From an uncultured Rhodospirillales bacterium (GTDB lineage Bacteria > Pseudomonadota > Alphaproteobacteria > Rhodospirillales > JABHCV01), in contig CALKND010000012.1 in NCBI GenBank assembly GCA_938092065.1, positions 1-64,000 of the forward strand: a DNA stretch of 64,000 nucleotides. Direction: 5' to 3'. Both the position numbers and the translations under genes were made by a program. Under the pieces are notes generated by a model that saw only the letters and a program-made list of their open reading frames with translations, searched no databases and was not told the origin of the DNA. Below are positions 1-64,000 of this stretch, piece by piece (the first letter of the stretch is position 1; every line of letters starts with the position of its first letter).

Positions 1-308
1 TCTGTTCCTTTTGTTCCATCAGGCATAACAACATCCAAATTACCCTTTATATCCATTTCCATCATGATGAAGTGTTCGGTGAAATACTTCATTACCTCAG
101 CTGTCGGGTGAACTCGAGATCGCATTTTATCGCAGTAAGGACACCCAGCCTGATTAAAAAACAAAACTAGGAATTTTTCCTCACTTGCAAGCGTCTCAAT
201 CTCGCTTTGATAATCGTTGTCGATGCTTTCTTCACGATATTCAGCACTGGCAACAGAAACGCTAAGCAGTAGGGCAAAGAGCAGTAAAAATGAAAATAAG
301 CGTTTCAA
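1..308 (-). CDS. SoxW-like periplasmic thioredoxin-fold protein (3' end cut off by window)
   Basis: About 102 codons are visible and the C-terminus lies outside the window. The start is TTG at 308 (on the minus strand), preceded by AGGAG six bases upstream, and there is no better ATG. The first ~22 residues are a signal peptide ending in Ala-Ser-Ala. A thioredoxin-type CPYC motif follows within the stretch NQAGCPYCDKM at about residues 48-58. A Cys-x-x-Cys in an exported thioredoxin fold suggests reduction of periplasmic disulfides, as in SoxW-type proteins. The exact partner cannot be told because no sox or cytochrome genes are in view. Confidence 0.8.
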   Translation of the reverse strand, partial: MKRLFSFLLLFALLLSVSVASAEYREESIDNDYQSEIETLASEEKFLVLFFNQAGCPYCDKMRSRVHPTAEVMKYFTEHFIMMEMDIKGNLDVVMPDGTKGT

Positions 309-656
309 AAACAACTCCTACTATAAAAAATAATTGCTATTACATATTATAAGATACATCTGATCATGGCAAAAATATTGTTAAGCATTTGAGACAGTAA
401 CATTTGAAATCATAGCGGGGCCCACTCATACAACTAATAATTATTTATATTAAGCCATGAAGGAAGCATTGAAAGGATCAGGTTCTATAACAAAAGCATA
501 CGGGTATTATGTAATATTTTGTGCGAGCAGATTTAAAAGCAAGTGACAAATAATTAGACTGCATAGCAGGGTTGCAACCTATTCTTAAGTTGAAACTTTC
601 AACATTTTCCGGGCGGTGATATGATTAACTTATAAAATAATTACATAGGCCGTAAA
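309..656. other. Intergenic gap between divergent genes
   Basis: This 348-base AT-rich spacer separates the minus-strand thioredoxin gene from the plus-strand DUF3050 gene. It probably carries both promoters. I see no open frame, tRNA-like fold or strong inverted repeat in it. Confidence 0.6.
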
Positions 657-1490
657 ATGAAGTTTCCTCTTGAACGAATTAACGCACTCCAAATGAAATT
701 AAACAACCACAAACTTATTGCTGGTGGATTAATAGAGAACATCCAAGATCTTCAAATATTTATGGAGCACCATGTTTTCGCTGTATGGGATTTTATGAGT
801 TTAATTAAGTTTCTACAAAATCACTTCTGTCCGAGCACCCACTGTTGGGTACCGCGTCATCGCTCAAAAAAAGAAAATAGATGTAGTAGATTAATTAATG
901 AAATTATTTTAGCAGAAGAGACGGACTATGATGTAAACGGCAAAGACATAGTTAGCCATTTTGAATTGTATTGTGATGCAATGGAAGAAATTGGAGCTAA
1001 TGTTAACCAAATTAACAACTGGATTAGCACGCTTTCTCAAGGTAAATTGTCTGCCGCTTCTTATTCCAATTTCTATGTGAATAAAAGTACCTTTAAAAAC
1101 TCTGGATTCATGCCTGTGGCATCCGCAAAATTTGTCAAAGGTACATTTAGTCACATAGAAACGGGAAAGCCAAATATAGTGGCTGCTGTTTTCGCTTTCG
1201 GTCGAGAAAATGTTATACCTGACATGTTTATGGGCTTGCTTTCACAACTAAACCTCTCCGAAATAGATTGCCCAAAATTTCACTATTATCTCTCAAGACA
1301 TATTGAAATCGACGCTGATGAGCATGGGCCTGCTAGCCTAGAGTTGGTCGAGTATGTCTGCAATCAGCAACCAGAATTAATCACAGAGGCGGAAAATGCT
1401 GCAGTTTGTGCAATTGAATCCCGACTTGAATTTTGGGATAATCTAGCTTTTATAATTGAAGAAAAAAAGCTCAATCTAAAAGCAAGCTAG
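657..1490 (+). CDS. DUF3050 family protein (heme oxygenase-like fold)
   Basis: The 277-residue protein carries the DUF3050 hallmark near its N-terminus (MEHHVFAVWDFMSL, about residues 36-49). A second acid/His-rich stretch lies at about 215-223 (HIEIDADEH), with an EE pair near 87-88 and H101 between. The family is predicted to have a heme oxygenase-like helical fold. His and Glu clusters in such positions are what HO-like di-iron oxidases use as metal ligands, so an oxidase role is possible, but that is inference. The gene stands alone. It is convergent with the MAPEG gene and shares a terminator-like hairpin with it. No pathway can be assigned from the neighbours. Confidence 0.75.
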   Translation: MKFPLERINALQMKLNNHKLIAGGLIENIQDLQIFMEHHVFAVWDFMSLIKFLQNHFCPSTHCWVPRHRSKKENRCSRLINEIILAEETDYDVNGKDIVSHFELYCDAMEEIGANVNQINNWISTLSQGKLSAASYSNFYVNKSTFKNSGFMPVASAKFVKGTFSHIETGKPNIVAAVFAFGRENVIPDMFMGLLSQLNLSEIDCPKFHYYLSRHIEIDADEHGPASLELVEYVCNQQPELITEAENAAVCAIESRLEFWDNLAFIIEEKKLNLKAS

Positions 1491-1516
1491 AAAAATCCTG
1501 CGGCCCACAACTATAG

Positions 1517-1558
1517 CTCAAAAAAGCTTCTATGCTATAAAACAGAAGTACTTTTGAG
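1517..1558. terminator. Bidirectional terminator-like hairpin between DUF3050 and MAPEG genes
   Basis: The two arms (1517-1531 and 1544-1558) pair over CTCAAAA/TTTTGAG and CTTCT/AGAAG, with a small internal mismatch and a ~12-base loop. It sits between two convergent stops and has A/T-rich flanks. Confidence 0.4.
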
Positions 1559-1595
1559 ACTAATTTGATCGCCTATGTTAAAAAAATTGAATTAA

Positions 1596-2009
1596 TTATG
1601 TACGGAATACTGCCAAAAGCAATTGGACTGCGAAAATTCCCAGTCCCAGATAAGTGCATAACATTCCTGATATTCTCAAAAAAGGATTGGATTTATAAAA
1701 CGCAAAACATATTGCGTGTGCCACTCTTCCGTATAAAAAAATCATACAAATCGTCAGCAAATAATTAAAATTAAATTGTTCTTGTGTTTCTATAATCAGT
1801 AAAAGAACTAAAAAGATAGGTACGTATTCTGAAAAATTTCCATGCGCCCTAACATTTCTGTTTAACTTCCACTCTGGAATTTTTCCATCCATTCTAAAAA
1901 TTAATTCCATGACTGGACTGCCCCTTAAATAACCAATACGGAATGATAGAAACAAATAAAATAAAGTAAAAATTGCCGCAAAAGTGGTTGTTAAAAAGAG
2001 GCTATTCAT
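1596..2009 (-). CDS. MAPEG family membrane protein
   Basis: This is a 137-residue protein with four hydrophobic segments. The MAPEG signature RAHGNFSEYVP falls at about residues 54-64, right after the first cytosolic loop. Arg, Asn and Glu of this motif bind glutathione in characterised members. The family includes microsomal glutathione S-transferases and eicosanoid-related enzymes. Bacterial members of this short type are usually thought to conjugate or reduce lipid-derived electrophiles in the inner membrane, but the substrate here is unknown. The gene is monocistronic and convergent with the DUF3050 gene. Confidence 0.8.
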   Translation of the reverse strand: MNSLFLTTTFAAIFTLFYLFLSFRIGYLRGSPVMELIFRMDGKIPEWKLNRNVRAHGNFSEYVPIFLVLLLIIETQEQFNFNYLLTICMIFLYGRVAHAICFAFYKSNPFLRISGMLCTYLGLGIFAVQLLLAVFRT

Positions 2010-2153
2010 TACAGTTTCTTATCCGAAAAATACATTATTCACCTTAATGATGATGTAAAAAATTAGCTTGCTATCAACAGAAACGCCGGTAGCATATTTA
2101 ATTTACATTTTAGCACCAAAATAACCACACTTTGGCAAAAAGAGGAATTTATT

Positions 2154-2537
2154 TTGAATAGCACCGTTGAGTTGTCCGAGTTGGAGTTAGACTGTAATAT
2201 AGGTACATATTCTCTAAACGACATAGTTCCATCAGCGCACATGCTTGATCTAAAATTATCAATAAATCCTGAGTTAGTGTTGATTAAAATGGATGTAATG
2301 ATAAATGTTTTTGATTATGATCCCTTAATAGCTGAAATCGTCAAATTGGCGCGCGACGGACACTACGAAACTCAGGAAAGGCTATTAACGCGTATTGTAA
2401 CCGCATGTGCAGATCAACCTCAGGTAACCGCTGTAGAGGCATTTCTTCGAAAAACACCTGTTACAAGTAAAGGTGGTACTCTTGGTATTCGCCTTAAAGT
2501 AGGTGCTGAGCACCTAGCACATTTACGTAAGCAGTAG
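2154..2537 (+). CDS. FolB-like (dihydroneopterin aldolase fold) protein
   Basis: A 127-residue T-fold protein. The N-terminal region (LELDCNIGTYSLND) matches the FolB IG-x-Y/H segment, and RKTPV near residue 93 matches the strand that carries the catalytic Lys. The Glu normally found five residues after the Gly is Asn here, so classical dihydroneopterin aldolase activity is doubtful. The start is TTG at 2154, with AGAGG eight bases upstream. No other folate gene is nearby, and the next gene starts 187 bases downstream. It may be a divergent DHNA aldolase or another pterin-binding T-fold enzyme. Confidence 0.65.
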   Translation: MNSTVELSELELDCNIGTYSLNDIVPSAHMLDLKLSINPELVLIKMDVMINVFDYDPLIAEIVKLARDGHYETQERLLTRIVTACADQPQVTAVEAFLRKTPVTSKGGTLGIRLKVGAEHLAHLRKQ

Positions 2538-2724
2538 TTTTGTAACACCTAACTGACTACATATATTCGTGTACAACACAGCTATATTCAATTGCTTAAC
2601 ACAAGTAAAACATCCACTAGTTATTTTAAACACCACTACAATTGATGGAATAACAGCAATATAATCTGGTTTTATGATCGGAAACTTCGATAGGAACGTA
2701 ATAATTTATGAAGGGTTTGTTTCA

Positions 2725-3033
2725 ATGAGATTACACCACATTGCACTTTGCGTTCCAAGCATCGCGCCAGCAGTGAAGTGGTACGTGGAAACCTTAAAAG
2801 CAAATATTGCATTCCAAGATGACACGTGGGCACTTCTCGATATAGAGAACACCTCAATAGCACTCGTTCTTCCATCACAGCACCCGCCACATTTAGCTTT
2901 TGAGTCGCGAGAAGCAGAAAAATATGGTGACCTCACAACGCACCGAGATGGCACTGCGAGTGTTTACGTACAAGACCCATTTGGGAATACAATTGAATTT
3001 TTAAAACTTGACGCTGATGGGGTTACACCATGA
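2725..3033 (+). CDS. VOC (glyoxalase/bleomycin-resistance fold) family protein
   Basis: Starting at ATG 2725, with AAGGG nine bases upstream, the protein has 102 residues. An upstream in-frame ATG at 2674 lacks a ribosome site. Metal-binding positions typical of VOC enzymes are visible: His in LHHIAL at the N-terminus, His in PPHLAFE mid-protein, and Glu in NTIEFLKL near the end. It is about one VOC module long, so it should act as a dimer. The stop overlaps the start of the SDR gene by four bases (ATGA), which makes the two a translationally coupled pair. The substrate is unknown. Confidence 0.75.
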   Translation: MRLHHIALCVPSIAPAVKWYVETLKANIAFQDDTWALLDIENTSIALVLPSQHPPHLAFESREAEKYGDLTTHRDGTASVYVQDPFGNTIEFLKLDADGVTP

Positions 3034-3671
3034 TCAGAATTGTTGTGATGGGTGGTTCGCGCGGAATTGGCCTTGAAACTGTTAAGGCGCTTCTTGGGGA
3101 TGGCCATGAAGTTGTGGCCTTCTCACGTGGTGCTGATAAGCTCAAATTAGATAACCCAGCACTGTTAAAAATATCAGGTGACGCAACAAATGACGGTGAC
3201 GTTCGGGCAGCGATTGATCAAGCAGACATAGTTGTTCAAACTTTGGGTGTTTCTCTCAACTTAAATTTGATAACGGGACCAATAAACTTATTCTCCACTG
3301 CAACCAAGACACTAATTCCAATTATGGAAAGCAAAGGTATCCGCAGACTTATAGCTGTTACAGGTTTTGGCGCAGGGGACAGCGAAGGCGCGATCAATTG
3401 CTTTCAAAAAATTCCATTCAACTTTATTTTTGGGCATGCGTATCGTGATAAATCCAAACAAGAGGAAAATATAAAAAACTCAGGCCTAGACTGGACTATC
3501 GTGCGCCCGGGCGTTCTTATCAACGGGCCACTAAAACCCGAATATAGAGTACACAAACATCAAAAAGAATGGCGCAACGGAATAATTACTCGAGCCGCCG
3601 TTGCTGATTATATATCGCGCATCCTCATTGACCCAAACACATATGGAACAGATCCTGTACTTACAAATTAA
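3030..3671 (+). CDS. NAD(P)-binding Rossmann-fold protein (atypical SDR, NmrA/YwnB-like)
   Basis: The 213-residue protein opens with the dinucleotide-binding loop MGGSRGIGLETVKAL, followed by Arg in FSRG, which suggests NADP(H). The usual SDR Tyr-x-x-x-Lys is not obvious. A Tyr-Arg-Asp-Lys-Ser-Lys stretch near residue 148 may take its place, as in atypical SDRs. It is translationally coupled to the VOC gene upstream, so the two probably act on the same small molecule. Function beyond oxidoreductase or NADP sensor cannot be assigned. Confidence 0.7.
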   Translation: MIRIVVMGGSRGIGLETVKALLGDGHEVVAFSRGADKLKLDNPALLKISGDATNDGDVRAAIDQADIVVQTLGVSLNLNLITGPINLFSTATKTLIPIMESKGIRRLIAVTGFGAGDSEGAINCFQKIPFNFIFGHAYRDKSKQEENIKNSGLDWTIVRPGVLINGPLKPEYRVHKHQKEWRNGIITRAAVADYISRILIDPNTYGTDPVLTN

Positions 3672-3857
3672 TAAAAAGGTTGTAAGGAACAATAAATAAA
3701 GTCCAATTTGGTGCAGCACCCAAACAATTTAGCTGGAAACCTTGATTGTAAGTTTAGGGTTTCTGAGATCTAAAAATTTTTTATTTATGTACCTCTTATA
3801 AAAAAAATAGAGTCTTGCTGTCACTAGAGTTACCGATGCAATAGCAAAAATCCTTCA

Positions 3858-4580
3858 GTGCAATGTGCTTTTCTAGTGCTGTACTCCAGATGCAAGGCCT
3901 TTAAGGTAATGCTTTTTAAACTGTCTTTTTTATACGTCAAAACTGTCCCTACTTTGTTCTGGAGCTCCGCAAAAGCCCTAAATTTACGACCAAGGTTTGT
4001 CACCATATGCTCCTTGGTGTTTGGCCTTACATTATTTGGCTTAGGAGAAGCACTCCTTATAGCGGCTGGGACAGGCGTAAGCCCATGGACTGTACTTGCA
4101 CAGGGTGTAAGTAATTTGAGCAACTGGAGTATAGGACTGTCGACTTTTATAATAAGTGCAATTGTACTTTTGTTCTGGTGGCCTCTTAAGCAAATGCCAG
4201 GCATTGGCACAGTCCTTAACGCAATTATTATAGCGCTAATTCTGGAGTTTGTGCTTCCCTACATTGCTACACCAGAGACGTACATATTGCGGGTCATCCA
4301 AGCTATCTTCGGGGTACTAGTTACTGGAATAGGTGGTGCTATTTACTTGATCTCTAATTTGGGACCTGGGCCAAGAGACGGTCTGATGACTGGGTTGCAG
4401 CAACTAACTAATTTTCCAATTGCATGGGTTAGAAGCGGTATAGAACTTACTGCAGTCGTTGTTGGGTGGACTTTAGGCGGTGTTGTAGGTCTGGGCACTT
4501 TGCTGTTCGCCTTCTTAATTGGCCCGTCACTTTCAGGTAGCCTGTTTATATTGAATAAAATATTTAGCAAAGACAAATAA
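3858..4580 (+). CDS. YczE/YitT-type integral membrane protein
   Basis: A protein of up to 240 residues with five or six hydrophobic helices. The segment FGLGEALLIAAGTGVSPWTVLAQGVS (about residues 60-85) and the internal repeat-like ISNLGPGPRDGLMTGLQ (about 165-182) are typical of the YczE family. The start is uncertain: no ribosome site precedes ATG 3858 or ATG 3909, and similarity begins only near residue 45. Family members are membrane proteins of unknown function. The gene stands alone. Confidence 0.65.
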   Translation: MQCAFLVLYSRCKAFKVMLFKLSFLYVKTVPTLFWSSAKALNLRPRFVTICSLVFGLTLFGLGEALLIAAGTGVSPWTVLAQGVSNLSNWSIGLSTFIISAIVLLFWWPLKQMPGIGTVLNAIIIALILEFVLPYIATPETYILRVIQAIFGVLVTGIGGAIYLISNLGPGPRDGLMTGLQQLTNFPIAWVRSGIELTAVVVGWTLGGVVGLGTLLFAFLIGPSLSGSLFILNKIFSKDK

Positions 4581-4866
4581 GATCAAATCATATTATTTAC
4601 ACGTAACTCCTAAAGAATTTTAAATTTTAATTAATTATCCTTTGCCGCAATAGAGCGCCCACCGAGGTTTCAAAAGAATTCAAAGCATATCAAATACCAA
4701 ACCAAACAATCCACTTACATTACTCACCACATGTGAACCTCACAAATTTTCAAGCCTGACATGCAAAATTATCAAATGCTTATTTTTATGAATTTAGTTA
4801 CAGTGGCATTCTCTTTAATAAATCTTAGTCTACTTACAAACACAATAACCTGTTTAGGAAGTCATT

Positions 4867-5286
4867 ATGAAGTTTTACCTCCCCTTAATTATTGCTCTAT
4901 TAGCTAGTCCAGCCCTTGCTGAAGACCTTACAATTGAAATGCTAAACAAGGACTCTGACGGTAACAGAATGGTATTTAGTCAAGAAGTAGCACATGTCTC
5001 TATTGGTGACACTGTCACTTGGGCTCCGACTTCTAGAGGTCACAATGTGGAAATGGTTGCCTCGCCCAACAATTTAAAATTTAAGTCAAAAAACAGTAAA
5101 GAAGCAAAAATTACCTTTGATAAACCCGGTATTTATTACTATTGGTGCACTCCACACAAAAGCATGGGTATGATTGGCTTAGTAGTAGTTGGCAAAGATT
5201 TATCAAATCTTGCTGAAGTTAAGAAAGCAAAAGCAAAAGGGAAAAGTAAGAAGAAGCTCAAATCTCTTCTAAACTCTCTTGGATAA
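4867..5286 (+). CDS. Pseudoazurin-type blue copper protein
   Basis: The 139-residue precursor starts with a signal peptide cut after Ala-Leu-Ala (about residue 18). The type 1 copper ligands are visible: His in RGHNVEM, then Cys, His and Met in YYWCTPHKSMGM. It is therefore a periplasmic one-electron carrier. Known partners of pseudoazurin are nitrite and nitrous oxide reductases and cytochromes, none of which are in this window. The C-terminus is an unusual Lys-rich tail (about residues 119-135, many KxK repeats). TTTAGGAAG precedes the ATG. A strong hairpin follows the gene. Confidence 0.88.
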   Translation: MKFYLPLIIALLASPALAEDLTIEMLNKDSDGNRMVFSQEVAHVSIGDTVTWAPTSRGHNVEMVASPNNLKFKSKNSKEAKITFDKPGIYYYWCTPHKSMGMIGLVVVGKDLSNLAEVKKAKAKGKSKKKLKSLLNSLG

Positions 5287-5315
5287 GCGTTTTTAAAAGT
5301 AACATAAAGTAACAT

Positions 5316-5353
5316 GCAGAAGTCTTTTAACCACTTGATTAAAAGACTTCTGC
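5316..5353. terminator. Perfect 15-bp hairpin between convergent genes
   Basis: Arms 5316-5330 and 5339-5353 are perfect reverse complements with an 8-base loop. The inner end of each arm is AT-rich, and the hairpin lies just after the pseudoazurin stop and beyond the ABC-F stop. It probably ends transcription from both sides. Confidence 0.6.
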
Positions 5354-5474
5354 TGTAACTTATTAAACTTTCGATTATATGTTTGAGGATTTACCTAAGC
5401 TTGAAAAATTTTATTCGTGTATTTGCAGCTTTCAAGACACCTTCGGTGTGGAGTTTGGCGCCAATAAATTAGAG

Positions 5475-7274
5475 CTATTCTTGTTCAATCTCATTTCTTA
5501 AAATTTCAAGGTTCATCCACTCATCTTCCGCAGTAGCCAATTCTGCTTCAATAATTTTGAGCTTTTTTACTGCTTTAGCAAAACCTTGAGGATCTGTTGA
5601 GTAAAAACCTGAGCGTGCAAGCTTTTTTTGATATCTATCGACATCCACCTCAAGAGCTTCAATTTTTTCGGGAAGTTTCTCCAGCAAATATTTTTCATTG
5701 TAAGATAACTTATATTTTTTTTCTTTTTTTGATTCAACTTTTGGTCGCTTCTGATGTTTTCTCTCAATTTCAGGTTTTTTTGCGAGGGTTCCACCCTGAG
5801 AAGCCATATCGCTGTAACCACCAGCATATTCAACCCAGCAGCCATCACCTTCAGAAGCGATGACACCAGTTACAACGCGATCAAGAAAATCGCGGTCATG
5901 GCTGACTAAAAGAACTGTACCGCCATAATTAGCTAACATTTCCTGTAAGAGATCCAGTGTTTCAAGATCAAGATCATTGGTCGGCTCGTCAAGTACCAAG
6001 AGGTTGGATTCCTCAGCGAAAGCACGTGCCAGCATTAGTCGCCCGCGCTCACCACCAGATAGGGCACTAACCGGCGTCTTCGCCTGATTTGGGGTAAACA
6101 GAAAATCTTTCATGTAGCTAACAACATGGCGTTGCTTACCACCTACATTGACCATATCACTGCCCCCACCATTTAAGGCGTCACTCAATGTCCAATCAGG
6201 GTCAAGACTTTTCCGGTTCTGGTCCAATGAGACCATTTCAAGATTAACACCAAGACGCATGGACCCTTCATCAGGAGCAAGGGTGCCCGTCAACATATTA
6301 AGCAGCGTAGTTTTTCCTGCCCCATTAGGGCCGATCAGGCCAAGGGCATCACCACGCTGAATACGCATGGAAAAATCTCTGACTACACAGACATCGTCGT
6401 AATACTTTGACAGCCCCTTGGCTTCTCCTACCAGCTTGCCCGACGCCTCACTTTCACTGACATTCATCTTAACTGCACTAGAGATTTGGCGTTGATCGCG
6501 ACGCTGCTTACGCAAGTCATCAAGGGCGCGAAGGCGTCCCTGGTTACGCTTGCGGCGGGCCGAAACACCGTGAACTAGCCAATGATTTTCAGCCACAAGT
6601 TTGCGATCCAGCTTATGGCGGTCAAGTTCTTCAAGTTCAATAATCTCATCACGCCAGGCCTCAAAATGGGCAAATCCCTTATCCATCCTTTTAACACTGC
6701 CTTGGCTAAGCCATATGGTCGCATGCGAGAGATTTTCAAGAAAACGCCTATCATGGCTAATTAGAACCATTGCCGAGCGCATAGACTTCAATTCTTTTTC
6801 CAGCCATTCAATGGCTGGCAGGTCGAGATGGTTGGTTGGCTCATCAAGCAACAAAATATCTGGCTGCGGCGCCAGTGCTCTTGCTAAAGCAGCGCGACGC
6901 GCTTCGCCACCGGATAGTACCGACGTATCTTCACTACCGTTCAGACCCAGTTGTTCAAGTAAATAGGTTCCCCTGTAAAAATCATCGTTAGGTCCCAAAC
7001 CGGCCTCAACATAGTCGCCAGTTGTTGCAAATTCTTTCAGTTCAGGCTCCTGAGGCAAATAGCAGATTGTGCTTCCAGGCTGGATAAACACCTCGCCATG
7101 ATCTCCTTCTACAAGACCCGCGGCGATTTTTAACAAAGTGGATTTTCCTGATCCATTGCGCCCAACCAGACATAGCCTTTCACCTTGAGATATAGAAATG
7201 CCAGCGCCTTCCAGTAAAGGTGTGCCGCCGAAGGTCAGATTAATATCGCGCAAGATTAAAATAGGTGGTGCCAT
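5475..7274 (-). CDS. uup: ABC-F ATPase, Uup type
   Basis: A 599-residue protein with two ABC ATPase domains and no membrane segments. Domain 1 has Walker A GRNGSGKST, signature LSGGEARRAALARA and Walker B LLLDEPTNHLD. Domain 2 has GPNGAGKTT, LSGGERGRLMLARA and LVLDEPTNDLD. The C-terminal ~90 residues are charged and coiled-coil-like, which marks the Uup branch of ABC-F proteins. Uup binds the ribosome or DNA and affects transposon excision and ribosome function. It is monocistronic, with a long spacer to the divergent aspS gene. Confidence 0.88.
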   Translation of the reverse strand: MAPPILILRDINLTFGGTPLLEGAGISISQGERLCLVGRNGSGKSTLLKIAAGLVEGDHGEVFIQPGSTICYLPQEPELKEFATTGDYVEAGLGPNDDFYRGTYLLEQLGLNGSEDTSVLSGGEARRAALARALAPQPDILLLDEPTNHLDLPAIEWLEKELKSMRSAMVLISHDRRFLENLSHATIWLSQGSVKRMDKGFAHFEAWRDEIIELEELDRHKLDRKLVAENHWLVHGVSARRKRNQGRLRALDDLRKQRRDQRQISSAVKMNVSESEASGKLVGEAKGLSKYYDDVCVVRDFSMRIQRGDALGLIGPNGAGKTTLLNMLTGTLAPDEGSMRLGVNLEMVSLDQNRKSLDPDWTLSDALNGGGSDMVNVGGKQRHVVSYMKDFLFTPNQAKTPVSALSGGERGRLMLARAFAEESNLLVLDEPTNDLDLETLDLLQEMLANYGGTVLLVSHDRDFLDRVVTGVIASEGDGCWVEYAGGYSDMASQGGTLAKKPEIERKHQKRPKVESKKEKKYKLSYNEKYLLEKLPEKIEALEVDVDRYQKKLARSGFYSTDPQGFAKAVKKLKIIEAELATAEDEWMNLEILRNEIEQE

Positions 7275-7685
7275 GAGTTGGGCTTTTACATCCGCTTTCG
7301 CCAGTAGTCAAATCTGGCTAGTTATTAAGCCATTTCTTCGCTTCCAGCGGTTGGATAATTTTTACCATTAGCTCTTGTCACTAATAATAGCCCAATCTCG
7401 TAAATACTAGGCGACTAGTAAGAAAGCTTAACTCAATGATTTTATTAAAAAATATCTGCCCCCAATGACAGGGTCTCAAGCGCCTCTAACATTCTGGCAC
7501 GCTGGCAATCAAAAAGATTCGCAAATTAAAAATCTTAGCACCTTCAGCAACCAATGAAATTGCTAGAGCTTGAAACAGAACCTAATCAACTTGACAAATA
7601 GGTGCTAAAGATGTGGTGTGCGCTCCGAAACTGGATACGATTAAAGTTCCAGACTGCTTATAATGATTGGCATACTTGAAACACC
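7275..7685. other. Intergenic gap between uup and aspS
   Basis: This 411-base divergent spacer holds no credible gene or RNA. A TATAAT at 7659-7664 could be the -10 of aspS, giving a very short leader, but no good -35 stands at the right distance. A TTGACA near 7591 has no matching -10. Confidence 0.5.
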
Positions 7686-9467
7686 ATGAACGCATATAGA
7701 ACACACACCTGCGAACAATTACGAAAAGAACATATTGGTGAGGAAGTCAGCTTGTCTGGCTGGGTTCATCGTAAACGCGACCACGGCAATCTTTTATTTC
7801 TAGATTTACGTGATCATTACGGTGTCACTCAATGTGTAATTGAATCAGACTCTAGTGTTTTTCCAACACTTGATAGAGTTCGCCAGGAAAGTGTTGTATC
7901 TGTGACTGGGAAAGTTACAGAGCGCAGTGTCGCAACTATCAATTCATCGTTGCCGACGGGTGATATTGAAATTTACATCAGCCAGTTCAAGGTGCTGTCT
8001 GAGGCAGACGAGCTACCGATGCCGGTCTTTGGCGAGCAGGAATACCCCGAAGAAACGCGTCTACGTTATCGCTTTTTGGACCTTCGTCGCACAACCTTGC
8101 ACAACAACATGATGTTACGCTCGAAAGTCATGTCATCGGTTAGAAAAAGCATGGAAAAAATCGGCTTTTTTGAGCATCAGACACCCATCCTTACATCGTC
8201 TTCACCGGAGGGTGCACGCGACTTCCTTGTACCCAGTCGTCTCAACCCTGGCCACTTCTATGCGCTACCCCAAGCCCCGCAAATTTTTAAGCAATTGATC
8301 ATGGTTGCAGGATTTGACCGTTATTTTCAAATCGCCCCGTGTTTCCGTGACGAAGACCCCCGCGCAGATCGATCTCCTGGTGAGTTTTATCAGTTGGACG
8401 CAGAAATGTCTTTTGTCGAACAAGAAGATGTTTTGATTGCAATCGAACCCGTTTCCCACGACCTGTTTGCCGAAAATTCTAACAAGGCCGTCACCCCAAT
8501 CCCTTTCCCGCGCCTGACATTCGCAGAAACTATGCTAAAATACGGCACTGACAAGCCGGACCTTCGAATTAATATTGAAATTTCTGATGTTAGTGACGTT
8601 TTTGACCATTCTGATTTCTCTGTTTTCGCTTCTGTTGTAGAAAATAATGGTGTTGTTCGCGCCATCCCCGCACCGGGAGCAGCCGCACGTCCGCGTAGTT
8701 TTTTTGATAAAATGAACGGTTGGGCACAAGACGAAGGTGCACCCGGCCTTGGCTGGATCTCCTTCTCTGATGGGGAAGCAAAAGGCCCCATTGCCAAACG
8801 TCTAGGTGATGAACGCCTACATAAGCTTAAAGAATTAGCTGGCTTAAAAGACGGCGACGGCGTGTTCTTCTCTAGCGGCACTGAAAAAGAGGCCGCCGAC
8901 CTGGCCGGTAGGGCTCGTGTGCAGATCGCTGAACAACTTGATATGGTTGACAAAAATCGGTTTGAGATGGTCTGGATCATTGATTATCCAATGTACGAAT
9001 GGGACGATACGGAAGACAAGCTTGATTTCTCTCACAATCCTTTTTCTATGCCTCAGGGTGGGTTGGAATCCCTTGCTAATGAGAACAAACTGGATATTCT
9101 TGGTTACCAGTATGACCTTGTTTGTAACGGCATTGAATTAGGTAGTGGTGCCATTAGGAACCATGAACCAGAAACTATGTTCAAAGCATTTGAGCTAGTA
9201 GGCTATTCGCGTGAAGAAGTAGATACTAAGTTTGGTGGCCTTCTGCGGGCCTTCCACTTTGGTGCCCCGCCCCACGGTGGCATTGCATTGGGATTAGACC
9301 GTATTGTCATGTTACTGCTTGATGAAGCCAATATTCGTGAAGTAATAATGTTTCCATTAAATCAACAGGCTCAGGACCCACTTTTAGGTGCGCCATCCGA
9401 GATAGAAGATGCTCGTTACAAGGAACTCCATCTCAGCTTCAAGGCCCCAAAGGCCGTTAAAACCTGA
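7686..9467 (+). CDS. aspS: Aspartate--tRNA ligase
   Basis: A 593-residue class II synthetase that charges tRNA-Asp. The N-terminal OB-fold anticodon domain is at about residues 1-110 ([21 protein letters not shown]). Class II motif 2 is visible at [19 protein letters not shown] and motif 3 at GLDRIVMLL. The bacterial GAD insertion domain lies between them. Length is normal for bacterial AspRS. Many alphaproteobacterial AspRS also charge tRNA-Asn, which then needs GatCAB, but the sequence alone does not decide this. ftsZ follows 61 bases downstream. The queuosine block, whose product modifies tRNA-Asp, lies about 2.7 kb away. Confidence 0.97.
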
Positions 9468-9528
9468 GTAATAAGTTATAAGTAACAAACCCTGATGATA
9501 ACATTTCTTGAACGTAAAAGGTTATGTA

Positions 9529-10890
9529 ATGACGTCCAGTTCCGAGGATACAGAAAAAACGAGTTCTAATGACCTGACGCCGCGCATAGGTGTTATAGGT
9601 GTGGGCGGCGGCGGCGGAAATGCCATAAACAACATGATACAGGCTGACCTTGACGGTGTAAATTTCCTAGCCGCCAATACGGATGCCCAAGCTCTGGAAA
9701 CCACACTTGCTTCACATTCTATACAGTTGGGGTTAAATCTCACTAGTGGCCTTGGGTCAGGAGCACAGGTCGCCATAGGGCGTGCCGCAGCAGAAGAATC
9801 TACTGATGACATCCGAAAATGGGTTTCGGAATTTGACCTTTTATTTATTGCTGCTGGCCTGGGTGGAGGTACTGGTACCGGAGCAGTCCCAATCATTGCC
9901 AAAATTGCACATGAGGAAAACACTTTAACCATTGCTGTCGTCACCTTACCTTTTGACTTTGAGGGTTCTCGGCGCATGAGCGCCGCTACAGAAGGGCTAA
10001 GAGAGCTTGAAAAGCTCGTCAATACCCTAATAATTCTACCCAACCAAAACCTGTTTGCTGTTGCCAATGCAACTACTACCCTTGCCAATGCCTTTACTTT
10101 AGCGGATGAAGTGCTACGTGATGCCATACGTGGCATTACGGACCTAATTACCCTACCCGGGATGATTAACTTAGACTTTGCCGATGTCAAAGCCGTCATC
10201 ACCAAGACAGGACGTGCTATGATGGGGACAGGCATTGCATCAGGCGCAAGCCGGGCCATCGATGCAGCAGAAGCTGCAATTGCCAACCCCCTGCTGGAGA
10301 CTGCTTCCATCAAAGGAGCGAAAGGTTTGCTGATTAGCATCACTGGTGGCCCCGACATGACCTTGTTCGAGATCGACGAGGCTGCAAACCGAATACGTGC
10401 CCAAGTCGGCAGTGATAGCCTTGTTATTTTTGGTAGTGCTTTTGATCCAACCCTAGAAGGAAACTTGCGAGTTTCCATTGTTGCCACAGGCCTAAGCGGA
10501 TCATCCCAACCGAACAATCTTGAATCAGCGGCAAAACTACATACTGAGCCTGAGCTTGAGCTGAAAGCAACGCCAGAGACAACTATGGAGGCACCAATTG
10601 CTCCCGCCTTGGAAGCAGTCAGAGAGGCAGTAATCAAACACGCCAACAAAGAGGCAGAACATGAAACTCGAGCTACTGTGGAAAGCCAACCAATCCCGGC
10701 CCCAACTCTGCCCCGGCCTGAAAATCCTCGACCACACATAACTTCTGAAGCTTCCATTCCAACACAAACCCCACAGGTCAAAGACACTAAGAGAGAGAGT
10801 ACTGAGCCCACGCCTTTCGATGGGCAGAAATCAACCGAGAGAAAGAAACCAAAACTTAGCTGGACAAAAAAAATATTTGGTTCGGACTAA
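9529..10890 (+). CDS. ftsZ: Cell division GTPase FtsZ (solitary, without the usual C-terminal peptide)
   Basis: The start is ATG 9529 with AAAAGG seven bases upstream. A TTG seven codons earlier is less likely. The 453-residue protein has the tubulin signature GGGTGTG (about residues 112-118), GVGGGGGNA at the N-terminal nucleotide loop, and the catalytic T7 loop NLDFADV. It should therefore bind and hydrolyse GTP and polymerise. A Pro/Glu-rich linker of about 120 residues follows. The tail is basic (KPKLSWTKKIFGSD) and lacks the D-x-PAFLRRQ-like peptide through which FtsZ binds FtsA, ZipA or FtsEX. The gene is not in a dcw cluster. It may be a second FtsZ or a divergent main one. Confidence 0.9.
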   Translation: MTSSSEDTEKTSSNDLTPRIGVIGVGGGGGNAINNMIQADLDGVNFLAANTDAQALETTLASHSIQLGLNLTSGLGSGAQVAIGRAAAEESTDDIRKWVSEFDLLFIAAGLGGGTGTGAVPIIAKIAHEENTLTIAVVTLPFDFEGSRRMSAATEGLRELEKLVNTLIILPNQNLFAVANATTTLANAFTLADEVLRDAIRGITDLITLPGMINLDFADVKAVITKTGRAMMGTGIASGASRAIDAAEAAIANPLLETASIKGAKGLLISITGGPDMTLFEIDEAANRIRAQVGSDSLVIFGSAFDPTLEGNLRVSIVATGLSGSSQPNNLESAAKLHTEPELELKATPETTMEAPIAPALEAVREAVIKHANKEAEHETRATVESQPIPAPTLPRPENPRPHITSEASIPTQTPQVKDTKRESTEPTPFDGQKSTERKKPKLSWTKKIFGSD

Positions 10891-10909
10891 AGCTTTTTCT
10901 ACTTAGTCC
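10884..10909 (+). terminator. Weak terminator-like hairpin at the end of ftsZ
   Basis: GGACTAA (10884-10890, overlapping the stop codon) pairs with TTAGTCC (10903-10909) across a 12-base loop and is followed by a T-rich stretch. Confidence 0.35.
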
Positions 10910-11091
10910 TTAAATTTTCTAGTGAGCTAACTCTAAAAACGGTACCCATGGTCGATGATCTTCAGCCTCAATATACAAAAAATTGGCGCGATAACCCGTT
11001 CTCGCGAGTACTAACATTTTGATGACATTAATCCGACCACATGCTGCGCCCAACAACGGTCTTATCCATAAACCATAATCAATTGGGAGTT

Positions 11092-11793
11092 TCAGGCAAA
11101 AAAACCAGAATAATATATTGTTAAGAGGCCTAGCCCTACGGAAAAGAAGCCAAGCACGGCACTCAATCCGCTGTAGGCCCAGGTCATGGAATTGGCCACG
11201 TAGCGCAGGGGAACGGAAATGACAATGCTCAGTAGCCCCATACCAGCAATAGACCCAAGGCCAAACAGCACAATATAGATGATTCTGGCAGAGACAGGCT
11301 CAACGCTCTGCATTATTAACAAGACCAATGCCGCTGAACCAGCCAAACCGTGCATCATGCCGACAACCAAGGCGCGTAATGACAGCTCCTTAGAATGCTC
11401 ATGGCCATGAGGTGAATAATCATGGTCCTTTTCGTTCTCATGAGAATGAGCATGGATGTGGTGTTTTTTGTCCTCGTGACCATGAACATGAAAGTGCATA
11501 CGCTTTTTGATCAAACGATAGATCACATCCGCGCCCAGCATTATCAGCATGACCCCAACCAAGGCTTCCAGCATTAGAGTGATATTATGTGGCAAAGTAT
11601 TATTAAGCACTACAATCACTGCACCAAAGACAAACAAAGTGAGTGTATGGCCCACGCCCCACATAACACCTAATGGAAGTGCCTGGCGCAAATTCTTAGC
11701 CCGCGTAGCAAGAACTGTAACGGCAGCAACGTGATCAGCCTCAAGCGCATGACGCATGCCAATCAGAAAACCAAGTAACAGGAAACTGCTCAT
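11092..11793 (-). CDS. NiCoT/RcnA-like nickel or cobalt transport membrane protein
   Basis: The 233-residue protein has about six membrane helices. Helix I carries GMRHALEADHVAAV, the H-x4-D-H signature of nickel/cobalt transporters of the NiCoT and UreH type. Helix II has GHTLTLF. A hydrophilic loop at about residues 97-136 holds more than a dozen His residues, which suggests metal buffering as in RcnA-like exporters. Direction of transport cannot be read from sequence. Cobalt import would fit the B12-dependent enzymes encoded here (class II RNR, QueG), but this is inference. It is monocistronic. Confidence 0.8.
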   Translation of the reverse strand: MSSFLLLGFLIGMRHALEADHVAAVTVLATRAKNLRQALPLGVMWGVGHTLTLFVFGAVIVVLNNTLPHNITLMLEALVGVMLIMLGADVIYRLIKKRMHFHVHGHEDKKHHIHAHSHENEKDHDYSPHGHEHSKELSLRALVVGMMHGLAGSAALVLLIMQSVEPVSARIIYIVLFGLGSIAGMGLLSIVISVPLRYVANSMTWAYSGLSAVLGFFSVGLGLLTIYYSGFFA

Positions 11794-12171
11794 TTAAGGG
11801 ATCAATTTCAAAGACAGAGGAACACAAGATCTCGATTCGATATCACAACTAGGCAGTCACCGCAATGTTCTCAAATAAACGCATTATTTTATAACCATAC
11901 CAGCCATAGCGTATATTAAATGCCCGTAAACTGTATATCATTCAGGTGTGCCTAGAACACCTAAAAACAAACAACAATCAAGTTAACCGCTTTTTTGATT
12001 ATTCGCTATAGCCTAAATAGGGGAAGCGATTAAGAAATCTACCAAAACGACCACAACAGATATAGATTGCTACAACAGTGATTACGCATGTTATCCATGA
12101 ATTGATATTAACTGCGTTGACTCATTAACAGTATTTGTTCTTCCCCACTACTTTCTATAAGTTTCCACCTT
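11794..12171. other. Intergenic gap between NiCoT-like gene and queA
   Basis: A divergent 378-base AT-rich spacer. It contains one small hairpin, AGGTGT/ACACCT (11944-11949 with 11957-11962), of unknown role. I found no cobalamin riboswitch B12 box and no open frame. Confidence 0.5.
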
Positions 12172-13206
12172 ATGAAAGTTAATGATTTTGATTTTGACCT
12201 GCCACAACACTTTATTGCCCAACGTCCTTCGTCCCCGCGCGACCATGCACGCCTGCTGATTGGCGATGGCTTAAACGATAAAACTATTGCTGATCTTCCC
12301 GCTTGCCTTGATAAAAATGATATTTTGGTCTTCAACGACACACAGGTAATTCCAGCCCGTCTACAAGGAAAACGTGACGAGGCTAGTGTGGAAGTAACCT
12401 TACACATGCGAGTCTCGCAAAACAGCTGGAAAGTTTTTGCCAAACCCGCAAAAAAACTGACCATCGGTAACACGGTCATATTCGCAGATGAGTTTTCTGC
12501 TAAGGTTAATGACAAAGGCAAAGGCGGTGAGGTAACGCTTACTTTTAATAAATCAGGTATTAACTTGATGGCGGCACTTGAGACCTACGGCGGCATGCCC
12601 CTTCCGCCATATATTAGACGTGAGGGATTAGCTGACGAACGAGACAAGAGAGATTACCAAACCCTTTTTGCTGAAAAAAAAGGTGCCGTAGCTGCTCCGA
12701 CAGCAGGACTGCATTTCACACAAAATACGATGGCTGCCCTAGCAAAAAGAGGAATCAAACACATTTCTCTAACATTACACGTCGGCGCAGGAACTTTTCT
12801 ACCAGTTAAAGTCGATGACACAAACGATCATGTTATGCACGCCGAGTGGGGAGAAATTACGGCTGAGGCTGCCCTAACCATTAATGCAGCTAAGGCTGCC
12901 GGTGGACGTGTTGTTGCCATTGGCACAACTTCATTGCGGCTGCTCGAGACAGCCACAGATGAGGGCGGCACCCTACATGCCCACAAAGGTGAAACAGATA
13001 TATTCATCACACCAGGCTATCAATTTCGTATGGTTGATATCTTATTGACCAACTTCCATTTACCACGTTCAACCTTGTTCATGCTTGTGTGCGCTTTTGC
13101 CGGCTCCTCCCAAATGAAAGAAATTTATGACACAGCCATGGAACGAGGCTACCGTTTCTATTCTTATGGGGATGCCACTTTATTACAAAAGAAAGGCCTT
13201 ACGTGA
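12172..13206 (+). CDS. queA: S-adenosylmethionine:tRNA ribosyltransferase-isomerase
   Basis: A 344-residue enzyme that moves the ribosyl part of AdoMet onto preQ1 in tRNA to make epoxyqueuosine. Family landmarks are [22 protein letters not shown] at the N-terminus, [30 protein letters not shown] and the C-terminal [14 protein letters not shown]. Length is normal. Its stop overlaps the GTG start of tgt by four bases, so the two are coupled. It is the first gene of the queuosine block. Confidence 0.97.
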
Positions 13207-14324
13207 GCGACTTTAAGGTTTTTAAAAGAGATGGTAAGGCGCGCTTGGGTCGCGTTAAGACCGCCCACGGTGATTTCGACACGCCAGCCTTCATGCCCGT
13301 TGGCACGGCAGCTGCGGTTAAGGCAATGCAGCCAGAATCCGTTGCCAAAACAGGGGCCCAAATCATATTGGCCAACACCTATCACTTGATGCTGCGACCA
13401 AGTGCTGAGCGTATCAAAATGCTGGGCGGCCTTCACACCTTCATGAACTGGCAAGGCCCTATCTTAACAGACTCGGGTGGTTTTCAGGTTATGTCTTTAT
13501 CCAGTCTTCGTAAGATGACGGAAAAAGGTGTTACTTTTCAATCCCACATTGATGGCTCTAAACACGAGCTGACGCCAGAGCGCTCCATGAATATTCAACA
13601 CATGCTAGACGCAGATATCACCATGGCTTTTGATGAATGCACAGCGTTCCCAGCAACCCTTGAGGAGGCCAACGTATCGATGCACCTATCAATGCGCTGG
13701 GCAGAGCGCTCGAAAGACGCCTTTATAGAACGCGATGGATATAGCCTCTTCGGTATCGTTCAAGGTGGTATCTATCGAGATCTTCGCGAGCAATCGGCAA
13801 ATACCCTTAAAAATATTGGCTTTGATGGTTACGCCATAGGCGGCCTTGCTGTTGGGGAGGGGCAGAAAATGATGTTTGATGTTCTCAACTATGCCCCCAG
13901 TTTTTTGCCCGATGATAAACCACGTTACTTGATGGGTGTTGGCAAGCCGGATGATCTGGTTGGCGCGGTCCTGCGTGGGGTTGATATGTTTGACTGCGTT
14001 CTCCCAACAAGATCTGGGCGCACCTCACAGGCCTTCACCCGCCGGGGAACAGTTAATTTGAGAAACGCCCGTCACGCTGATGATCCACGTCCTCTAGAGG
14101 ATGACTGCTCCTGTCCAGCCTGCAAGGATTATAGCCGCGCTTATTTGCATCATTTAGTCAAAATCGGGGAAATACTTGGCGCAATGCTTTTGACTTGGCA
14201 TAATCTGCACTATTATCAAGAATTGATGGCCGGATTGCGCAAGGCCATTGACGAGGGTCAATTGCAGGCTTTTGCTGCCGATTTTAAAAAATGGCAAAAT
14301 GAAGGTGATATTGAAAAAATTTAG
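13203..14324 (+). CDS. tgt: Queuine/preQ1 tRNA-guanine transglycosylase
   Basis: A 373-residue enzyme that swaps guanine 34 in GUN-anticodon tRNAs (Asp, Asn, His, Tyr) for preQ1. The general acid/base Asp is in [11 protein letters not shown] and the nucleophile Asp in [14 protein letters not shown]. The zinc site is CSCPAC plus His in LTWHNLHYY. The start is GTG, overlapping the queA stop, and this fits the conserved N-terminal [15 protein letters not shown]. Length is normal for bacterial TGT. Confidence 0.97.
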
Positions 14325-14437
14325 CACAACCAAACCCATGCGAAAATAGATTAGTTGCCTTAATACTCAGCGAATGGTCAAATTACATTAAATTAAATAA
14401 CTACAATTTATCACGAATTGATCTTAAGGATCTCCTT

Positions 14438-14902
14438 ATGGCAGACAATGTATATGGCAACCTGACTCAGTTGGGCGGTAGCGATCAAGCTGCAGCCTCA
14501 CCCGAAAAGGCTGCACTGGAAACTGTACCTAACCCGCAAGCGGATGAAGATTATCTCGTTCGTTTTAGTTGCCCAGAATTTACGTCCGTGTGCCCAGTCA
14601 CCGGTCAGCCAGACTTTGCTCATTTGGTTATCGACTACGCACCTGACGCACAGCTTATTGAAAGCAAGTCTTTGAAGCTTTATTTGGCCGCCTTTCGTAA
14701 TCACGGGGCATTTCACGAAGACTGCACTCTCGCAATCGCAAAAAAAATAACAACGGCGGCGAAACCCAAATGGCTTCGCATCGGGGGTTACTGGTACCCG
14801 CGTGGTGGGATTCCAATCGACGTATTTTATCAAACAGGTATTGTCCCTAAGGGTCTTTGGGTTCCTGATCAAGGTGTGCCCGGCTATAGAGGACGAGGAT
14901 AA
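14438..14902 (+). CDS. queF: NADPH-dependent 7-cyano-7-deazaguanine (preQ0) reductase
   Basis: A 154-residue short-form (YkvM-like) QueF, which reduces the nitrile of preQ0 to the amine of preQ1. The catalytic Cys is in [12 protein letters not shown] and the conserved Asp is in the same motif. The QueF motif [21 protein letters not shown] follows (Glu at its start and Glu near its end bind substrate). An AAGGA precedes the ATG. It follows tgt after 113 bases and may share its promoter. I looked for a preQ1 riboswitch in front and did not see one. Confidence 0.96.
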
Positions 14903-15014
14903 TTAGCAACTGGAATGCATATGCAGCCTGCCGAGATACGGTTCAGGCTTTGCCAGAAATGATTGAATGGTCAGATGCAACCGAGCCTTGAACCATGCAG
15001 TAAAAAAACATCAA

Positions 15015-15500
15015 CTAGGTGCTTGCGTTTTCGCGCCTTCGAATCATCCACCAAATAATAAATGCTCCAGCAACCTTGGATGCTGTCATGGCAGCAACAC
15101 CAACAGGGCTTAGCAAGCTGAGCAGACCCAGAAAAATGGCACTGTCAACAGGTGCTCCAAGCAGGCTAGAAAACAAAACTCGCTGTGACAAGGGCCGCTT
15201 GGTGTAAGTGTAAACAGCCCAGTCGACCAATTCACTAAATAAAAATGCCACTGCACTTGCTGTAGCAACAAAAGGATTTGCCATAAAATAACTTATTGCC
15301 ACACCAACCAACATGGCTAGTAGAACCTTATGGCCAACCTCGCGCTGGGCAAAATCACGGGCAATGAATACAAAACCCACTAACAAGGCCACAGGAGGCC
15401 ACATAGTGCCATCAGGTAGCTTAACGAGTGGAATTACAGTAAAAGCGTAATTTACTGCAACAATCAAGACAACGTAAATAGTAAGAAATTTATAACGCAT
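15015..15500 (-). CDS. yhhQ: Queuosine precursor transporter, YhhQ/VUT family
   Basis: A 161-residue protein of about five or six membrane helices (VVLIVAVNYAFTVIPLV at the N-terminus, then FIARDFAQREVGHKVLLAMLVG). The RDF-Q-E segment and the later SELVDWAVYTYTK are typical of the VUT/YhhQ family. Members import preQ0 or preQ1. Its position between queF and queG, on the opposite strand, supports a role in queuosine precursor uptake. Confidence 0.88.
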   Translation of the reverse strand: MRYKFLTIYVVLIVAVNYAFTVIPLVKLPDGTMWPPVALLVGFVFIARDFAQREVGHKVLLAMLVGVAISYFMANPFVATASAVAFLFSELVDWAVYTYTKRPLSQRVLFSSLLGAPVDSAIFLGLLSLLSPVGVAAMTASKVAGAFIIWWMIRRRENAST

Positions 15501-15581
15501 TTAAATTCATTTCCAATTACAACGTGCTAATTTTATCAGGCTAGATATCACAAGTAGTATAGATTTGGCGAGTATCGAGTT

Positions 15582-16616
15582 ATGGAACTGAAAAAAATAA
15601 TAAAAGACAAGGCCCTTGAAGTCGGGTTTGACGTTGTTGGCTTCGCCGATGCGACGACTGACAAGCGTCTTAAAACTAATTTAAGTCAGTACCTTAGCGA
15701 GGGCCGTCAAGGTAATATGGACTGGATGGCAAAGAACACGGATCGTCGCACATCCCCCCGTGAACTGTGGCCCCAAGTTAACTCAGTCATTGTGCTGGGA
15801 CTTAACTATGGCCCTGCGGCACCTCCGGCCCAAGCACTTAAGCGTGCGGACAGGGGCAACATTAGCGTCTATGCCCACGGCAAAGACTATCATGACTTAG
15901 TGAAACAACGGCTGAAGAAGGTCGGCCGCTGGCTAGTTGAAACCCACAGCTGCGAGATCAAGGTTTTTGTGGATACAGCCCCAGTGATGGAAAAGCCTCT
16001 TGCACAAAAGGCTGGGTTAGGGTGGCAGGGCAAACACACCAATCTCGTTTCTCCTCATTTAGGCTCTTGGTTGTTTTTAGGGGAAATATATACAACACTC
16101 AATCTGTCTCCTGACACACCGAGTGTGGATCAATGCGGCACCTGCCGCGCCTGTCTTGATGCTTGCCCAACTGGTGCTCTGAATGTACCCTATCAGATAG
16201 ACCCACGGCGCTGCATATCCTATTTAACCATTGAGCACAAAGATACCATTCCTGAAGACCTAGCTATTGCAATGGGCAATCACATTTACGGTTGTGATGA
16301 TTGTCTAGATGCTTGTCCGTGGAATAAGTTCTCAGTCATTAGCGATGAAGAATCCTTCCTGCCCCGGGCCGAACTTAGTGCGCCCCGGCTTGCAGACTTG
16401 TCAATGCTTGACGATGCAGACTTTAGGCAGGTTTTCTCAGGATCACCAATCAAACGTACAGGCCGAGAGCGCTTTATCAGAAACGTCATTATCGCTATCG
16501 CCAACAGTGGAGATAAAAGTCTTATGGGAGTGCTTAGTGCACGATTGAAAGATACAAGCGCTATTGTAAGTGGAGCTGCCCGGTGGGCTATGGGTAGACT
16601 TCAGCAAAAACTCTAA
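15582..16616 (+). CDS. queG: Epoxyqueuosine reductase
   Basis: A 344-residue cobalamin- and Fe-S-dependent enzyme that reduces epoxyqueuosine to queuosine, the last step. Two 4Fe-4S motifs are visible: CGTCRACLDACP (about residues 186-197) and CDDCLDACPWNK (about 239-250). The N-terminal cobalamin-binding domain includes the conserved GNMDWMAKNTDRRTSP. A C-terminal HEAT-like piece is retained. It is the fifth queuosine gene here, and its B12 dependence matches the B12-dependent RNR in the same window. Confidence 0.95.
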   Translation: MELKKIIKDKALEVGFDVVGFADATTDKRLKTNLSQYLSEGRQGNMDWMAKNTDRRTSPRELWPQVNSVIVLGLNYGPAAPPAQALKRADRGNISVYAHGKDYHDLVKQRLKKVGRWLVETHSCEIKVFVDTAPVMEKPLAQKAGLGWQGKHTNLVSPHLGSWLFLGEIYTTLNLSPDTPSVDQCGTCRACLDACPTGALNVPYQIDPRRCISYLTIEHKDTIPEDLAIAMGNHIYGCDDCLDACPWNKFSVISDEESFLPRAELSAPRLADLSMLDDADFRQVFSGSPIKRTGRERFIRNVIIAIANSGDKSLMGVLSARLKDTSAIVSGAARWAMGRLQQKL

Positions 16617-16793
16617 AAAATCTTGATTGTATTTTCAATGAGACAAGTGATGAACTTTGATGGAAATGGGAAAAGATTTTAATATAATATTTTATTTATC
16701 AGAAAACTATCAGGCGTCCATACTCACTAATAGACTTGGCATGCAATCTCAACATAAGCTTTGTCAAACAAGAAAGGTATTAGAGAGAGCCCC

Positions 16794-17606
16794 ATGTTTA
16801 TACGACTTATTACTGCTGTTGTTCTCATCACTTGCGCCTCATTGGAACAAACTACCGTCGAAGCAGCAGCAACCGCCAAAAAACCTGGCACCGTATTCCA
16901 GGATTGTGACGTATGCCCAAAAATGACTGTAATTCAAGCTGGATCATATATAATGGGGAGCGATGGTCGCCACAAAATTGAGCGTCCGGCTCATAAAGTC
17001 ACAATCACTAAACCTTTTGCAATGGGTATTTATGAAGTGACCTTCGATGAGTGGCAGGCATGTTTCATCGATAGCGGGTGCGCGCGCGTCCCTGATGATC
17101 ATAAATGGGGCAAGGGCCGTCGTCCGGTAATGAATATCACTTGGTTCGAAACCCAGTCATATCTTAAATGGCTTAGCAAAAAAACTGGATACACCTATCG
17201 ATTGCCAACGGAAGCAGAATGGGAATTTGCGGCTCGCGGTGGCACCACGACAGAATTCTGGTGGGGTGACGAGGTTGGAGAAAATTTGGCCAACTGTCGT
17301 GATTGCAAAAGCAAGTGGAGTAAGAAAGGATCTGCTCCCGTAGGATCATTTTCCCCAAACCCTTATGGTCTTTACGATGTTCATGGCAACGAGTGGGAAT
17401 GGCTTCAGGATTGTTGGAACCCCTCCCATGAAGGTGCCCCAAGCGATGGATCTCCGCGCTTAGATGGAAATTGCCAACTACGCGTCATTCGCTCAGGTTC
17501 ATGGTATTATTTTTCAAAAAATATTCGCTCTGCCTGGCGCTTTAAAAATGATGCACGTGTCAAGAGTTATGGCATTGGTATGCGCGTACTGCGTGAGTTG
17601 CCTTAA
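16794..17606 (+). CDS. Exported FGE/SUMF1-fold protein without catalytic cysteines
   Basis: From ATG 16794 the protein has 270 residues, with a signal peptide of about 25 residues. The rest is a formylglycine-generating-enzyme-like fold: IQAGSYIMGSD, YEVTFDEWQAC, RLPTEAEWEFAARGG, GLYDVHGNEWEW and the terminal GMRVLREL. True FGE has a Cys pair in the segment after RGGSW. Here the matching RSGSWYYFSKNIRSAWR has none, so sulfatase activation is unlikely. Such domains serve many roles in exported proteins. No sulfatase gene lies nearby. The spacing from queG is ~180 bases. Confidence 0.8.
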   Translation: MFIRLITAVVLITCASLEQTTVEAAATAKKPGTVFQDCDVCPKMTVIQAGSYIMGSDGRHKIERPAHKVTITKPFAMGIYEVTFDEWQACFIDSGCARVPDDHKWGKGRRPVMNITWFETQSYLKWLSKKTGYTYRLPTEAEWEFAARGGTTTEFWWGDEVGENLANCRDCKSKWSKKGSAPVGSFSPNPYGLYDVHGNEWEWLQDCWNPSHEGAPSDGSPRLDGNCQLRVIRSGSWYYFSKNIRSAWRFKNDARVKSYGIGMRVLRELP

Positions 17607-17651
17607 TCAAGAGCTACTCGTTAATTCTATCTTTTAACTAATTACGAAGTA

Positions 17652-18422
17652 TTAAAAATCATCCTTACGACGGCGGATTTCAGCAAAAGCTGAAACTGCA
17701 TCCTGACCGACCAGCCCGGCAGCGCACAATAAGTCTTGATTATCTGCACGCAGAAATGGATTAACTCGCTTTTCCTCACCTAGACTTGACGGTACGGTCG
17801 GTTCGCCATTTTTACGGAGTCGGAATACTTCGTCTGCACGACGTTTTAAGTCATCATTTTTAGGCTCAATAGTAAGGGCAAAGTTAGCATTTGCACTAGT
17901 GTATTCGTGGGCACAGTAAACATTCGTCTCATCAGGCAGGTTGCGCAACTTCAATAAGGAATTCCACATCTGTGCAGCCGAACCTTCAAATAAGCGGCCA
18001 CAGCCCAGCGAGAACAAAGTGTCACCAGAAAATAAAGTAAAATCGTCTTTAAACCAGTAGGCGAGATGACCGTTGGTATGGCCGGATACGTCAAACACTT
18101 GTGCTTGATGATTACCAATTGAAATCTGGTCTCCCTCACCAACTTGCACGTCAATACCGGGAATTCTCGATGCATCCGCCTCTGCGCCAACAATAGAGCA
18201 ACCTGTCGCCCGCTTCAGCTCCAAATTTCCACCCGTATGATCATTATGGTGATGGGTATTTAAAATATGGCTCAAGGTCCAGCCTTTTATGGCAAGTACA
18301 TCCAAAACTGGGGCTGCGACAGCTGGATCAACCGCAGCGCACTCTCCACTTTTAAAATCATAAACTAGGTATATAAAATTATCCTTGAGGACGGGGATTT
18401 GATGGATGACTAGATCAGACAT
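17652..18422 (-). CDS. gloB: Hydroxyacylglutathione hydrolase (glyoxalase II)
   Basis: A 256-residue metallo-beta-lactamase-fold enzyme that hydrolyses S-lactoylglutathione. Metal ligands are visible in NTHHHNDHTGG, DVSGHTNGHLAYW and SGDTLFSLGCGR, and a further His in YCAHEYTSAN. The C-terminal glutathione-binding region (KRVNPFLRAD) is typical. It is divergent from the methyltransferase gene, an order common in Rhodospirillales. Confidence 0.95.
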   Translation of the reverse strand: MSDLVIHQIPVLKDNFIYLVYDFKSGECAAVDPAVAAPVLDVLAIKGWTLSHILNTHHHNDHTGGNLELKRATGCSIVGAEADASRIPGIDVQVGEGDQISIGNHQAQVFDVSGHTNGHLAYWFKDDFTLFSGDTLFSLGCGRLFEGSAAQMWNSLLKLRNLPDETNVYCAHEYTSANANFALTIEPKNDDLKRRADEVFRLRKNGEPTVPSSLGEEKRVNPFLRADNQDLLCAAGLVGQDAVSAFAEIRRRKDDF

Positions 18423-18514
18423 ATGAGCTCCGTGTTTTGAATAAGTTTAACTTAGCATCAAATGGTACGAATAGCATCCATTGATCATCTGGGCATTTCA
18501 ACTAGAATATATGC

Positions 18515-19252
18515 ATGTGGACAGATGCTATTGATTCAAGAAACTTCTACGCCAGTGCCCTAGGTGCCGTTGCACGGCGTATGATTCAACGGCGAATCCG
18601 CACTATATGGCCTAACGTTAGTGGCATGGAAGTGCTCGGTCTTGGTTTCGCAACGCCTTATCTTAGCCCCTTTCACGGGGAGGCTTCCCATACCTTAGCT
18701 GCGATGCCCGCGGCACAAGGCGCACTTCATTGGCCCACAGACGGTGATGGCTTGACAACCTTAGTTGATGAAACTGATTTGCCATTTGCTGATGTATCAA
18801 TAAGCCGTGTATTACTTGTTCACGCCCTTGAAAGCACAGATAATGTCAGGCCCATGTTGCGAGAGGTGTGGCGTGTACTCGCCAGTGGTGGACGAATGAT
18901 TATAGTCGTCCCTAATCGTCAGGGCCTATGGGCACGTTTTGAGTCAACACCCTTTGGCCGCGGCCTACCATATTCATCAAGGCAGATCTCCACTGTTTTA
19001 CGCGAAAATTTATTCACTCCGTATCAGAGTGTAAAAGCATTATTTGTTCCACCCACCCGTTCACGAATGATGCTATCGTCGGCTTTAGCTTTAGAAGAAA
19101 TTGGCCTTCGCTGGTTTCCTGCCTTTGCAGGCGTCACCATCATTGAGGCAACAAAACAGATATATGCGGGACACACTCAAGCCAGGCACAAAAGTTCAAT
19201 CATCCACTTGCCCCAACGTGGTACAAGGGCGCCAACTCGGGAGAGGATCTAA
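18515..19252 (+). CDS. Class I SAM-dependent methyltransferase-like protein
   Basis: A 245-residue protein of the methyltransferase fold. The motif I position reads EVLGLGFATPYL rather than the usual D-x-G-x-G-x-G, so cofactor binding may be altered. The post-II segment LPFADVSISRVLLVHALE and motif REVWRVLASGGRMIIVVPNR are clear. It lies head-to-head with gloB and its stop is interleaved with that of metW (CTAA shared on both strands). The substrate is unknown. This family is widespread next to gloB in alphaproteobacteria. Confidence 0.75.
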   Translation: MWTDAIDSRNFYASALGAVARRMIQRRIRTIWPNVSGMEVLGLGFATPYLSPFHGEASHTLAAMPAAQGALHWPTDGDGLTTLVDETDLPFADVSISRVLLVHALESTDNVRPMLREVWRVLASGGRMIIVVPNRQGLWARFESTPFGRGLPYSSRQISTVLRENLFTPYQSVKALFVPPTRSRMMLSSALALEEIGLRWFPAFAGVTIIEATKQIYAGHTQARHKSSIIHLPQRGTRAPTRERI

Positions 19253-19872
19253 CCCTTAAGTAAAAAAACAGCTTGCTCGCCAAACAGGTTTGACAGAAAG
19301 GGCGCAAAATTAACCTGGCGCACGGCAGAGCCATTACTGTCTAGGGACACAGAACGTTCCACCATAATCCCCATTTCTTTGCACAAAACAGCGAAATCTT
19401 TAATCGTGCAAAAATGTATGTTCGGGGTTTCGTACCACTGATAAGGCAAGGTTGCGCTAACCGGCATGCAGCCATTGATGGCCACCTGGTAGCGCACTCG
19501 CCAATGGGCAAAATTAGGAAACGAGATAATGGCACGCCGTCCAATCCTTAGGAGTTGCTCAAGCACAACTCGTGGATTATCCATGGCCTGCAGGGTTTGG
19601 CTTAGGACAACATAATCAAACGCATAATCCGGATAATCCACAAGGTCAATGTTTGCATCGCCCTGTATTACGGAAAGCCCATTGCTCACGCAGGCATTCA
19701 CTCCTTGCGTACTTAATTCAATACCACGTCCATCCACATTCTTATATCGCACCAGATAGTCCAGCAAGATGCCACTGCCACAGCCCACATCAAGCAACCG
19801 AGTATCTGGGGCGATCATGTTCGCAATTATTTGCAGGTCAACGCGGATTGCTTTGCCTTCAATATTACTCAT
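19249..19872 (-). CDS. metW: Methionine biosynthesis protein MetW
   Basis: A 207-residue methyltransferase-fold protein with motif [16 protein letters not shown] and the MetW-typical [24 protein letters not shown] and [11 protein letters not shown]. MetW works with MetX in homoserine acylation, probably as an activating partner rather than a methyltransferase. Its ATG overlaps the metX stop (ATGA), so the pair is co-translated. Confidence 0.92.
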
Positions 19873-21041
19873 CTTCGGGGCAACCCCCTGAGTTCAGCGG
19901 CGCCATCAATGAAGCCGCTAAGCACCCTGAAAAACTCTGGTTCGTCTAATAAGAAAGCATCATGGCCCTTATCTGACTCAATCTCTACAAAACTTACATT
20001 AGCAGCAACCGCATTCAAGGCATGTACAATTTCTCTATTGCCTTCAGTTGGGAACAACCAATCACTGGTGAATGAAAAAACACAAAAGCGGGTTTTAGTG
20101 CCCTTGAAAGCATTGGCTAGCACCCCGTTGTAATCACTACTCAGATCAAAATAATCCATAGCCCGAGTAGTATACAGGTACGAGTTTGCATCGAAGCGAT
20201 CAACGAATGTAATGCCTTGATGACGAAGGTAACTTTCAACCTGAAAATCGGCATCAAAGCCGTAACTAATAGCATCACGTTCTTGGAGCTTGCGGCCAAA
20301 CTTACGATGCAACGCCGGTTGAGACAGATAAGTAATATGCGCTGCCATACGCGCCACGGCCAAGCCCCGATGTGGCCGTTTGTCCTGAGAAATATAATTA
20401 CCACCACACCAGTCAGGATCAGCTACAATCGCCTGACGTCCAACTTCATGAAATGCAATGTTCTGGGATGAGTGGCGTGCCGCGGTGGCGATGGGAACAG
20501 CGGCGAAAACTCTCTCAGAGAATTTGGCTGCCCATTCCAGCACCTGCATGCCACCCATGGAGCCACCGAGGGTAGCAAAAAGCTGGTCAATACCAAGATG
20601 ATCAATCAGACGTGCCTGGACACTGACCATGTCGGCAATCGTAACTCCGGGGAAATCAAGGCCCCACGGCCTGCCCGTTTCAAGGTTAATGTCCTTTGGA
20701 CCCGTCGTACCCATGCAACCACCCAAGATATTTGAGCAAATTACATAAAAACGATTGGTGTCAATGGTCTTACCAGGGCCAACAAGTTTGCTCCACCAGC
20801 CTGGCTTACCCGTTACGGGATGTGTATCCGTAACAAAGTGATCTCCAGTCAAGGCATGACAAATCAACACCGCATTAGATTTTTCTGCATTCAGTCGACC
20901 ATAGGTTTGATAGGCGACGTTGATGTCCCTCAAATCAACCCCACAATCAAGACGCACGGGCTCATCATGGGCCAAAGACACTTGGAATCCGTGGGTATTA
21001 GCCTCTTTATCGAAAGTTTTTTTATCGTGAATTTCGGCCAT
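19869..21041 (-). CDS. metX: Homoserine O-acyltransferase MetX
   Basis: A 390-residue alpha/beta hydrolase-fold enzyme that acylates homoserine in the first committed step of methionine synthesis. The nucleophile Ser is in [13 protein letters not shown]. The other triad members are Asp of the SDWLFP segment and His of [12 protein letters not shown]. Acetyl versus succinyl preference cannot be read with confidence from the sequence. It is operonic with metW. A sigma70-type promoter lies 40-70 bases upstream. I saw no SAM-I, SAM-II or SAM/SAH riboswitch in its leader. Confidence 0.95.
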
Positions 21042-21084
21042 GACCTTTAAAAATTCTCTCTTTTGATAACATCAATTGCGCTCA

Positions 21085-21113
21085 TAGCTAAGAATCAGGT
21101 GGCACAGTGTCAA
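21085..21113 (-). promoter_or_regulatory. Probable promoter of metXW
   Basis: On the minus strand a perfect -35 TTGACA (21113-21108) is followed after 17 bases by TAGCTA (21090-21085). The expected start is near 21078, which leaves a leader of roughly 40 bases, too short for a riboswitch. Confidence 0.55.
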
Positions 21114-21191
21114 TGTTTTCTTTGATTTTAGAACATCTTCGCATTATCACTACACCCCTGCCAAGCTTACTTACATGCAGGAATACAAACC

Positions 21192-22094
21192 ATGAGCTTG
21201 AACAAGCCACTTGATGCCTTACGTCAAGAGATCGATGCCATAGATGACGCTATACACGACCTGATTATGGCCCGAACCGAAGTGGTCGAGAAAGTCCGTG
21301 AGGAGAAGCGTGGGCAAAGCATAAAAATCCGTCCATCCCGCGAGTGTTCAATTATGTACCGACTAATGGAACGCCACAAGGGACCTTTCCCAAAGCGAGA
21401 ACTAGCACGGATTTGGCGCGAGCTAATCGTTGCTACCTTGTCCTTTGAAGGACCTTTTTCCATAGGCATTCATCTTCCTGGCGCCTCAGTAGTTGATGAG
21501 CCCAACCAAAGCATGCTCTGTGAATACTCGGATATGATTCGCAATCAATATGGGTCATTCACCCCCATGGACTGTTATCCAAGCGCAAAGAAGCTAATTG
21601 ATGCAGTTAGAAGCCATGAAGTCGCCATCGGTGTGTTGCCCATGCCAAAACGTGCAGAAGAAGCCCCTTGGTGGCCGCTACTTACATCAGAAGCGAATGA
21701 TACTCCACGTATCATCAATCGCCTGCCCTTTATTTATGCGCCAAAAGGCTGTAATACAAATCTTGAAGCACTGGTAATCTGCTCGGTGCCATCTGAGCCT
21801 ACTGGACAAGACCACACTTTTCTGGTCATCGAAACGGTAAATGAGATTAGCCTGAAACAACTTTCAACGGCCTTCACACAAGCAGGCATAAAACTAGTAT
21901 ACACTTCCAGTTGGCGCGACAATGAACTCACATCACGCTATTTACGCTTGGTCGAAGTAGAGGGTTTTATTACAAACAAAGACAGTGCAATCCTTCACCT
22001 TGGCGAGTGCCTGGGCGGGATTGCATCTTTAATCTGGACCATTGGCTCTTACGGCCAGCCACTTGAACTTCCAGATATAGAAACCAGATATTAA
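21192..22094 (+). CDS. Chorismate mutase (AroQ domain) with C-terminal extension
   Basis: A 300-residue protein. The first ~90 residues are an AroQ-type chorismate mutase (LRQEIDAIDDAIHDLIMARTEVVEKV, then Lys and Arg positions of the active site). The remaining ~210 residues resemble a degraded periplasmic-binding/prephenate-dehydratase-like region, without a clear catalytic motif. Similar long chorismate mutases occur in Rhodospirillales next to hisC and tyrC. It should convert chorismate to prephenate for Phe/Tyr synthesis. It is the first gene of a three-gene operon, with hisC 17 bases downstream. Confidence 0.82.
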   Translation: MSLNKPLDALRQEIDAIDDAIHDLIMARTEVVEKVREEKRGQSIKIRPSRECSIMYRLMERHKGPFPKRELARIWRELIVATLSFEGPFSIGIHLPGASVVDEPNQSMLCEYSDMIRNQYGSFTPMDCYPSAKKLIDAVRSHEVAIGVLPMPKRAEEAPWWPLLTSEANDTPRIINRLPFIYAPKGCNTNLEALVICSVPSEPTGQDHTFLVIETVNEISLKQLSTAFTQAGIKLVYTSSWRDNELTSRYLRLVEVEGFITNKDSAILHLGECLGGIASLIWTIGSYGQPLELPDIETRY

Positions 22095-22111
22095 ACAGGA
22101 TTTGATCCCCT

Positions 22112-23200
22112 ATGAGCTTGCCCAAACCAAAACCCGGAATTCTCGACATTTCAGTCTACGTGGGTGGTGAATCTGAAGTTCCCGGTGTTGATCGGGTCAT
22201 TAAACTTGCCTCCAACGAAGGAGCGCTGGGACCAAGTACAAAGGCTATGGAAGCCTATATTCAAGAGACTGAAACTTTACACCGTTACCCAGAAGGTAGC
22301 GCCAAAAAACTACGCGATGCTTTGGCCAACGCTTACGGTCTAGATGCAAGTCGCATAGTCTGTGGCTCAGGTTCCGACGAGTTACTTGACATGCTGACCC
22401 GGGCTTACGCAGGTGTGGGCGACGAAGTTATGCACACCGAGCATGGATTCCTCATGTACCCCATTTCTGCTAAAGGCGTAGGAGCAACACCTATAGCTGT
22501 CCCTGAAAATAACCTGTACGCAGATGTAGACGCACTAATTAAGCGAGCTGGAAAAAATACAAAAATTCTATTCCTAGCAAATCCCAATAATCCTACAGGC
22601 ACCTATTTACCTGATAGCGAAATTCGTCGCCTACGCGAGGGCTTGCCACAACATGTGCTGCTGGTTATCGACGCAGCATACGCAGAATATGTATCTTGTA
22701 CTGATTACAGTTCAGGATCAAAATTAGTTGATGAATGCGATAACGTTGTCATGACACGGACTTTCTCAAAAATCTTCGCCTTGGGTGGTCTTAGGCTTGG
22801 CTGGGCCTACTGCCCGTCTGCCGTTGCCGATGTTATAAACCGCCTGCGTGGCCCCTTCAACGTGACCAGCCCAGCCCTAGCTGCTGGACTTGCGGCGCTA
22901 AATGATGTCGCCTTTACTGACGAAGTTCGTAACTACACAGAAAAATGGTTTGACTGGACCAAACAGCAAATGATTATCCTCGGCCTTGAAGTTCCTTCCC
23001 AAGTGGGTAACTTTCTGCTCGTACGATTCCCTCCCACTGGTAAAAGTGCTAAAGTAACAAACGAGTTTTTAAAAAGCCGCGGCCTGATCGTGCGCGGTAT
23101 GGATAGTTATGGCTTACCAGATTGTCTTCGTATCACCATTGGACGTGAAGATGAAATGCGTGCACTTGTGGATAGCCTAAAGGAATTTCTTGATCAATGA
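22112..23200 (+). CDS. hisC: Histidinol-phosphate (and likely aromatic) aminotransferase
   Basis: A 362-residue PLP aminotransferase of class I/II. ANPNNPTG and the PLP Lys in TRTFSKIFALGGLRLGW are clear, as are KLASNEGALGPS and the final RITIGREDEM. HisC enzymes in this setting, between chorismate mutase and prephenate dehydrogenase, often also transaminate aromatic keto acids. This is known of the family, not shown here. The stop overlaps tyrC by four bases. Confidence 0.93.
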   Translation: MSLPKPKPGILDISVYVGGESEVPGVDRVIKLASNEGALGPSTKAMEAYIQETETLHRYPEGSAKKLRDALANAYGLDASRIVCGSGSDELLDMLTRAYAGVGDEVMHTEHGFLMYPISAKGVGATPIAVPENNLYADVDALIKRAGKNTKILFLANPNNPTGTYLPDSEIRRLREGLPQHVLLVIDAAYAEYVSCTDYSSGSKLVDECDNVVMTRTFSKIFALGGLRLGWAYCPSAVADVINRLRGPFNVTSPALAAGLAALNDVAFTDEVRNYTEKWFDWTKQQMIILGLEVPSQVGNFLLVRFPPTGKSAKVTNEFLKSRGLIVRGMDSYGLPDCLRITIGREDEMRALVDSLKEFLDQ

Positions 23201-24117
23201 ATAATGAGGCACCCCTTTTTGGACGTATTGCCCTTATTGGTATAGGGCTAATCGGCTCGTCTCTAGCCCGCTCAATCAACAAGTATAGCATCAGCGAACA
23301 CATATCTATCTACTCCCGGTCGCCTGAGACCCTGAAAAAAGCCTGCGATCTGAAGCTCGGCGATAGCTACCATAGAGACCCGGCCCAAGCTGTAAAGAAT
23401 GCAGACCTTGTTATCATTTGCACCCCCATGGGTGCTTACACTACTGTCGCTCAAGCTATAGCACCAGGCCTTAAGATGGGAGCAATTGTTAGTGATGTGG
23501 GCTCATCTAAGAGATCTGTATTCAGCGACCTAAACCCGTATTTGCCAGACGGGATACACCTTGTTCCCGCACACCCAGTTGCCGGCACAGCTGATTCAGG
23601 ACCTGAGTCAGGATTTTCTGAGTTATTCAAAGGCCATTGGTGTATTATAACCCCGTTAGAAACTACAGATCCTACAGCCGTTACTAAGGTCAAGAACTTG
23701 TGGATTAGATGTGGTATGATGGTTGAAATCATGGATGCATCACGTCACGACCATGTATTAGCGATCACGTCGCACCTACCGCAACTAATTTCCTACACTA
23801 TTGTCGGTACAGTTGCCGATTTACAAGATGATCTAAAAAGTGAAGTTACAAAATTTGCAGCTGGTGGTCTTCGTGACTTCACTCGCATTGCTGCCTCAGA
23901 CCCCACCATGTGGCGTGATGTATGCCTTAAGAATAAAGATGCGGTTCTTGATGTGCTTGGCCGCTTCATGGAAGACCTTACAGCACTTCAACGAGCAATA
24001 CGACGAGGTCAGGGTGATCTTCTTGAAGACAGCTTTAGCAGTGCTCGTGAAATCCGTCGGCGGGTCATTGAGGCTAAGCAGGACTTTATTAACGTGAAGC
24101 CAAAAGACGAAAGCTAA
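23197..24117 (+). CDS. tyrC: Prephenate/arogenate dehydrogenase
   Basis: A 306-residue NAD(P)-dependent enzyme for tyrosine synthesis. The dinucleotide loop GIGLIGSSLARSI is at the N-terminus. Substrate-site landmarks are SDVGSSKRSV, PAHPVAGTADSGPESG (active-site His) and HDHVLAITSHLPQL. The all-helical C-terminal dimerisation domain contains AAGGLRDFTRIAASDP. Translationally coupled to hisC. Its stop lies four bases from that of the convergent DUF2125 gene. Confidence 0.93.
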   Translation: MNNEAPLFGRIALIGIGLIGSSLARSINKYSISEHISIYSRSPETLKKACDLKLGDSYHRDPAQAVKNADLVIICTPMGAYTTVAQAIAPGLKMGAIVSDVGSSKRSVFSDLNPYLPDGIHLVPAHPVAGTADSGPESGFSELFKGHWCIITPLETTDPTAVTKVKNLWIRCGMMVEIMDASRHDHVLAITSHLPQLISYTIVGTVADLQDDLKSEVTKFAAGGLRDFTRIAASDPTMWRDVCLKNKDAVLDVLGRFMEDLTALQRAIRRGQGDLLEDSFSSAREIRRRVIEAKQDFINVKPKDES

Positions 24118-24121
24118 GGCC

Positions 24122-25180
24122 CTAGAGCCAGTTAACCTCAGGCAATTCCAACAACCGAACTGGGCCCAAATATAGGTGGCGTTTCTGTGCGGTTAGCGCC
24201 AAATTCAAAATTGCAGGCCCTCCACCTTTAGGCGTTCGCGACAAAACACCCAGCATTATTTTTGCCGTAATAGCATTACGAGCCTTGACTACTCCTAGCC
24301 TCTTCAGGGCATCAATAGTTTCAAAAAACCCCTCAAGATTTGCCGTCAACGCACCTATTGGTTGGAGCTTGCCATCAAGAGCCAATGTGCCATTTGTATT
24401 TATTTTCAAAGGACCATGTTTCAATTTTAGCTTTTCTAGCTCAATTGTTCCACCCCTGTCTCGCCAGTCCTCAAGAGATTGGATAAGTGGGCCCCTCTTG
24501 ATGATTCCAATTAGGCGGGCTTTAAGGCTGAGCCCCAAATTGTTTCCCAAAGGTGAGGCCGAAAACCATGGTAAGGAAAGACCTGCCGTTGATCCAGATA
24601 GGCTCCAGCTTGCAGACTGATAATCTCCTTTGGCTATCTTTAGCCTGTCTAAAGAGAGTTGAGCACTTGGGATGCTAATCGTAGCATCAGCAGTATCCCA
24701 GTTTGTCAATTGTACCCCTTGCAGGGCAATCCCAACCTTTTTTATTTCACCATCTGAAACAACAAATTGCCCAAGAGCATAGTCTATATCACCTGAAAAT
24801 TTTTTGATTTGCCCAGCCTTGCTAAGGGCCAGAGTTTGCTGACCTGATGTTTCTAAACGAAAGCTTTTCCTGTCCCAAAACTCAAACATCACTCTAAGGT
24901 TTGTTCCTTGCCAATCCCAAGAAGTGGAGGTTTTGGGCACACCTAACCTGGGGCTAGTTATTTCAAGACAGATGGCAAATGGATATCCAGTGGCCTGCAG
25001 CTTGTTATACCGCACGTTGAAACCTTGATCCTTTTGATCATCGATCCAGTTGACTACCTGGTCGCGCAAACTTAGGGCCAAGACCAGCCACAGACAACTA
25101 TAGATAGTAAAAAATAATACCATAATGCTAAAAGCAATCAACCAAGGTCTTCTAGTTCTTTGCTTGTTAAAGTCGCCCAT
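24122..25180 (-). CDS. DUF2125 family membrane-anchored protein
   Basis: A 352-residue protein with one N-terminal transmembrane helix (about residues 13-36) and a large beta-rich periplasmic part, including the recurring NLRVMFEFWDR and LKLKHGPLKINTNGTLALDG segments. These match DUF2125, an alphaproteobacterial family of unknown function that resembles AsmA-like envelope proteins. It is convergent with tyrC and diverges from the ChaC-like gene with only 20 bases between starts. Confidence 0.8.
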   Translation of the reverse strand: MGDFNKQRTRRPWLIAFSIMVLFFTIYSCLWLVLALSLRDQVVNWIDDQKDQGFNVRYNKLQATGYPFAICLEITSPRLGVPKTSTSWDWQGTNLRVMFEFWDRKSFRLETSGQQTLALSKAGQIKKFSGDIDYALGQFVVSDGEIKKVGIALQGVQLTNWDTADATISIPSAQLSLDRLKIAKGDYQSASWSLSGSTAGLSLPWFSASPLGNNLGLSLKARLIGIIKRGPLIQSLEDWRDRGGTIELEKLKLKHGPLKINTNGTLALDGKLQPIGALTANLEGFFETIDALKRLGVVKARNAITAKIMLGVLSRTPKGGGPAILNLALTAQKRHLYLGPVRLLELPEVNWL

Positions 25181-25200
25181 ATCAGTATTTATAGGATGTC

Positions 25201-25785
25201 TTGTTTAATAACCCTAACGTAAAGAATGGTAAAATGGGTCCCCCTCAATTTCTGCCCCAAGAGGGCATCTGGATATTTGGGTATGGCTCTCTTATGTGGC
25301 ATCCAGGCTTTCTTTACTTAGAGAGCCACCCGGCACTTTTGCGCGGCTATCACCGCGCCCTTTGCATATATTCAACAAAGTATCGAGGCACTCCCAAAAA
25401 ACCCGGGCTAGTAATGGGACTAGATCGGGGAGGTTCCTGCAAGGGTCGTGCTTTCTTGTTGGCCTCAGTTGATGTGCCCAAGGTTATGGATTACCTTCAT
25501 GTGCGTGAGATGGACACTGGAACCTATGCGCCAAAATTCCTTACAGTCAAACTTAATGACGGCCGCGAGGTAAAGGCATATCTTTTTTTGGTGCGCCGCG
25601 AACACGAACAGTACACAGGCAAGCTTAGCTTTCGTGACACAGTAAAACTAGTCTGCGCAGGTGTCGGCCCAAAAGGCTCCTCAATCGAATACCTTCAAAA
25701 CACTTTAGACCACCTAAATACAATGGGAATTGAAGAAGGACCGTTACATAAGATTTATGAAAGTGCGAAGAAGCAGGTCAAGTGA
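25201..25785 (+). CDS. ChaC-like gamma-glutamylcyclotransferase
   Basis: A protein of up to 194 residues. The GGCT-fold phosphate-like loop FGYGSLMWHPGF and the catalytic Glu in LHVREMDTGTY identify the ChaC family, which cleaves glutathione to 5-oxoproline and Cys-Gly. The start may be TTG 25201 (AGGA four bases upstream) or ATG 25234. Both precede the conserved region. It is convergent with nrdJ, 50 bases away. Confidence 0.85.
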   Translation: MFNNPNVKNGKMGPPQFLPQEGIWIFGYGSLMWHPGFLYLESHPALLRGYHRALCIYSTKYRGTPKKPGLVMGLDRGGSCKGRAFLLASVDVPKVMDYLHVREMDTGTYAPKFLTVKLNDGREVKAYLFLVRREHEQYTGKLSFRDTVKLVCAGVGPKGSSIEYLQNTLDHLNTMGIEEGPLHKIYESAKKQVK

Positions 25786-25835
25786 GCTGGGGTCCAACCT
25801 ATGAAAAGATTGTATTGATAAGGGCAATTAGTCCC

Positions 25836-28211
25836 TCATCCACATTTGGAATAACTACAGCTTATGCAGCTGTCACATCCCTCTTCTTTTTTCAAGCTTG
25901 GCTGGCCACATTTTGGACATTGGCGCAGGGGTTGGCTTTCAAGGCTGGAAGAAATGTCAGAGCTTGCGGCTAGACCTGCATCTGGCACGGCACCTCCTGT
26001 CATCGACAGCACCCGAGTTTGTGGTTGATCCTTGTTAAAGGAACCGGAACCTTTCAGAAACCCAACGGTAATCATGTGCTTTTCGATGACTTCTCCGATA
26101 GCCGCCAGTAATGATGGGATATAGCGCCCGCCCATCCAATGACCACCACGCGGGTCAAACACAGCTTTCAGTTCCTCAACCACAAATGAAACATCGCCAC
26201 CACGACGAAAGACGGCGGAAATCATCCTAGTCAAGGCAACAGTCCAAGCGTAGTGCTCCATATTTTTTGAGTTGATGAAAATCTCAAATGGCCGAATGCG
26301 GCCACTATCGTCGATAATATCACTCATGGTGATATACATGGCGTGGTCACTTTCTGGCCAGCGCACTTTATAGGTAGCACCTTTGAGTTCTTCTGGACGA
26401 TCCAACGGCTGATATAAATGAGTGACAGGCCCGGCGTCACCTTGATCGGTTGGGGTCGTTGACATTGTGGATTTTTCTAATGGTAGCTCCGGTTCGTTAG
26501 CCGCAGCCTTATCTTCCTTGCTTAATTCCAGCACTGAGCCTGTGACATCGTTTGGGCGATAGGTAGTACAACCCTTACAGCCCAGATCAAAAGCCTGCAT
26601 ATAGATGTCCTTAAATTCGTCAAAGGGAATACTTTCCGGGCAATTAATTGTCTTAGAAATAGAGCTATCGATATACTCTTGGACAGCGGCCTGCATAACA
26701 AGATGATCATTAGGGCTTAACTCCTGTGCACAAACAAAGGCGTCAGGTAAGTCGGCCTCAGCCCCGTAAAGGCGATGATATAAGCGATAGGCATAGTCAG
26801 AAACTTCTTCCTCGCGGCGTGTGCCATCCTCCATGAGAATATGACGGTTGTATTTGAAGCTGAAGACAGGCTCAATCCCTGAAGAAACATTATCGGCGAA
26901 TAGAGATATAGTACCCGTTGGTGCGACAGATGTAAGTAAGGCGTTACGCACGCCATGTTTAGCGATAGCATCGCGCACGTCTTCATCAAGGGCCATGACG
27001 GCTTCAGAGCTAAGATACTCTTCCTTGTTATAAAGTGGAAATGCACCCTTTTCAGCAGCCAGTTTTGCAGAGCTGAAATAAGCAGCACGCTGGATCACCT
27101 TCATCCATTGGCGGGTTAAACTAATGGCCTCCATTGCACCATAACGGGCACCGCACATAATAAGGGCATCTGCGAGGCCTGTAATACCAAGGCCAATACG
27201 ACGCTTAAATTTTGCCTCATCCTCCTGTTCGGGAAGAGGAAAGTTAGAAACATCGATGACGTTATCCATCATCCTAACGGTTGTCTCTACTAAATCGGCA
27301 AGCACGGCTGGATCAAGAGTAGCCTTATTCGTGAACGGATTATTAACTAGCCTAGCCAGATTTAGAGACCCTAGCAGACAGGCTCCATAAGGTGGTAAAG
27401 GTTGTTCACCACATGGATTTGTAGCGTGGATAGTCTCACAGTAATTAAGCGGATTTAAACGGTTGATGCGGTCAATAAAAACAACGCCCGGTTCAGCGTA
27501 AGCATATGTAGCTCGCATAATCTTGTCCCACAGATCACGGGCAGGAAGGCTTTTATATGTGGTGCTATGATAGGTCAATTCCCACGGGGTATCTTCCTTG
27601 ACCGCACGCATAAAATCGTCACTGACCAATACTGACAAATTGAACATCCGCAAACGACCGGCTTCCCGCTTGGCTTCAATAAAGTGTTCAATATCTGGAT
27701 GATCACAGCGCATTACCGCCATCATTGCACCACGCCTAGACCCGGCGCTCATGATGGTGCGGCACATTGCATCCCACACATCCATAAAAGACAGTGGGCC
27801 CGATGCATCCGCTCCGACACTATTAACAAGCGCACCCTTTGGGCGGAGGGTCGAAAAATCGTACCCAATACCACCACCTTGCTGCATAGTCAGAGCAGCT
27901 TCTTTCAGGCTTTCAAAAATTCCTGCCATATCATCAGGCACAGCACCCATAACAAAACAATTGAAAAGAGTAACTTTTCGCTCTGCTCCAGCCCCAGATA
28001 CAATTCTTCCGGCAGGTAAAAACTTAAAGTCTTCTAGTGCATTATAAAATTTTTGCTGCCAAACTTCACTTTCAGTTTCCAGCTCTGATAGAGCTTTGGC
28101 AATGCGAGCCCACGTATCCTCAATGTTTTTATCCACAGGACGACCATCCGAATGCTTCAGACGATATTTCATGTCCCAAATGCGTTGAGATATGGAGGCG
28201 ACCTGAACCAT
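25836..28211 (-). CDS. nrdJ: Adenosylcobalamin-dependent (class II) ribonucleotide reductase
   Basis: A 791-residue enzyme that makes deoxyribonucleotides with a B12-derived thiyl radical, so it works with or without oxygen. The first redox Cys is in TLFNCFVMG and the radical site is ATNPCGEQPLPPYGACLLGSLNLA. Another landmark is SVAPTGTISLFADNVSSGIEP. A TSCPD domain (about 620-720) and a terminal zinc ribbon (CPKCG and CDSCISC) close the protein. No class I RNR is visible in the window. The upstream region holds a DnaA box cluster. No B12 riboswitch was seen there. Confidence 0.95.
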   Translation of the reverse strand: MVQVASISQRIWDMKYRLKHSDGRPVDKNIEDTWARIAKALSELETESEVWQQKFYNALEDFKFLPAGRIVSGAGAERKVTLFNCFVMGAVPDDMAGIFESLKEAALTMQQGGGIGYDFSTLRPKGALVNSVGADASGPLSFMDVWDAMCRTIMSAGSRRGAMMAVMRCDHPDIEHFIEAKREAGRLRMFNLSVLVSDDFMRAVKEDTPWELTYHSTTYKSLPARDLWDKIMRATYAYAEPGVVFIDRINRLNPLNYCETIHATNPCGEQPLPPYGACLLGSLNLARLVNNPFTNKATLDPAVLADLVETTVRMMDNVIDVSNFPLPEQEDEAKFKRRIGLGITGLADALIMCGARYGAMEAISLTRQWMKVIQRAAYFSSAKLAAEKGAFPLYNKEEYLSSEAVMALDEDVRDAIAKHGVRNALLTSVAPTGTISLFADNVSSGIEPVFSFKYNRHILMEDGTRREEEVSDYAYRLYHRLYGAEADLPDAFVCAQELSPNDHLVMQAAVQEYIDSSISKTINCPESIPFDEFKDIYMQAFDLGCKGCTTYRPNDVTGSVLELSKEDKAAANEPELPLEKSTMSTTPTDQGDAGPVTHLYQPLDRPEELKGATYKVRWPESDHAMYITMSDIIDDSGRIRPFEIFINSKNMEHYAWTVALTRMISAVFRRGGDVSFVVEELKAVFDPRGGHWMGGRYIPSLLAAIGEVIEKHMITVGFLKGSGSFNKDQPQTRVLSMTGGAVPDAGLAASSDISSSLESQPLRQCPKCGQPSLKKEEGCDSCISCSYSKCG

Positions 28212-28447
28212 ACTAAATTTTTCCTTTAAAACACAGTTGACCTTAAGAAATACTCAGAAAAAGCAACATTTTTGTGGGATAAGGATGTTATATAAGACCA
28301 ACTCCTCACTAAGAGCTTTTAAAAAATCCTACACTTTAAGGTCCGACCCGTCAACATATGTTCTTGTTATGTTTCACCCACAGGCTTGTCCTATTTAACT
28401 ATAGACACTTCACCATACAGCACTTGGTTTTTTTAATTTTATTCACG

Positions 28448-28491
28448 TCATCCACAAGGCTAGGATAAAATTTATCCACAGATTTTCCACA
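28448..28491 (+). promoter_or_regulatory. Cluster of three DnaA boxes upstream of nrdJ
   Basis: TTATCCACA (28472-28480) is a perfect DnaA box, TTTTCCACA (28483-28491) fits the TTWTNCACA consensus, and TCATCCACA (28448-28456) has one mismatch. All three point the same way, with starts 24 and 11 bases apart (near helical phase). A 15-bp palindrome (28463-28477) overlaps the central box. T-rich DNA flanks on both sides. They lie in the 305-base gap between plsC and nrdJ, which holds no other feature. Confidence 0.7.
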
Positions 28492-28516
28492 CTCTATATA
28501 TTTTTGTATTGAGGCT

Positions 28517-29236
28517 TTAAACATTAGATGCTTCAGAAATCAGACGATTGGAGGCTTTTTCTACACGACTTTCAAGTTCGGCAATGAAAGTTTTACGCTC
28601 CATTCCAGGAATTAAAGGGGGCAGAAACTCAATAATAATTTTGCCTGGCTTCTTATCAAAAGACCTACGCCCCCAAAACAAACCTGAATTCAAAGCAACT
28701 GGAATGACTGGAACACCAGTCTTTTTATAAATAGCAGCAATACCCGGATGATAAGGAAGCTTGGCACCGGGTTGGCTGCGCGTACCTTCTGGAAAAATAA
28801 CTAACTGACGACCGTCCTCAATAACGGCCTGGCTGTCACGAACCAGCTGCCTTAAAGCCAATCCACCACCTTCCCTATCAATAGCAACCATTTTGTCTTT
28901 TTTGAGCAACAAACCGTAAAGTGGGATTGATAGCAATTCCTTTTTCAAAACAAAGGAGGCATCTTCCAACAGGAGAAAGAAAATGCCCGTATCCCATGCA
29001 GATTGATGTTTTGATGAATATAGCGCTGGGCCGACAGGTATGTTTTCGCGGCCCCTAACTTCATAGCTAAGGCCAACAAGAACCCTCATGCCTCCCATAA
29101 CCAGAGTCATCCAGACTTTGAAGCCTTTGTTGAGCACAGCTCGTGGCAAAGGAAGTGTCAGTACAAGCAACAAGATGCTTAAGGTTGAGATTCCAAAGAA
29201 CCAGATGTTGAAAAAGATTGAGCGAATAAAAATCAT
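28517..29236 (-). CDS. plsC: 1-acyl-sn-glycerol-3-phosphate acyltransferase
   Basis: I take ATG 29236 as start (239 residues), because the longer frame from 29323 would overlap ydcF by 59 bases. The acyltransferase box H-x4-D is in SSKHQSAWD and the second motif is FPEGTRSQPG. An N-terminal membrane helix (IFFNIWFFGISTLSILLLVL) anchors it. It makes phosphatidic acid for phospholipid synthesis. It is the last gene of the minus-strand run ftsE-ftsX-ydcF-plsC. Confidence 0.9.
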   Translation of the reverse strand: MIFIRSIFFNIWFFGISTLSILLLVLTLPLPRAVLNKGFKVWMTLVMGGMRVLVGLSYEVRGRENIPVGPALYSSKHQSAWDTGIFFLLLEDASFVLKKELLSIPLYGLLLKKDKMVAIDREGGGLALRQLVRDSQAVIEDGRQLVIFPEGTRSQPGAKLPYHPGIAAIYKKTGVPVIPVALNSGLFWGRRSFDKKPGKIIIEFLPPLIPGMERKTFIAELESRVEKASNRLISEASNV

Positions 29237-29264
29237 CTTTTGTGTTGTTTTCCGACCTTTTCTT

Positions 29265-29879
29265 TTAAAAAAATATTTCAGTTTGCTGTCGCAACCCAGA
29301 TAAAATAAATTTATTATACTCACTAACGATGAGCTCTAGTGTACCACTCCAGGCCCACCACTCATCAACTTTTACATGTGCTGGAAAAACTGGGTGAGCT
29401 ATAATTTGCGCATTAGGAATTGCATATTTGAATTCCATAAGGCTGCGCGGCATATGATAAGCCGCCGTAACAAGCCGCATGGACTTAAAACTCTTGCCTC
29501 TGAACCAATCAGCTGTTTCTAAGGCATTACCCAGAGTATTCGTCGCCGTGCCAATACCTATACGAGATTCCAGACCCCGGGGGTTACGCTTGAACATTCT
29601 AAAAAGCGTCTTCACTTCCAGACCCTGATAAACACCAGACACAAACAACGTTTTAGCCATATCTGACTCCAACAAATTAAGGCCTTCTTCCAGCCGCCCA
29701 CTCCCCCCGGTCAGCACGATAATCGCGTCCGTACGGCGAGTTGGCTCTTCAATTATTTTTGGAATAGAATCTGCAAAACGAACCAGCCCAGCTGTCCATA
29801 TCAGCATCAAGCCAATCATCGGTATAATCAAACGCCTAAACAAGCGCTTAGCTCGTCGTTGCGACACAAGTCCAGCCAT
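29265..29879 (-). CDS. YdcF/SanA-like DUF218 family envelope protein
   Basis: A 204-residue protein with one N-terminal membrane helix (about residues 14-32). The DUF218 domain starts at RRTDAIIVLTGGSGRLEEGLNLL and includes VTAAYHMPRSLMEF. Members such as ElyC and SanA act in envelope or peptidoglycan-precursor metabolism. It sits 34 bases after ftsX in an operon that ends with plsC, an order seen in other Rhodospirillales. Confidence 0.82.
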   Translation of the reverse strand: MAGLVSQRRAKRLFRRLIIPMIGLMLIWTAGLVRFADSIPKIIEEPTRRTDAIIVLTGGSGRLEEGLNLLESDMAKTLFVSGVYQGLEVKTLFRMFKRNPRGLESRIGIGTATNTLGNALETADWFRGKSFKSMRLVTAAYHMPRSLMEFKYAIPNAQIIAHPVFPAHVKVDEWWAWSGTLELIVSEYNKFILSGLRQQTEIFF

Positions 29880-29913
29880 TGCTGCGTATGCTCCCAGTTT
29901 TTTAGGTCAAAGA

Positions 29914-30831
29914 CTATAACATTCTTGCCAGTGTTTTCATTACTGTAAGTCGAGCAGATATCATAGCAATCAGGGCGACCACTATTGGCATGCAGGCCAA
30001 AATAGCCCAATGGACCAAGTCAAGTGAAAATTCGGGAAAATAGCCTGAGCGCAAGGAGCGTGCTAAACCACCTATACTCCAAAGTGTAGGCACCGCCAGA
30101 AACAGGCCAATAACACCCCCGCGCAAACCAAGCATCAAGGCGCGGCTAGCAAATTGCCGGGCAATGTAGGCATCCTGGGCACCTATAAGGTGTAGTACTT
30201 CAATGGCCTCATGATGAATGGCCAGACCAGTGCGAGTCGCAAAAATTACAGTACCAGTTGTCGCAAGGGCGATAAACACCAGCACCGCCAACGCTAGCGC
30301 TCTCACAGTTTGAATAAGATCAACCAAATGGCCCAGCCAGACACCATGGTCATCAATGACCGCACCGGGCACAATCGCCATCAAACGAATCTCCAACGCC
30401 GCAATGTCCAAAGCCACACCATTTTCAAGTTCAACATCAATCAGTTTTGGCAAAGGAAGATCTGCACCAAGGGCACCATTGCCAAGCCAGGGCTCTAAAA
30501 GCGCCAGGACCTTTTCTTGGCTAAGGGTTTTAGCCCGCGCCACTCCGGGTGTTGATCTCAACAAGTCAAGAATGGCCTGCAAGCGTCTGACGCCATCCTT
30601 GCTGGCTTTTTGGGAAGTCCCACTTGTCACGCCGCTACCTGGTGAAGGAGCTATTTGCACTGTAAGGGTGCCGCTCATGCCTTTGTCCCAACGCCTGGCT
30701 ATATCATCAAGTACGAGTATTCCAGCTAGGGCCAAAATTGACAAATAAACCATAAAAGCGATCAGCCAGGGTAAAAACTGCCCCAAAGAATCCCGTTCGA
30801 GTTGAAGGTCTGTGCGCCGTGTGAACATCAA
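29914..30831 (-). CDS. ftsX: Cell division protein FtsX
   Basis: A 305-residue membrane protein with the four-helix FtsX topology: helix 1 at about residues 21-45, then a ~120-residue periplasmic loop, then three helices from about 175. FtsEX links division to peptidoglycan hydrolase activation. The long loop contains TPGVARAKTLSQEKVLALLEPWLG, typical of alphaproteobacterial FtsX. It starts directly after the ftsE stop. Confidence 0.88.
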   Translation of the reverse strand: MMFTRRTDLQLERDSLGQFLPWLIAFMVYLSILALAGILVLDDIARRWDKGMSGTLTVQIAPSPGSGVTSGTSQKASKDGVRRLQAILDLLRSTPGVARAKTLSQEKVLALLEPWLGNGALGADLPLPKLIDVELENGVALDIAALEIRLMAIVPGAVIDDHGVWLGHLVDLIQTVRALALAVLVFIALATTGTVIFATRTGLAIHHEAIEVLHLIGAQDAYIARQFASRALMLGLRGGVIGLFLAVPTLWSIGGLARSLRSGYFPEFSLDLVHWAILACMPIVVALIAMISARLTVMKTLARML

Positions 30832-31494
30832 TTAACTCGTCTGTAGCTCCAGATGGCCTTTATCCAATCTGAGACGCGGATGTCCCAGACGCTTGACCAA
30901 AGTTTCGTTATGGGTTGCAACAACAACGGTTGTGCCATGTTTTATAAGCTCGTCAAACAAATGCATCAGGCGAATTGCCATTTTGTCGTCAACATTGCCT
31001 GTAGGCTCATCAGCTAGTAATATTTTGGGTCGCGCTATGACGGCGCGCGCAATGGCTAGGCGCTGTTGCTGGCCACCAGAAAGAGTGGGTGGCCGGGCAT
31101 CCATATGATCTTGCAGGCCGACCCACCTGAGCAATTCTTCCACATTTCGCTGGATTTCCGCATTACTGGTACCGGCCACACGCAATGGCAAGGCTACATT
31201 GTCAAAAGCTGATAAATGGCGCATCAGGCGGAATTCCTGAAAAACCACCCCTACCCTGCGCCTGAGCGCCGGAAGATCTTTGCGTGTTGTAGTAGCTATA
31301 TCACGGCCAAATAATGTAATCAGTCCACGTGATGGCTTAAGGGCCATATACATAAGACGCAGCAAGGATGACTTTCCGGCACCGCTGGCTCCCACCAAAA
31401 AATGAAATGATCCCGGCGGCAAGGAAAAGGAAATATCTTGGAGCACTTCTGGACCAAGACCGTATCTAAGACCTACATTTTCAAAGCGAACCAA
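30832..31494 (-). CDS. ftsE: Cell division ATP-binding protein FtsE
   Basis: A 220-residue ABC ATPase, partner of FtsX. Walker A is [13 protein letters not shown], signature [15 protein letters not shown] and Walker [14 protein letters not shown]. The start is TTG 31494, with AGGA seven bases upstream. The following protein begins [11 protein letters not shown] as expected. It is the first gene of the ftsE-ftsX-ydcF-plsC run and is divergent from the zinc-ribbon gene. Confidence 0.93.
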
Positions 31495-31624
31495 GGTTGC
31501 ATCCTGAATTCATTCAATTACTCAAAAAATCGATTTACAATGGCATGCTGACTGTGCGCCGTCCAGCGTTGCGGGGCCAACAAACAGAGCTCAACACAGA
31601 TATGCCAAAATAGACTTCCATATC

Positions 31625-31654
31625 TTGACGTTGGACTCGTCAAAAGTTTATAAG
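31625..31654 (+). promoter_or_regulatory. Promoter with overlapping palindrome, upstream of the zinc-ribbon gene
   Basis: TTGACG (31625-31630) and TATAAG (31649-31654) are 18 bases apart. TTGACG pairs with CGTCAA (31638-31643) across 7 bases, so a palindrome covers the -35 and part of the spacer, a likely operator. The start would be near 31661, only 15-25 bases before the gene. Confidence 0.55.
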
Positions 31655-31684
31655 TGATTGTACTTTATTGTAAACATGGTGCCC

Positions 31685-32719
31685 ATGATTATCAGCTGTC
31701 CTAATTGTTCGACGACCTACAAAGTCGATAATGCCACTCTGGGCCCCCAGGGAAAATCTGTGCGTTGCTCCAATTGTGGACAACAATGGCACCAGCTTCC
31801 AATAAAGGCCACGCCTGTAAAGCGAGCGCCAGCCTATACTTCACAACCACAAATACAACCAACAGCAATAATTGATCCTACTATATTACAGGCTCAAATT
31901 CTTGCTCAGGTGCAGGCTATGATGGCTACAAATCAAATACCGCAACCCGAACAAATACAATCCGTGACCAAATCTGATCCAGAAGCCATACCCGAATCAC
32001 AACAGAATATAGACCCAAAACAAGAACAAGTGCCTGAAGAAGACCTCCCGTCTCAAGAAGAACTTAATGATATGTTCGGAAAGGATGAGCCGGAACCACC
32101 TGTTTCTCTCATGGGCGAAGAAGATATTGAAGTTGATGATGGTTATACCAACCTTGACGATATCCCAGAGCCCGATCCCATACCAGAATCTTTGATGAGT
32201 AAGGATGCTTATGATGAGGATACTTTGGATGAGGATGAGGATGAGGATGAGGATGAAGGTAGCACAAGTATTGGCTTGATTTTAGGCATTGTTTTTTTGT
32301 TGTTAATTACCGGAATAACCGCAGGTGGCTTTTTTCTGCGCGATATGGTTCAGGAAGCGATCCCACAAACCAAACCCCTGTACGATATGATTGGTTTAAG
32401 TGACCCATTGGGAACCGGCCTTGATATTCAGGATGTTAAATCACAACGTGAGCAAGATGGGCAAGTCGACGTTCTGAACGTCACTGGAAACATCGTCAAT
32501 ATTTCTGAAAAACTGCGTATGGTGCCTATTATTCGAATTTCCTTATTCAATGAAGACAATAAAGAAGTGCAATTTATTAACTTAACACCAGATATGGCAG
32601 AAATACCTGCCGGTGAAAAAATGAATTTCAAAGGGACAATACTTGATCCAACTGAGAAAGCAAAAAAAATGGAAGTCACCTTTACCAAGCCTGTAGTTGC
32701 GGAAGAACCCAAACAATAG
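31685..32719 (+). CDS. Zinc-ribbon (MJ0042) and DUF3426 membrane protein
   Basis: Starting at ATG 31685 (an ATG at 31676 is also possible) the protein has 344 residues. The first 40 residues are an MJ0042-type zinc ribbon with two Cys pairs, CPNCSTTY and CSNCGQQW. A long acidic Gln/Pro-rich region follows, ending in an Asp-Glu repeat. One transmembrane helix lies at about 198-220 (IGLILGIVFLLLITGITAGG), then a DUF3426 domain (LNVTGNIVNISEKLRMVPIIRISLF). Function is unknown. Such proteins may sense metal or redox at the membrane. It sits between divergent ftsE and convergent lysA. Confidence 0.78.
   Translation: MIISCPNCSTTYKVDNATLGPQGKSVRCSNCGQQWHQLPIKATPVKRAPAYTSQPQIQPTAIIDPTILQAQILAQVQAMMATNQIPQPEQIQSVTKSDPEAIPESQQNIDPKQEQVPEEDLPSQEELNDMFGKDEPEPPVSLMGEEDIEVDDGYTNLDDIPEPDPIPESLMSKDAYDEDTLDEDEDEDEDEGSTSIGLILGIVFLLLITGITAGGFFLRDMVQEAIPQTKPLYDMIGLSDPLGTGLDIQDVKSQREQDGQVDVLNVTGNIVNISEKLRMVPIIRISLFNEDNKEVQFINLTPDMAEIPAGEKMNFKGTILDPTEKAKKMEVTFTKPVVAEEPKQ
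32228..32257 (+). repeat. Five tandem GATGAG hexamers inside the zinc-ribbon gene
   Basis: Four exact GATGAG units and one GATGAA encode an uninterrupted Asp-Glu run just before the membrane helix. Copy number could vary without shifting the frame. Confidence 0.85.
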
Positions 32720-32734
32720 AACTAAGACTCTAGG

Positions 32735-34012
32735 CTAGTCTGGACTGTTGGAAAGCCAAGCTGGAAACATTTCTAGAGCAATCAAATCATCGACCTCCAT
32801 TCGCCGGCGGATAACCGAAAAATCCCTACCTCTGACCATCACTTCAGGAATCAAGGCACGGGTGTTATAACTTGAGGCCATTGTAGCACCATAAGCTCCA
32901 GCACTGCGAATTGCTAGCAGGTCACCTGCAGCAAGGAGAGGTAAATTGCGCTGCGTACAAAATGTATCACCGGTTTCACATATGGGGCCAACAACGTCAT
33001 AAGGGACGATTGCATTATCATCAGCGAGGGCAACTGGCACAATCTCGTGAAATGCGTCATACAGCGAAGGTCGGGTTAGGTCATTCATAGCCGCGTCGAC
33101 AATGGCAAAGTCTCGAGTCGCACCTTTTTTCAAGTAAATAACCCGAGTTACCAAGACTCCAGCATTTCCAGCAATAACACGACCCGGCTCAAAAATTAGC
33201 TTGCCATCAAAGTCATCGAAAACCTCATGCACGATCTTAGCATATTCTACTGGCCCAATTAGTGGCCCTTCGTTATCCCCATAAGGTATACCAAGGCCAC
33301 CACCTAAATCCAAACGCTCAACGTTAAAGCCTTCGGCGCGCAACTTAGAGGCAAGCCCATACATCCGTATATAGGCTTCTCTAAATGGCCCAGTTTCAGT
33401 GAGCTGTGAGCCAATATGCATGGCTAACCCAACTAGGTGAATTCCCGACATATCTTTAGCTTTTCTACACACTTCATGAATTCGGTTCAATTCAATGCCG
33501 AACTTGTTTTCTGACTTTCCCGTTGAAATTTTTGCATGGGTTTGCGCATCCACATCTGGATTTACACGAAACGCCACCGCCGCCTCTACGCCAAGGTCTA
33601 CGGCAACTTGGCTTAGGACTTCAAGCTCTGGCTCAGATTCCACATTAATTTGCATAATCCCTAACTTAAGAGCGTCACCAATTTCTTGTGTAGTTTTACC
33701 GACCCCAGAAAAGACAATCTTGTTGGCAGGAACACCTGCAGCTAGGGCCCTTTTCAGCTCGCCGCCTGAGACTACATCCGCCCCCGCTCCCAGGCGGGCA
33801 AGGGTTCGTACAACAGCAATGTTTGAATTAGCCTTAACGGAATAACAGACCATGGTGTCCAAGCCATCAAATGCCTGGGCGAAGGCGTTGTAGTGACGTT
33901 CTAATGTAGCGTTTGAGTATACATAGAAGGGCGTTCCAACATCTTCAGCGATGTCTGAGAGGGAAACATCTTCACTCAGCAGCATGCCATCACTATATTG
34001 AAAATGATCCAA
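32735..34012 (-). CDS. lysA: Diaminopimelate decarboxylase
   Basis: A 425-residue fold type III PLP enzyme that turns meso-diaminopimelate into lysine. The PLP Lys is in CYSVKANSNIAVV. The glycine loop GGGLGIPY, EPGRVIAGNAG and the active-site Cys in GPICETGDTF are clear. It is the last gene of the argH-lptM-lysA run, an order typical of alphaproteobacteria. Confidence 0.96.
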   Translation of the reverse strand: MDHFQYSDGMLLSEDVSLSDIAEDVGTPFYVYSNATLERHYNAFAQAFDGLDTMVCYSVKANSNIAVVRTLARLGAGADVVSGGELKRALAAGVPANKIVFSGVGKTTQEIGDALKLGIMQINVESEPELEVLSQVAVDLGVEAAVAFRVNPDVDAQTHAKISTGKSENKFGIELNRIHEVCRKAKDMSGIHLVGLAMHIGSQLTETGPFREAYIRMYGLASKLRAEGFNVERLDLGGGLGIPYGDNEGPLIGPVEYAKIVHEVFDDFDGKLIFEPGRVIAGNAGVLVTRVIYLKKGATRDFAIVDAAMNDLTRPSLYDAFHEIVPVALADDNAIVPYDVVGPICETGDTFCTQRNLPLLAAGDLLAIRSAGAYGATMASSYNTRALIPEVMVRGRDFSVIRRRMEVDDLIALEMFPAWLSNSPD

Positions 34013-34029
34013 TCAATTATCTCCGATAA

Positions 34030-34179
34030 CTATCGACTTGGGTAACTGCGCGGATATTCAGAGTCAATAGGTCTATCTGGCATGTTTTTTCTTCCGCACG
34101 CTGAAATTGAGAGGGCAATAGCGACAACAAGAGCTAGCGACAATAAATGCTGAAGCAGCTTGAATCTTTGGTCAGTCAT
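34030..34179 (-). CDS. lptM: Small lipoprotein, LptM/YifL-like
   Basis: A 49-residue reading frame whose ATG overlaps the argH stop (ATGA) and which ends 17 bases before lysA. After a basic N-terminus it has a hydrophobic stretch ([13 protein letters not shown]) and a lipobox LSISACG, then a polar tail of about 22 residues. Size, lipobox and place next to lysA match LptM, the small lipoprotein that helps mature the LPS translocon LptD. The symbol rests on this context and not on strong sequence identity. Confidence 0.75.
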
Positions 34180-35612
34180 ATCAAAAACCTCTTCCTAGCT
34201 GCCTTGGCCGCTGCGGCAACGTTTGCCGGGGCCGTACCACCCGTACTTGTCCGGCTAGCCACTGAATTTTCAACACCTAATACACTGTAAACATCCTCAT
34301 TGATGGACGCCTCAACAGATTGCATTTGGCTTAGTTCAAGTTCGGCTAAGTCACAACCTTTATTTTCGGCTATTTTCACTAGTTTACCGGTGATATTATG
34401 TGCCTCGCGAAAGGGTATTTCCGCCACCCGCACCAACCAATCCGCCAGATCAGTGGCTGTTGTGAAACCACGCCCAGAGTCAGCCTTCATTCGTTCCAAA
34501 TTAAATTCAGCCTCACCCACCAGACCCGCCATTACAGCAATACAAAGTCCAAGCGTATCAGCCACATCAAACACGGGCTCCTTATCTTCTTGCATATCCT
34601 TACCGTAAGTCATCGGTAGCCCCTTCAGGACGACCAATAACGAATTCAGGGAGCCTATAATACGTCCTGACTTACCCCTGATTAGTTCAGCAGCATCCGG
34701 GTTACGCTTCTGGGGCATCATAGAACTACCCGAAGAAAATTGGTCAGAAATTTTGATATAGCCGAATTGTGGTGAGCTCCATAAGACAACTTCTTCCGCC
34801 ATTCTTGAGAGATGCACACCCAGCAAAGATCCAGCTGCGAGAAACTCGACTGCAAAATCCCGATCTGAAACAGCATCTAGTGAATTTACCATGGGCTTTG
34901 TGAAGCCAAGCGCACTGGCTGTGCTTTGCCGGTCGATAGCAAAAGATGTTCCGGCCAGAGCACCCGCACCCAACGGGCACTCATTCAATCTTGTCCGGCA
35001 ATCTTGGAGACGGCCACGGTCGCGACCAAACATTTCCACGTATGCAAGCATGTGGTGACCTAATGTAACTGGCTGTGCAGCCTGTAAGTGTGTAAAGCCA
35101 GGCATGATGCTTGCTGCGTGCTCGTCGGCTACATAAATTAACACCTGCTGAAAATCCTTGAGGGCGACGTCAATATTGTCAATAGCATCGCGCACCCAAA
35201 GCCTTAAATCCGTTGCCACCTGATCATTACGCGAGCGTGCTGTATGTAACCGACCTGCGACTTCGCCAATCAATTGAGAAAGGCGATTTTCAATATTCAT
35301 ATGAATATCTTCAAGGGAGGTGTCAAATTCAAAGGTTCCGCTACTAATTTCTTTTTCGATGGTGTCAAGACCAGCTTGGATTTTATTGCCGTCACTCACA
35401 CTTAAAATTTTTTGAACAACTAGCATCTGCGCATGAGCTTTTGATCCGGCGATATCCTGCAGGTAGAGACGCTTGTCAAAATCAATTGAAGCATTAATCG
35501 CTTCCATCAAAGATGACGGACCCGCGTTAAAGCGCCCGCCCCAGATGCTACTAGTGCCAGTTCTTTTCACTTTCTTCCTCGCCTTGGGTTCGGAAGCTTT
35601 CTTCGTCACCAC
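34176..35612 (-). CDS. argH: Argininosuccinate lyase
   Basis: A 478-residue member of the fumarase/aspartase superfamily, last step of arginine synthesis. The signature loop [12 protein letters not shown] with the catalytic Ser is clear, as are [13 protein letters not shown] and the His in [16 protein letters not shown]. The first ~20 residues are a basic extension ([16 protein letters not shown]). It is divergent from the thioredoxin gene, as in many alphaproteobacteria. Confidence 0.96.
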
Positions 35613-35708
35613 TGGACCTCTCTCTCTAAATGCTCTAAACCAAAATTGATCATGAACTTAAAATCATACTTGTCCTTAATAATCTATATTTTATCAACAA
35701 AGCTGCGC

Positions 35709-36278
35709 ATGCGAGCCATAACACCAGCTTTAATAACGGCGTTGTTGGTGATTGTCTCCATATCCACGCATCATGCAAGTGCTGAGGTAAATAATTGTCA
35801 TAAGCCCCCAAAAAATTTAAGTAATTTTTCACCGCAAACTCCACCTCGAGCAGCATTAAATCATCCGTTTTTTGACGCTCAGGACTCTGAGCACACTATT
35901 GCAGATTATAAAGGACTTGGGGTTGTCCTTAATTTCTGGGCAACATGGTGCTCGCCCTGTATTAGGGAAATGCCTGACCTTATCCATTTAAAAAAACTTC
36001 TAAAAAAAGATAGTATCACTGTACTTGCGGTTTCTGTAGATCGTGGTGGGGCTACAAAAATACTCCGTTTTTTTAAAAACCAGGGACTTAAAGACCTAGA
36101 TATATTAGTGGACAAAAAATCTAAATTGGCACGGAAGTCAGGCGTTAGGGGCCTACCAGTCACAATTCTTATCGATGCAAAGGGCCTTGAGAGGGGTCGC
36201 GTTACTGGCATTGCCCCATGGGGTGAACCTGAAGTAATAAATTTTGTACGCCGTTGTATCGCTCCTCTAAAAAGCTAA
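35709..36278 (+). CDS. TlpA-like thiol:disulfide interchange protein
   Basis: I prefer ATG 35709, since it begins a clean signal peptide ending His-Ala-Ser-Ala; in-frame starts at 35646 and 35652 would add a second hydrophobic piece. The mature part (about 165 residues) is a TlpA-family thioredoxin with the active site FWATWCSPCIREMP and the cis-Pro segment RGLPVTILID. It should reduce periplasmic disulfides, for example in cytochrome c or copper-protein maturation. Divergent from argH, a conserved pairing. Confidence 0.85.
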   Translation: MRAITPALITALLVIVSISTHHASAEVNNCHKPPKNLSNFSPQTPPRAALNHPFFDAQDSEHTIADYKGLGVVLNFWATWCSPCIREMPDLIHLKKLLKKDSITVLAVSVDRGGATKILRFFKNQGLKDLDILVDKKSKLARKSGVRGLPVTILIDAKGLERGRVTGIAPWGEPEVINFVRRCIAPLKS

Positions 36279-36621
36279 TTTTTGTCCTACTGCTCTCACT
36301 AGGTTTGTTTTAAAAAGAGATAAATGCATATTTTGAAATAGTGAAAGTGCCGTTTGCTCAAACTAGACTGTACTTCACAGGCTTTTGTCTTCCTAAGACT
36401 AAAAAAAAGCAGGCAACACTCTGGTAATAGCAACCAAACAGGTTAATTGCTGCAATTGAGACAATGGTTTAAAAGATATTTAAGGTAGTAATTTAAGGCA
36501 CCCACAGAGTTTTTTATGAATTAACTTCTATATCCTCAATAGTTAGCTGAGACACCCATCCTTGAGCTTGTTATTAAAGCTGTCTTTGCATCTGCCCCCT
36601 AAATCAGTGTAAAACACTGTA
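36279..36621. other. Intergenic gap with an inverted repeat at the next start codon
   Basis: A 343-base AT-rich gap. Its only clear structure is CAGTGT-AAA-ACACTG (36605-36619), which ends three bases before the ATG of the next gene and leaves no room for a ribosome site. No open frame is visible. Confidence 0.5.
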
Positions 36622-38781
36622 ATGAAACAAGTTATTCAAAGCACCCGAACGGGGAAGTTGAGTTTGAAAGATGTTCCTGAACCATGTGTCAAGGCGGGAA
36701 GTATTCTTGTCAGCACTAAGGCCTCGCTGATTTCAGCAGGAACAGAGCGTATGGTTGTCGAATTTGCCCGCAAAAGCCTTGCCGGAAAGGCTCGCGAGCG
36801 TCCCGACCTCGTCAAGAAGGTGCTAAACAAAACCAAAAGAGACGGTGTTGGAGCAACTATCCGTGCTGTTCTAGCTCGGTTGGACGACCCCCTACCATTA
36901 GGGTATTCTGCCGCTGGGGACGTCGTTGGTGTTGGTGAGGGACTTGAAGGGACCTTTCATGTTGGTCAACGCGTCGCTGTCGCAGGGGCTGGCCTTGCTA
37001 ACCACGCCGAGTTAAATGTAATACCAGCCAATCTTGCAGCCCCCATACCAGATGATGTCACTTATGATGAAGCATGTTTTGGCACCCTGTCATCCATCGC
37101 AATGCACGCAGTTAGAAATGTAGACCAGTCCTTAGGTGATCTTGTTGCGGTCGTTGGCTCAGGTTTGCTTGGCCAGTTAATTATTTGCCTACTTAATCTT
37201 TCAGGGGTTCGGGTTCTCGCCCTAGACTACAATGTCCCACGTCTTGATCTAGCCCTGCAAATGGGCGCGGAAGCAACCTTTGATCTAAATGGCAAACGGG
37301 AAGAAATGGAAGCCACCGTTGCTGCCATAAGTAATGGGCGCGGCATGGATGGTGTAATAATTTCCGCGGCGTCCAAGACGAGTGAGCCCTTTCAAATTGC
37401 TGGCACAATCGCCCGTGATAGGGCCCGTGTCTGCTTAGTCGGAATGACGGGAACCGAAATTCCTTTTCGGGAATTTATGCAAAAAGAGCTGAGTATTATC
37501 GTTTCACGCTCTTACGGACCAGGGCGTTATGATAACGACTATGAAAGTCGTGGGATTAAGTATCCTGAAGGCTGGATACGCTGGACTGAAACAGACAATC
37601 TTTCTGAATGCCTTCGGTTAATGTCACCATCCCTAAAAAAACGCTTAAATGTTGGCGCCCTTACGAGCCACAAATTTGAGCTTAAAGATGCAGAAAAGGC
37701 CTACGAGCTTGTCACTGGAGCTTCAGAAACACACCTTGGTGTTGTTCTGTCTTATGGCGATAACAAACAACAACATGGCACCTCATTCCCAACGCCAAAA
37801 CGCAATAAGATTACTGGGTGTGTTCTGGGTATCATCGGGGCTGGTAATTTTGCACGTTCAATCCTACTGCCACAACTTAAAAACATGAGTGATGTTACTT
37901 TGCACACCGTGGCGACACAGAGTGGTGCGTCAGCTGTACGAACCAAAGTTGACTTTGACTTCTTGCATGCAACCACCGATGTGGACGCTATTTTTAAAAA
38001 TCCTGATATCAACGCTGTCATGATAGCAACGCGCCACGATAGCCATGCTGATTTTTGCACACGTGCCCTTTTGGCGGAAAAATACGTATTAGTTGAAAAG
38101 CCTCTGGCCTTGAGCAGAAATGAAGTGAACCATGTAATAGATGCACGAAATCAATCCACCAAATTTTTTCAAGTGGGCTTTAACCGCCGTTATGCGCCCT
38201 TGTCTCAAATGATCCGTGACCATCTTGCATGTCATAAGGGGACAAAGTTTATTCTCCTTCGAATCAATGCTGGCCATATACCGGCAGAAAACTGGGTCCA
38301 CGCTGCGGATGAAGGTGGGGGGAGAATTCTGGGTGAAGTCTGCCATTTTGTAGATCTTGCTCGATACTTAGTAGAATCGCCAATACTGTCAGTGCAAGCA
38401 GACGCAGCAAAGATATCAGGTGGGGGCTGTGATGACCTTAACGTCGCACTTAGATTCGCGGACGGCTCCCTTGCCACCATTGTTTATACAGGCCTTGGCG
38501 ATAATATTTATTCAAAGGAATTAATTGAAGTTTATAGCGGGGGCAGTGTTGTTTGTGTTGATAACTTCAAGTCCTTTACTGTTGCTGAACATGGGAAGCT
38601 TAGAAAAAAAAGTTCCCGCACTCAGGACAAGGGCTTCAAAAAAGCATTAGAAGATTTTGTCAGCGCAGTCTCAAACGGCGGGGTAGCACCAGTTAGTGAG
38701 GCTGAATTGATTGAAACATCACTTGCCACCATTGCTATTATGGAGTCCCTTCGAGAGGGCCGCCGTATAAAACTTTCTTGA
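36622..38781 (+). CDS. Bi-domain oxidoreductase (zinc-less ADH-like plus Gfo/Idh/MocA)
   Basis: A 719-residue fusion. Residues ~1-375 are a medium-chain dehydrogenase-like domain (PLGYSAAGDVVGVGEG, then VVGSGLLGQLIICLLN as dinucleotide loop). Residues ~395-719 are a Gfo/Idh/MocA domain (GIIGAGNFARSILLPQL and the catalytic-type VLVEKPLALS). The family occurs in surface polysaccharide clusters and probably oxidises and rearranges a nucleotide sugar or sugar acid. gmhA follows after 19 bases and hldE after that, so a role in LPS or another glycan is likely. Confidence 0.85.
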   Translation: MKQVIQSTRTGKLSLKDVPEPCVKAGSILVSTKASLISAGTERMVVEFARKSLAGKARERPDLVKKVLNKTKRDGVGATIRAVLARLDDPLPLGYSAAGDVVGVGEGLEGTFHVGQRVAVAGAGLANHAELNVIPANLAAPIPDDVTYDEACFGTLSSIAMHAVRNVDQSLGDLVAVVGSGLLGQLIICLLNLSGVRVLALDYNVPRLDLALQMGAEATFDLNGKREEMEATVAAISNGRGMDGVIISAASKTSEPFQIAGTIARDRARVCLVGMTGTEIPFREFMQKELSIIVSRSYGPGRYDNDYESRGIKYPEGWIRWTETDNLSECLRLMSPSLKKRLNVGALTSHKFELKDAEKAYELVTGASETHLGVVLSYGDNKQQHGTSFPTPKRNKITGCVLGIIGAGNFARSILLPQLKNMSDVTLHTVATQSGASAVRTKVDFDFLHATTDVDAIFKNPDINAVMIATRHDSHADFCTRALLAEKYVLVEKPLALSRNEVNHVIDARNQSTKFFQVGFNRRYAPLSQMIRDHLACHKGTKFILLRINAGHIPAENWVHAADEGGGRILGEVCHFVDLARYLVESPILSVQADAAKISGGGCDDLNVALRFADGSLATIVYTGLGDNIYSKELIEVYSGGSVVCVDNFKSFTVAEHGKLRKKSSRTQDKGFKKALEDFVSAVSNGGVAPVSEAELIETSLATIAIMESLREGRRIKLS

Positions 38782-38800
38782 TTTTCAGGACTTATAAATA

Positions 38801-39385
38801 ATGGCCCTTGATCTAAATACCTATATTGATGCAGAGATGTCCTCCCATGAGGAGGTGTTTGCCGCCATGCGCGAGAGCATCTCAAAACCTTTTGGTGTTC
38901 TGTTGCGCGCATCTTTAAAGGCCATTGGCAGTGGTGGAAAGATTGTTTTTTTTGGTAACGGTGGTAGTGCTGCGGATGCACAACATCTGGCAACAGAACT
39001 GACCGTACGCTACATAAATGATAGGGCGCCCATCCCCGCCATTTCACTGAGCACTGACACGTCGTCTTTAACAGCCATTGGCAATGATCTTGGTTTTGAG
39101 GATGTTTTCGCCCGTCAGGTAGATGCCTTGGTCAGAGAGGAAGATGTGGTCATTGGTATCTCAACATCAGGAAATAGTGAGAATATTGTTCGCGCCCTAA
39201 GAAGAGCCAAGAGCAAAGGGGCTGTTGTTGCTGGATTTTCTGGTTGTGGCGGTGGTCGTATGCTTGGCCTTGCCAACCCCCTGCTAAACGTACCGTCCCA
39301 GCAAACTGCTCGCATCCAAGAAATGCATATTCTCATAGGTCACATGCTATGTGGTGCCTTAGAGCAGGAGCTTAGTTTAATATGA
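38801..39385 (+). CDS. gmhA: Sedoheptulose-7-phosphate (phosphoheptose) isomerase
   Basis: A 194-residue SIS-domain enzyme that makes D-glycero-D-manno-heptose 7-phosphate. FFGNGGSAADAQHLATELTVRY and GISTSGNSENIVRAL are the two SIS sugar-phosphate motifs, and the Glu and His of the active site fall in the first. Its stop overlaps the hldE start by four bases, so the first two heptose enzymes are coupled. Confidence 0.93.
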   Translation: MALDLNTYIDAEMSSHEEVFAAMRESISKPFGVLLRASLKAIGSGGKIVFFGNGGSAADAQHLATELTVRYINDRAPIPAISLSTDTSSLTAIGNDLGFEDVFARQVDALVREEDVVIGISTSGNSENIVRALRRAKSKGAVVAGFSGCGGGRMLGLANPLLNVPSQQTARIQEMHILIGHMLCGALEQELSLI

Positions 39386-40854
39386 GCGCACAAATTTCAA
39401 TATTTCAATTACTGGAAAACCTTCATCACGCTCGGGTCCTTTGTATAGGTGATGTTATTCTTGATCATTTTCATTATGGGTCTGTTAACCGCGTCTCCCC
39501 GGAAGCACCAATACCCGTGCTTAAGCTTGAAAGAAAAGTAACAATGCTTGGCGGTGCTGGAAATGTTGTGCGAAACCTTGCCGGGCTTGGTGCACAGGTT
39601 AATTTCACTTCGGTCATTGGAAAGGATCCTGAAGGAGCTGAAATCAAAAGGCTTATTCGCGAAGAAGGCCTTGTAGACATGCTACTTGTTGATGACGGTG
39701 CTCGACAAACATCTGTAAAAACCCGTTACCTGGCTGATGGCCAACAAATATTGCGCACAGATCACGAAAGCATTTTTACCCTGAGCCATAACATAGAGGA
39801 AAAGCTAATCGCCAAGGCCGTTCAAGCCATGCAAAGTTGTGATGCTGTCATTCTTTCCGACTATGCTAAGGGTGTACTCACAGACAAAACTATAGTGGAG
39901 CTAATCAGAGCCGCAAAGATAGAGTCAAAAGTTGTAATCGTTGATCCCAAAGGGATAGACTACGGCCGCTACAGCGGAGCTGATATTATCACGCCAAACC
40001 GTCGCGAACTTTTTGAGGCTACCGGCATGCCTACAGACAGTGACGGAGAGGTAACTCTGGCTGCACAATCTTTGATCGATAAGTACAGTTTTGGGAGCGT
40101 ATTGGCTACACGCTCAATGGACGGCATGACCCTACTCAAAAAAGATGGTGGCCTATCCCATTTGAGGGCAGAATCAATTGATGTGTTTGATGTATCCGGC
40201 GCAGGCGACACGGTTGTTGCAACCCTAGCTGCCGCCATCAGTGCAGGAGCTGATATTGAAGATGCAGCAAGACTTGCAAACGTTGCTGCTGGAATTGTTG
40301 TTGGTAAAGTGGGTACAGCTGTTGTTTTCACCAAAGATTTCCTGACGGAATTACTTCATCAGGACCAAATAAATTCTGAAGCCAAAATCTTAGGGCTTGA
40401 ACCAGCGCTTGATCGTCTTGATAAATGGCGCCGTGACGGCAACATCGTTGGCTTTACAAATGGCTGTTTTGACCTGCTTCACCCAGGCCACATATCACTT
40501 TTAAATCAAGCACAAGATGCAGCGGATAAGCTTGTTGTTGGCCTAAATAGTGATTCTTCAGTCAAACTGCTTAAAGGCGATGAAAGACCTGTTCAAAGCG
40601 AGCTTGCGCGCGCCATAATACTTGCGTCTTTGTCAGCCGTCGACATGGTGATCATCTTCTCTGAGGAAACCCCAATTAAACTCATCGAAGAACTACGTCC
40701 AGATGTGCTAGTTAAAGGAGCTGATTACACTCTTAGAAATGTAGTTGGATCCGATATAGTCAGTTCCTATGGTGGGCGCGTTTTATTGGCTGAAATAATG
40801 CCAGGCCATTCGACTACAGGAACCATCGCTAAACTTGGAAGAGATGCCATTTAG
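39382..40854 (+). CDS. hldE: Bifunctional heptose-7-phosphate kinase / heptose-1-phosphate adenylyltransferase
   Basis: A 490-residue two-domain enzyme. Residues ~1-330 are a PfkB-type kinase (GGAGNVVRNLAGLG near the start, DVSGAGDTVVATLAAAI as the nucleotide/catalytic motif). Residues ~350-490 are a nucleotidyltransferase with GCFDLLHPGHISLL (HxGH). Together with GmhA it makes ADP-heptose for the LPS inner core. The GmhB phosphatase and HldD epimerase are not in view. The stop is interleaved with that of the convergent PBP gene. Confidence 0.95.
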   Translation: MSAQISIFQLLENLHHARVLCIGDVILDHFHYGSVNRVSPEAPIPVLKLERKVTMLGGAGNVVRNLAGLGAQVNFTSVIGKDPEGAEIKRLIREEGLVDMLLVDDGARQTSVKTRYLADGQQILRTDHESIFTLSHNIEEKLIAKAVQAMQSCDAVILSDYAKGVLTDKTIVELIRAAKIESKVVIVDPKGIDYGRYSGADIITPNRRELFEATGMPTDSDGEVTLAAQSLIDKYSFGSVLATRSMDGMTLLKKDGGLSHLRAESIDVFDVSGAGDTVVATLAAAISAGADIEDAARLANVAAGIVVGKVGTAVVFTKDFLTELLHQDQINSEAKILGLEPALDRLDKWRRDGNIVGFTNGCFDLLHPGHISLLNQAQDAADKLVVGLNSDSSVKLLKGDERPVQSELARAIILASLSAVDMVIIFSEETPIKLIEELRPDVLVKGADYTLRNVVGSDIVSSYGGRVLLAEIMPGHSTTGTIAKLGRDAI

Positions 40855-42794
40855 GGCGACGAGCTTTCCCCCTCTGCAAAGACACCTAATAGCTTGTGCC
40901 AGAAACTTTTTTTTCCATCACTTGCAGATGGTCCCAGCCTGCTAGCTTCAATGATAGATGGCAGTAATACCTCACTATTGCTTGGCAGTGACCGAACTGG
41001 AATGCGAGTGTGTGCTGCAATCATAAAATCTCGCCAAGCTTTTGCTGGTAGTCCACCACCCGTAATATTCTTCATGGGATCCTGATTATCATTTCCCATC
41101 CACACACCAGCTATGAGATCTGCGCTATACCCAATGAACCATGCATCCCGGTTGTTCTGACTAGTTCCAGTTTTTCCAGCTACATGACGACTAAAATTAG
41201 CCGCCTTGCCTGTCCCCTCTTCTAATGCCTTTGACAGCATAGCATTCATCGCGCCTGCAATTTGCGCCTTAATAACTCGACCAGGCCCCGATCCCTGGCG
41301 GCTATAAAGGATCTTTCCATCACCATCTTTAATTTTCTCAATCCCGTATGGCCACACCCCAAAGCCACCACTAGCAAAGGCGCCATAAGACGCCGTCATC
41401 TCAATCAAACTAACACCATTGACCCCTAATGCTATGCTGGGAGCAGAGAGCAGATTCGCTGTAATTCCTAAACGTCGGGCGATGGCAATGACGTTATCTC
41501 GACCGACTGTCTCTGAAATGCTGACAGCGACTGTATTAATCGACTTTGATAGGGCATCTGTCATGCTAACTTTACCTTGGTATCTTCTAGTAAAATTTCG
41601 CGGGCTCCAGTCTTCAATTTTTAGTGGCTCGTCCATAAATTTGCTACTTGGCCTCAAACCTTTTTCAAGTCCCGCAAGAAAGACGATAGGCTTGAACGCA
41701 GAACCTGGTTGTCGTTTAGCCTGGGTTGCCCGGTTATATTGAGAAACACCATAGTCGGCTCCACCTATCATCGCTCGCACTGCCCCGTTTGGTGTCATCG
41801 CAATAAGAGCGGCTTGAGATACGTTGAGTCCTTTGCCTCTTTTCAGCGCCTTAGCAACGGCGCGCTCCCCGTCCATCTGTAAAATTTTATCCAATGTTGT
41901 AGTAACGACGATGTCAGCATTTCCCGGTGACACATAGCCTGATACCTGAGATAAAATCCAGTCTGTAAAATAACGAGATCTTCTGGATGTCTTTAATGGC
42001 TTGATCCCAACTGAACCTTTATTAAAACCTTCTTTTTCAGACTCGCTCAGATAACCAGCGGCAACCATATTGGCGAGCACCTGAGAAGTACGTTTCTTTG
42101 CCAGTTCAAGATTATGTACCGGATTATAGCGTGATGGTGCCTTCAACAGCCCTGCAAGCATAGCTGATTCATATGTGTTCATATCCTTTGCAGACTTTTT
42201 GAAGTAGCGCCTAGAAGCAGCTTCCACGCCATAGGTGCCCGAGCCTAAGTATACCCTGTTCAAATAAACTGTTAAAATCTGTTCTTTCGAAAATTTTTGT
42301 TCCAGCCACAAAGATAAAATAAGCTCTTGAACTTTTCTTTTTAAAGTTCTTTTAGGAGATAAAAACAGATTTTTTGCTAGCTGCTGGGTCAGTGTGGATC
42401 CACCTTGGACTATTCGACCCGCATTTAAGTTGGCGTATGCGGCACGTGCTAGACCAAGCAAATCAAGTCCAAAGTGTGAATAAAATCGCCTGTCTTCCGT
42501 TGCTAATACGGCCTGACTCAAGGCGGGCGGAAGCTCATTAAGATCAACCGGAAATCCATAGATATCTCCCAGTGTTAACAGATGCGTATTGTCTCTTGCA
42601 TTAACAGTAACTGTCGGTTGGCGCGTTGCGGCAAGAATTTTGTCAACATCAGGTATGTCATAAGCATAAAACGCCAACAAACCGATAAGTGCTATAAAAA
42701 TCCACACTCCTATTGCGGCTATACGCAAAGACCATCTGCCAATTAAGCTTGAGAGGGGCTTTGCATTTGAAGAATTAGGCGCGCGCTTACCCAT
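40851..42794 (-). CDS. Class A penicillin-binding protein (PBP1A-type)
   Basis: A 647-residue bifunctional peptidoglycan synthase with one N-terminal membrane helix (about residues 24-46). The GT51 transglycosylase has ATEDRRFYSHFGLD, GGSTLTQQLAKNLFL and KVQELILSLWLE. The transpeptidase has S-x-x-K in PGSAFKPIVF, S-x-N in KSINTVAVS and KTGT in AGKTGTSQNNRDAWF. It is shorter than E. coli PBP1A and lacks the OB-type insertion. Convergent with hldE by a four-base stop overlap. Confidence 0.92.
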   Translation of the reverse strand: MGKRAPNSSNAKPLSSLIGRWSLRIAAIGVWIFIALIGLLAFYAYDIPDVDKILAATRQPTVTVNARDNTHLLTLGDIYGFPVDLNELPPALSQAVLATEDRRFYSHFGLDLLGLARAAYANLNAGRIVQGGSTLTQQLAKNLFLSPKRTLKRKVQELILSLWLEQKFSKEQILTVYLNRVYLGSGTYGVEAASRRYFKKSAKDMNTYESAMLAGLLKAPSRYNPVHNLELAKKRTSQVLANMVAAGYLSESEKEGFNKGSVGIKPLKTSRRSRYFTDWILSQVSGYVSPGNADIVVTTTLDKILQMDGERAVAKALKRGKGLNVSQAALIAMTPNGAVRAMIGGADYGVSQYNRATQAKRQPGSAFKPIVFLAGLEKGLRPSSKFMDEPLKIEDWSPRNFTRRYQGKVSMTDALSKSINTVAVSISETVGRDNVIAIARRLGITANLLSAPSIALGVNGVSLIEMTASYGAFASGGFGVWPYGIEKIKDGDGKILYSRQGSGPGRVIKAQIAGAMNAMLSKALEEGTGKAANFSRHVAGKTGTSQNNRDAWFIGYSADLIAGVWMGNDNQDPMKNITGGGLPAKAWRDFMIAAHTRIPVRSLPSNSEVLLPSIIEASRLGPSASDGKKSFWHKLLGVFAEGESSSP

Positions 42795-43039
42795 AATGCA
42801 ATAATTTAGTAAATTTCACAGTACGAAACACCATAATATTTTTTGTAAAATTTTGTTATAAATCTGACAGCATTCAGATTAGAAACTCACATTTTGACCC
42901 AATATATTTGAGCCTCGTGCATACCTACACCAGCTATGTTTGCATAACTTATGTTTTAATCTTTGCAATTCACTTGGTCCACTTTAGGTAATTAATTATC
43001 AGTCAGCTCTATACTATTCATACTCCTGAGAAATCCTTC

Positions 43040-45529
<2,490 letters not shown>

Positions 45530-45545
45530 TCATTTTCCCACTCAA

Positions 45546-46766
45546 TTAAGTAGGTGTGATTACAGCGTTATTAACACTAAAAAACTGGGCTACATTTTTT
45601 ATTGGAGAGAAAAGACCCTCATCAGTTCCGGTCATCCAAGCTTGAATACCAAGCTTAATAATTTCTTCAAATAAGGCCTCACGACGGGCCTCATCCAAAT
45701 GTGCGGCCACCTCATCCAACAATAATAAGGGCAGTGATCCCTTTTGTGCAGCACCTAGGCGTGCATTTGCTAGGATCAAAGAAATCAGCAACGCCTTTTG
45801 CTCACCAGTAGAACATAGTTTAGCGATTTGTCCGGTACTTAAATGGCACACTTCCATATCACTGCGATGCGGACCAATTTGGGCAGAACCATTCTCTCGA
45901 TCACCTTGGCGATTGTCTTCTAGGAACTTTTTCATTCGGTCTTCAGCCTCAAGCGCTGGAGCACAATCTAGCCAATCTTCCAAAGTGCCTGTGACGCTTA
46001 AACTCGCACCCGGAAAAACTCCTTCTTGTGCGGACTGGCCTGTAAGTTGATCAAGCTTTGTCGCTAGTTCAATTCTAGCAGCGCTAACAGCAACACCTTT
46101 TGAAGCCATAGTTCTTTCCAACACGCTAAGCCATTCCGGGTCCGCCACCCGATTGCTATCTGGCTGGCCGTGGCGCAACAGATGGGAACGCTCGCGCATT
46201 GCATGTTCATAGGCAGAGACTCTACCTGCGTGGGCCGGGTCTATACCAAATACAAGCCGATCAAGAAAACGTCTGCGTGCTGATGCCCCTTCAAGAAAAA
46301 GTCTATCCATTTGTGGAGTTAACCAATGGGCACTGAGGATTTCGCCTAACGCTGTTTGAGATCGTATGATTTCACCATCTACGTGAACTATTCGTTTTTC
46401 ACGGCGTGCACCTGGGAGAATTTCACGGCCAGTGCCGACTGTACGAGGTCCATCTTTCGTCTCCAGATTAGCTGCTACTGCCCAGGGCCTATTAGCAAGC
46501 TCGATGGACTTTGGATCACGGCGTGATATTTCAGCTAACTTCACACCGCGCAACCCACGACCTGGAACCAAAAAGGACAGCGCTTCAAGCACATTCGTTT
46601 TACCTGCCCCGTTGGGACCATTAAGGACGACAGGTTCAGGCCCAACTTCCATACGCTGGCTTTCATAACAGCGGAACTCACTCAAGGTCAGGCGGACGAC
46701 AGAGGATCTTGGCGCAAAAGCAGCACCTTGGTTAGCGCTATCCGCCAACTTTTCCTGTCTTGCCAA
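45546..46766 (-). CDS. recF: DNA replication and repair protein RecF
   Basis: A 406-residue SMC-like ATPase acting in gap repair and RecA loading. Walker A is GPNGAGKTNVLEAL, the signature is STGEQKALLISLILA and Walker B LLLLDEVAAHLDEARRE. It has a longer N-terminus than average (about 20 residues before LTLSEFRCYES). It lies 30 bases after dnaN and 31 before gyrB. Confidence 0.95.
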   Translation of the reverse strand: MARQEKLADSANQGAAFAPRSSVVRLTLSEFRCYESQRMEVGPEPVVLNGPNGAGKTNVLEALSFLVPGRGLRGVKLAEISRRDPKSIELANRPWAVAANLETKDGPRTVGTGREILPGARREKRIVHVDGEIIRSQTALGEILSAHWLTPQMDRLFLEGASARRRFLDRLVFGIDPAHAGRVSAYEHAMRERSHLLRHGQPDSNRVADPEWLSVLERTMASKGVAVSAARIELATKLDQLTGQSAQEGVFPGASLSVTGTLEDWLDCAPALEAEDRMKKFLEDNRQGDRENGSAQIGPHRSDMEVCHLSTGQIAKLCSTGEQKALLISLILANARLGAAQKGSLPLLLLDEVAAHLDEARREALFEEIIKLGIQAWMTGTDEGLFSPIKNVAQFFSVNNAVITPT

Positions 46767-46795
46767 TCCGGTAAAATGGATCAGGACTGCCTTCC

Positions 46796-47911
46796 TTACA
46801 CTCGCATGGGCATCAGCACATAAAGAGCGCTGTTGTCATCGGTTTCACTTAATATTGTTGGAGACGCGGCATCCGCCAATGTGAAGCGTGCGTTATCACC
46901 TTCTATTTGACGAGTAATATCCAGTAAATAGCTTGAATTAAAGCCAATTTCCATAGCTTCACCCTGATAACTCACTTCTAATTCTTCCGTTGCGGTGCCG
47001 GACTCTGGGCTAGAAGCTGAGAGTACCAGTGTTCCATTGGTTAGAGAAAGCTTAATAGCACGCGACTTTTCAGTGGAAATGGCCGACACCCTATCAACAG
47101 CCTCAGCAAAACTCTTGCAATCGACCACCATTTCCTTGTCATTCCCAACGGGAATAACCCGCTCATAATCAGGGAATGTGCCGTCAATCAGCTTTGATGT
47201 AAGAATGACATTATCGAAGGTAAATCGAATTTTTGTTTCTGAAAGCTCGACCTCTACATCGTCGACAGTTTCGTCTATCAGCTTACGTAATTCGCTAACT
47301 GTCTTACGCGGCAAAATTACACCGGGCATGCGATCTGCAGTGTTTGGAAGCGGTCCCTCAACACTAGCGAGACGATGGCCATCTGTGGCCACTGCGCGCA
47401 ACACTCTAGAGCCATTGCGCTCAGCGGCATGGAGGTAGATACCGTTCAAATAATAACGGGTTTCCTCAGTCGATATGGCAAATCGTGTGCGATCAATAAG
47501 GCCGCGAATCTCGGACGCGGGTAAAGAAAATGTGTGCACCATTTCACCGCCAGACATGACCGGGAAATCATCTGTCGGAAGACAGGTTAAAGTAAAGCGG
47601 GAGCGCCCAGAGCTAAGCAGCAACTGTCCTTCACCATCACTATCAAATTCTACCTGAGAGCCTTCTGGCAATTTTCGCACAATTTCGTAAAGGGTTTGGG
47701 CACGTGCAGTTGTTGCACCCGGTTGACTGACATTTGCGTCACCCTTGTCAACAATATCCAGATCCATATCTGTGGCGTTCAGGCTGAGGCACCCTTCACC
47801 TGCATCCAATCTGACATTGGAGAGAATGGGAATTGTATTGCGGCGCTCAACCACGCTTTGCACATGCCCCAAAGACTTCAACAATGCTCCCCGTTCAATA
47901 GTAAATTTCAT
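46796..47911 (-). CDS. dnaN: DNA polymerase III beta sliding clamp
   Basis: A 371-residue clamp starting at ATG 47911 (MKFTIERGALLKSL), the usual DnaN N-terminus. The frame stays open 37 codons further upstream but that part is not clamp-like. Three clamp domains are visible, with IPILSNVRLDA in the first, and the C-terminal YVLMPMRV as expected. The 232-base gap from dnaA contains a C8 tract (48002-48009) and a small CTGAGA/TCTCAG hairpin (48069-48088). Confidence 0.97.
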   Translation of the reverse strand: MKFTIERGALLKSLGHVQSVVERRNTIPILSNVRLDAGEGCLSLNATDMDLDIVDKGDANVSQPGATTARAQTLYEIVRKLPEGSQVEFDSDGEGQLLLSSGRSRFTLTCLPTDDFPVMSGGEMVHTFSLPASEIRGLIDRTRFAISTEETRYYLNGIYLHAAERNGSRVLRAVATDGHRLASVEGPLPNTADRMPGVILPRKTVSELRKLIDETVDDVEVELSETKIRFTFDNVILTSKLIDGTFPDYERVIPVGNDKEMVVDCKSFAEAVDRVSAISTEKSRAIKLSLTNGTLVLSASSPESGTATEELEVSYQGEAMEIGFNSSYLLDITRQIEGDNARFTLADAASPTILSETDDNSALYVLMPMRV

Positions 47912-48143
47912 AATACATCTACGTTCAAGTATGGTTAAAAAAGTACTCTCGTGCGTGCCGCCAAGGAAGTTGCGTGGGTGACAACACAGAAAGTTAATTC
48001 TCCCCCCCCGACAAAGACTCATAGTATTATAGCAAATGGCTTTAAAATCAGAAGACTTTTCGCTACAGCTGAGAAGCTTTTCTCTCAGTTACCCATAGTC
48101 TTGAAATAGGACGTTAAAACACAGATAGATGGCAGGGGGCTAT

Positions 48144-49556
48144 TCAGCCTTCCAGCATACGCCTTAGAAGTTCGACATCTTCAGCGAAGGACGTGTCGCA
48201 GTCCCGCAACTCTTCCACCTTTTTTACCGCATGCATGACTGTGGTGTGGTCACGACCCCCAAACTTACGACCAATCTCAGGTAATGATCGTGATGTTAGT
48301 TGCTTCGCTAGGTACATAGCGACTTGACGGGGGCGGGCGACAGAACGGGCCCGACGGGCAGAGTGCATGTCAGAGACCCTAATATTAAAGTGGGAAGAAA
48401 CCCGCTTCTGTATATCTTCAATTGTCACTCGCCGGTCATTCGCACGAAGAAGGTCATGGAGAACTTCTTGGGCTGTTTCGAGGGTGATATCACGACCAAC
48501 CAACTGAGAATGAGCAACAACTCGATTCAAAGCTCCTTCAAGTTCGCGCACATTTGTTGTGATCTTGTGAGCTAGAAATTCCATAATTTTTTGGGGAACT
48601 TCAACCTTAAGCTGTTCAGCCTTGGACTCAAGAATTCCCAGACGCAATTCGTATGTGGTGGCATGAATGTCTGCAACTAGGCCGCAATTTAGGCGTGATT
48701 GCAAACGCTCTTCCATGCCTTCTAAGTCTGATGGTGATTTATCTGCTGAGATAACAATCTGACGGCCCTGGTCGACCAGAGCGTTAAAAGTGTGAAAAAA
48801 CTCTTCCTGTGTCGCGCCTTTACCACCTATGAACTGAACATCATCAATCATTAAGACATCTACATTGCGAAACATTTCCTTAAAATCAACTGTGTTATGT
48901 TCTTTCAGAGCTCGGATAAAGCGATACATGAACTTTTCAGCCGACAAGTATATTACCGTGCGCTTGGGATCCTGTTGAGAGATATGCAATGCCATCGCAT
49001 GCATCAAATGAGTTTTGCCAAGGCCAACACCACCATACAAGAAAAGAGGATTGAACGTAACTGAAGGCGCGTCAGCCACGCGTCTTGCCGCTGCATAGGC
49101 AAACTCATTCGGCTTGCCAACGACAAAATTATCAAAGGAAAAACGTACGTCCAATGGTGCGCTGATTTCAGAAGTGCTATTTTCAAATGACCGGCGGCTC
49201 TCTGTTGAGGCCATGCTGACGGCAGCGGACGTAGCTGCTTCAGCGGCGGCTGCAACAGATGTTTTTTTGACCACTTCTTGTGAAGACAGCTCGGGCTGAA
49301 TCAAAATCTCAACAGAATGTACAGTGGCATCTATGGCATTCCACAAGATGCCAAGCTTGTCCAGATAATGAGCAACTGCCCAGTCGCGCATGAAACGTGT
49401 GGGGACAGAAAGCCGAGCAGCCCCATCAACAACACTGCGAATTGTCATTGGTTTGATCCAACTTTGGAAGGCAGCCTCACCAATTTCTAATCTTAAATTT
49501 TTACAAACCTCTGACCAGTTACTTTCATTGGTCTCCTCAGCTTCTTCATTTGCCAT
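48144..49556 (-). CDS. dnaA: Chromosomal replication initiator DnaA
   Basis: A 470-residue initiator. Domain I is at about 14-85 (SWIKPMTI). Domain III AAA+ has Walker A GGVGLGKTHLMHA and Walker B VLMIDDVQFIGG. Domain IV carries the DnaA-box-binding signature GGRDHTTVMHAVKKV. GGAGG stands 12 bases before the ATG. It leads the minus-strand run to gyrB. The promoter region holds a perfect 20-bp inverted repeat. I saw no good DnaA box in the 743 bases upstream apart from one with a mismatch (49840-49848). Confidence 0.98.
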   Translation of the reverse strand: MANEEAEETNESNWSEVCKNLRLEIGEAAFQSWIKPMTIRSVVDGAARLSVPTRFMRDWAVAHYLDKLGILWNAIDATVHSVEILIQPELSSQEVVKKTSVAAAAEAATSAAVSMASTESRRSFENSTSEISAPLDVRFSFDNFVVGKPNEFAYAAARRVADAPSVTFNPLFLYGGVGLGKTHLMHAMALHISQQDPKRTVIYLSAEKFMYRFIRALKEHNTVDFKEMFRNVDVLMIDDVQFIGGKGATQEEFFHTFNALVDQGRQIVISADKSPSDLEGMEERLQSRLNCGLVADIHATTYELRLGILESKAEQLKVEVPQKIMEFLAHKITTNVRELEGALNRVVAHSQLVGRDITLETAQEVLHDLLRANDRRVTIEDIQKRVSSHFNIRVSDMHSARRARSVARPRQVAMYLAKQLTSRSLPEIGRKFGGRDHTTVMHAVKKVEELRDCDTSFAEDVELLRRMLEG

Positions 49557-49606
49557 TTACGATTAATACCTCCACTAACCAACACCCAAAAAAGCTACGA
49601 TTAAAA

Positions 49607-49682
49607 TAAAATTCATCTGACAAGACGCAAACCTCTTTTTTTACAATACTTTTTGTCTATAAGTCTTGTCAGATGAATTTTA
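49607..49682 (-). promoter_or_regulatory. Likely dnaA promoter bracketed by a perfect 20-bp inverted repeat
   Basis: Arms 49607-49626 and 49663-49682 are exact reverse complements (20 of 20), separated by 36 bases. On the minus strand the distal arm contains CTGACA (49672-49667), a near-consensus -35, and TATTGT (49648-49643) follows 18 bases later as -10. The predicted start is near 49636, so the second arm lies at the very start of the transcript. Arm centres are 56 bases apart, about five helical turns. Confidence 0.65.
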
Positions 49683-50233
49683 AAAATCGTCAACTGGCTA
49701 AACTTATCTGAACATTTAAAAGCTCACCTTTTTTACCACTCGTAAAGTTCACTCTCTGCTTTAGAAGTCCCAATAGAACCACTGGTAACTTAAATTAAAA
49801 TATATGATTGGCAGGAACCTATTAGTTTTGAATTTCTATTTAGCCACAACTAATTCTACAGAACAGGAAACTAGAACTTCTTGTATTGTTTGAATATTGT
49901 TGCCATGATTTTCAAAAAGAAATTGAGTCCCCCATACTCTTTCAACTATACTGTGCAGCCTGTGCCAAATAATACTTTATTAATTCGAGTTTTTATTTAG
50001 CGAGAAGATGTCCCCCTGTAGATTATTCATTAGTTACCTAAACTATATTAGGCAAGTGCCCATTGTTATTTTGGGTGCTTGCAGGCCCCCCCCTAAACAC
50101 GGCATAATCTTAAAAACAAATTACAGAGAGATTTCTTTTGTTGCAACGTGATCTTATGGAGAACGTCTAAAATAATTTCCTTGACAGAAACATTGTCTTC
50201 GAGTCCTGAGTCACTCAATACTCGTTAAGCTTT

Positions 50234-50264
50234 AAAAAAAGGCCGCACCTTTAGGGAGCGACCT
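50234..50264 (-). terminator. Rho-independent terminator of rpsT
   Basis: Read on the minus strand, a 10-bp stem (one mismatch, one G-U) with loop CTAAA is followed directly by seven T. It lies 36 bases after the rpsT stop. Confidence 0.9.
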
Positions 50265-50299
50265 CATAGTTCTTTTTAATCTTACCGGATACAGTTTTA

Positions 50300-50566
50300 T
50301 CAAGCAGCCATTTTTTTTACACTGGCAGACAATCGAGAAATTTTCCTAGACATAGTATTCTTGTGAAAAATTCCTTTCTGAGCTCCTCGTGCCATTATAG
50401 GCTGCGCCGCTTGCAGTGCAGCTTTAGCAGCAGCCTGATTGCCACTTTTTATCGCCTCTTCAACTTTGCGAACGAATGTACGTATTCGAGTGCGGCGGAT
50501 GCTGTTGGCTATTGTACGACGTTCAACTTGGCGGATCCGTTTCTTTGCCTGTGCATGATTAGCCAT
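50300..50566 (-). CDS. rpsT: 30S ribosomal protein S20
   Basis: An 88-residue, very basic helical protein that binds 16S rRNA. It begins [39 protein letters not shown], typical of S20, and ends in [12 protein letters not shown]. It is monocistronic, with its own strong promoter and terminator, upstream of dnaA on the same strand as in most alphaproteobacteria. Confidence 0.97.
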
Positions 50567-50614
50567 GGTTTAATGTTCCGTAAGTAATAACTATTTAAAG
50601 CAAGCCAAGGCAGG

Positions 50615-50643
50615 CTTATATAACTCGCTGAGCGCTCCGTCAA
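50615..50643 (-). promoter_or_regulatory. Strong sigma70-type promoter of rpsT
   Basis: On the minus strand TTGACG (50643-50638) and TATAAG (50620-50615) are exactly 17 bases apart, one mismatch each from consensus. A G/C-rich discriminator (GCCTGCC) follows, as expected for a growth-rate-controlled ribosomal promoter. Confidence 0.75.
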
Positions 50644-51037
50644 GCTCGGATTTCTGCTTAGTCTATGCCTTTAGGCAAGACATGGTTTACCTATTCCTAG
50701 AAGTGAACTGGAGCTTGGCTGCAATAATCACCCTACCTCATTTGTTTTTTCGTTAATAAAGTTGTCCATAACAGTGAACTTACAAAATGGGAACCTTCAG
50801 TCAAGGTCACACCATGAGAACAATTTGTTAGTTTTAATGCTCATCGTCACTCTAGGCTGCTATAACTTTTACAATGGGTTCAATAACTCTTGAGCAAATT
50901 TGTCTTTAGGAGATTTAATATCTTTGGACGATTGAGCGTTATCAAACCAACACGGCATTTAGTGTCAACAATGTTATTTTCATACGCCACAAGTCTAAAC
51001 GCCAAACTCCATATACATCTTGTTTGGTTGATATACG
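50644..51037. other. Intergenic gap beyond the rpsT promoter
   Basis: About 390 bases between the rpsT promoter and the stop of the next gene upstream. A short TGCCT/AGGCA hairpin near 50670 is the only structure seen. No open frame or RNA gene was recognised. Confidence 0.45.
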
Positions 51038-51427
51038 CTATTGAGCAGGTGATAGCATAAAAAGTACATTTAATGTCTTTCCTACTGGTGAGGCTGGAAA
51101 TTCAATTTTTAGGACCTCATACTCACGCACGAAGTGCCCCGGACTGATTTCGAGCCAGCCAAGTTGAGGAAGGGTTTCACTGTAAAACTGGATGACCCGT
51201 TGACGGGTCACCATTCCCGTGCTCAGAGCCTCAACAATACGCCCAGATGAGCTGTCAAAAACCATAGTCCCACCCTCAGCCTCATTAAGGCCCTCCATCA
51301 AAGGAAGGTCATCAATCGCACTAAAAAAGGATCCTTGAGCTGTCGCGTCAACCATCAATAACAGTCCAGTCAGCACCAAGCTTGTAGATTTCAAAAATAT
51401 TTGAGTCAATTTCATAAATCTCGGCAT
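51038..51427 (-). CDS. Small exported protein of unknown function downstream of mutM
   Basis: I place the start at ATG 51427 (129 residues), four bases after the mutM stop; ATG 51415 is also possible. The N-terminus is a signal peptide ending Asp-Ala-Thr-Ala-Gln-Gly. The mature part has a conserved-looking centre: MVFDSSSGRIVEALSTG and VIQFYSETLPQLGWLEI, then a beta-rich end. I recognise no named family with confidence. Close spacing suggests it is transcribed with mutM. Confidence 0.6.
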   Translation of the reverse strand: MPRFMKLTQIFLKSTSLVLTGLLLMVDATAQGSFFSAIDDLPLMEGLNEAEGGTMVFDSSSGRIVEALSTGMVTRQRVIQFYSETLPQLGWLEISPGHFVREYEVLKIEFPASPVGKTLNVLFMLSPAQ

Positions 51428-51431
51428 AGCA

Positions 51432-52274
51432 CTATCTTTGTTGCTTCGTACAATAGAAAGTAGAGCGACCTGATTGCTGAATACGACGAACACCCCCAGT
51501 TTTAGAAATGTTACAGTTGCAGCCCGGACAAGCTTCCCCTTCACGGCCATAAACACCAAAGGAATGCTGAAAATAACCAAGCTCTCCACTGGGCTGTCGA
51601 TGATCACTGATTGAGGAACCGCCGGCTGAGATGGCCTGATTTAAAACATCAACAATAGCATTGTATAATTTACTTGCCCGCAAACCAATTACACTTGCTG
51701 CCTTACGTTTAGGTGAAATTCCAGCGCGAAAAAGTACCTCAGATACATAGATGTTACCAAGGCCTGCAATCACACTTTGGTCAAGAAGTGCTGTCTTAAT
51801 GGGGGCCTGTCGATCTTTCAGAGCTTGTGCCAATACCTTAGCATCAAAATTATCACTGAGGGGTTCCGGACCAATGGAGTTCAACATGGGATGGTTAATA
51901 AGGGCGCCCGCATCGGCTATGTCCATAAATCCAAAGCGACGTGGATCGTTATAACGTACTTCTGCGCCCTGATCAGTTCTAAATATGACATGGTCATGCT
52001 TCTCTAAAGCAGGGGGGGCTTTTTTAAAAATACGAAAACGCCCAGACATTCCTAGGTGGGAAATCAGTGTCGCCCCGTCATCAAGTCCGATAAGTAGAAA
52101 TTTAGCACGCCGCTTGACGTGAGAGACAACACGCCCTGTCAGGCGTTGACCAAGACGATTAGGCAGAGGGAAGCGCAGATCTGGCCTGAGCGCCTCAGCC
52201 TGAACAATACGCCTGCCCTCCAGTACTGGGGCCAAGCCTCGCTTTACTGTTTCAACTTCTGGAAGTTCAGGCAT
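51432..52274 (-). CDS. mutM: Formamidopyrimidine-DNA glycosylase (incomplete zinc finger)
   Basis: A 280-residue base-excision repair enzyme that removes 8-oxoguanine and cuts the abasic site. The N-terminus PELPEVETV with catalytic Pro2 and Glu3 is intact, as are Lys in RAKFLLIG and the helix-two-turn-helix DQSVIAGLGNIYVSEVLF. The C-terminal zinc finger is unusual: C249 and C252 pair with C275, but the fourth Cys is Gln278 (YCTKQQR). An extra C254 lies in CPGCNC. Divergent from ubiE. Confidence 0.94.
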   Translation of the reverse strand: MPELPEVETVKRGLAPVLEGRRIVQAEALRPDLRFPLPNRLGQRLTGRVVSHVKRRAKFLLIGLDDGATLISHLGMSGRFRIFKKAPPALEKHDHVIFRTDQGAEVRYNDPRRFGFMDIADAGALINHPMLNSIGPEPLSDNFDAKVLAQALKDRQAPIKTALLDQSVIAGLGNIYVSEVLFRAGISPKRKAASVIGLRASKLYNAIVDVLNQAISAGGSSISDHRQPSGELGYFQHSFGVYGREGEACPGCNCNISKTGGVRRIQQSGRSTFYCTKQQR

Positions 52275-52469
52275 CTTTTTTATTTTTCATACATTTCAAT
52301 TCGATGCCAAACTAGATCGGATCATGCCAAGATGCACCATTTTACAAATTATGTTCCTAGTGGCTCAGATAATCCAGACTAAACAATTACAAGAGGGCAG
52401 TCTCAAGCTACTCTAATTATGGTTAGGACCGCTCTAGCGCCTTTCTTCCCCTTGGGCTATGGTGTAATA

Positions 52470-53243
52470 ATGGGAAGTAAGATTAACAAAACATCACACT
52501 CGTCAAAAGCAAAGACAACTCATTTTGGCTTTTCAACTGTTAATGCAATCGATAAGGCAACAATGGTTAAGGGCGTATTTGATAATGTAGCCTCGCAATA
52601 TGACCTAATGAATGATCTGATGAGCCTGGGTATCCACAGACTATGGAAATCTGCCTTTATTGATTTCCTTGACCCGCATCCTCAAATGAAACTAATTGAT
52701 GTGGGTGGTGGCACAGGGGACATAGCCTTCAAATTTCTTAATTCTGGCGGCGGTCATGTCACAGTATGTGACATCAATCAAGAGATGCTCAATATTGGCG
52801 AGGACCGCGCTATTAACAAGGGTCTAATTACAGGCATTGACTGGATTAACGGAGATGCAGAGAAATTGCCCATGCTTGGAAATACCTTTGATGCCTACAC
52901 TACGGCATTTTGCATCCGAAACGTTACCAATATAGAAAATGCTTTGAGCGAAGCTCACAGGGTCCTTAAACCAGGTGGTCATTTTTTGTGTCTCGAATTC
53001 TCGCAGGTTGTTATACCAATTCTAAAAAAAATCTATGACTCTTATTCCCTCAATGTCTTACCTTTGCTTGGCAAAATAGTTGCCGGTGATGAAGATTCAT
53101 ACCGTTATTTAGTAGAAAGCATTCGCCGCTTTCCAGACCAAGGTAAGCTCACCACCATGATTACTGATGCTGGACTAAAACAGGCCAAATACCAAAACCT
53201 TAGTGGTGGTATCGCGACCATTCATTCCGCTTGGCGGATTTGA
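52470..53243 (+). CDS. ubiE: Ubiquinone/menaquinone C-methyltransferase
   Basis: From ATG 52470 the protein has 257 residues, the family's usual size. A frame-extending ATG at 52419 adds 17 non-conserved residues. FGFSTV...KGVFDNVASQYDLMNDLMSLGIHRLWK is diagnostic, with SAM motif IDVGGGTGDIAFKF and FCIRNVTNIENAL. It methylates the quinone ring in ubiquinone synthesis. ubiB follows 9 bases downstream. Confidence 0.95.
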   Translation: MGSKINKTSHSSKAKTTHFGFSTVNAIDKATMVKGVFDNVASQYDLMNDLMSLGIHRLWKSAFIDFLDPHPQMKLIDVGGGTGDIAFKFLNSGGGHVTVCDINQEMLNIGEDRAINKGLITGIDWINGDAEKLPMLGNTFDAYTTAFCIRNVTNIENALSEAHRVLKPGGHFLCLEFSQVVIPILKKIYDSYSLNVLPLLGKIVAGDEDSYRYLVESIRRFPDQGKLTTMITDAGLKQAKYQNLSGGIATIHSAWRI

Positions 53244-53252
53244 GGTCTTAAA

Positions 53253-54788
53253 ATGGGTCACGCCGTTAGAAATATTGGCCGATTATTTAATATTGCACGG
53301 ATTCTGGCCCGCCATGATGCCTTAATGCTGCTTGAGCACCTTGAGGTTGGCGGACCTGCTGTTATGTTAGCACGGCTATTTTCTCGCAAGTGCAAAGGAC
53401 GGCCAGGCCAACGTCTAGCAGCAGCCCTACAAGAAACCGGTCCCAGTTTCATCAAACTCGGCCAGGCCTTGTCGACCCGCTCCGACTTGTTAGGCGAGGA
53501 GTTTTCAACCGATCTTTCCCAGTTACAAGATAGCTTGGCACCATTCCCCGCCGCACAAGCCCGAGCGACGATAGAAGCGGAATTCTCAAAAAAAATTGAA
53601 GAGCTATTTACTAAGTTTGAAGATGTTCCTGTCGCTGCTGCTTCTATTGCTCAGGTCCATTTTGCGGTTACTCGAGACGGCCGTGAAGTCGCAGTTAAAG
53701 TTCTAAGGCCAAATATCGAGATCGCCTTTCAACGAGATATTGATTTGTTCTTATGGATCGCCAAGTTAGTCGAATCAGCCAAACCCGAATATCGACGCTT
53801 GCGCCCAGTTGAGACGATTCATACCCTAGCTGAATCCATTAAACTTGAAATGGATTTACGATTTGAGGCAGCAGCCGCTGCTGAACTTAGCGAGAACATG
53901 AAGGACGTAGAGGGATTTAATGTTCCCACTATCAACTGGCAACTAACTGGACAGCGGGTGCTGACTAGCGAACGGGTGCACGGTATTCCTGTTGATGACA
54001 TAACAGCTTTACGGGCTGCGGGACATAACACTAGTGACTTACTTGAAAAATCTGCCCGTGCATTCTTTATTCAAGTATTCCACTATGGATTTTTTCATGC
54101 GGACATGCACCCAGGAAACATGTTTGTTCGTTCCGATGGCGACCTCGCAGCCGTTGATTTTGGCATAATGGGACGACTAGATAAAAAAACGCGACGCCAC
54201 TTGGGTGAACTGCTGATGGCCTTTTTAACCCGTGACTATCGCCGGGCAGCAGAAGTTCATTTTGAAGCAGGCTGGATCCCCCAAGAGCAATCTGTGGACA
54301 CCTTCACCCAAGCCTGTCGCGCCATAGCAGAACCAATTCTCGATTTGCCACAAAATGAAATCTCTATTGCCAGACTGTTAGGACTACTTTTCTCTATAAG
54401 CAATACCTTCAATATGGAAACTCAGCCACAATTACTTTTATTGCAAAAAACTATGCTAACGGCAGAGGGTACTGGGCGGAAACTCAACCCAGAAGCAAAC
54501 ATGTGGATGATGTCCAAACCCTTGATTGAAGATTGGATGATCCACAATCTTGGTCCAGAAGCCCGCATAATCGAAGGAGCCCGCGACATCGCCCAGGCCG
54601 TTCACCGCCTGCCTAGGCTACTTAAAAATTTAGACAAGGGTGCTGAAGAGCTCGAAAAAAGATATTTTAGCCTTCATCAAGATACTAATCGCGCTATAAA
54701 ACAAGAAAGTCGTTTTGATTTTGTTTTTTTCTTGTTTATCATAGCAGGTATGATCTTTGGCAGTTGGCTAACCACATTCCTCTCCTAA
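53253..54788 (+). CDS. ubiB: Ubiquinone biosynthesis kinase-like protein UbiB
   Basis: A 511-residue atypical kinase of the ABC1/ADCK family. The N-terminal K-x-G-Q motif (FIKLGQALSTRSDLL) is clear. The Ala-rich nucleotide loop is in AAASIAQVHFA, the catalytic-loop motif is HADMHPGNMFV and the metal motif VDFGIMG. A C-terminal hydrophobic segment (FFLFIIAGMIFGSWLTTFL) anchors it to the membrane. Needed for ubiquinone synthesis, probably by extracting the precursor from the membrane. Confidence 0.95.
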   Translation: MGHAVRNIGRLFNIARILARHDALMLLEHLEVGGPAVMLARLFSRKCKGRPGQRLAAALQETGPSFIKLGQALSTRSDLLGEEFSTDLSQLQDSLAPFPAAQARATIEAEFSKKIEELFTKFEDVPVAAASIAQVHFAVTRDGREVAVKVLRPNIEIAFQRDIDLFLWIAKLVESAKPEYRRLRPVETIHTLAESIKLEMDLRFEAAAAAELSENMKDVEGFNVPTINWQLTGQRVLTSERVHGIPVDDITALRAAGHNTSDLLEKSARAFFIQVFHYGFFHADMHPGNMFVRSDGDLAAVDFGIMGRLDKKTRRHLGELLMAFLTRDYRRAAEVHFEAGWIPQEQSVDTFTQACRAIAEPILDLPQNEISIARLLGLLFSISNTFNMETQPQLLLLQKTMLTAEGTGRKLNPEANMWMMSKPLIEDWMIHNLGPEARIIEGARDIAQAVHRLPRLLKNLDKGAEELEKRYFSLHQDTNRAIKQESRFDFVFFLFIIAGMIFGSWLTTFLS

Positions 54789-54879
54789 AAATAAGTGCTC
54801 TACCCTTGCCAGTGGGCTCCGACGCCCGTAGGTTAATCACATCAAAATTTCGTTAAATGTTTTCAAGGTTTATTCGATA

Positions 54880-56085
54880 GTGGAAAAGCGTATTTTACTT
54901 ATTGTTTCGGGAGGCATTGCAGCAGTTAAGTGTCCAGATTTAATTCACCGCTTAAGTGCTAGGAATATTGCTACGCGCTGCATCCTTACATCCAGCGGAG
55001 CTGAATTTGTAACCCCCCTATCTCTCGCTACCTTCAGCGGAGACAAAGTTTATGACGAGCTATTTTGCCTGACCGATGAAAGCCAGATGGGCCATATTGA
55101 GCTTTCACGAAGAGCTGATCTAATCCTCATCGTCCCAGCCACAGCACACATACTAGCCCGCATGGCATCCGGTCTAGCAGACGATCTCGCGACCACAGTC
55201 TTGCTCGCCACAGATAAACCTGTGATGGTTGCACCAGCCATGAATGTCCAAATGTGGGAGCATGCAGCAACAGCTCATAATCTTGAAATTCTTAAACAAC
55301 GGGGCATCATGGTCATTGGCCCTGAAGAAGGTGAAATGGCCTGCGGCGAATACGGCTTCGGTCGCATGAGCGAGCCCGAAGATATTGTTAATGCAATCGA
55401 AAAATATTTTTCCCAGGGTAATCGTCTGCGTAATAAGCGAGCCTTGGTAACTAGCGGTCCCACAATAGAAGCTATTGATCCTGCTCGTTGTATAGCTAGT
55501 AGGTCATCAGGTAAGCAAGGGCACGCCATTGCTAATGCCTTAGCCCATCTTGGGGCCAAGACAACACTGGTTTCTGGCCCCAGCAATGAACCGGACCCCT
55601 CTGGCGTCTCAGTCGTACACGTCCAAAGTGCACGCGATATGCTGGTAGCTTGTAAAGATTCGTTGCCTACGGATATAGTAGTTTGTGCTGCGGCTGTTTC
55701 TGACTGGCGGACAAAAAAAGAGTCCCAATCAAAATTAAAGAAAAACGGAGTGGACCAAAAAGTCCTGGAGCTAATCCTTAACCCCGATATCCTTGCAACT
55801 TTGTCAAAGCTCTCAAAAGAGCGTCCTTCTTTAGTAGTGGGTTTTGCTGCCGAAACAGAAGATGTGATTGCTTACGCCACAAAAAAAAGAATGACAAAAG
55901 GGTGTGACTGGATCGTTGCAAACGATATATCGACTAAAACTAACACCTTTGGGGGTGAAAACAACACCGTCAATTTAATCACGTCCGATGGGGTTGAAAA
56001 CTGGCCAAAAATGACAAAAACTCAGGTGGCAGAAAAACTTGCCTTGCGTATTGCTGATGCCCTTGATCAATCGGCCAAAGGATAA
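54880..56085 (+). CDS. coaBC: Phosphopantothenoylcysteine decarboxylase / synthetase
   Basis: A 401-residue bifunctional CoA enzyme starting at GTG 54880. CoaC half (~1-185): IVSGGIAAVKCPDL, active-site His in MGHIELSRRAD, PAMNVQMWEHAATAHN and ACGEYGFGRM. CoaB half (~190-400): LVTSGPTIEAIDPARCIASRSSGKQG and AAVSDWR, with Lys and NDI of the CTP site in CDWIVANDIS. dut starts four bases after its stop. Confidence 0.96.
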   Translation: MEKRILLIVSGGIAAVKCPDLIHRLSARNIATRCILTSSGAEFVTPLSLATFSGDKVYDELFCLTDESQMGHIELSRRADLILIVPATAHILARMASGLADDLATTVLLATDKPVMVAPAMNVQMWEHAATAHNLEILKQRGIMVIGPEEGEMACGEYGFGRMSEPEDIVNAIEKYFSQGNRLRNKRALVTSGPTIEAIDPARCIASRSSGKQGHAIANALAHLGAKTTLVSGPSNEPDPSGVSVVHVQSARDMLVACKDSLPTDIVVCAAAVSDWRTKKESQSKLKKNGVDQKVLELILNPDILATLSKLSKERPSLVVGFAAETEDVIAYATKKRMTKGCDWIVANDISTKTNTFGGENNTVNLITSDGVENWPKMTKTQVAEKLALRIADALDQSAKG

Positions 56086-56088
56086 ACT

Positions 56089-56538
56089 ATGAGTGCCCTC
56101 CGTATTCAAGTGAAGCGATTACGTAACAGTGATGGCCTTGATCTTCCGGCCTATGCCACGCCTTCCAGTGCCGGAATGGATTTACTCGCCGCCACAGACG
56201 GACCCTTGTCAATTGGTCCGGGTGAACGTGCCATAGTGGCAACCGGCATTGCTATTGCCTTACCCCCAAGTTACGAAGCTCAAATCAGGCCACGCTCAGG
56301 TCTTGCCCTTAAGCATGGCGTTACCGTGCTAAATGCAATAGGCACCATTGATGCTGACTACCGGGGTGAGATTGGAGTTATTCTAATTAATCATGGGGGA
56401 AAAAAATTTATTATTGAACGCGGCATGCGTATTGCACAGATAGTCTTTGCAAAACTCCACTCAGCCGACTGGGAAGAAGTCGCACAACTGCCAGAAAGCA
56501 CTCGCGCCGAAGGTGGCTTTGGGTCAACGGGATTATAG
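56089..56538 (+). CDS. dut: Deoxyuridine 5'-triphosphate nucleotidohydrolase
   Basis: A 149-residue trimeric dUTPase with all five motifs: [47 protein letters not shown] and the C-terminal Arg-x-x-GGFGSTG. It removes dUTP and supplies dUMP. Linkage with coaBC is common in bacteria. Confidence 0.97.
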
Positions 56539-56553
56539 AAGGGGGGGCTTAAA

Positions 56554-57009
56554 ATGTTAAAGCTATCCAAAAAAATGCTGTTCGCCATTGAGGCAGTTCT
56601 TGATATAGCTTACCACGCTGGAGACAAGCCTGTACAAAATCGGGAGATTACCCGACGTCAAAAAATACCACGACGTTATCTTGAACAAGCCTTACAGCAA
56701 CTCGTACGACATGGTGTTCTGATAGGCGTCAGAGGTCCGGGCGGCGGATACCTACTTGCCAGAGAACGACGTCGAATTTCTATAGGTGATATTGTACGTG
56801 TTGTTCATGATACGGAAGTTGATGATGGCCTCAGTCAAGACGTTGGGCTATCTGAACTTGGCATCAGAGTAGTTAGACCCATGTGGGTAAAGCTACAGGC
56901 CAACATCTTAAATGAGCTAGATAAAATTTCCATTGACGACTTATGCGACAATGCGGCCAAGATTGATATTGTCAGCGAAGGACAAACCAATATGGACTTT
57001 TCAATATGA
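56554..57009 (+). CDS. Rrf2-family transcription regulator without the Fe-S cysteines
   Basis: A 151-residue protein with an Rrf2 winged helix: KKMLFAIEAVLDIAYHAG, then REITRRQKIPRRYLEQALQQLVRHGVLIGVRGPGGGYLLAR. IscR, NsrR and RirA hold an Fe-S cluster through three Cys near residues 90-105. Here this segment (DDGLSQDVGLSELG) has none, and the only Cys is near the C-terminus. It may sense something else, like CymR. A G7 tract (56541-56547) serves as its ribosome-site region. It lies between dut and the moeB-like gene. Confidence 0.8.
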   Translation: MLKLSKKMLFAIEAVLDIAYHAGDKPVQNREITRRQKIPRRYLEQALQQLVRHGVLIGVRGPGGGYLLARERRRISIGDIVRVVHDTEVDDGLSQDVGLSELGIRVVRPMWVKLQANILNELDKISIDDLCDNAAKIDIVSEGQTNMDFSI

Positions 57010-57066
57010 GCAAACACTTCCTAGCCAGTTTTAGTGGCTTTATACTTGTTTCGAAAGATTTTATCT

Positions 57067-57870
57067 TTGGAATTTAGTGAACAACAGATAACGCGTTATT
57101 CTCGCCATATCCTTTTAGATGAAATTGGTGGCGTCGGCCAGGGTTCGTTAATAAACTCGAAAGTTCTTGTTATTGGCGCTGGTGGCCTTGGATCACCAGT
57201 AGCTTTATATCTGGCCGCGGCAGGGGTTGGCACCATTGGCATCATTGATGATGATTTAGTTGAGCTATCAAATTTACAACGTCAGATCCTACACAAAACA
57301 CACTCCATTGGTAAGCCCAAGGTCCTCAGTGCTAGAAAAACTATTCATGAGATCAATCCCGAAGTAAAATTAATACCTATTCAAGAACGTATCAGGCCAA
57401 ATAATGCTATGGAACTGATAGCCCAGTATGACCTTATTGCTGACGGCTGTGATAATTTTGAAACCCGTTTTCTTGTAAATGATGCCTGTTATTTTTCACG
57501 GAAAACGCTTGTATCTGCTGCTATTCTTCGTTTCGACGGGCAAATTTATACGTTCAAGCCCCACAAAAAAGATGACAAGGGAAATCAACTTCCCTGCTAC
57601 CGTTGTCTGTTCCCTCAGCCGCCGCCCAGTGAAACAAACACCTGTGCCGAAGCTGGAGTTCTGGGAGCATTGTGTGGCACGATTGGCTCCCTGCAAACTA
57701 CAGAGATAGTCAAGGAGTTGCTGGGTATTGGCGAAAGTCTTGCAGGATCTCTCATCGTTTACGAAGGGCTCTCTTCTACATTTAGAAAAATTAAAGTCAA
57801 TGCTGACCCAGATTGCCCCTTGTGTGGTGCAAGTCCAAAAATTAGGGATTTAGCCAGTCATGCCAAATAA
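57067..57870 (+). CDS. MoeB/ThiF-type adenylyltransferase (E1-like)
   Basis: The likely start is TTG 57067 (267 residues; GAAAG nine bases upstream); GTG 57034 is the alternative. Family start LEFSEQQITRYSRHILLDEIGG matches MoeB. ATP loop GAGGLGSPVALYLAAAGVG, Asp in IDDDLVELSNLQRQ and the two zinc Cys pairs (CYRC and CPLC) are present. No rhodanese domain. It adenylates a small sulfur carrier such as MoaD or ThiS. A DsrE-like gene overlaps its end by 11 bases. Confidence 0.88.
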   Translation: MEFSEQQITRYSRHILLDEIGGVGQGSLINSKVLVIGAGGLGSPVALYLAAAGVGTIGIIDDDLVELSNLQRQILHKTHSIGKPKVLSARKTIHEINPEVKLIPIQERIRPNNAMELIAQYDLIADGCDNFETRFLVNDACYFSRKTLVSAAILRFDGQIYTFKPHKKDDKGNQLPCYRCLFPQPPPSETNTCAEAGVLGALCGTIGSLQTTEIVKELLGIGESLAGSLIVYEGLSSTFRKIKVNADPDCPLCGASPKIRDLASHAK

Positions 57871-58300
57871 GCGTCCAGAAAAACTGTCAATCATCATATT
57901 CTCTGGCGACTTTGATAAAATCCACTACGCACTTGTTATGGCGAGCGCCGCTGCTGCAATTGATATTCCTGTAACTCTTTTTTTCACTATGGGCGCTTCT
58001 CGTGCATTACTAGCCTCACCAGAAAATGCCTGGCAATGTCTTCCAGGTGGGGCAGTTACCAATACTGGAGAAACAGGCGGTGATATCAATAATAAATTCA
58101 AAAGGCGCATGGTCGCTACTTTTGAAGAGTTACTTCAAGCCTGTGTATCTTTAAAAGTTAAATTTATGGTCTGTGACATGGGGCTAAGAGCCATGGACCT
58201 TGATGTAAAGGCATTACGTAACGACGTCCCATTTGAGGCGGGAGGCATGGTCACTTTCTTTAACGATGCCTTTTCAAACGGTCAAATGATCTTTATCTAA
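57860..58300 (+). CDS. DsrE/DsrF-like protein
   Basis: A 146-residue protein of the DsrE fold: LSIIIFSGDFDKIHYALVMASAAAA at the N-terminus, TLFFTMGASRALL, and VKFMVCDMGLRAMDL with a Cys at the place where sulfur-relay DsrE/TusD-type proteins keep their active Cys. It may carry sulfane sulfur or bind a ligand. Overlap with the moeB-like gene implies co-translation and suggests a sulfur-transfer role. Confidence 0.78.
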   Translation: MPNKRPEKLSIIIFSGDFDKIHYALVMASAAAAIDIPVTLFFTMGASRALLASPENAWQCLPGGAVTNTGETGGDINNKFKRRMVATFEELLQACVSLKVKFMVCDMGLRAMDLDVKALRNDVPFEAGGMVTFFNDAFSNGQMIFI

Positions 58301-58311
58301 TTCCAAAGAAA

Positions 58312-59298
58312 CTAAAGCACTTCAGCTAGAACCCTATCTGGGGGCTTATGGCCATCTGCAAAAGTCTTGATGTTAATTAAAACCTTTTCACCCATGTCAA
58401 TACGACCCTCGTATGTAGCCGACCCCATATGGGGTAACAGCAAAACATTGTCCAGCTTGTTCAGTTCCGGATTAACTGCTGGTTCATGTTCAAACACATC
58501 CAGCCCAGCCCCAGCAATTTCACCGGCGATCAACATACGTGTTAAGGCCTTTTCGTCAATTACCTCACCTCGAGATGTGTTAACAATAACAACATGGGGT
58601 TGCAATAGCTTCAGGCGACGCGCCGATAGCAAATGAAAAGTTGCTGCAGTGTGCGGACAATTTACGGAAATAATATCAACCCGCGAAAGCAGTTGGTCAA
58701 GACTTTCCCAATAAGTAGCCTCTAGCTCTTCTTCTACATCCGAGTGGACCCTGTGACGATTATGGTAATGAACAGAGAGCCCAAATCCTCTGGCGCGGCG
58801 AGCAACGGCACAGCCAATACGACCCATACCAATAATCCCTAGGCGTTTACCATAAATCCGGTGGCCAAGCATCCAGGTTGGCGACCAGCCTTGCCAAGCT
58901 TCCGAGCGCAAAGCACGTTCACCCTCTGCAACACGTCGGGGCACGGCCAAAATTAGGGCCATGGTCAAGTCTGCTGTATCCTCCGTTAAAACGTCCGGTG
59001 TGTTGGTTACGGTAATACCACGCTGGCGCGAACTCGCTAAGTCAATATGGTCAACACCAGTACCATAGTTTGCTATTAGGAGTAGGTTTTTACCCGCCTG
59101 GGAGAGAATTGTTGAATCTATTCTATCTGTAACGGTTGGTACTAACACATCAGCCATCTTTACAGCTTGGATCAATTCTTGCTGTGTCATGGGCTTATCG
59201 CTGAGATTGAGGTGCACATCAAACAACTCCATCATCCGAGTTTCAATAGCATCCGGGAGCTTGCGTGTAACGACTACAACAGTTTTCTTTTTGGACAT
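58312..59298 (-). CDS. D-2-hydroxyacid dehydrogenase (glyoxylate/hydroxypyruvate reductase-like)
   Basis: A 328-residue NAD(P)-dependent enzyme. The dinucleotide loop is GMGRIGCAVARRARG. Catalytic residues are Arg in NTSRGEVID, Glu in DVFEHEPAVNP and His in LPHMGSATYEGR. The substrate-loop NYGTGVDHIDL is present. Length and motifs fit glyoxylate reductase (GyaR/GhrB type). Divergent from the SH3 gene, an order common in alphaproteobacteria. Confidence 0.9.
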   Translation of the reverse strand: MSKKKTVVVVTRKLPDAIETRMMELFDVHLNLSDKPMTQQELIQAVKMADVLVPTVTDRIDSTILSQAGKNLLLIANYGTGVDHIDLASSRQRGITVTNTPDVLTEDTADLTMALILAVPRRVAEGERALRSEAWQGWSPTWMLGHRIYGKRLGIIGMGRIGCAVARRARGFGLSVHYHNRHRVHSDVEEELEATYWESLDQLLSRVDIISVNCPHTAATFHLLSARRLKLLQPHVVIVNTSRGEVIDEKALTRMLIAGEIAGAGLDVFEHEPAVNPELNKLDNVLLLPHMGSATYEGRIDMGEKVLINIKTFADGHKPPDRVLAEVL

Positions 59299-59417
59299 AG
59301 GTAACCCTTAGTAAACCTTTTTGACTTATAATGAGAACTTACTCGGCTTCAGCAGACTGGGGCAACAGGTATCCTTGATACCAGACACTTGAATGCCATG
59401 CAAAAGGCTACTTAATA

Positions 59418-59939
59418 ATGCTTATAAGATCCAATCGGTTGATGCTTACCTGCGTAATACACCTTATTGTTTATTTTAGTTTTTTTTCAAATTTAGGTCT
59501 AAGCGTATCAGCAGATGAAAATATATTACCGCTCCCTCGCTTTGTCAGCTTGCGCGCAGATCAAATAAATCTCCGAACGGGGCCTGGTGTTCAGTATCCG
59601 ATTGAATGGGTCTATCAACGCCAATACCTACCAGTTGAAATCATTGCTGAGTACCGAACATGGCGAAAAATTCGTGACTGGCAAAGTACTCAGGGGTGGG
59701 TCCATCAAAGTATGTTATCTGGTCAACGAACAATCATTGTCACTGGAAAACGACGGTCTGTTCGCAGCAAAGCAGATGCTAAAAGCGTACCAGTGGCTGA
59801 AATTGAAGTCGATGCTATCGCAAACCTGGAAAATTGCCCAAGTGGTGGTAGTTGGTGCCTCATAAAAACTGAAAATCTTAGGGGGTGGCTAAGAAAAGTT
59901 GAGTTTTGGGGTGCTTACAGAAACGAAGTACTTAAATAA
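59418..59939 (+). CDS. Exported SH3-domain protein
   Basis: A 173-residue protein with an N-terminal signal peptide (hydrophobic core at about residues 8-28). Two bacterial SH3-like repeats follow: RADQINLRTGPGVQYPIEWVYQ (about 47-68) and SVRSKADAKSVPVAEIEV with GSWCLIKTENLRGWL. Such domains often bind peptidoglycan or metal in the periplasm. Function is unknown. It converges with the DUF3501 gene, 13 bases away. Confidence 0.82.
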   Translation: MLIRSNRLMLTCVIHLIVYFSFFSNLGLSVSADENILPLPRFVSLRADQINLRTGPGVQYPIEWVYQRQYLPVEIIAEYRTWRKIRDWQSTQGWVHQSMLSGQRTIIVTGKRRSVRSKADAKSVPVAEIEVDAIANLENCPSGGSWCLIKTENLRGWLRKVEFWGAYRNEVLK

Positions 59940-59952
59940 TTCTTTTGAAATT

Positions 59953-60537
59953 TTAATCAAAGTCTTCAGATAGTGCAATACGCATGGTCTCTGGCACGAT
60001 CGCAATGTGGCCATATTTATTGTGTTCGATGCTAATCATTACCTTATTGCTATGATCCCTAAATTTTTTAATCTGTTTATGGGAGAATGGGAAATGAAGA
60101 AATTGGATTGCTGAAGCTTTGCCTTCAGCGTTTGTGCGGTCAACATCTTCCTCTGGGACACCCTTGATAACTTCATCCCCAACAGTGATGTTCAATGTGC
60201 TTTCAACACCACCAAGTCCACTTAACAAAGCTGCCCTGCGATCAGGATCATCAACTTCAAACATCAATGTCATAACTAATTCGCTACCGTTTGGAACCAT
60301 CGGAGCATAAGCATTCAGCTCATCCTTGACCTGTTCCTCGCCTCCCTTTTCAATGAACAGCATTTCGTGGATCTGATGCCACATGGTCTCGTAACTTTCA
60401 AAGTAGCAAGTTGCATCAGGACCAACGCCAAGACGACGGATTTTTTTCAATTCAGTAATTGCTCGACGGCGTTCTTGACGTACCCTGCCATAGGCAGTCA
60501 TGTCCATTAAATCTTCGCGCCTTAATTTTTTCGACAT
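59953..60537 (-). CDS. DUF3501 family protein
   Basis: A 194-residue soluble protein (YGRVRQERRRAITELKKIRR at the N-terminus, TCYFESYETMWHQIHEMLF, HFPFSHKQIKKFRDHS, IEHNKYGHIA). This matches DUF3501. The family is almost always found behind a GlpC-like Fe-S oxidoreductase and rubrerythrin, as here (7 bases after the Fe-S gene). His and Glu residues are plentiful but no known motif assigns a reaction. Confidence 0.85.
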   Translation of the reverse strand: MSKKLRREDLMDMTAYGRVRQERRRAITELKKIRRLGVGPDATCYFESYETMWHQIHEMLFIEKGGEEQVKDELNAYAPMVPNGSELVMTLMFEVDDPDRRAALLSGLGGVESTLNITVGDEVIKGVPEEDVDRTNAEGKASAIQFLHFPFSHKQIKKFRDHSNKVMISIEHNKYGHIAIVPETMRIALSEDFD

Positions 60538-60544
60538 TCTTTTT

Positions 60545-61882
60545 TTAATCCTTGTAAGAGATTGCCATTATTTCAATTGGGTGCTGAACCGGTTCCGGAT
60601 TACTCGCTGGTATTTCATTATTCAACCGTTCAACACCCTGTAAAATGTGATCCCGGGCTAGAAGGCACTCTGAAACCACGTAGCGTGAGGCTATTTTTGC
60701 CGTGTCACGGGCAACAGGCTTTCCAACTTTTAGCGCTGTTTCAAAATTATCCTTCAAAACCCCCCACGATCCACCATGACCAGAACAGCGCTCAATTACA
60801 TTTACTTGCGTATTTGGGATTAATTTCAACATCTCTGCCCCCTTGCGACCCATATTTTGGGCTCGGGCATGGCAAGCAATGTGCAAGGTAACACCACCAT
60901 CAATAGGTTTTAAACCTGGTGCAATACCTTCTTTAACAGATATATCAACAATGTATTCACTGACATCAAATGTAGCACTTGATAATTTCGCAATATTTTC
61001 ATTCTCAGGTTCAATTAATGGCCACTCAAATTTCAACATTAGAGAACATGATGCAACTGGGCTTACCACATCGTACCCTTTGTCTATCCACTCGGCCATC
61101 TCGGCAGCAATTTTTTTAGCGGCATTGGCCACTCGACCAATATCACCATGTTCTAACTGGGGCATGCCACAACAGCCCGGATAGACAAATTGCGTTTCGA
61201 CCCCGTTTTTAGCCAGTACTTGTGCGGCTGCAAGACCAATATCTGCAGCATTGTATTCACTTGTACAGGTTGAATATATGACAGCCTTACGACCATGAGC
61301 AGGCGCACCAACATTAATTAAATGAAGGTCGTTACGCTTACTTAATGGTGCTGAATTGAACTTAGGTAAGGCGGCGTTTTTATCAATTCCCATAACACTC
61401 TGCATCACGGGGCGTGTTAAAGAATTTGTTGTAGATGATGCCCAGTTGACTAATTTCGAAGCAGAGCAACCAAGCTTTCCGTTGCGGTCCGTCTCCGTTA
61501 TTTGCTTGCGCATGGAAGGCAATTTACCCTCCTTAAGTTGCACCGCTCGATAACGCAACATCAAGTGTGGAAAATCTAAGTCGAATTCGTGAGGAGGTAC
61601 GTAAGGGCACTTAACCATAAAACACATGTCGCACATGGTGCATGCATCAACAATGGGCTTGAAGTCAGTACTTTTGACACTGTCTAATTCCTCGGTTTCA
61701 GACTCATCGATAAGGTCAAAAAGCTTTGGAAAACTATCGCATAAATTAAAGCAACGCCGGCAGCCATGGCATATGTCAAAAACACGTCTCATTTCTAAGT
61801 CGAGCATGTCTGCATTGTAGTAGTTGTCATCTCGCCAACCTATATTGTGGCGGACTGGAGCTCCCAAGCCTCCTTCACTCAT
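60545..61882 (-). CDS. GlpC/HdrD-like Fe-S oxidoreductase
   Basis: A 445-residue soluble protein. The N-terminal ferredoxin-like part holds two 4Fe-4S motifs, CHGCRRCFNLCDSFP and CTMCDMCFMVKCPY. The C-terminal part has two CCG-type domains: FVYPGCCGMPQLEHGD and HIACHARAQNMGRKGAEML with CSGHGGSWG. Such proteins pass electrons from a flavoprotein or heterodisulfide site. Placed between rubrerythrin and DUF3501 it could feed electrons to rubrerythrin, which is inference. A G8/C8 hairpin lies in front of it. Confidence 0.88.
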   Translation of the reverse strand: MSEGGLGAPVRHNIGWRDDNYYNADMLDLEMRRVFDICHGCRRCFNLCDSFPKLFDLIDESETEELDSVKSTDFKPIVDACTMCDMCFMVKCPYVPPHEFDLDFPHLMLRYRAVQLKEGKLPSMRKQITETDRNGKLGCSASKLVNWASSTTNSLTRPVMQSVMGIDKNAALPKFNSAPLSKRNDLHLINVGAPAHGRKAVIYSTCTSEYNAADIGLAAAQVLAKNGVETQFVYPGCCGMPQLEHGDIGRVANAAKKIAAEMAEWIDKGYDVVSPVASCSLMLKFEWPLIEPENENIAKLSSATFDVSEYIVDISVKEGIAPGLKPIDGGVTLHIACHARAQNMGRKGAEMLKLIPNTQVNVIERCSGHGGSWGVLKDNFETALKVGKPVARDTAKIASRYVVSECLLARDHILQGVERLNNEIPASNPEPVQHPIEIMAISYKD

Positions 61883-61930
61883 TACAAATATTCCTAAAAA
61901 CCAAAAGAGTTAAGCACATCTCTCAAGAAA

Positions 61931-61958
61931 TGGGGGGGGCCGTATCTGACCCCCCCCA
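61931..61958 (-). repeat. G8/C8 hairpin between rubrerythrin and the Fe-S gene
   Basis: Eight G (61932-61939) and eight C (61950-61957), extended by a T-A pair, form a 9-bp stem with a 10-base loop, 25 bases after the rubrerythrin stop and about 50 before the next start. No run of T follows on the minus strand, so it is more likely an mRNA-stabilising or partial-attenuation element than a full terminator. Confidence 0.65.
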
Positions 61959-61982
61959 CGTTAACAATTTAATGAACAAAAA

Positions 61983-62399
61983 TTACATACCGTCTAATGC
62001 TTTTTGAAAACGTCCTGCATGAGACTTTTCAGCCTTAGCAAGAGTTTCAAACCAATCTGCAATTTCATCAAATCCTTCATCACGAGCAGTTTTAGCCATA
62101 CCAGGATACATGTCTGTGTACTCGTGGGTTTCGCCAGCAACAGAAGCTTTTAGATTAGAGTCCGTTCCTCCGATAGGCAGACCTGTTGCAGGATCTCCGG
62201 TCTCCTCAAGAAATTCTAGGTGACCATGTGCATGGCCAGTTTCACCTTCTGCAGTTGACCTGAAAACTGATGCAACATCATTGTAGCCTTCAATATCAGC
62301 TTTTTGAGCGAAGTAAAGATAACGGCGATTTGCTTGGGATTCACCAGCAAAAGCGTCTTTAAGGTTTTGTTCGGTCTTAGAATCTTTCAATCCAGGCAT
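61983..62399 (-). CDS. Rubrerythrin (without rubredoxin domain)
   Basis: A 138-residue ferritin-like di-iron protein: [56 protein letters not shown] and [11 protein letters not shown] supply the Glu and His ligands of both irons. The usual C-terminal rubredoxin domain is missing, so an outside electron donor is needed to reduce peroxide. The start has a GGAG site. An Irr-like palindrome and a 5' hairpin lie upstream, and the Fe-S oxidoreductase and DUF3501 genes follow. Confidence 0.93.
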
Positions 62400-62425
62400 A
62401 ATTTTCTCCAGAAATAATATTTAAT

Positions 62426-62449
62426 GAGGCCACTAGTTTTAGTGACCTC
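62426..62449 (-). promoter_or_regulatory. 5' leader hairpin of rubrerythrin mRNA
   Basis: In the minus-strand RNA a 10-bp stem (one G-U pair) closes an AAAC tetraloop, 27-50 bases before the ATG. On the plus strand the same arms have a C/A mismatch, so the fold favours the rubrerythrin mRNA. A -35 TTGACT (62486-62481) and -10 TATTGT (62461-62456) would start transcription right at the base of this stem. Confidence 0.55.
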
Positions 62450-62488
62450 TTAAGCACAATATGGAGACTGAATTAACTAAAGTCAATG

Positions 62489-62505
62489 TTTAGAATAGTT
62501 CTAAA
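62489..62505. promoter_or_regulatory. Irr box-like perfect palindrome upstream of rubrerythrin
   Basis: TTTAGAA-TAG-TTCTAAA is a perfect 17-bp dyad, matching the iron control element bound by Irr in alphaproteobacteria (TTTAGAA-N3-TTCTAAA type). It ends two bases before the predicted -35 of rubrerythrin. The irr gene is next door. Confidence 0.75.
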
Positions 62506-62526
62506 TTACATTATAACTTATTGATA

Positions 62527-62946
62527 TTAATAATCATTATTAGAATCAGTTATTGTAACCACAACATCAATACATTTAATCTTAGTTCCATTTGGAGCCT
62601 CAGGTAATTTACCTATGGAGATCATGCCATCAGGTATATCACCCAATTTTCCATCTTTCTCAAAATAAAAATGATGATGCTTTCTCGTATTTGTATCAAA
62701 ATATGAACGATTGGTATCCACAGAAATCTCACGCAACATTCCAGCCTCTGTGAACTGATGTAAAGTATTGTAAACGGTTGCAAGAGAAACTTTCATTTTC
62801 TCTGACAAAGCCTCATTATATAACTCCTCAGCTGTTACATGCCGATCATCACCTTGAAATAGCAATTTAGCTAAGGCTATACGTTGTCGTGTCGGGCAAA
62901 GCCCAGCTGATCTGATATATTCAATAAAATAATTGTTGGGACGCAT
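62527..62946 (-). CDS. irr: Iron response regulator Irr (Fur family)
   Basis: Start ATG 62946 with AAGGAG seven bases upstream (139 residues); frame extensions further up lack similarity. Fur-family winged helix: GLCPTRQRIALAKLLF, DRHVTAEELY, VSLATVYNTLHQFTEAGMLREI, then SYFDTNTRKHHHFYFE with the His triplet that binds heme in Irr. A Cys-Pro pair in GLCPTRQR (usually Arg-Pro) could act as an N-terminal heme regulatory motif. It likely controls the rubrerythrin run through the palindrome at 62489. Confidence 0.9.
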   Translation of the reverse strand: MRPNNYFIEYIRSAGLCPTRQRIALAKLLFQGDDRHVTAEELYNEALSEKMKVSLATVYNTLHQFTEAGMLREISVDTNRSYFDTNTRKHHHFYFEKDGKLGDIPDGMISIGKLPEAPNGTKIKCIDVVVTITDSNNDY

Positions 62947-63000
62947 AGTGTCTCCTTTTTTATAGACAGTTACTTGTTCCCTCACCCTATTAGCAATTAA

Positions 63001-63019
63001 CTTAAATTGTACAATTAAG
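63001..63019 (-). promoter_or_regulatory. Palindrome over the likely irr promoter
   Basis: ATTGTACAAT (perfect 10-bp dyad) flanked by CTTA and TAAG, about 55-75 bases before the irr ATG. It includes TTGTAC, a possible -35, with TAATAG 16 bases on. It does not match the Irr box, so another regulator or autoregulation with a variant site is possible. Confidence 0.4.
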
Positions 63020-63081
63020 GTGACATATTTAACAGTAAACAACAGCTAATATCTTAAAATCCAAATTTTTTACCTAACCAA

Positions 63082-64000
63082 TTAATCGCCACTCACTAAC
63101 CGTTCAACAAGCTCTTGAACACTGGGCACAAAGCCATTTGAGTAAAATGGATCATCGGCAAATTTATACGCATTGTGGCCAGAGAACATCAAATTATCCT
63201 CAAGCGACCCGCCGTGTGCAATGTCCTGAAGGGTTTTCTGGATACAGAAAGATCGTGGGTCAGCTCGCTTTCCAGTTGTTCCCTCTGCGCCTTCTGACCA
63301 GTTTGAAAACCGACATTGTGAAAGACAACCCATACAGTTTCCTTGATCTTCAATAATTTCCTTTGCTTTTTTCGACCCCACAAAAATAACCGTTCCATCT
63401 GGCGTCTTCATAGCTTCGCTAAAACCTTTTGACATCCAAATTTCAACTTTATCTTTGTCTTCATGAGTAAGATAGATTGGGCGCCCACGAGCCCCTACGG
63501 GCAAAGCTTCAGTCATGTCGCCCTCTGGCTTGCGGCTATAAGAAACCTGATGCTGACCACGTTGTTCAAGCTCATTAAGTAGGTTATTGCGCACAGCTGA
63601 AGAGTAAAATCCTGTTGGGCTAAACTTGTTAAGGAATATTTCCCCTTCTTTCAGAGACAAAAGACGGTCTTGCCAACCTTTCGATACAGGACTTTCTTGG
63701 GTTAATAAGGGACGGGTCCCGAACTGAAAAGCAATAGGCCCTAGTTCCGGGTTATCTAACCAGTCCTCCCACTCACGAAGATACCAGACGCCCCCAGCCA
63801 TCACAATGGGCGTATTATGAAGGCCGAACTCTCGCATTTGTTTGCGTAACGCAACAATACGAGGATAGGGGTCTTGAGGTTTTTCTGGGTCCTCAGCATT
63901 ACTAAGCCCGTTATGACCACCCGCCAGCCAAGGGTCTTCGTATACAACACTACCTAGAAACTCTGCGTGCTTGTGGTAAGACCGCTTCCACAAAGCTCTG
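63082..64000 (-). CDS. Nitronate monooxygenase/YrpB-like flavoprotein with a Cys cluster (5' end cut off)
   Basis: About 306 codons are visible and the frame runs off the right edge, so the N-terminus is missing. Flavin-site pieces of the nitronate monooxygenase fold are clear: TPIVMAGGVWY and PIAFQFGTRPLLTQESP. Family members oxidise nitronates or act as NAD(P)H:quinone or flavin oxidoreductases. Unlike typical members it has four Cys near the C-terminus, in GNCMGCLSQCRFS and PRSFCIQ, spaced like a metal or Fe-S site. Oriented with irr and rubrerythrin on the minus strand, 135 bases upstream of irr. Confidence 0.8.
   Translation of the reverse strand, partial: RALWKRSYHKHAEFLGSVVYEDPWLAGGHNGLSNAEDPEKPQDPYPRIVALRKQMREFGLHNTPIVMAGGVWYLREWEDWLDNPELGPIAFQFGTRPLLTQESPVSKGWQDRLLSLKEGEIFLNKFSPTGFYSSAVRNNLLNELEQRGQHQVSYSRKPEGDMTEALPVGARGRPIYLTHEDKDKVEIWMSKGFSEAMKTPDGTVIFVGSKKAKEIIEDQGNCMGCLSQCRFSNWSEGAEGTTGKRADPRSFCIQKTLQDIAHGGSLEDNLMFSGHNAYKFADDPFYSNGFVPSVQELVERLVSGD

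Follow-up and report, generated by a model that had tools for sequence, protein, structure and literature searches.

A perfect 20-bp inverted repeat lies before dnaA in the window (the whole analysed stretch of 64,000 nucleotides). With a confidence just above even, we take it to be a recent, lineage-specific stem-loop inside a long transcribed dnaA leader. The repeat offers a clean candidate case of a long, perfect stem arising in one step in a leader, ahead of an essential gene.

Position and geometry of the inverted repeat

The repeat and the neighbouring genes are as follows.

48144–49556, minus strand: dnaA, chromosomal replication initiator (NCBIfam TIGR00362)
49607–49626, minus strand: dnaA-proximal arm TAAAATTCATCTGACAAGAC, the 3′ arm on the dnaA strand, complementary at 20/20 positions to 49663–49682
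49627–49662, minus strand: AT-rich loop of 36 nt, whose dyad centre carries TATTGT on the dnaA strand and TACAAT on the opposite one
49663–49682, minus strand: dnaA-distal arm GTCTTGTCAGATGAATTTTA, the 5′ arm on the dnaA strand, which includes CTGACA
50300–50566, minus strand: rpsT, ribosomal protein S20, the upstream neighbour of dnaA

The original prediction described two 20-base arms that are exact complements with 36 bases between them, and this was confirmed at every position. Relative to the dnaA ATG, the repeat spans −51 to −126, and its nearer arm ends 50 nt before the start codon. The spacer between rpsT and dnaA is 743 nt long with a GC content of 35%, and that of the arm is 30%. The genes dnaN, recF and gyrB are located downstream of dnaA; rpsT and then mutM are located upstream.

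An extension to longer imperfect arms through the outward hexamers ACGATT and AATCGT was rejected, since its alignment score was equalled by 928 of 4000 random pairs; a shared 6-mer such as this one was found in only 92 of 4000. The 9-mer TACGATTAA is present twice (49558–49566 and 49596–49604, 38 bp apart) in the stretch that separates the repeat from the dnaA start.

Rarity of the repeat

The repeat had been judged most unlikely to arise by chance, and the calculations agree. When spacers of 0–119 were allowed, about 4 × 10⁻⁷ 20-bp repeats were expected in the 743-nt rpsT-dnaA spacer, and about 1 × 10⁻³ in a 2.07-Mb genome of the spacer's composition. In Markov simulations of the spacer (n = 3000), the longest arm was 14, which was attained 3 times. 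In 834 kb of the same genome (window included; spacers 3–150), this is the sole perfect repeat with arms of at least 17. The next-longest perfect repeats there have arms of 16, 16, 15 and 15 with loops of 3–8 nt. Among the perfect repeats within the window itself, the one that ranks second in length is at 5316–5353, with 15-bp arms and an 8-nt loop.

We also compared the last 150–200 nt before dnaA in 104 upstream regions, allowing repeat spacers up to 60. The longest arm (20) was that of the present repeat, and the next were 14 and 13. The 104 regions consist of our own and 103 of 109 loci, with dnaA start codons chosen by a script; they include the five relatives described below (G001–G005) as well as gammaproteobacterial and Gram-positive loci, and two contigs apparently occur twice (as L017/L093 and as L018/L034).

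Distribution and origin of the repeat

Even with up to 3 mismatches allowed, no further copy of the arm was detected in the genome. The only other match in six family genomes was in G004 (2 mismatches); it is inside a 363-codon ORF and was taken as chance. The 800 nt upstream of dnaA were then scanned in three relatives of the same genus and two of the same family for arms of at least 9 with gaps up to 80. A long repeat before dnaA was absent in all five (5/5), and matches appeared only in G003 (a 10-bp pair with an 80-nt gap) and G004 (an 11-bp pair, about 563–601 nt upstream). No comparable hairpin was found at this place in the other 103 dnaA upstream regions, these relatives among them. 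Thus, the repeat is confined to this genome among those compared, and nothing shows selection on the hairpin.

According to the original prediction, absence of the repeat from close relatives would refute its proposal. The repeat is missing in all five, but this is a weak argument because the DnaA proteins of the same-genus relatives are only 83–84% identical to that of our genome. The DNA near the repeat gave no convincing alignment with the nearest relatives compared.

Since the repeat is a perfect copy, occurs in a single place and is absent in relatives, it probably arose by template switching. Template switching can create perfect stems in a single event, as described in PMC8794818. The hairpins treated there resemble the present case in being perfect reverse-complement repeats missing in relatives, whereas here we infer the event without an ancestral sequence.

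Inverted-repeat elements of another kind were seen in the sister species G002 (L165:4461–4650, L163:8707–8847 and L161:459–552). Their common pieces include GCCCCTCAAGCGCCGG (in L165 and L163) and GACTTCCAGAG (in all three). The 16-mer GCCCCTCAAGCGCCGG was not found in 770 kb of our genome.

A conserved promoter-like block downstream of rpsT

Short exact words common to the spacer of our genome and those of the relatives led to a block just after rpsT.

50116–50205, minus strand: conserved promoter-like block reading towards dnaA, with GACTC (a GANTC site) at its 5′ edge, GTCAAG, −35 and −10
50146–50141 and 50123–50118, minus strand: −35 TTGCAA and −10 TAATTT of the block, 17 bp apart
50208–50212: second GACTC, just outside the block

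The block was aligned across the family genomes and further loci whose DnaA is at least 66% identical. The aligned order is GANTC sites, GTCAAG, TTATTTT, GTTC, TTGC(A/C)A, 17 bp and TA...T. In all six family genomes (6/6), TTGCA(A/T) and TA(A/G)(A/T)TT are exactly 17 bp apart, and the gap drifts save its last bases. Among 27 anchored loci, the spacing of the TTG/TAnnnT hexamers is 17 bp in 20 and 18 in 4, and 3 have no pair at 15–19. Since the block was found by looking, its reading as −35 and −10 is after the fact.

A profile of the 27 loci matched 38 of 89 upstream regions at E ≤ 0.01, a count that includes the 27 training rows and 2 duplicates, and all 38 matches are on the dnaA strand. They are mostly 77–230 nt after rpsT (two at 380–401) and 200–731 nt before dnaA; in L037, for example, the block is at −406 from dnaA. 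Unlike this profile, whose matches contain its training rows, one built solely on the six family genomes provides an independent test. Of 28 further loci whose DnaA is at least 66% identical, it matched 21 and missed L013, L009, L023, L031, L024, L035 and L036. None of 51 more distant loci was matched (21/79 of all further loci), and no match was obtained in 79 sequences shuffled in 100-nt blocks. The 66% identity is our own cut for the order level; elsewhere, the term follows the kinship label of G006–G059. In 834 kb of our genome and 395 kb of G002, the block profile matches only at dnaA.

GANTC is the methylation site of CcrM. Within a 43-nt window at the 5′ part of the block, GANTC was present in 26 of 36 distinct loci, compared with 7% of control windows, which were taken from the downstream leader of differing composition. 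This count also took in three more distant or misplaced profile matches unchanged, and insertions have shifted some test windows out of place. In the genome we found one N6/N4 methyltransferase gene (PF01555), a putative CcrM. GANTC sites are reported in the Caulobacter dnaA promoter (PMC2217572). Mutation of a putative GANTC site is reported not to alter promoter activity significantly (PMC3885167).

Fifteen small ORFs of at least 20 codons overlap the spacer, and one of them (41 codons) overlaps the block. Its frame is open across the entire block in 7 of 27 loci, and variability is not highest at third positions. The block thus appears to be non-coding.

The conserved block is possibly the main dnaA promoter, and there may be a second promoter nearer dnaA. 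Because a 383-nt RNA is produced from the gap between rpsT and dnaA in Sinorhizobium meliloti, the block could drive a separate small RNA instead of dnaA. This RNA, sra10, was excluded as a possible ORF in the report that describes it (PMC2245857). The gene neighbourhood and orientation are identical and the gap is transcribed in S. meliloti, a likeness drawn without sequence comparison. Within the coverage of one library, no description of the conserved block was found in literature on the rpsT-dnaA gap. The combination of a conserved GANTC-bearing block and a long leader in most order-level relatives examined makes the source of dnaA transcription directly testable, and the block is arguably a more useful result than the repeat.

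Predicted stem-loop in the dnaA leader

If the distal block is the dnaA promoter, transcription would start near 50111 and the repeat would be about 430–505 nt into the leader. Both arms would then be transcribed and would pair in the RNA. The conserved upstream block makes it likely that the dnaA mRNA covers this region.

49557–50111, minus strand: predicted dnaA leader of about 555 nt, conditional on the distal block being the dnaA promoter

The leader stem-loop that we favour would therefore depend on this distal promoter. Its arms would pair as a 20-bp helix with the 36-nt loop, and the helix would end 50 nt before the ATG, with the GGAGG motif outside it. Replication template switching would have made the repeat in one step. 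If the hairpin acts at all, it would most likely act on the mRNA, through processing by a double-strand RNase, stability or leader folding around the start. Action as a protein clamp on promoter DNA is less likely.

The predicted RNA fold of the repeat has a z of −5.9, and within the full 557-nt predicted leader the pairing probability of the arms is at least 0.96 per base pair. Among the other dnaA upstream regions, z is −3 or lower in 5 of 103 (lowest −4.55), and the mean of all 104 is −0.64. A long hairpin in the leader had been the second idea of the original prediction; given the fold and the arm pairing in the predicted leader, it is a better fit than the protein clamp that had been put first.

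We also compared the leader from the block to dnaA (655–659 nt) between G001 and G002. Of 654 aligned positions, 14.7% differ, compared with 30.7% of the third codon positions of dnaA, in this single species pair. Thus, the leader is constrained in G001 and G002, though not via this hairpin, which suggests an uncharacterised function of the leader in these species.

A scan for intrinsic terminators did not report the repeat, which has a 36-nt loop and an arm of 30% GC, compared with the short GC-rich stem and loop of 3–8 of a terminator. One weak terminator-like hairpin was found between the block and the repeat (50062–50049), with 0.3 expected, and this speaks against the leader reading. In the window, Rfam gave no match above the gathering score. 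At a loose limit there were 8 matches, none of which reached gathering (best 30 bits against 90, E 0.0015), and 7 of them overlap the repeat; such matches may be what a bare hairpin gives.

Alternative explanations

The arms had been proposed to flank the dnaA promoter as two sites in inverted orientation, bound by a protein that would loop or cover the promoter. The repeat does accommodate CTGACA-18-TATTGT, and its dyad symmetry and closeness to dnaA also speak for this model. Nevertheless, we consider this model improbable. The presumed promoter is at background level, since the region contains 3 consensus matches, this one included, and shuffled sequences give 2.3 (sd 1.7). The conserved promoter-like block is about 430 bp further upstream. 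The arm centres, which had been placed about five helical turns apart, are 56 bp or 5.33 turns apart; this is a third of a turn off an integral number and would be out of phase for simple looping, although the true contact points may differ from the centres. With no second match to the arm anywhere in the genome when up to 3 mismatches are allowed, a dedicated regulator would act on a single gene. The arms had also been said to be neither a DnaA box nor a CtrA site, and this holds: no exact TTWTNCACA or TTAA-N7-TTAA is present in the 750 nt upstream of dnaA. The lack of either site in the spacer also counts against the two-site model. A replication origin was likewise rejected, since the spacer is without a DnaA box and no lasting skew reversal occurs there.

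That the repeat is a non-functional scar, a reverse-complement copy left by a template switch in a loosely constrained leader or spacer with no regulatory effect, we regard as rather unlikely, though it is the leading alternative. The repeat is the only one of its kind in 834 kb, it lies 50 nt before a tightly controlled gene, and one sister-species pair shows constraint on the leader. A scar would nevertheless account for a single-copy arm found in one genome only among those compared, for arms that are perfect and without drift, as a recent event would give, and for AT-rich surroundings that cannot be aligned. Terminal inverted repeats of a tiny mobile element, or of its remnant, are barely credible. 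The layout of 76 bp in total is like that of terminal repeats and G002 has dispersed inverted-repeat elements, but these differ in sequence, and the arm lacks the further genomic copies (up to 3 mismatches) that an element might leave. Moreover, 18 bases of the arm had no exact match in viral contigs; plasmids gave two partial matches (E 0.08 and 0.3) and phages gave none. We also give very little credence to a symmetric bidirectional promoter, in which each arm would supply a −35 (CTGACA) and the dyad centre overlapping −10s, so that RNA polymerase would leave either way. CTGACA-18-TATTGT on the dnaA strand and CTGACA-19-TACAAT on the other strand do overlap at the dyad, and the predicted starts (49636 and 49654, 7 nt past each −10) are 18 bp apart, which is the commonest start-to-start distance reported for E. 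coli bidirectional promoters (PMC12825309). However, TATTGT and TACAAT occur jointly in 6.5% of shuffled loops, the spacings are 18 and 19 where 17 is optimal, and the −10 on the dnaA strand matches at 4 of 6 positions. A version of this promoter nested in the longer dnaA leader, whose outward transcript would be antisense to the leader from the distal promoter, is a long shot to the same degree. If it were true, dnaA would be set by two competing promoters and an antisense RNA, and one inverted duplication in one lineage would have created the antisense arrangement. As for an invertible promoter (inverton), the 36-bp interval would be unusually short.

Comparison with known systems

Within the same library, and judged by titles and abstract openings, the literature on inverted repeats at dnaA gave nothing on such a repeat. 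Antisense control of dnaA is described in Bacillus subtilis (ArrA, PMC12112137); this is an unrelated bacterium, and the antisense transcript considered here is hypothetical.

For the leader stem-loop, the closest likeness is the dnaA 5′ leader of Caulobacter crescentus, which is reported to be structured and 155 nt long (PMC4489657, PMC8443254). Both cases have a long leader upstream of an alphaproteobacterial dnaA with RNA helices before the start codon. The leaders are likened without sequence comparison, and the one predicted here is about 555 nt. According to PMC8443254, most of the Caulobacter leader is dispensable for the starvation response and one stem limits translation. Thus, the leader in our genome could plausibly have a role, although the Caulobacter case does not imply one. 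The translation-limiting stem there (P5) covers the ribosome site, whereas the perfect helix described here would end 50 nt before the ATG. In S. meliloti, the small RNA EcpR1 is reported to act on the dnaA mRNA (PMC4414408), the likeness being that dnaA is controlled after transcription, at sites in its leader and start region.
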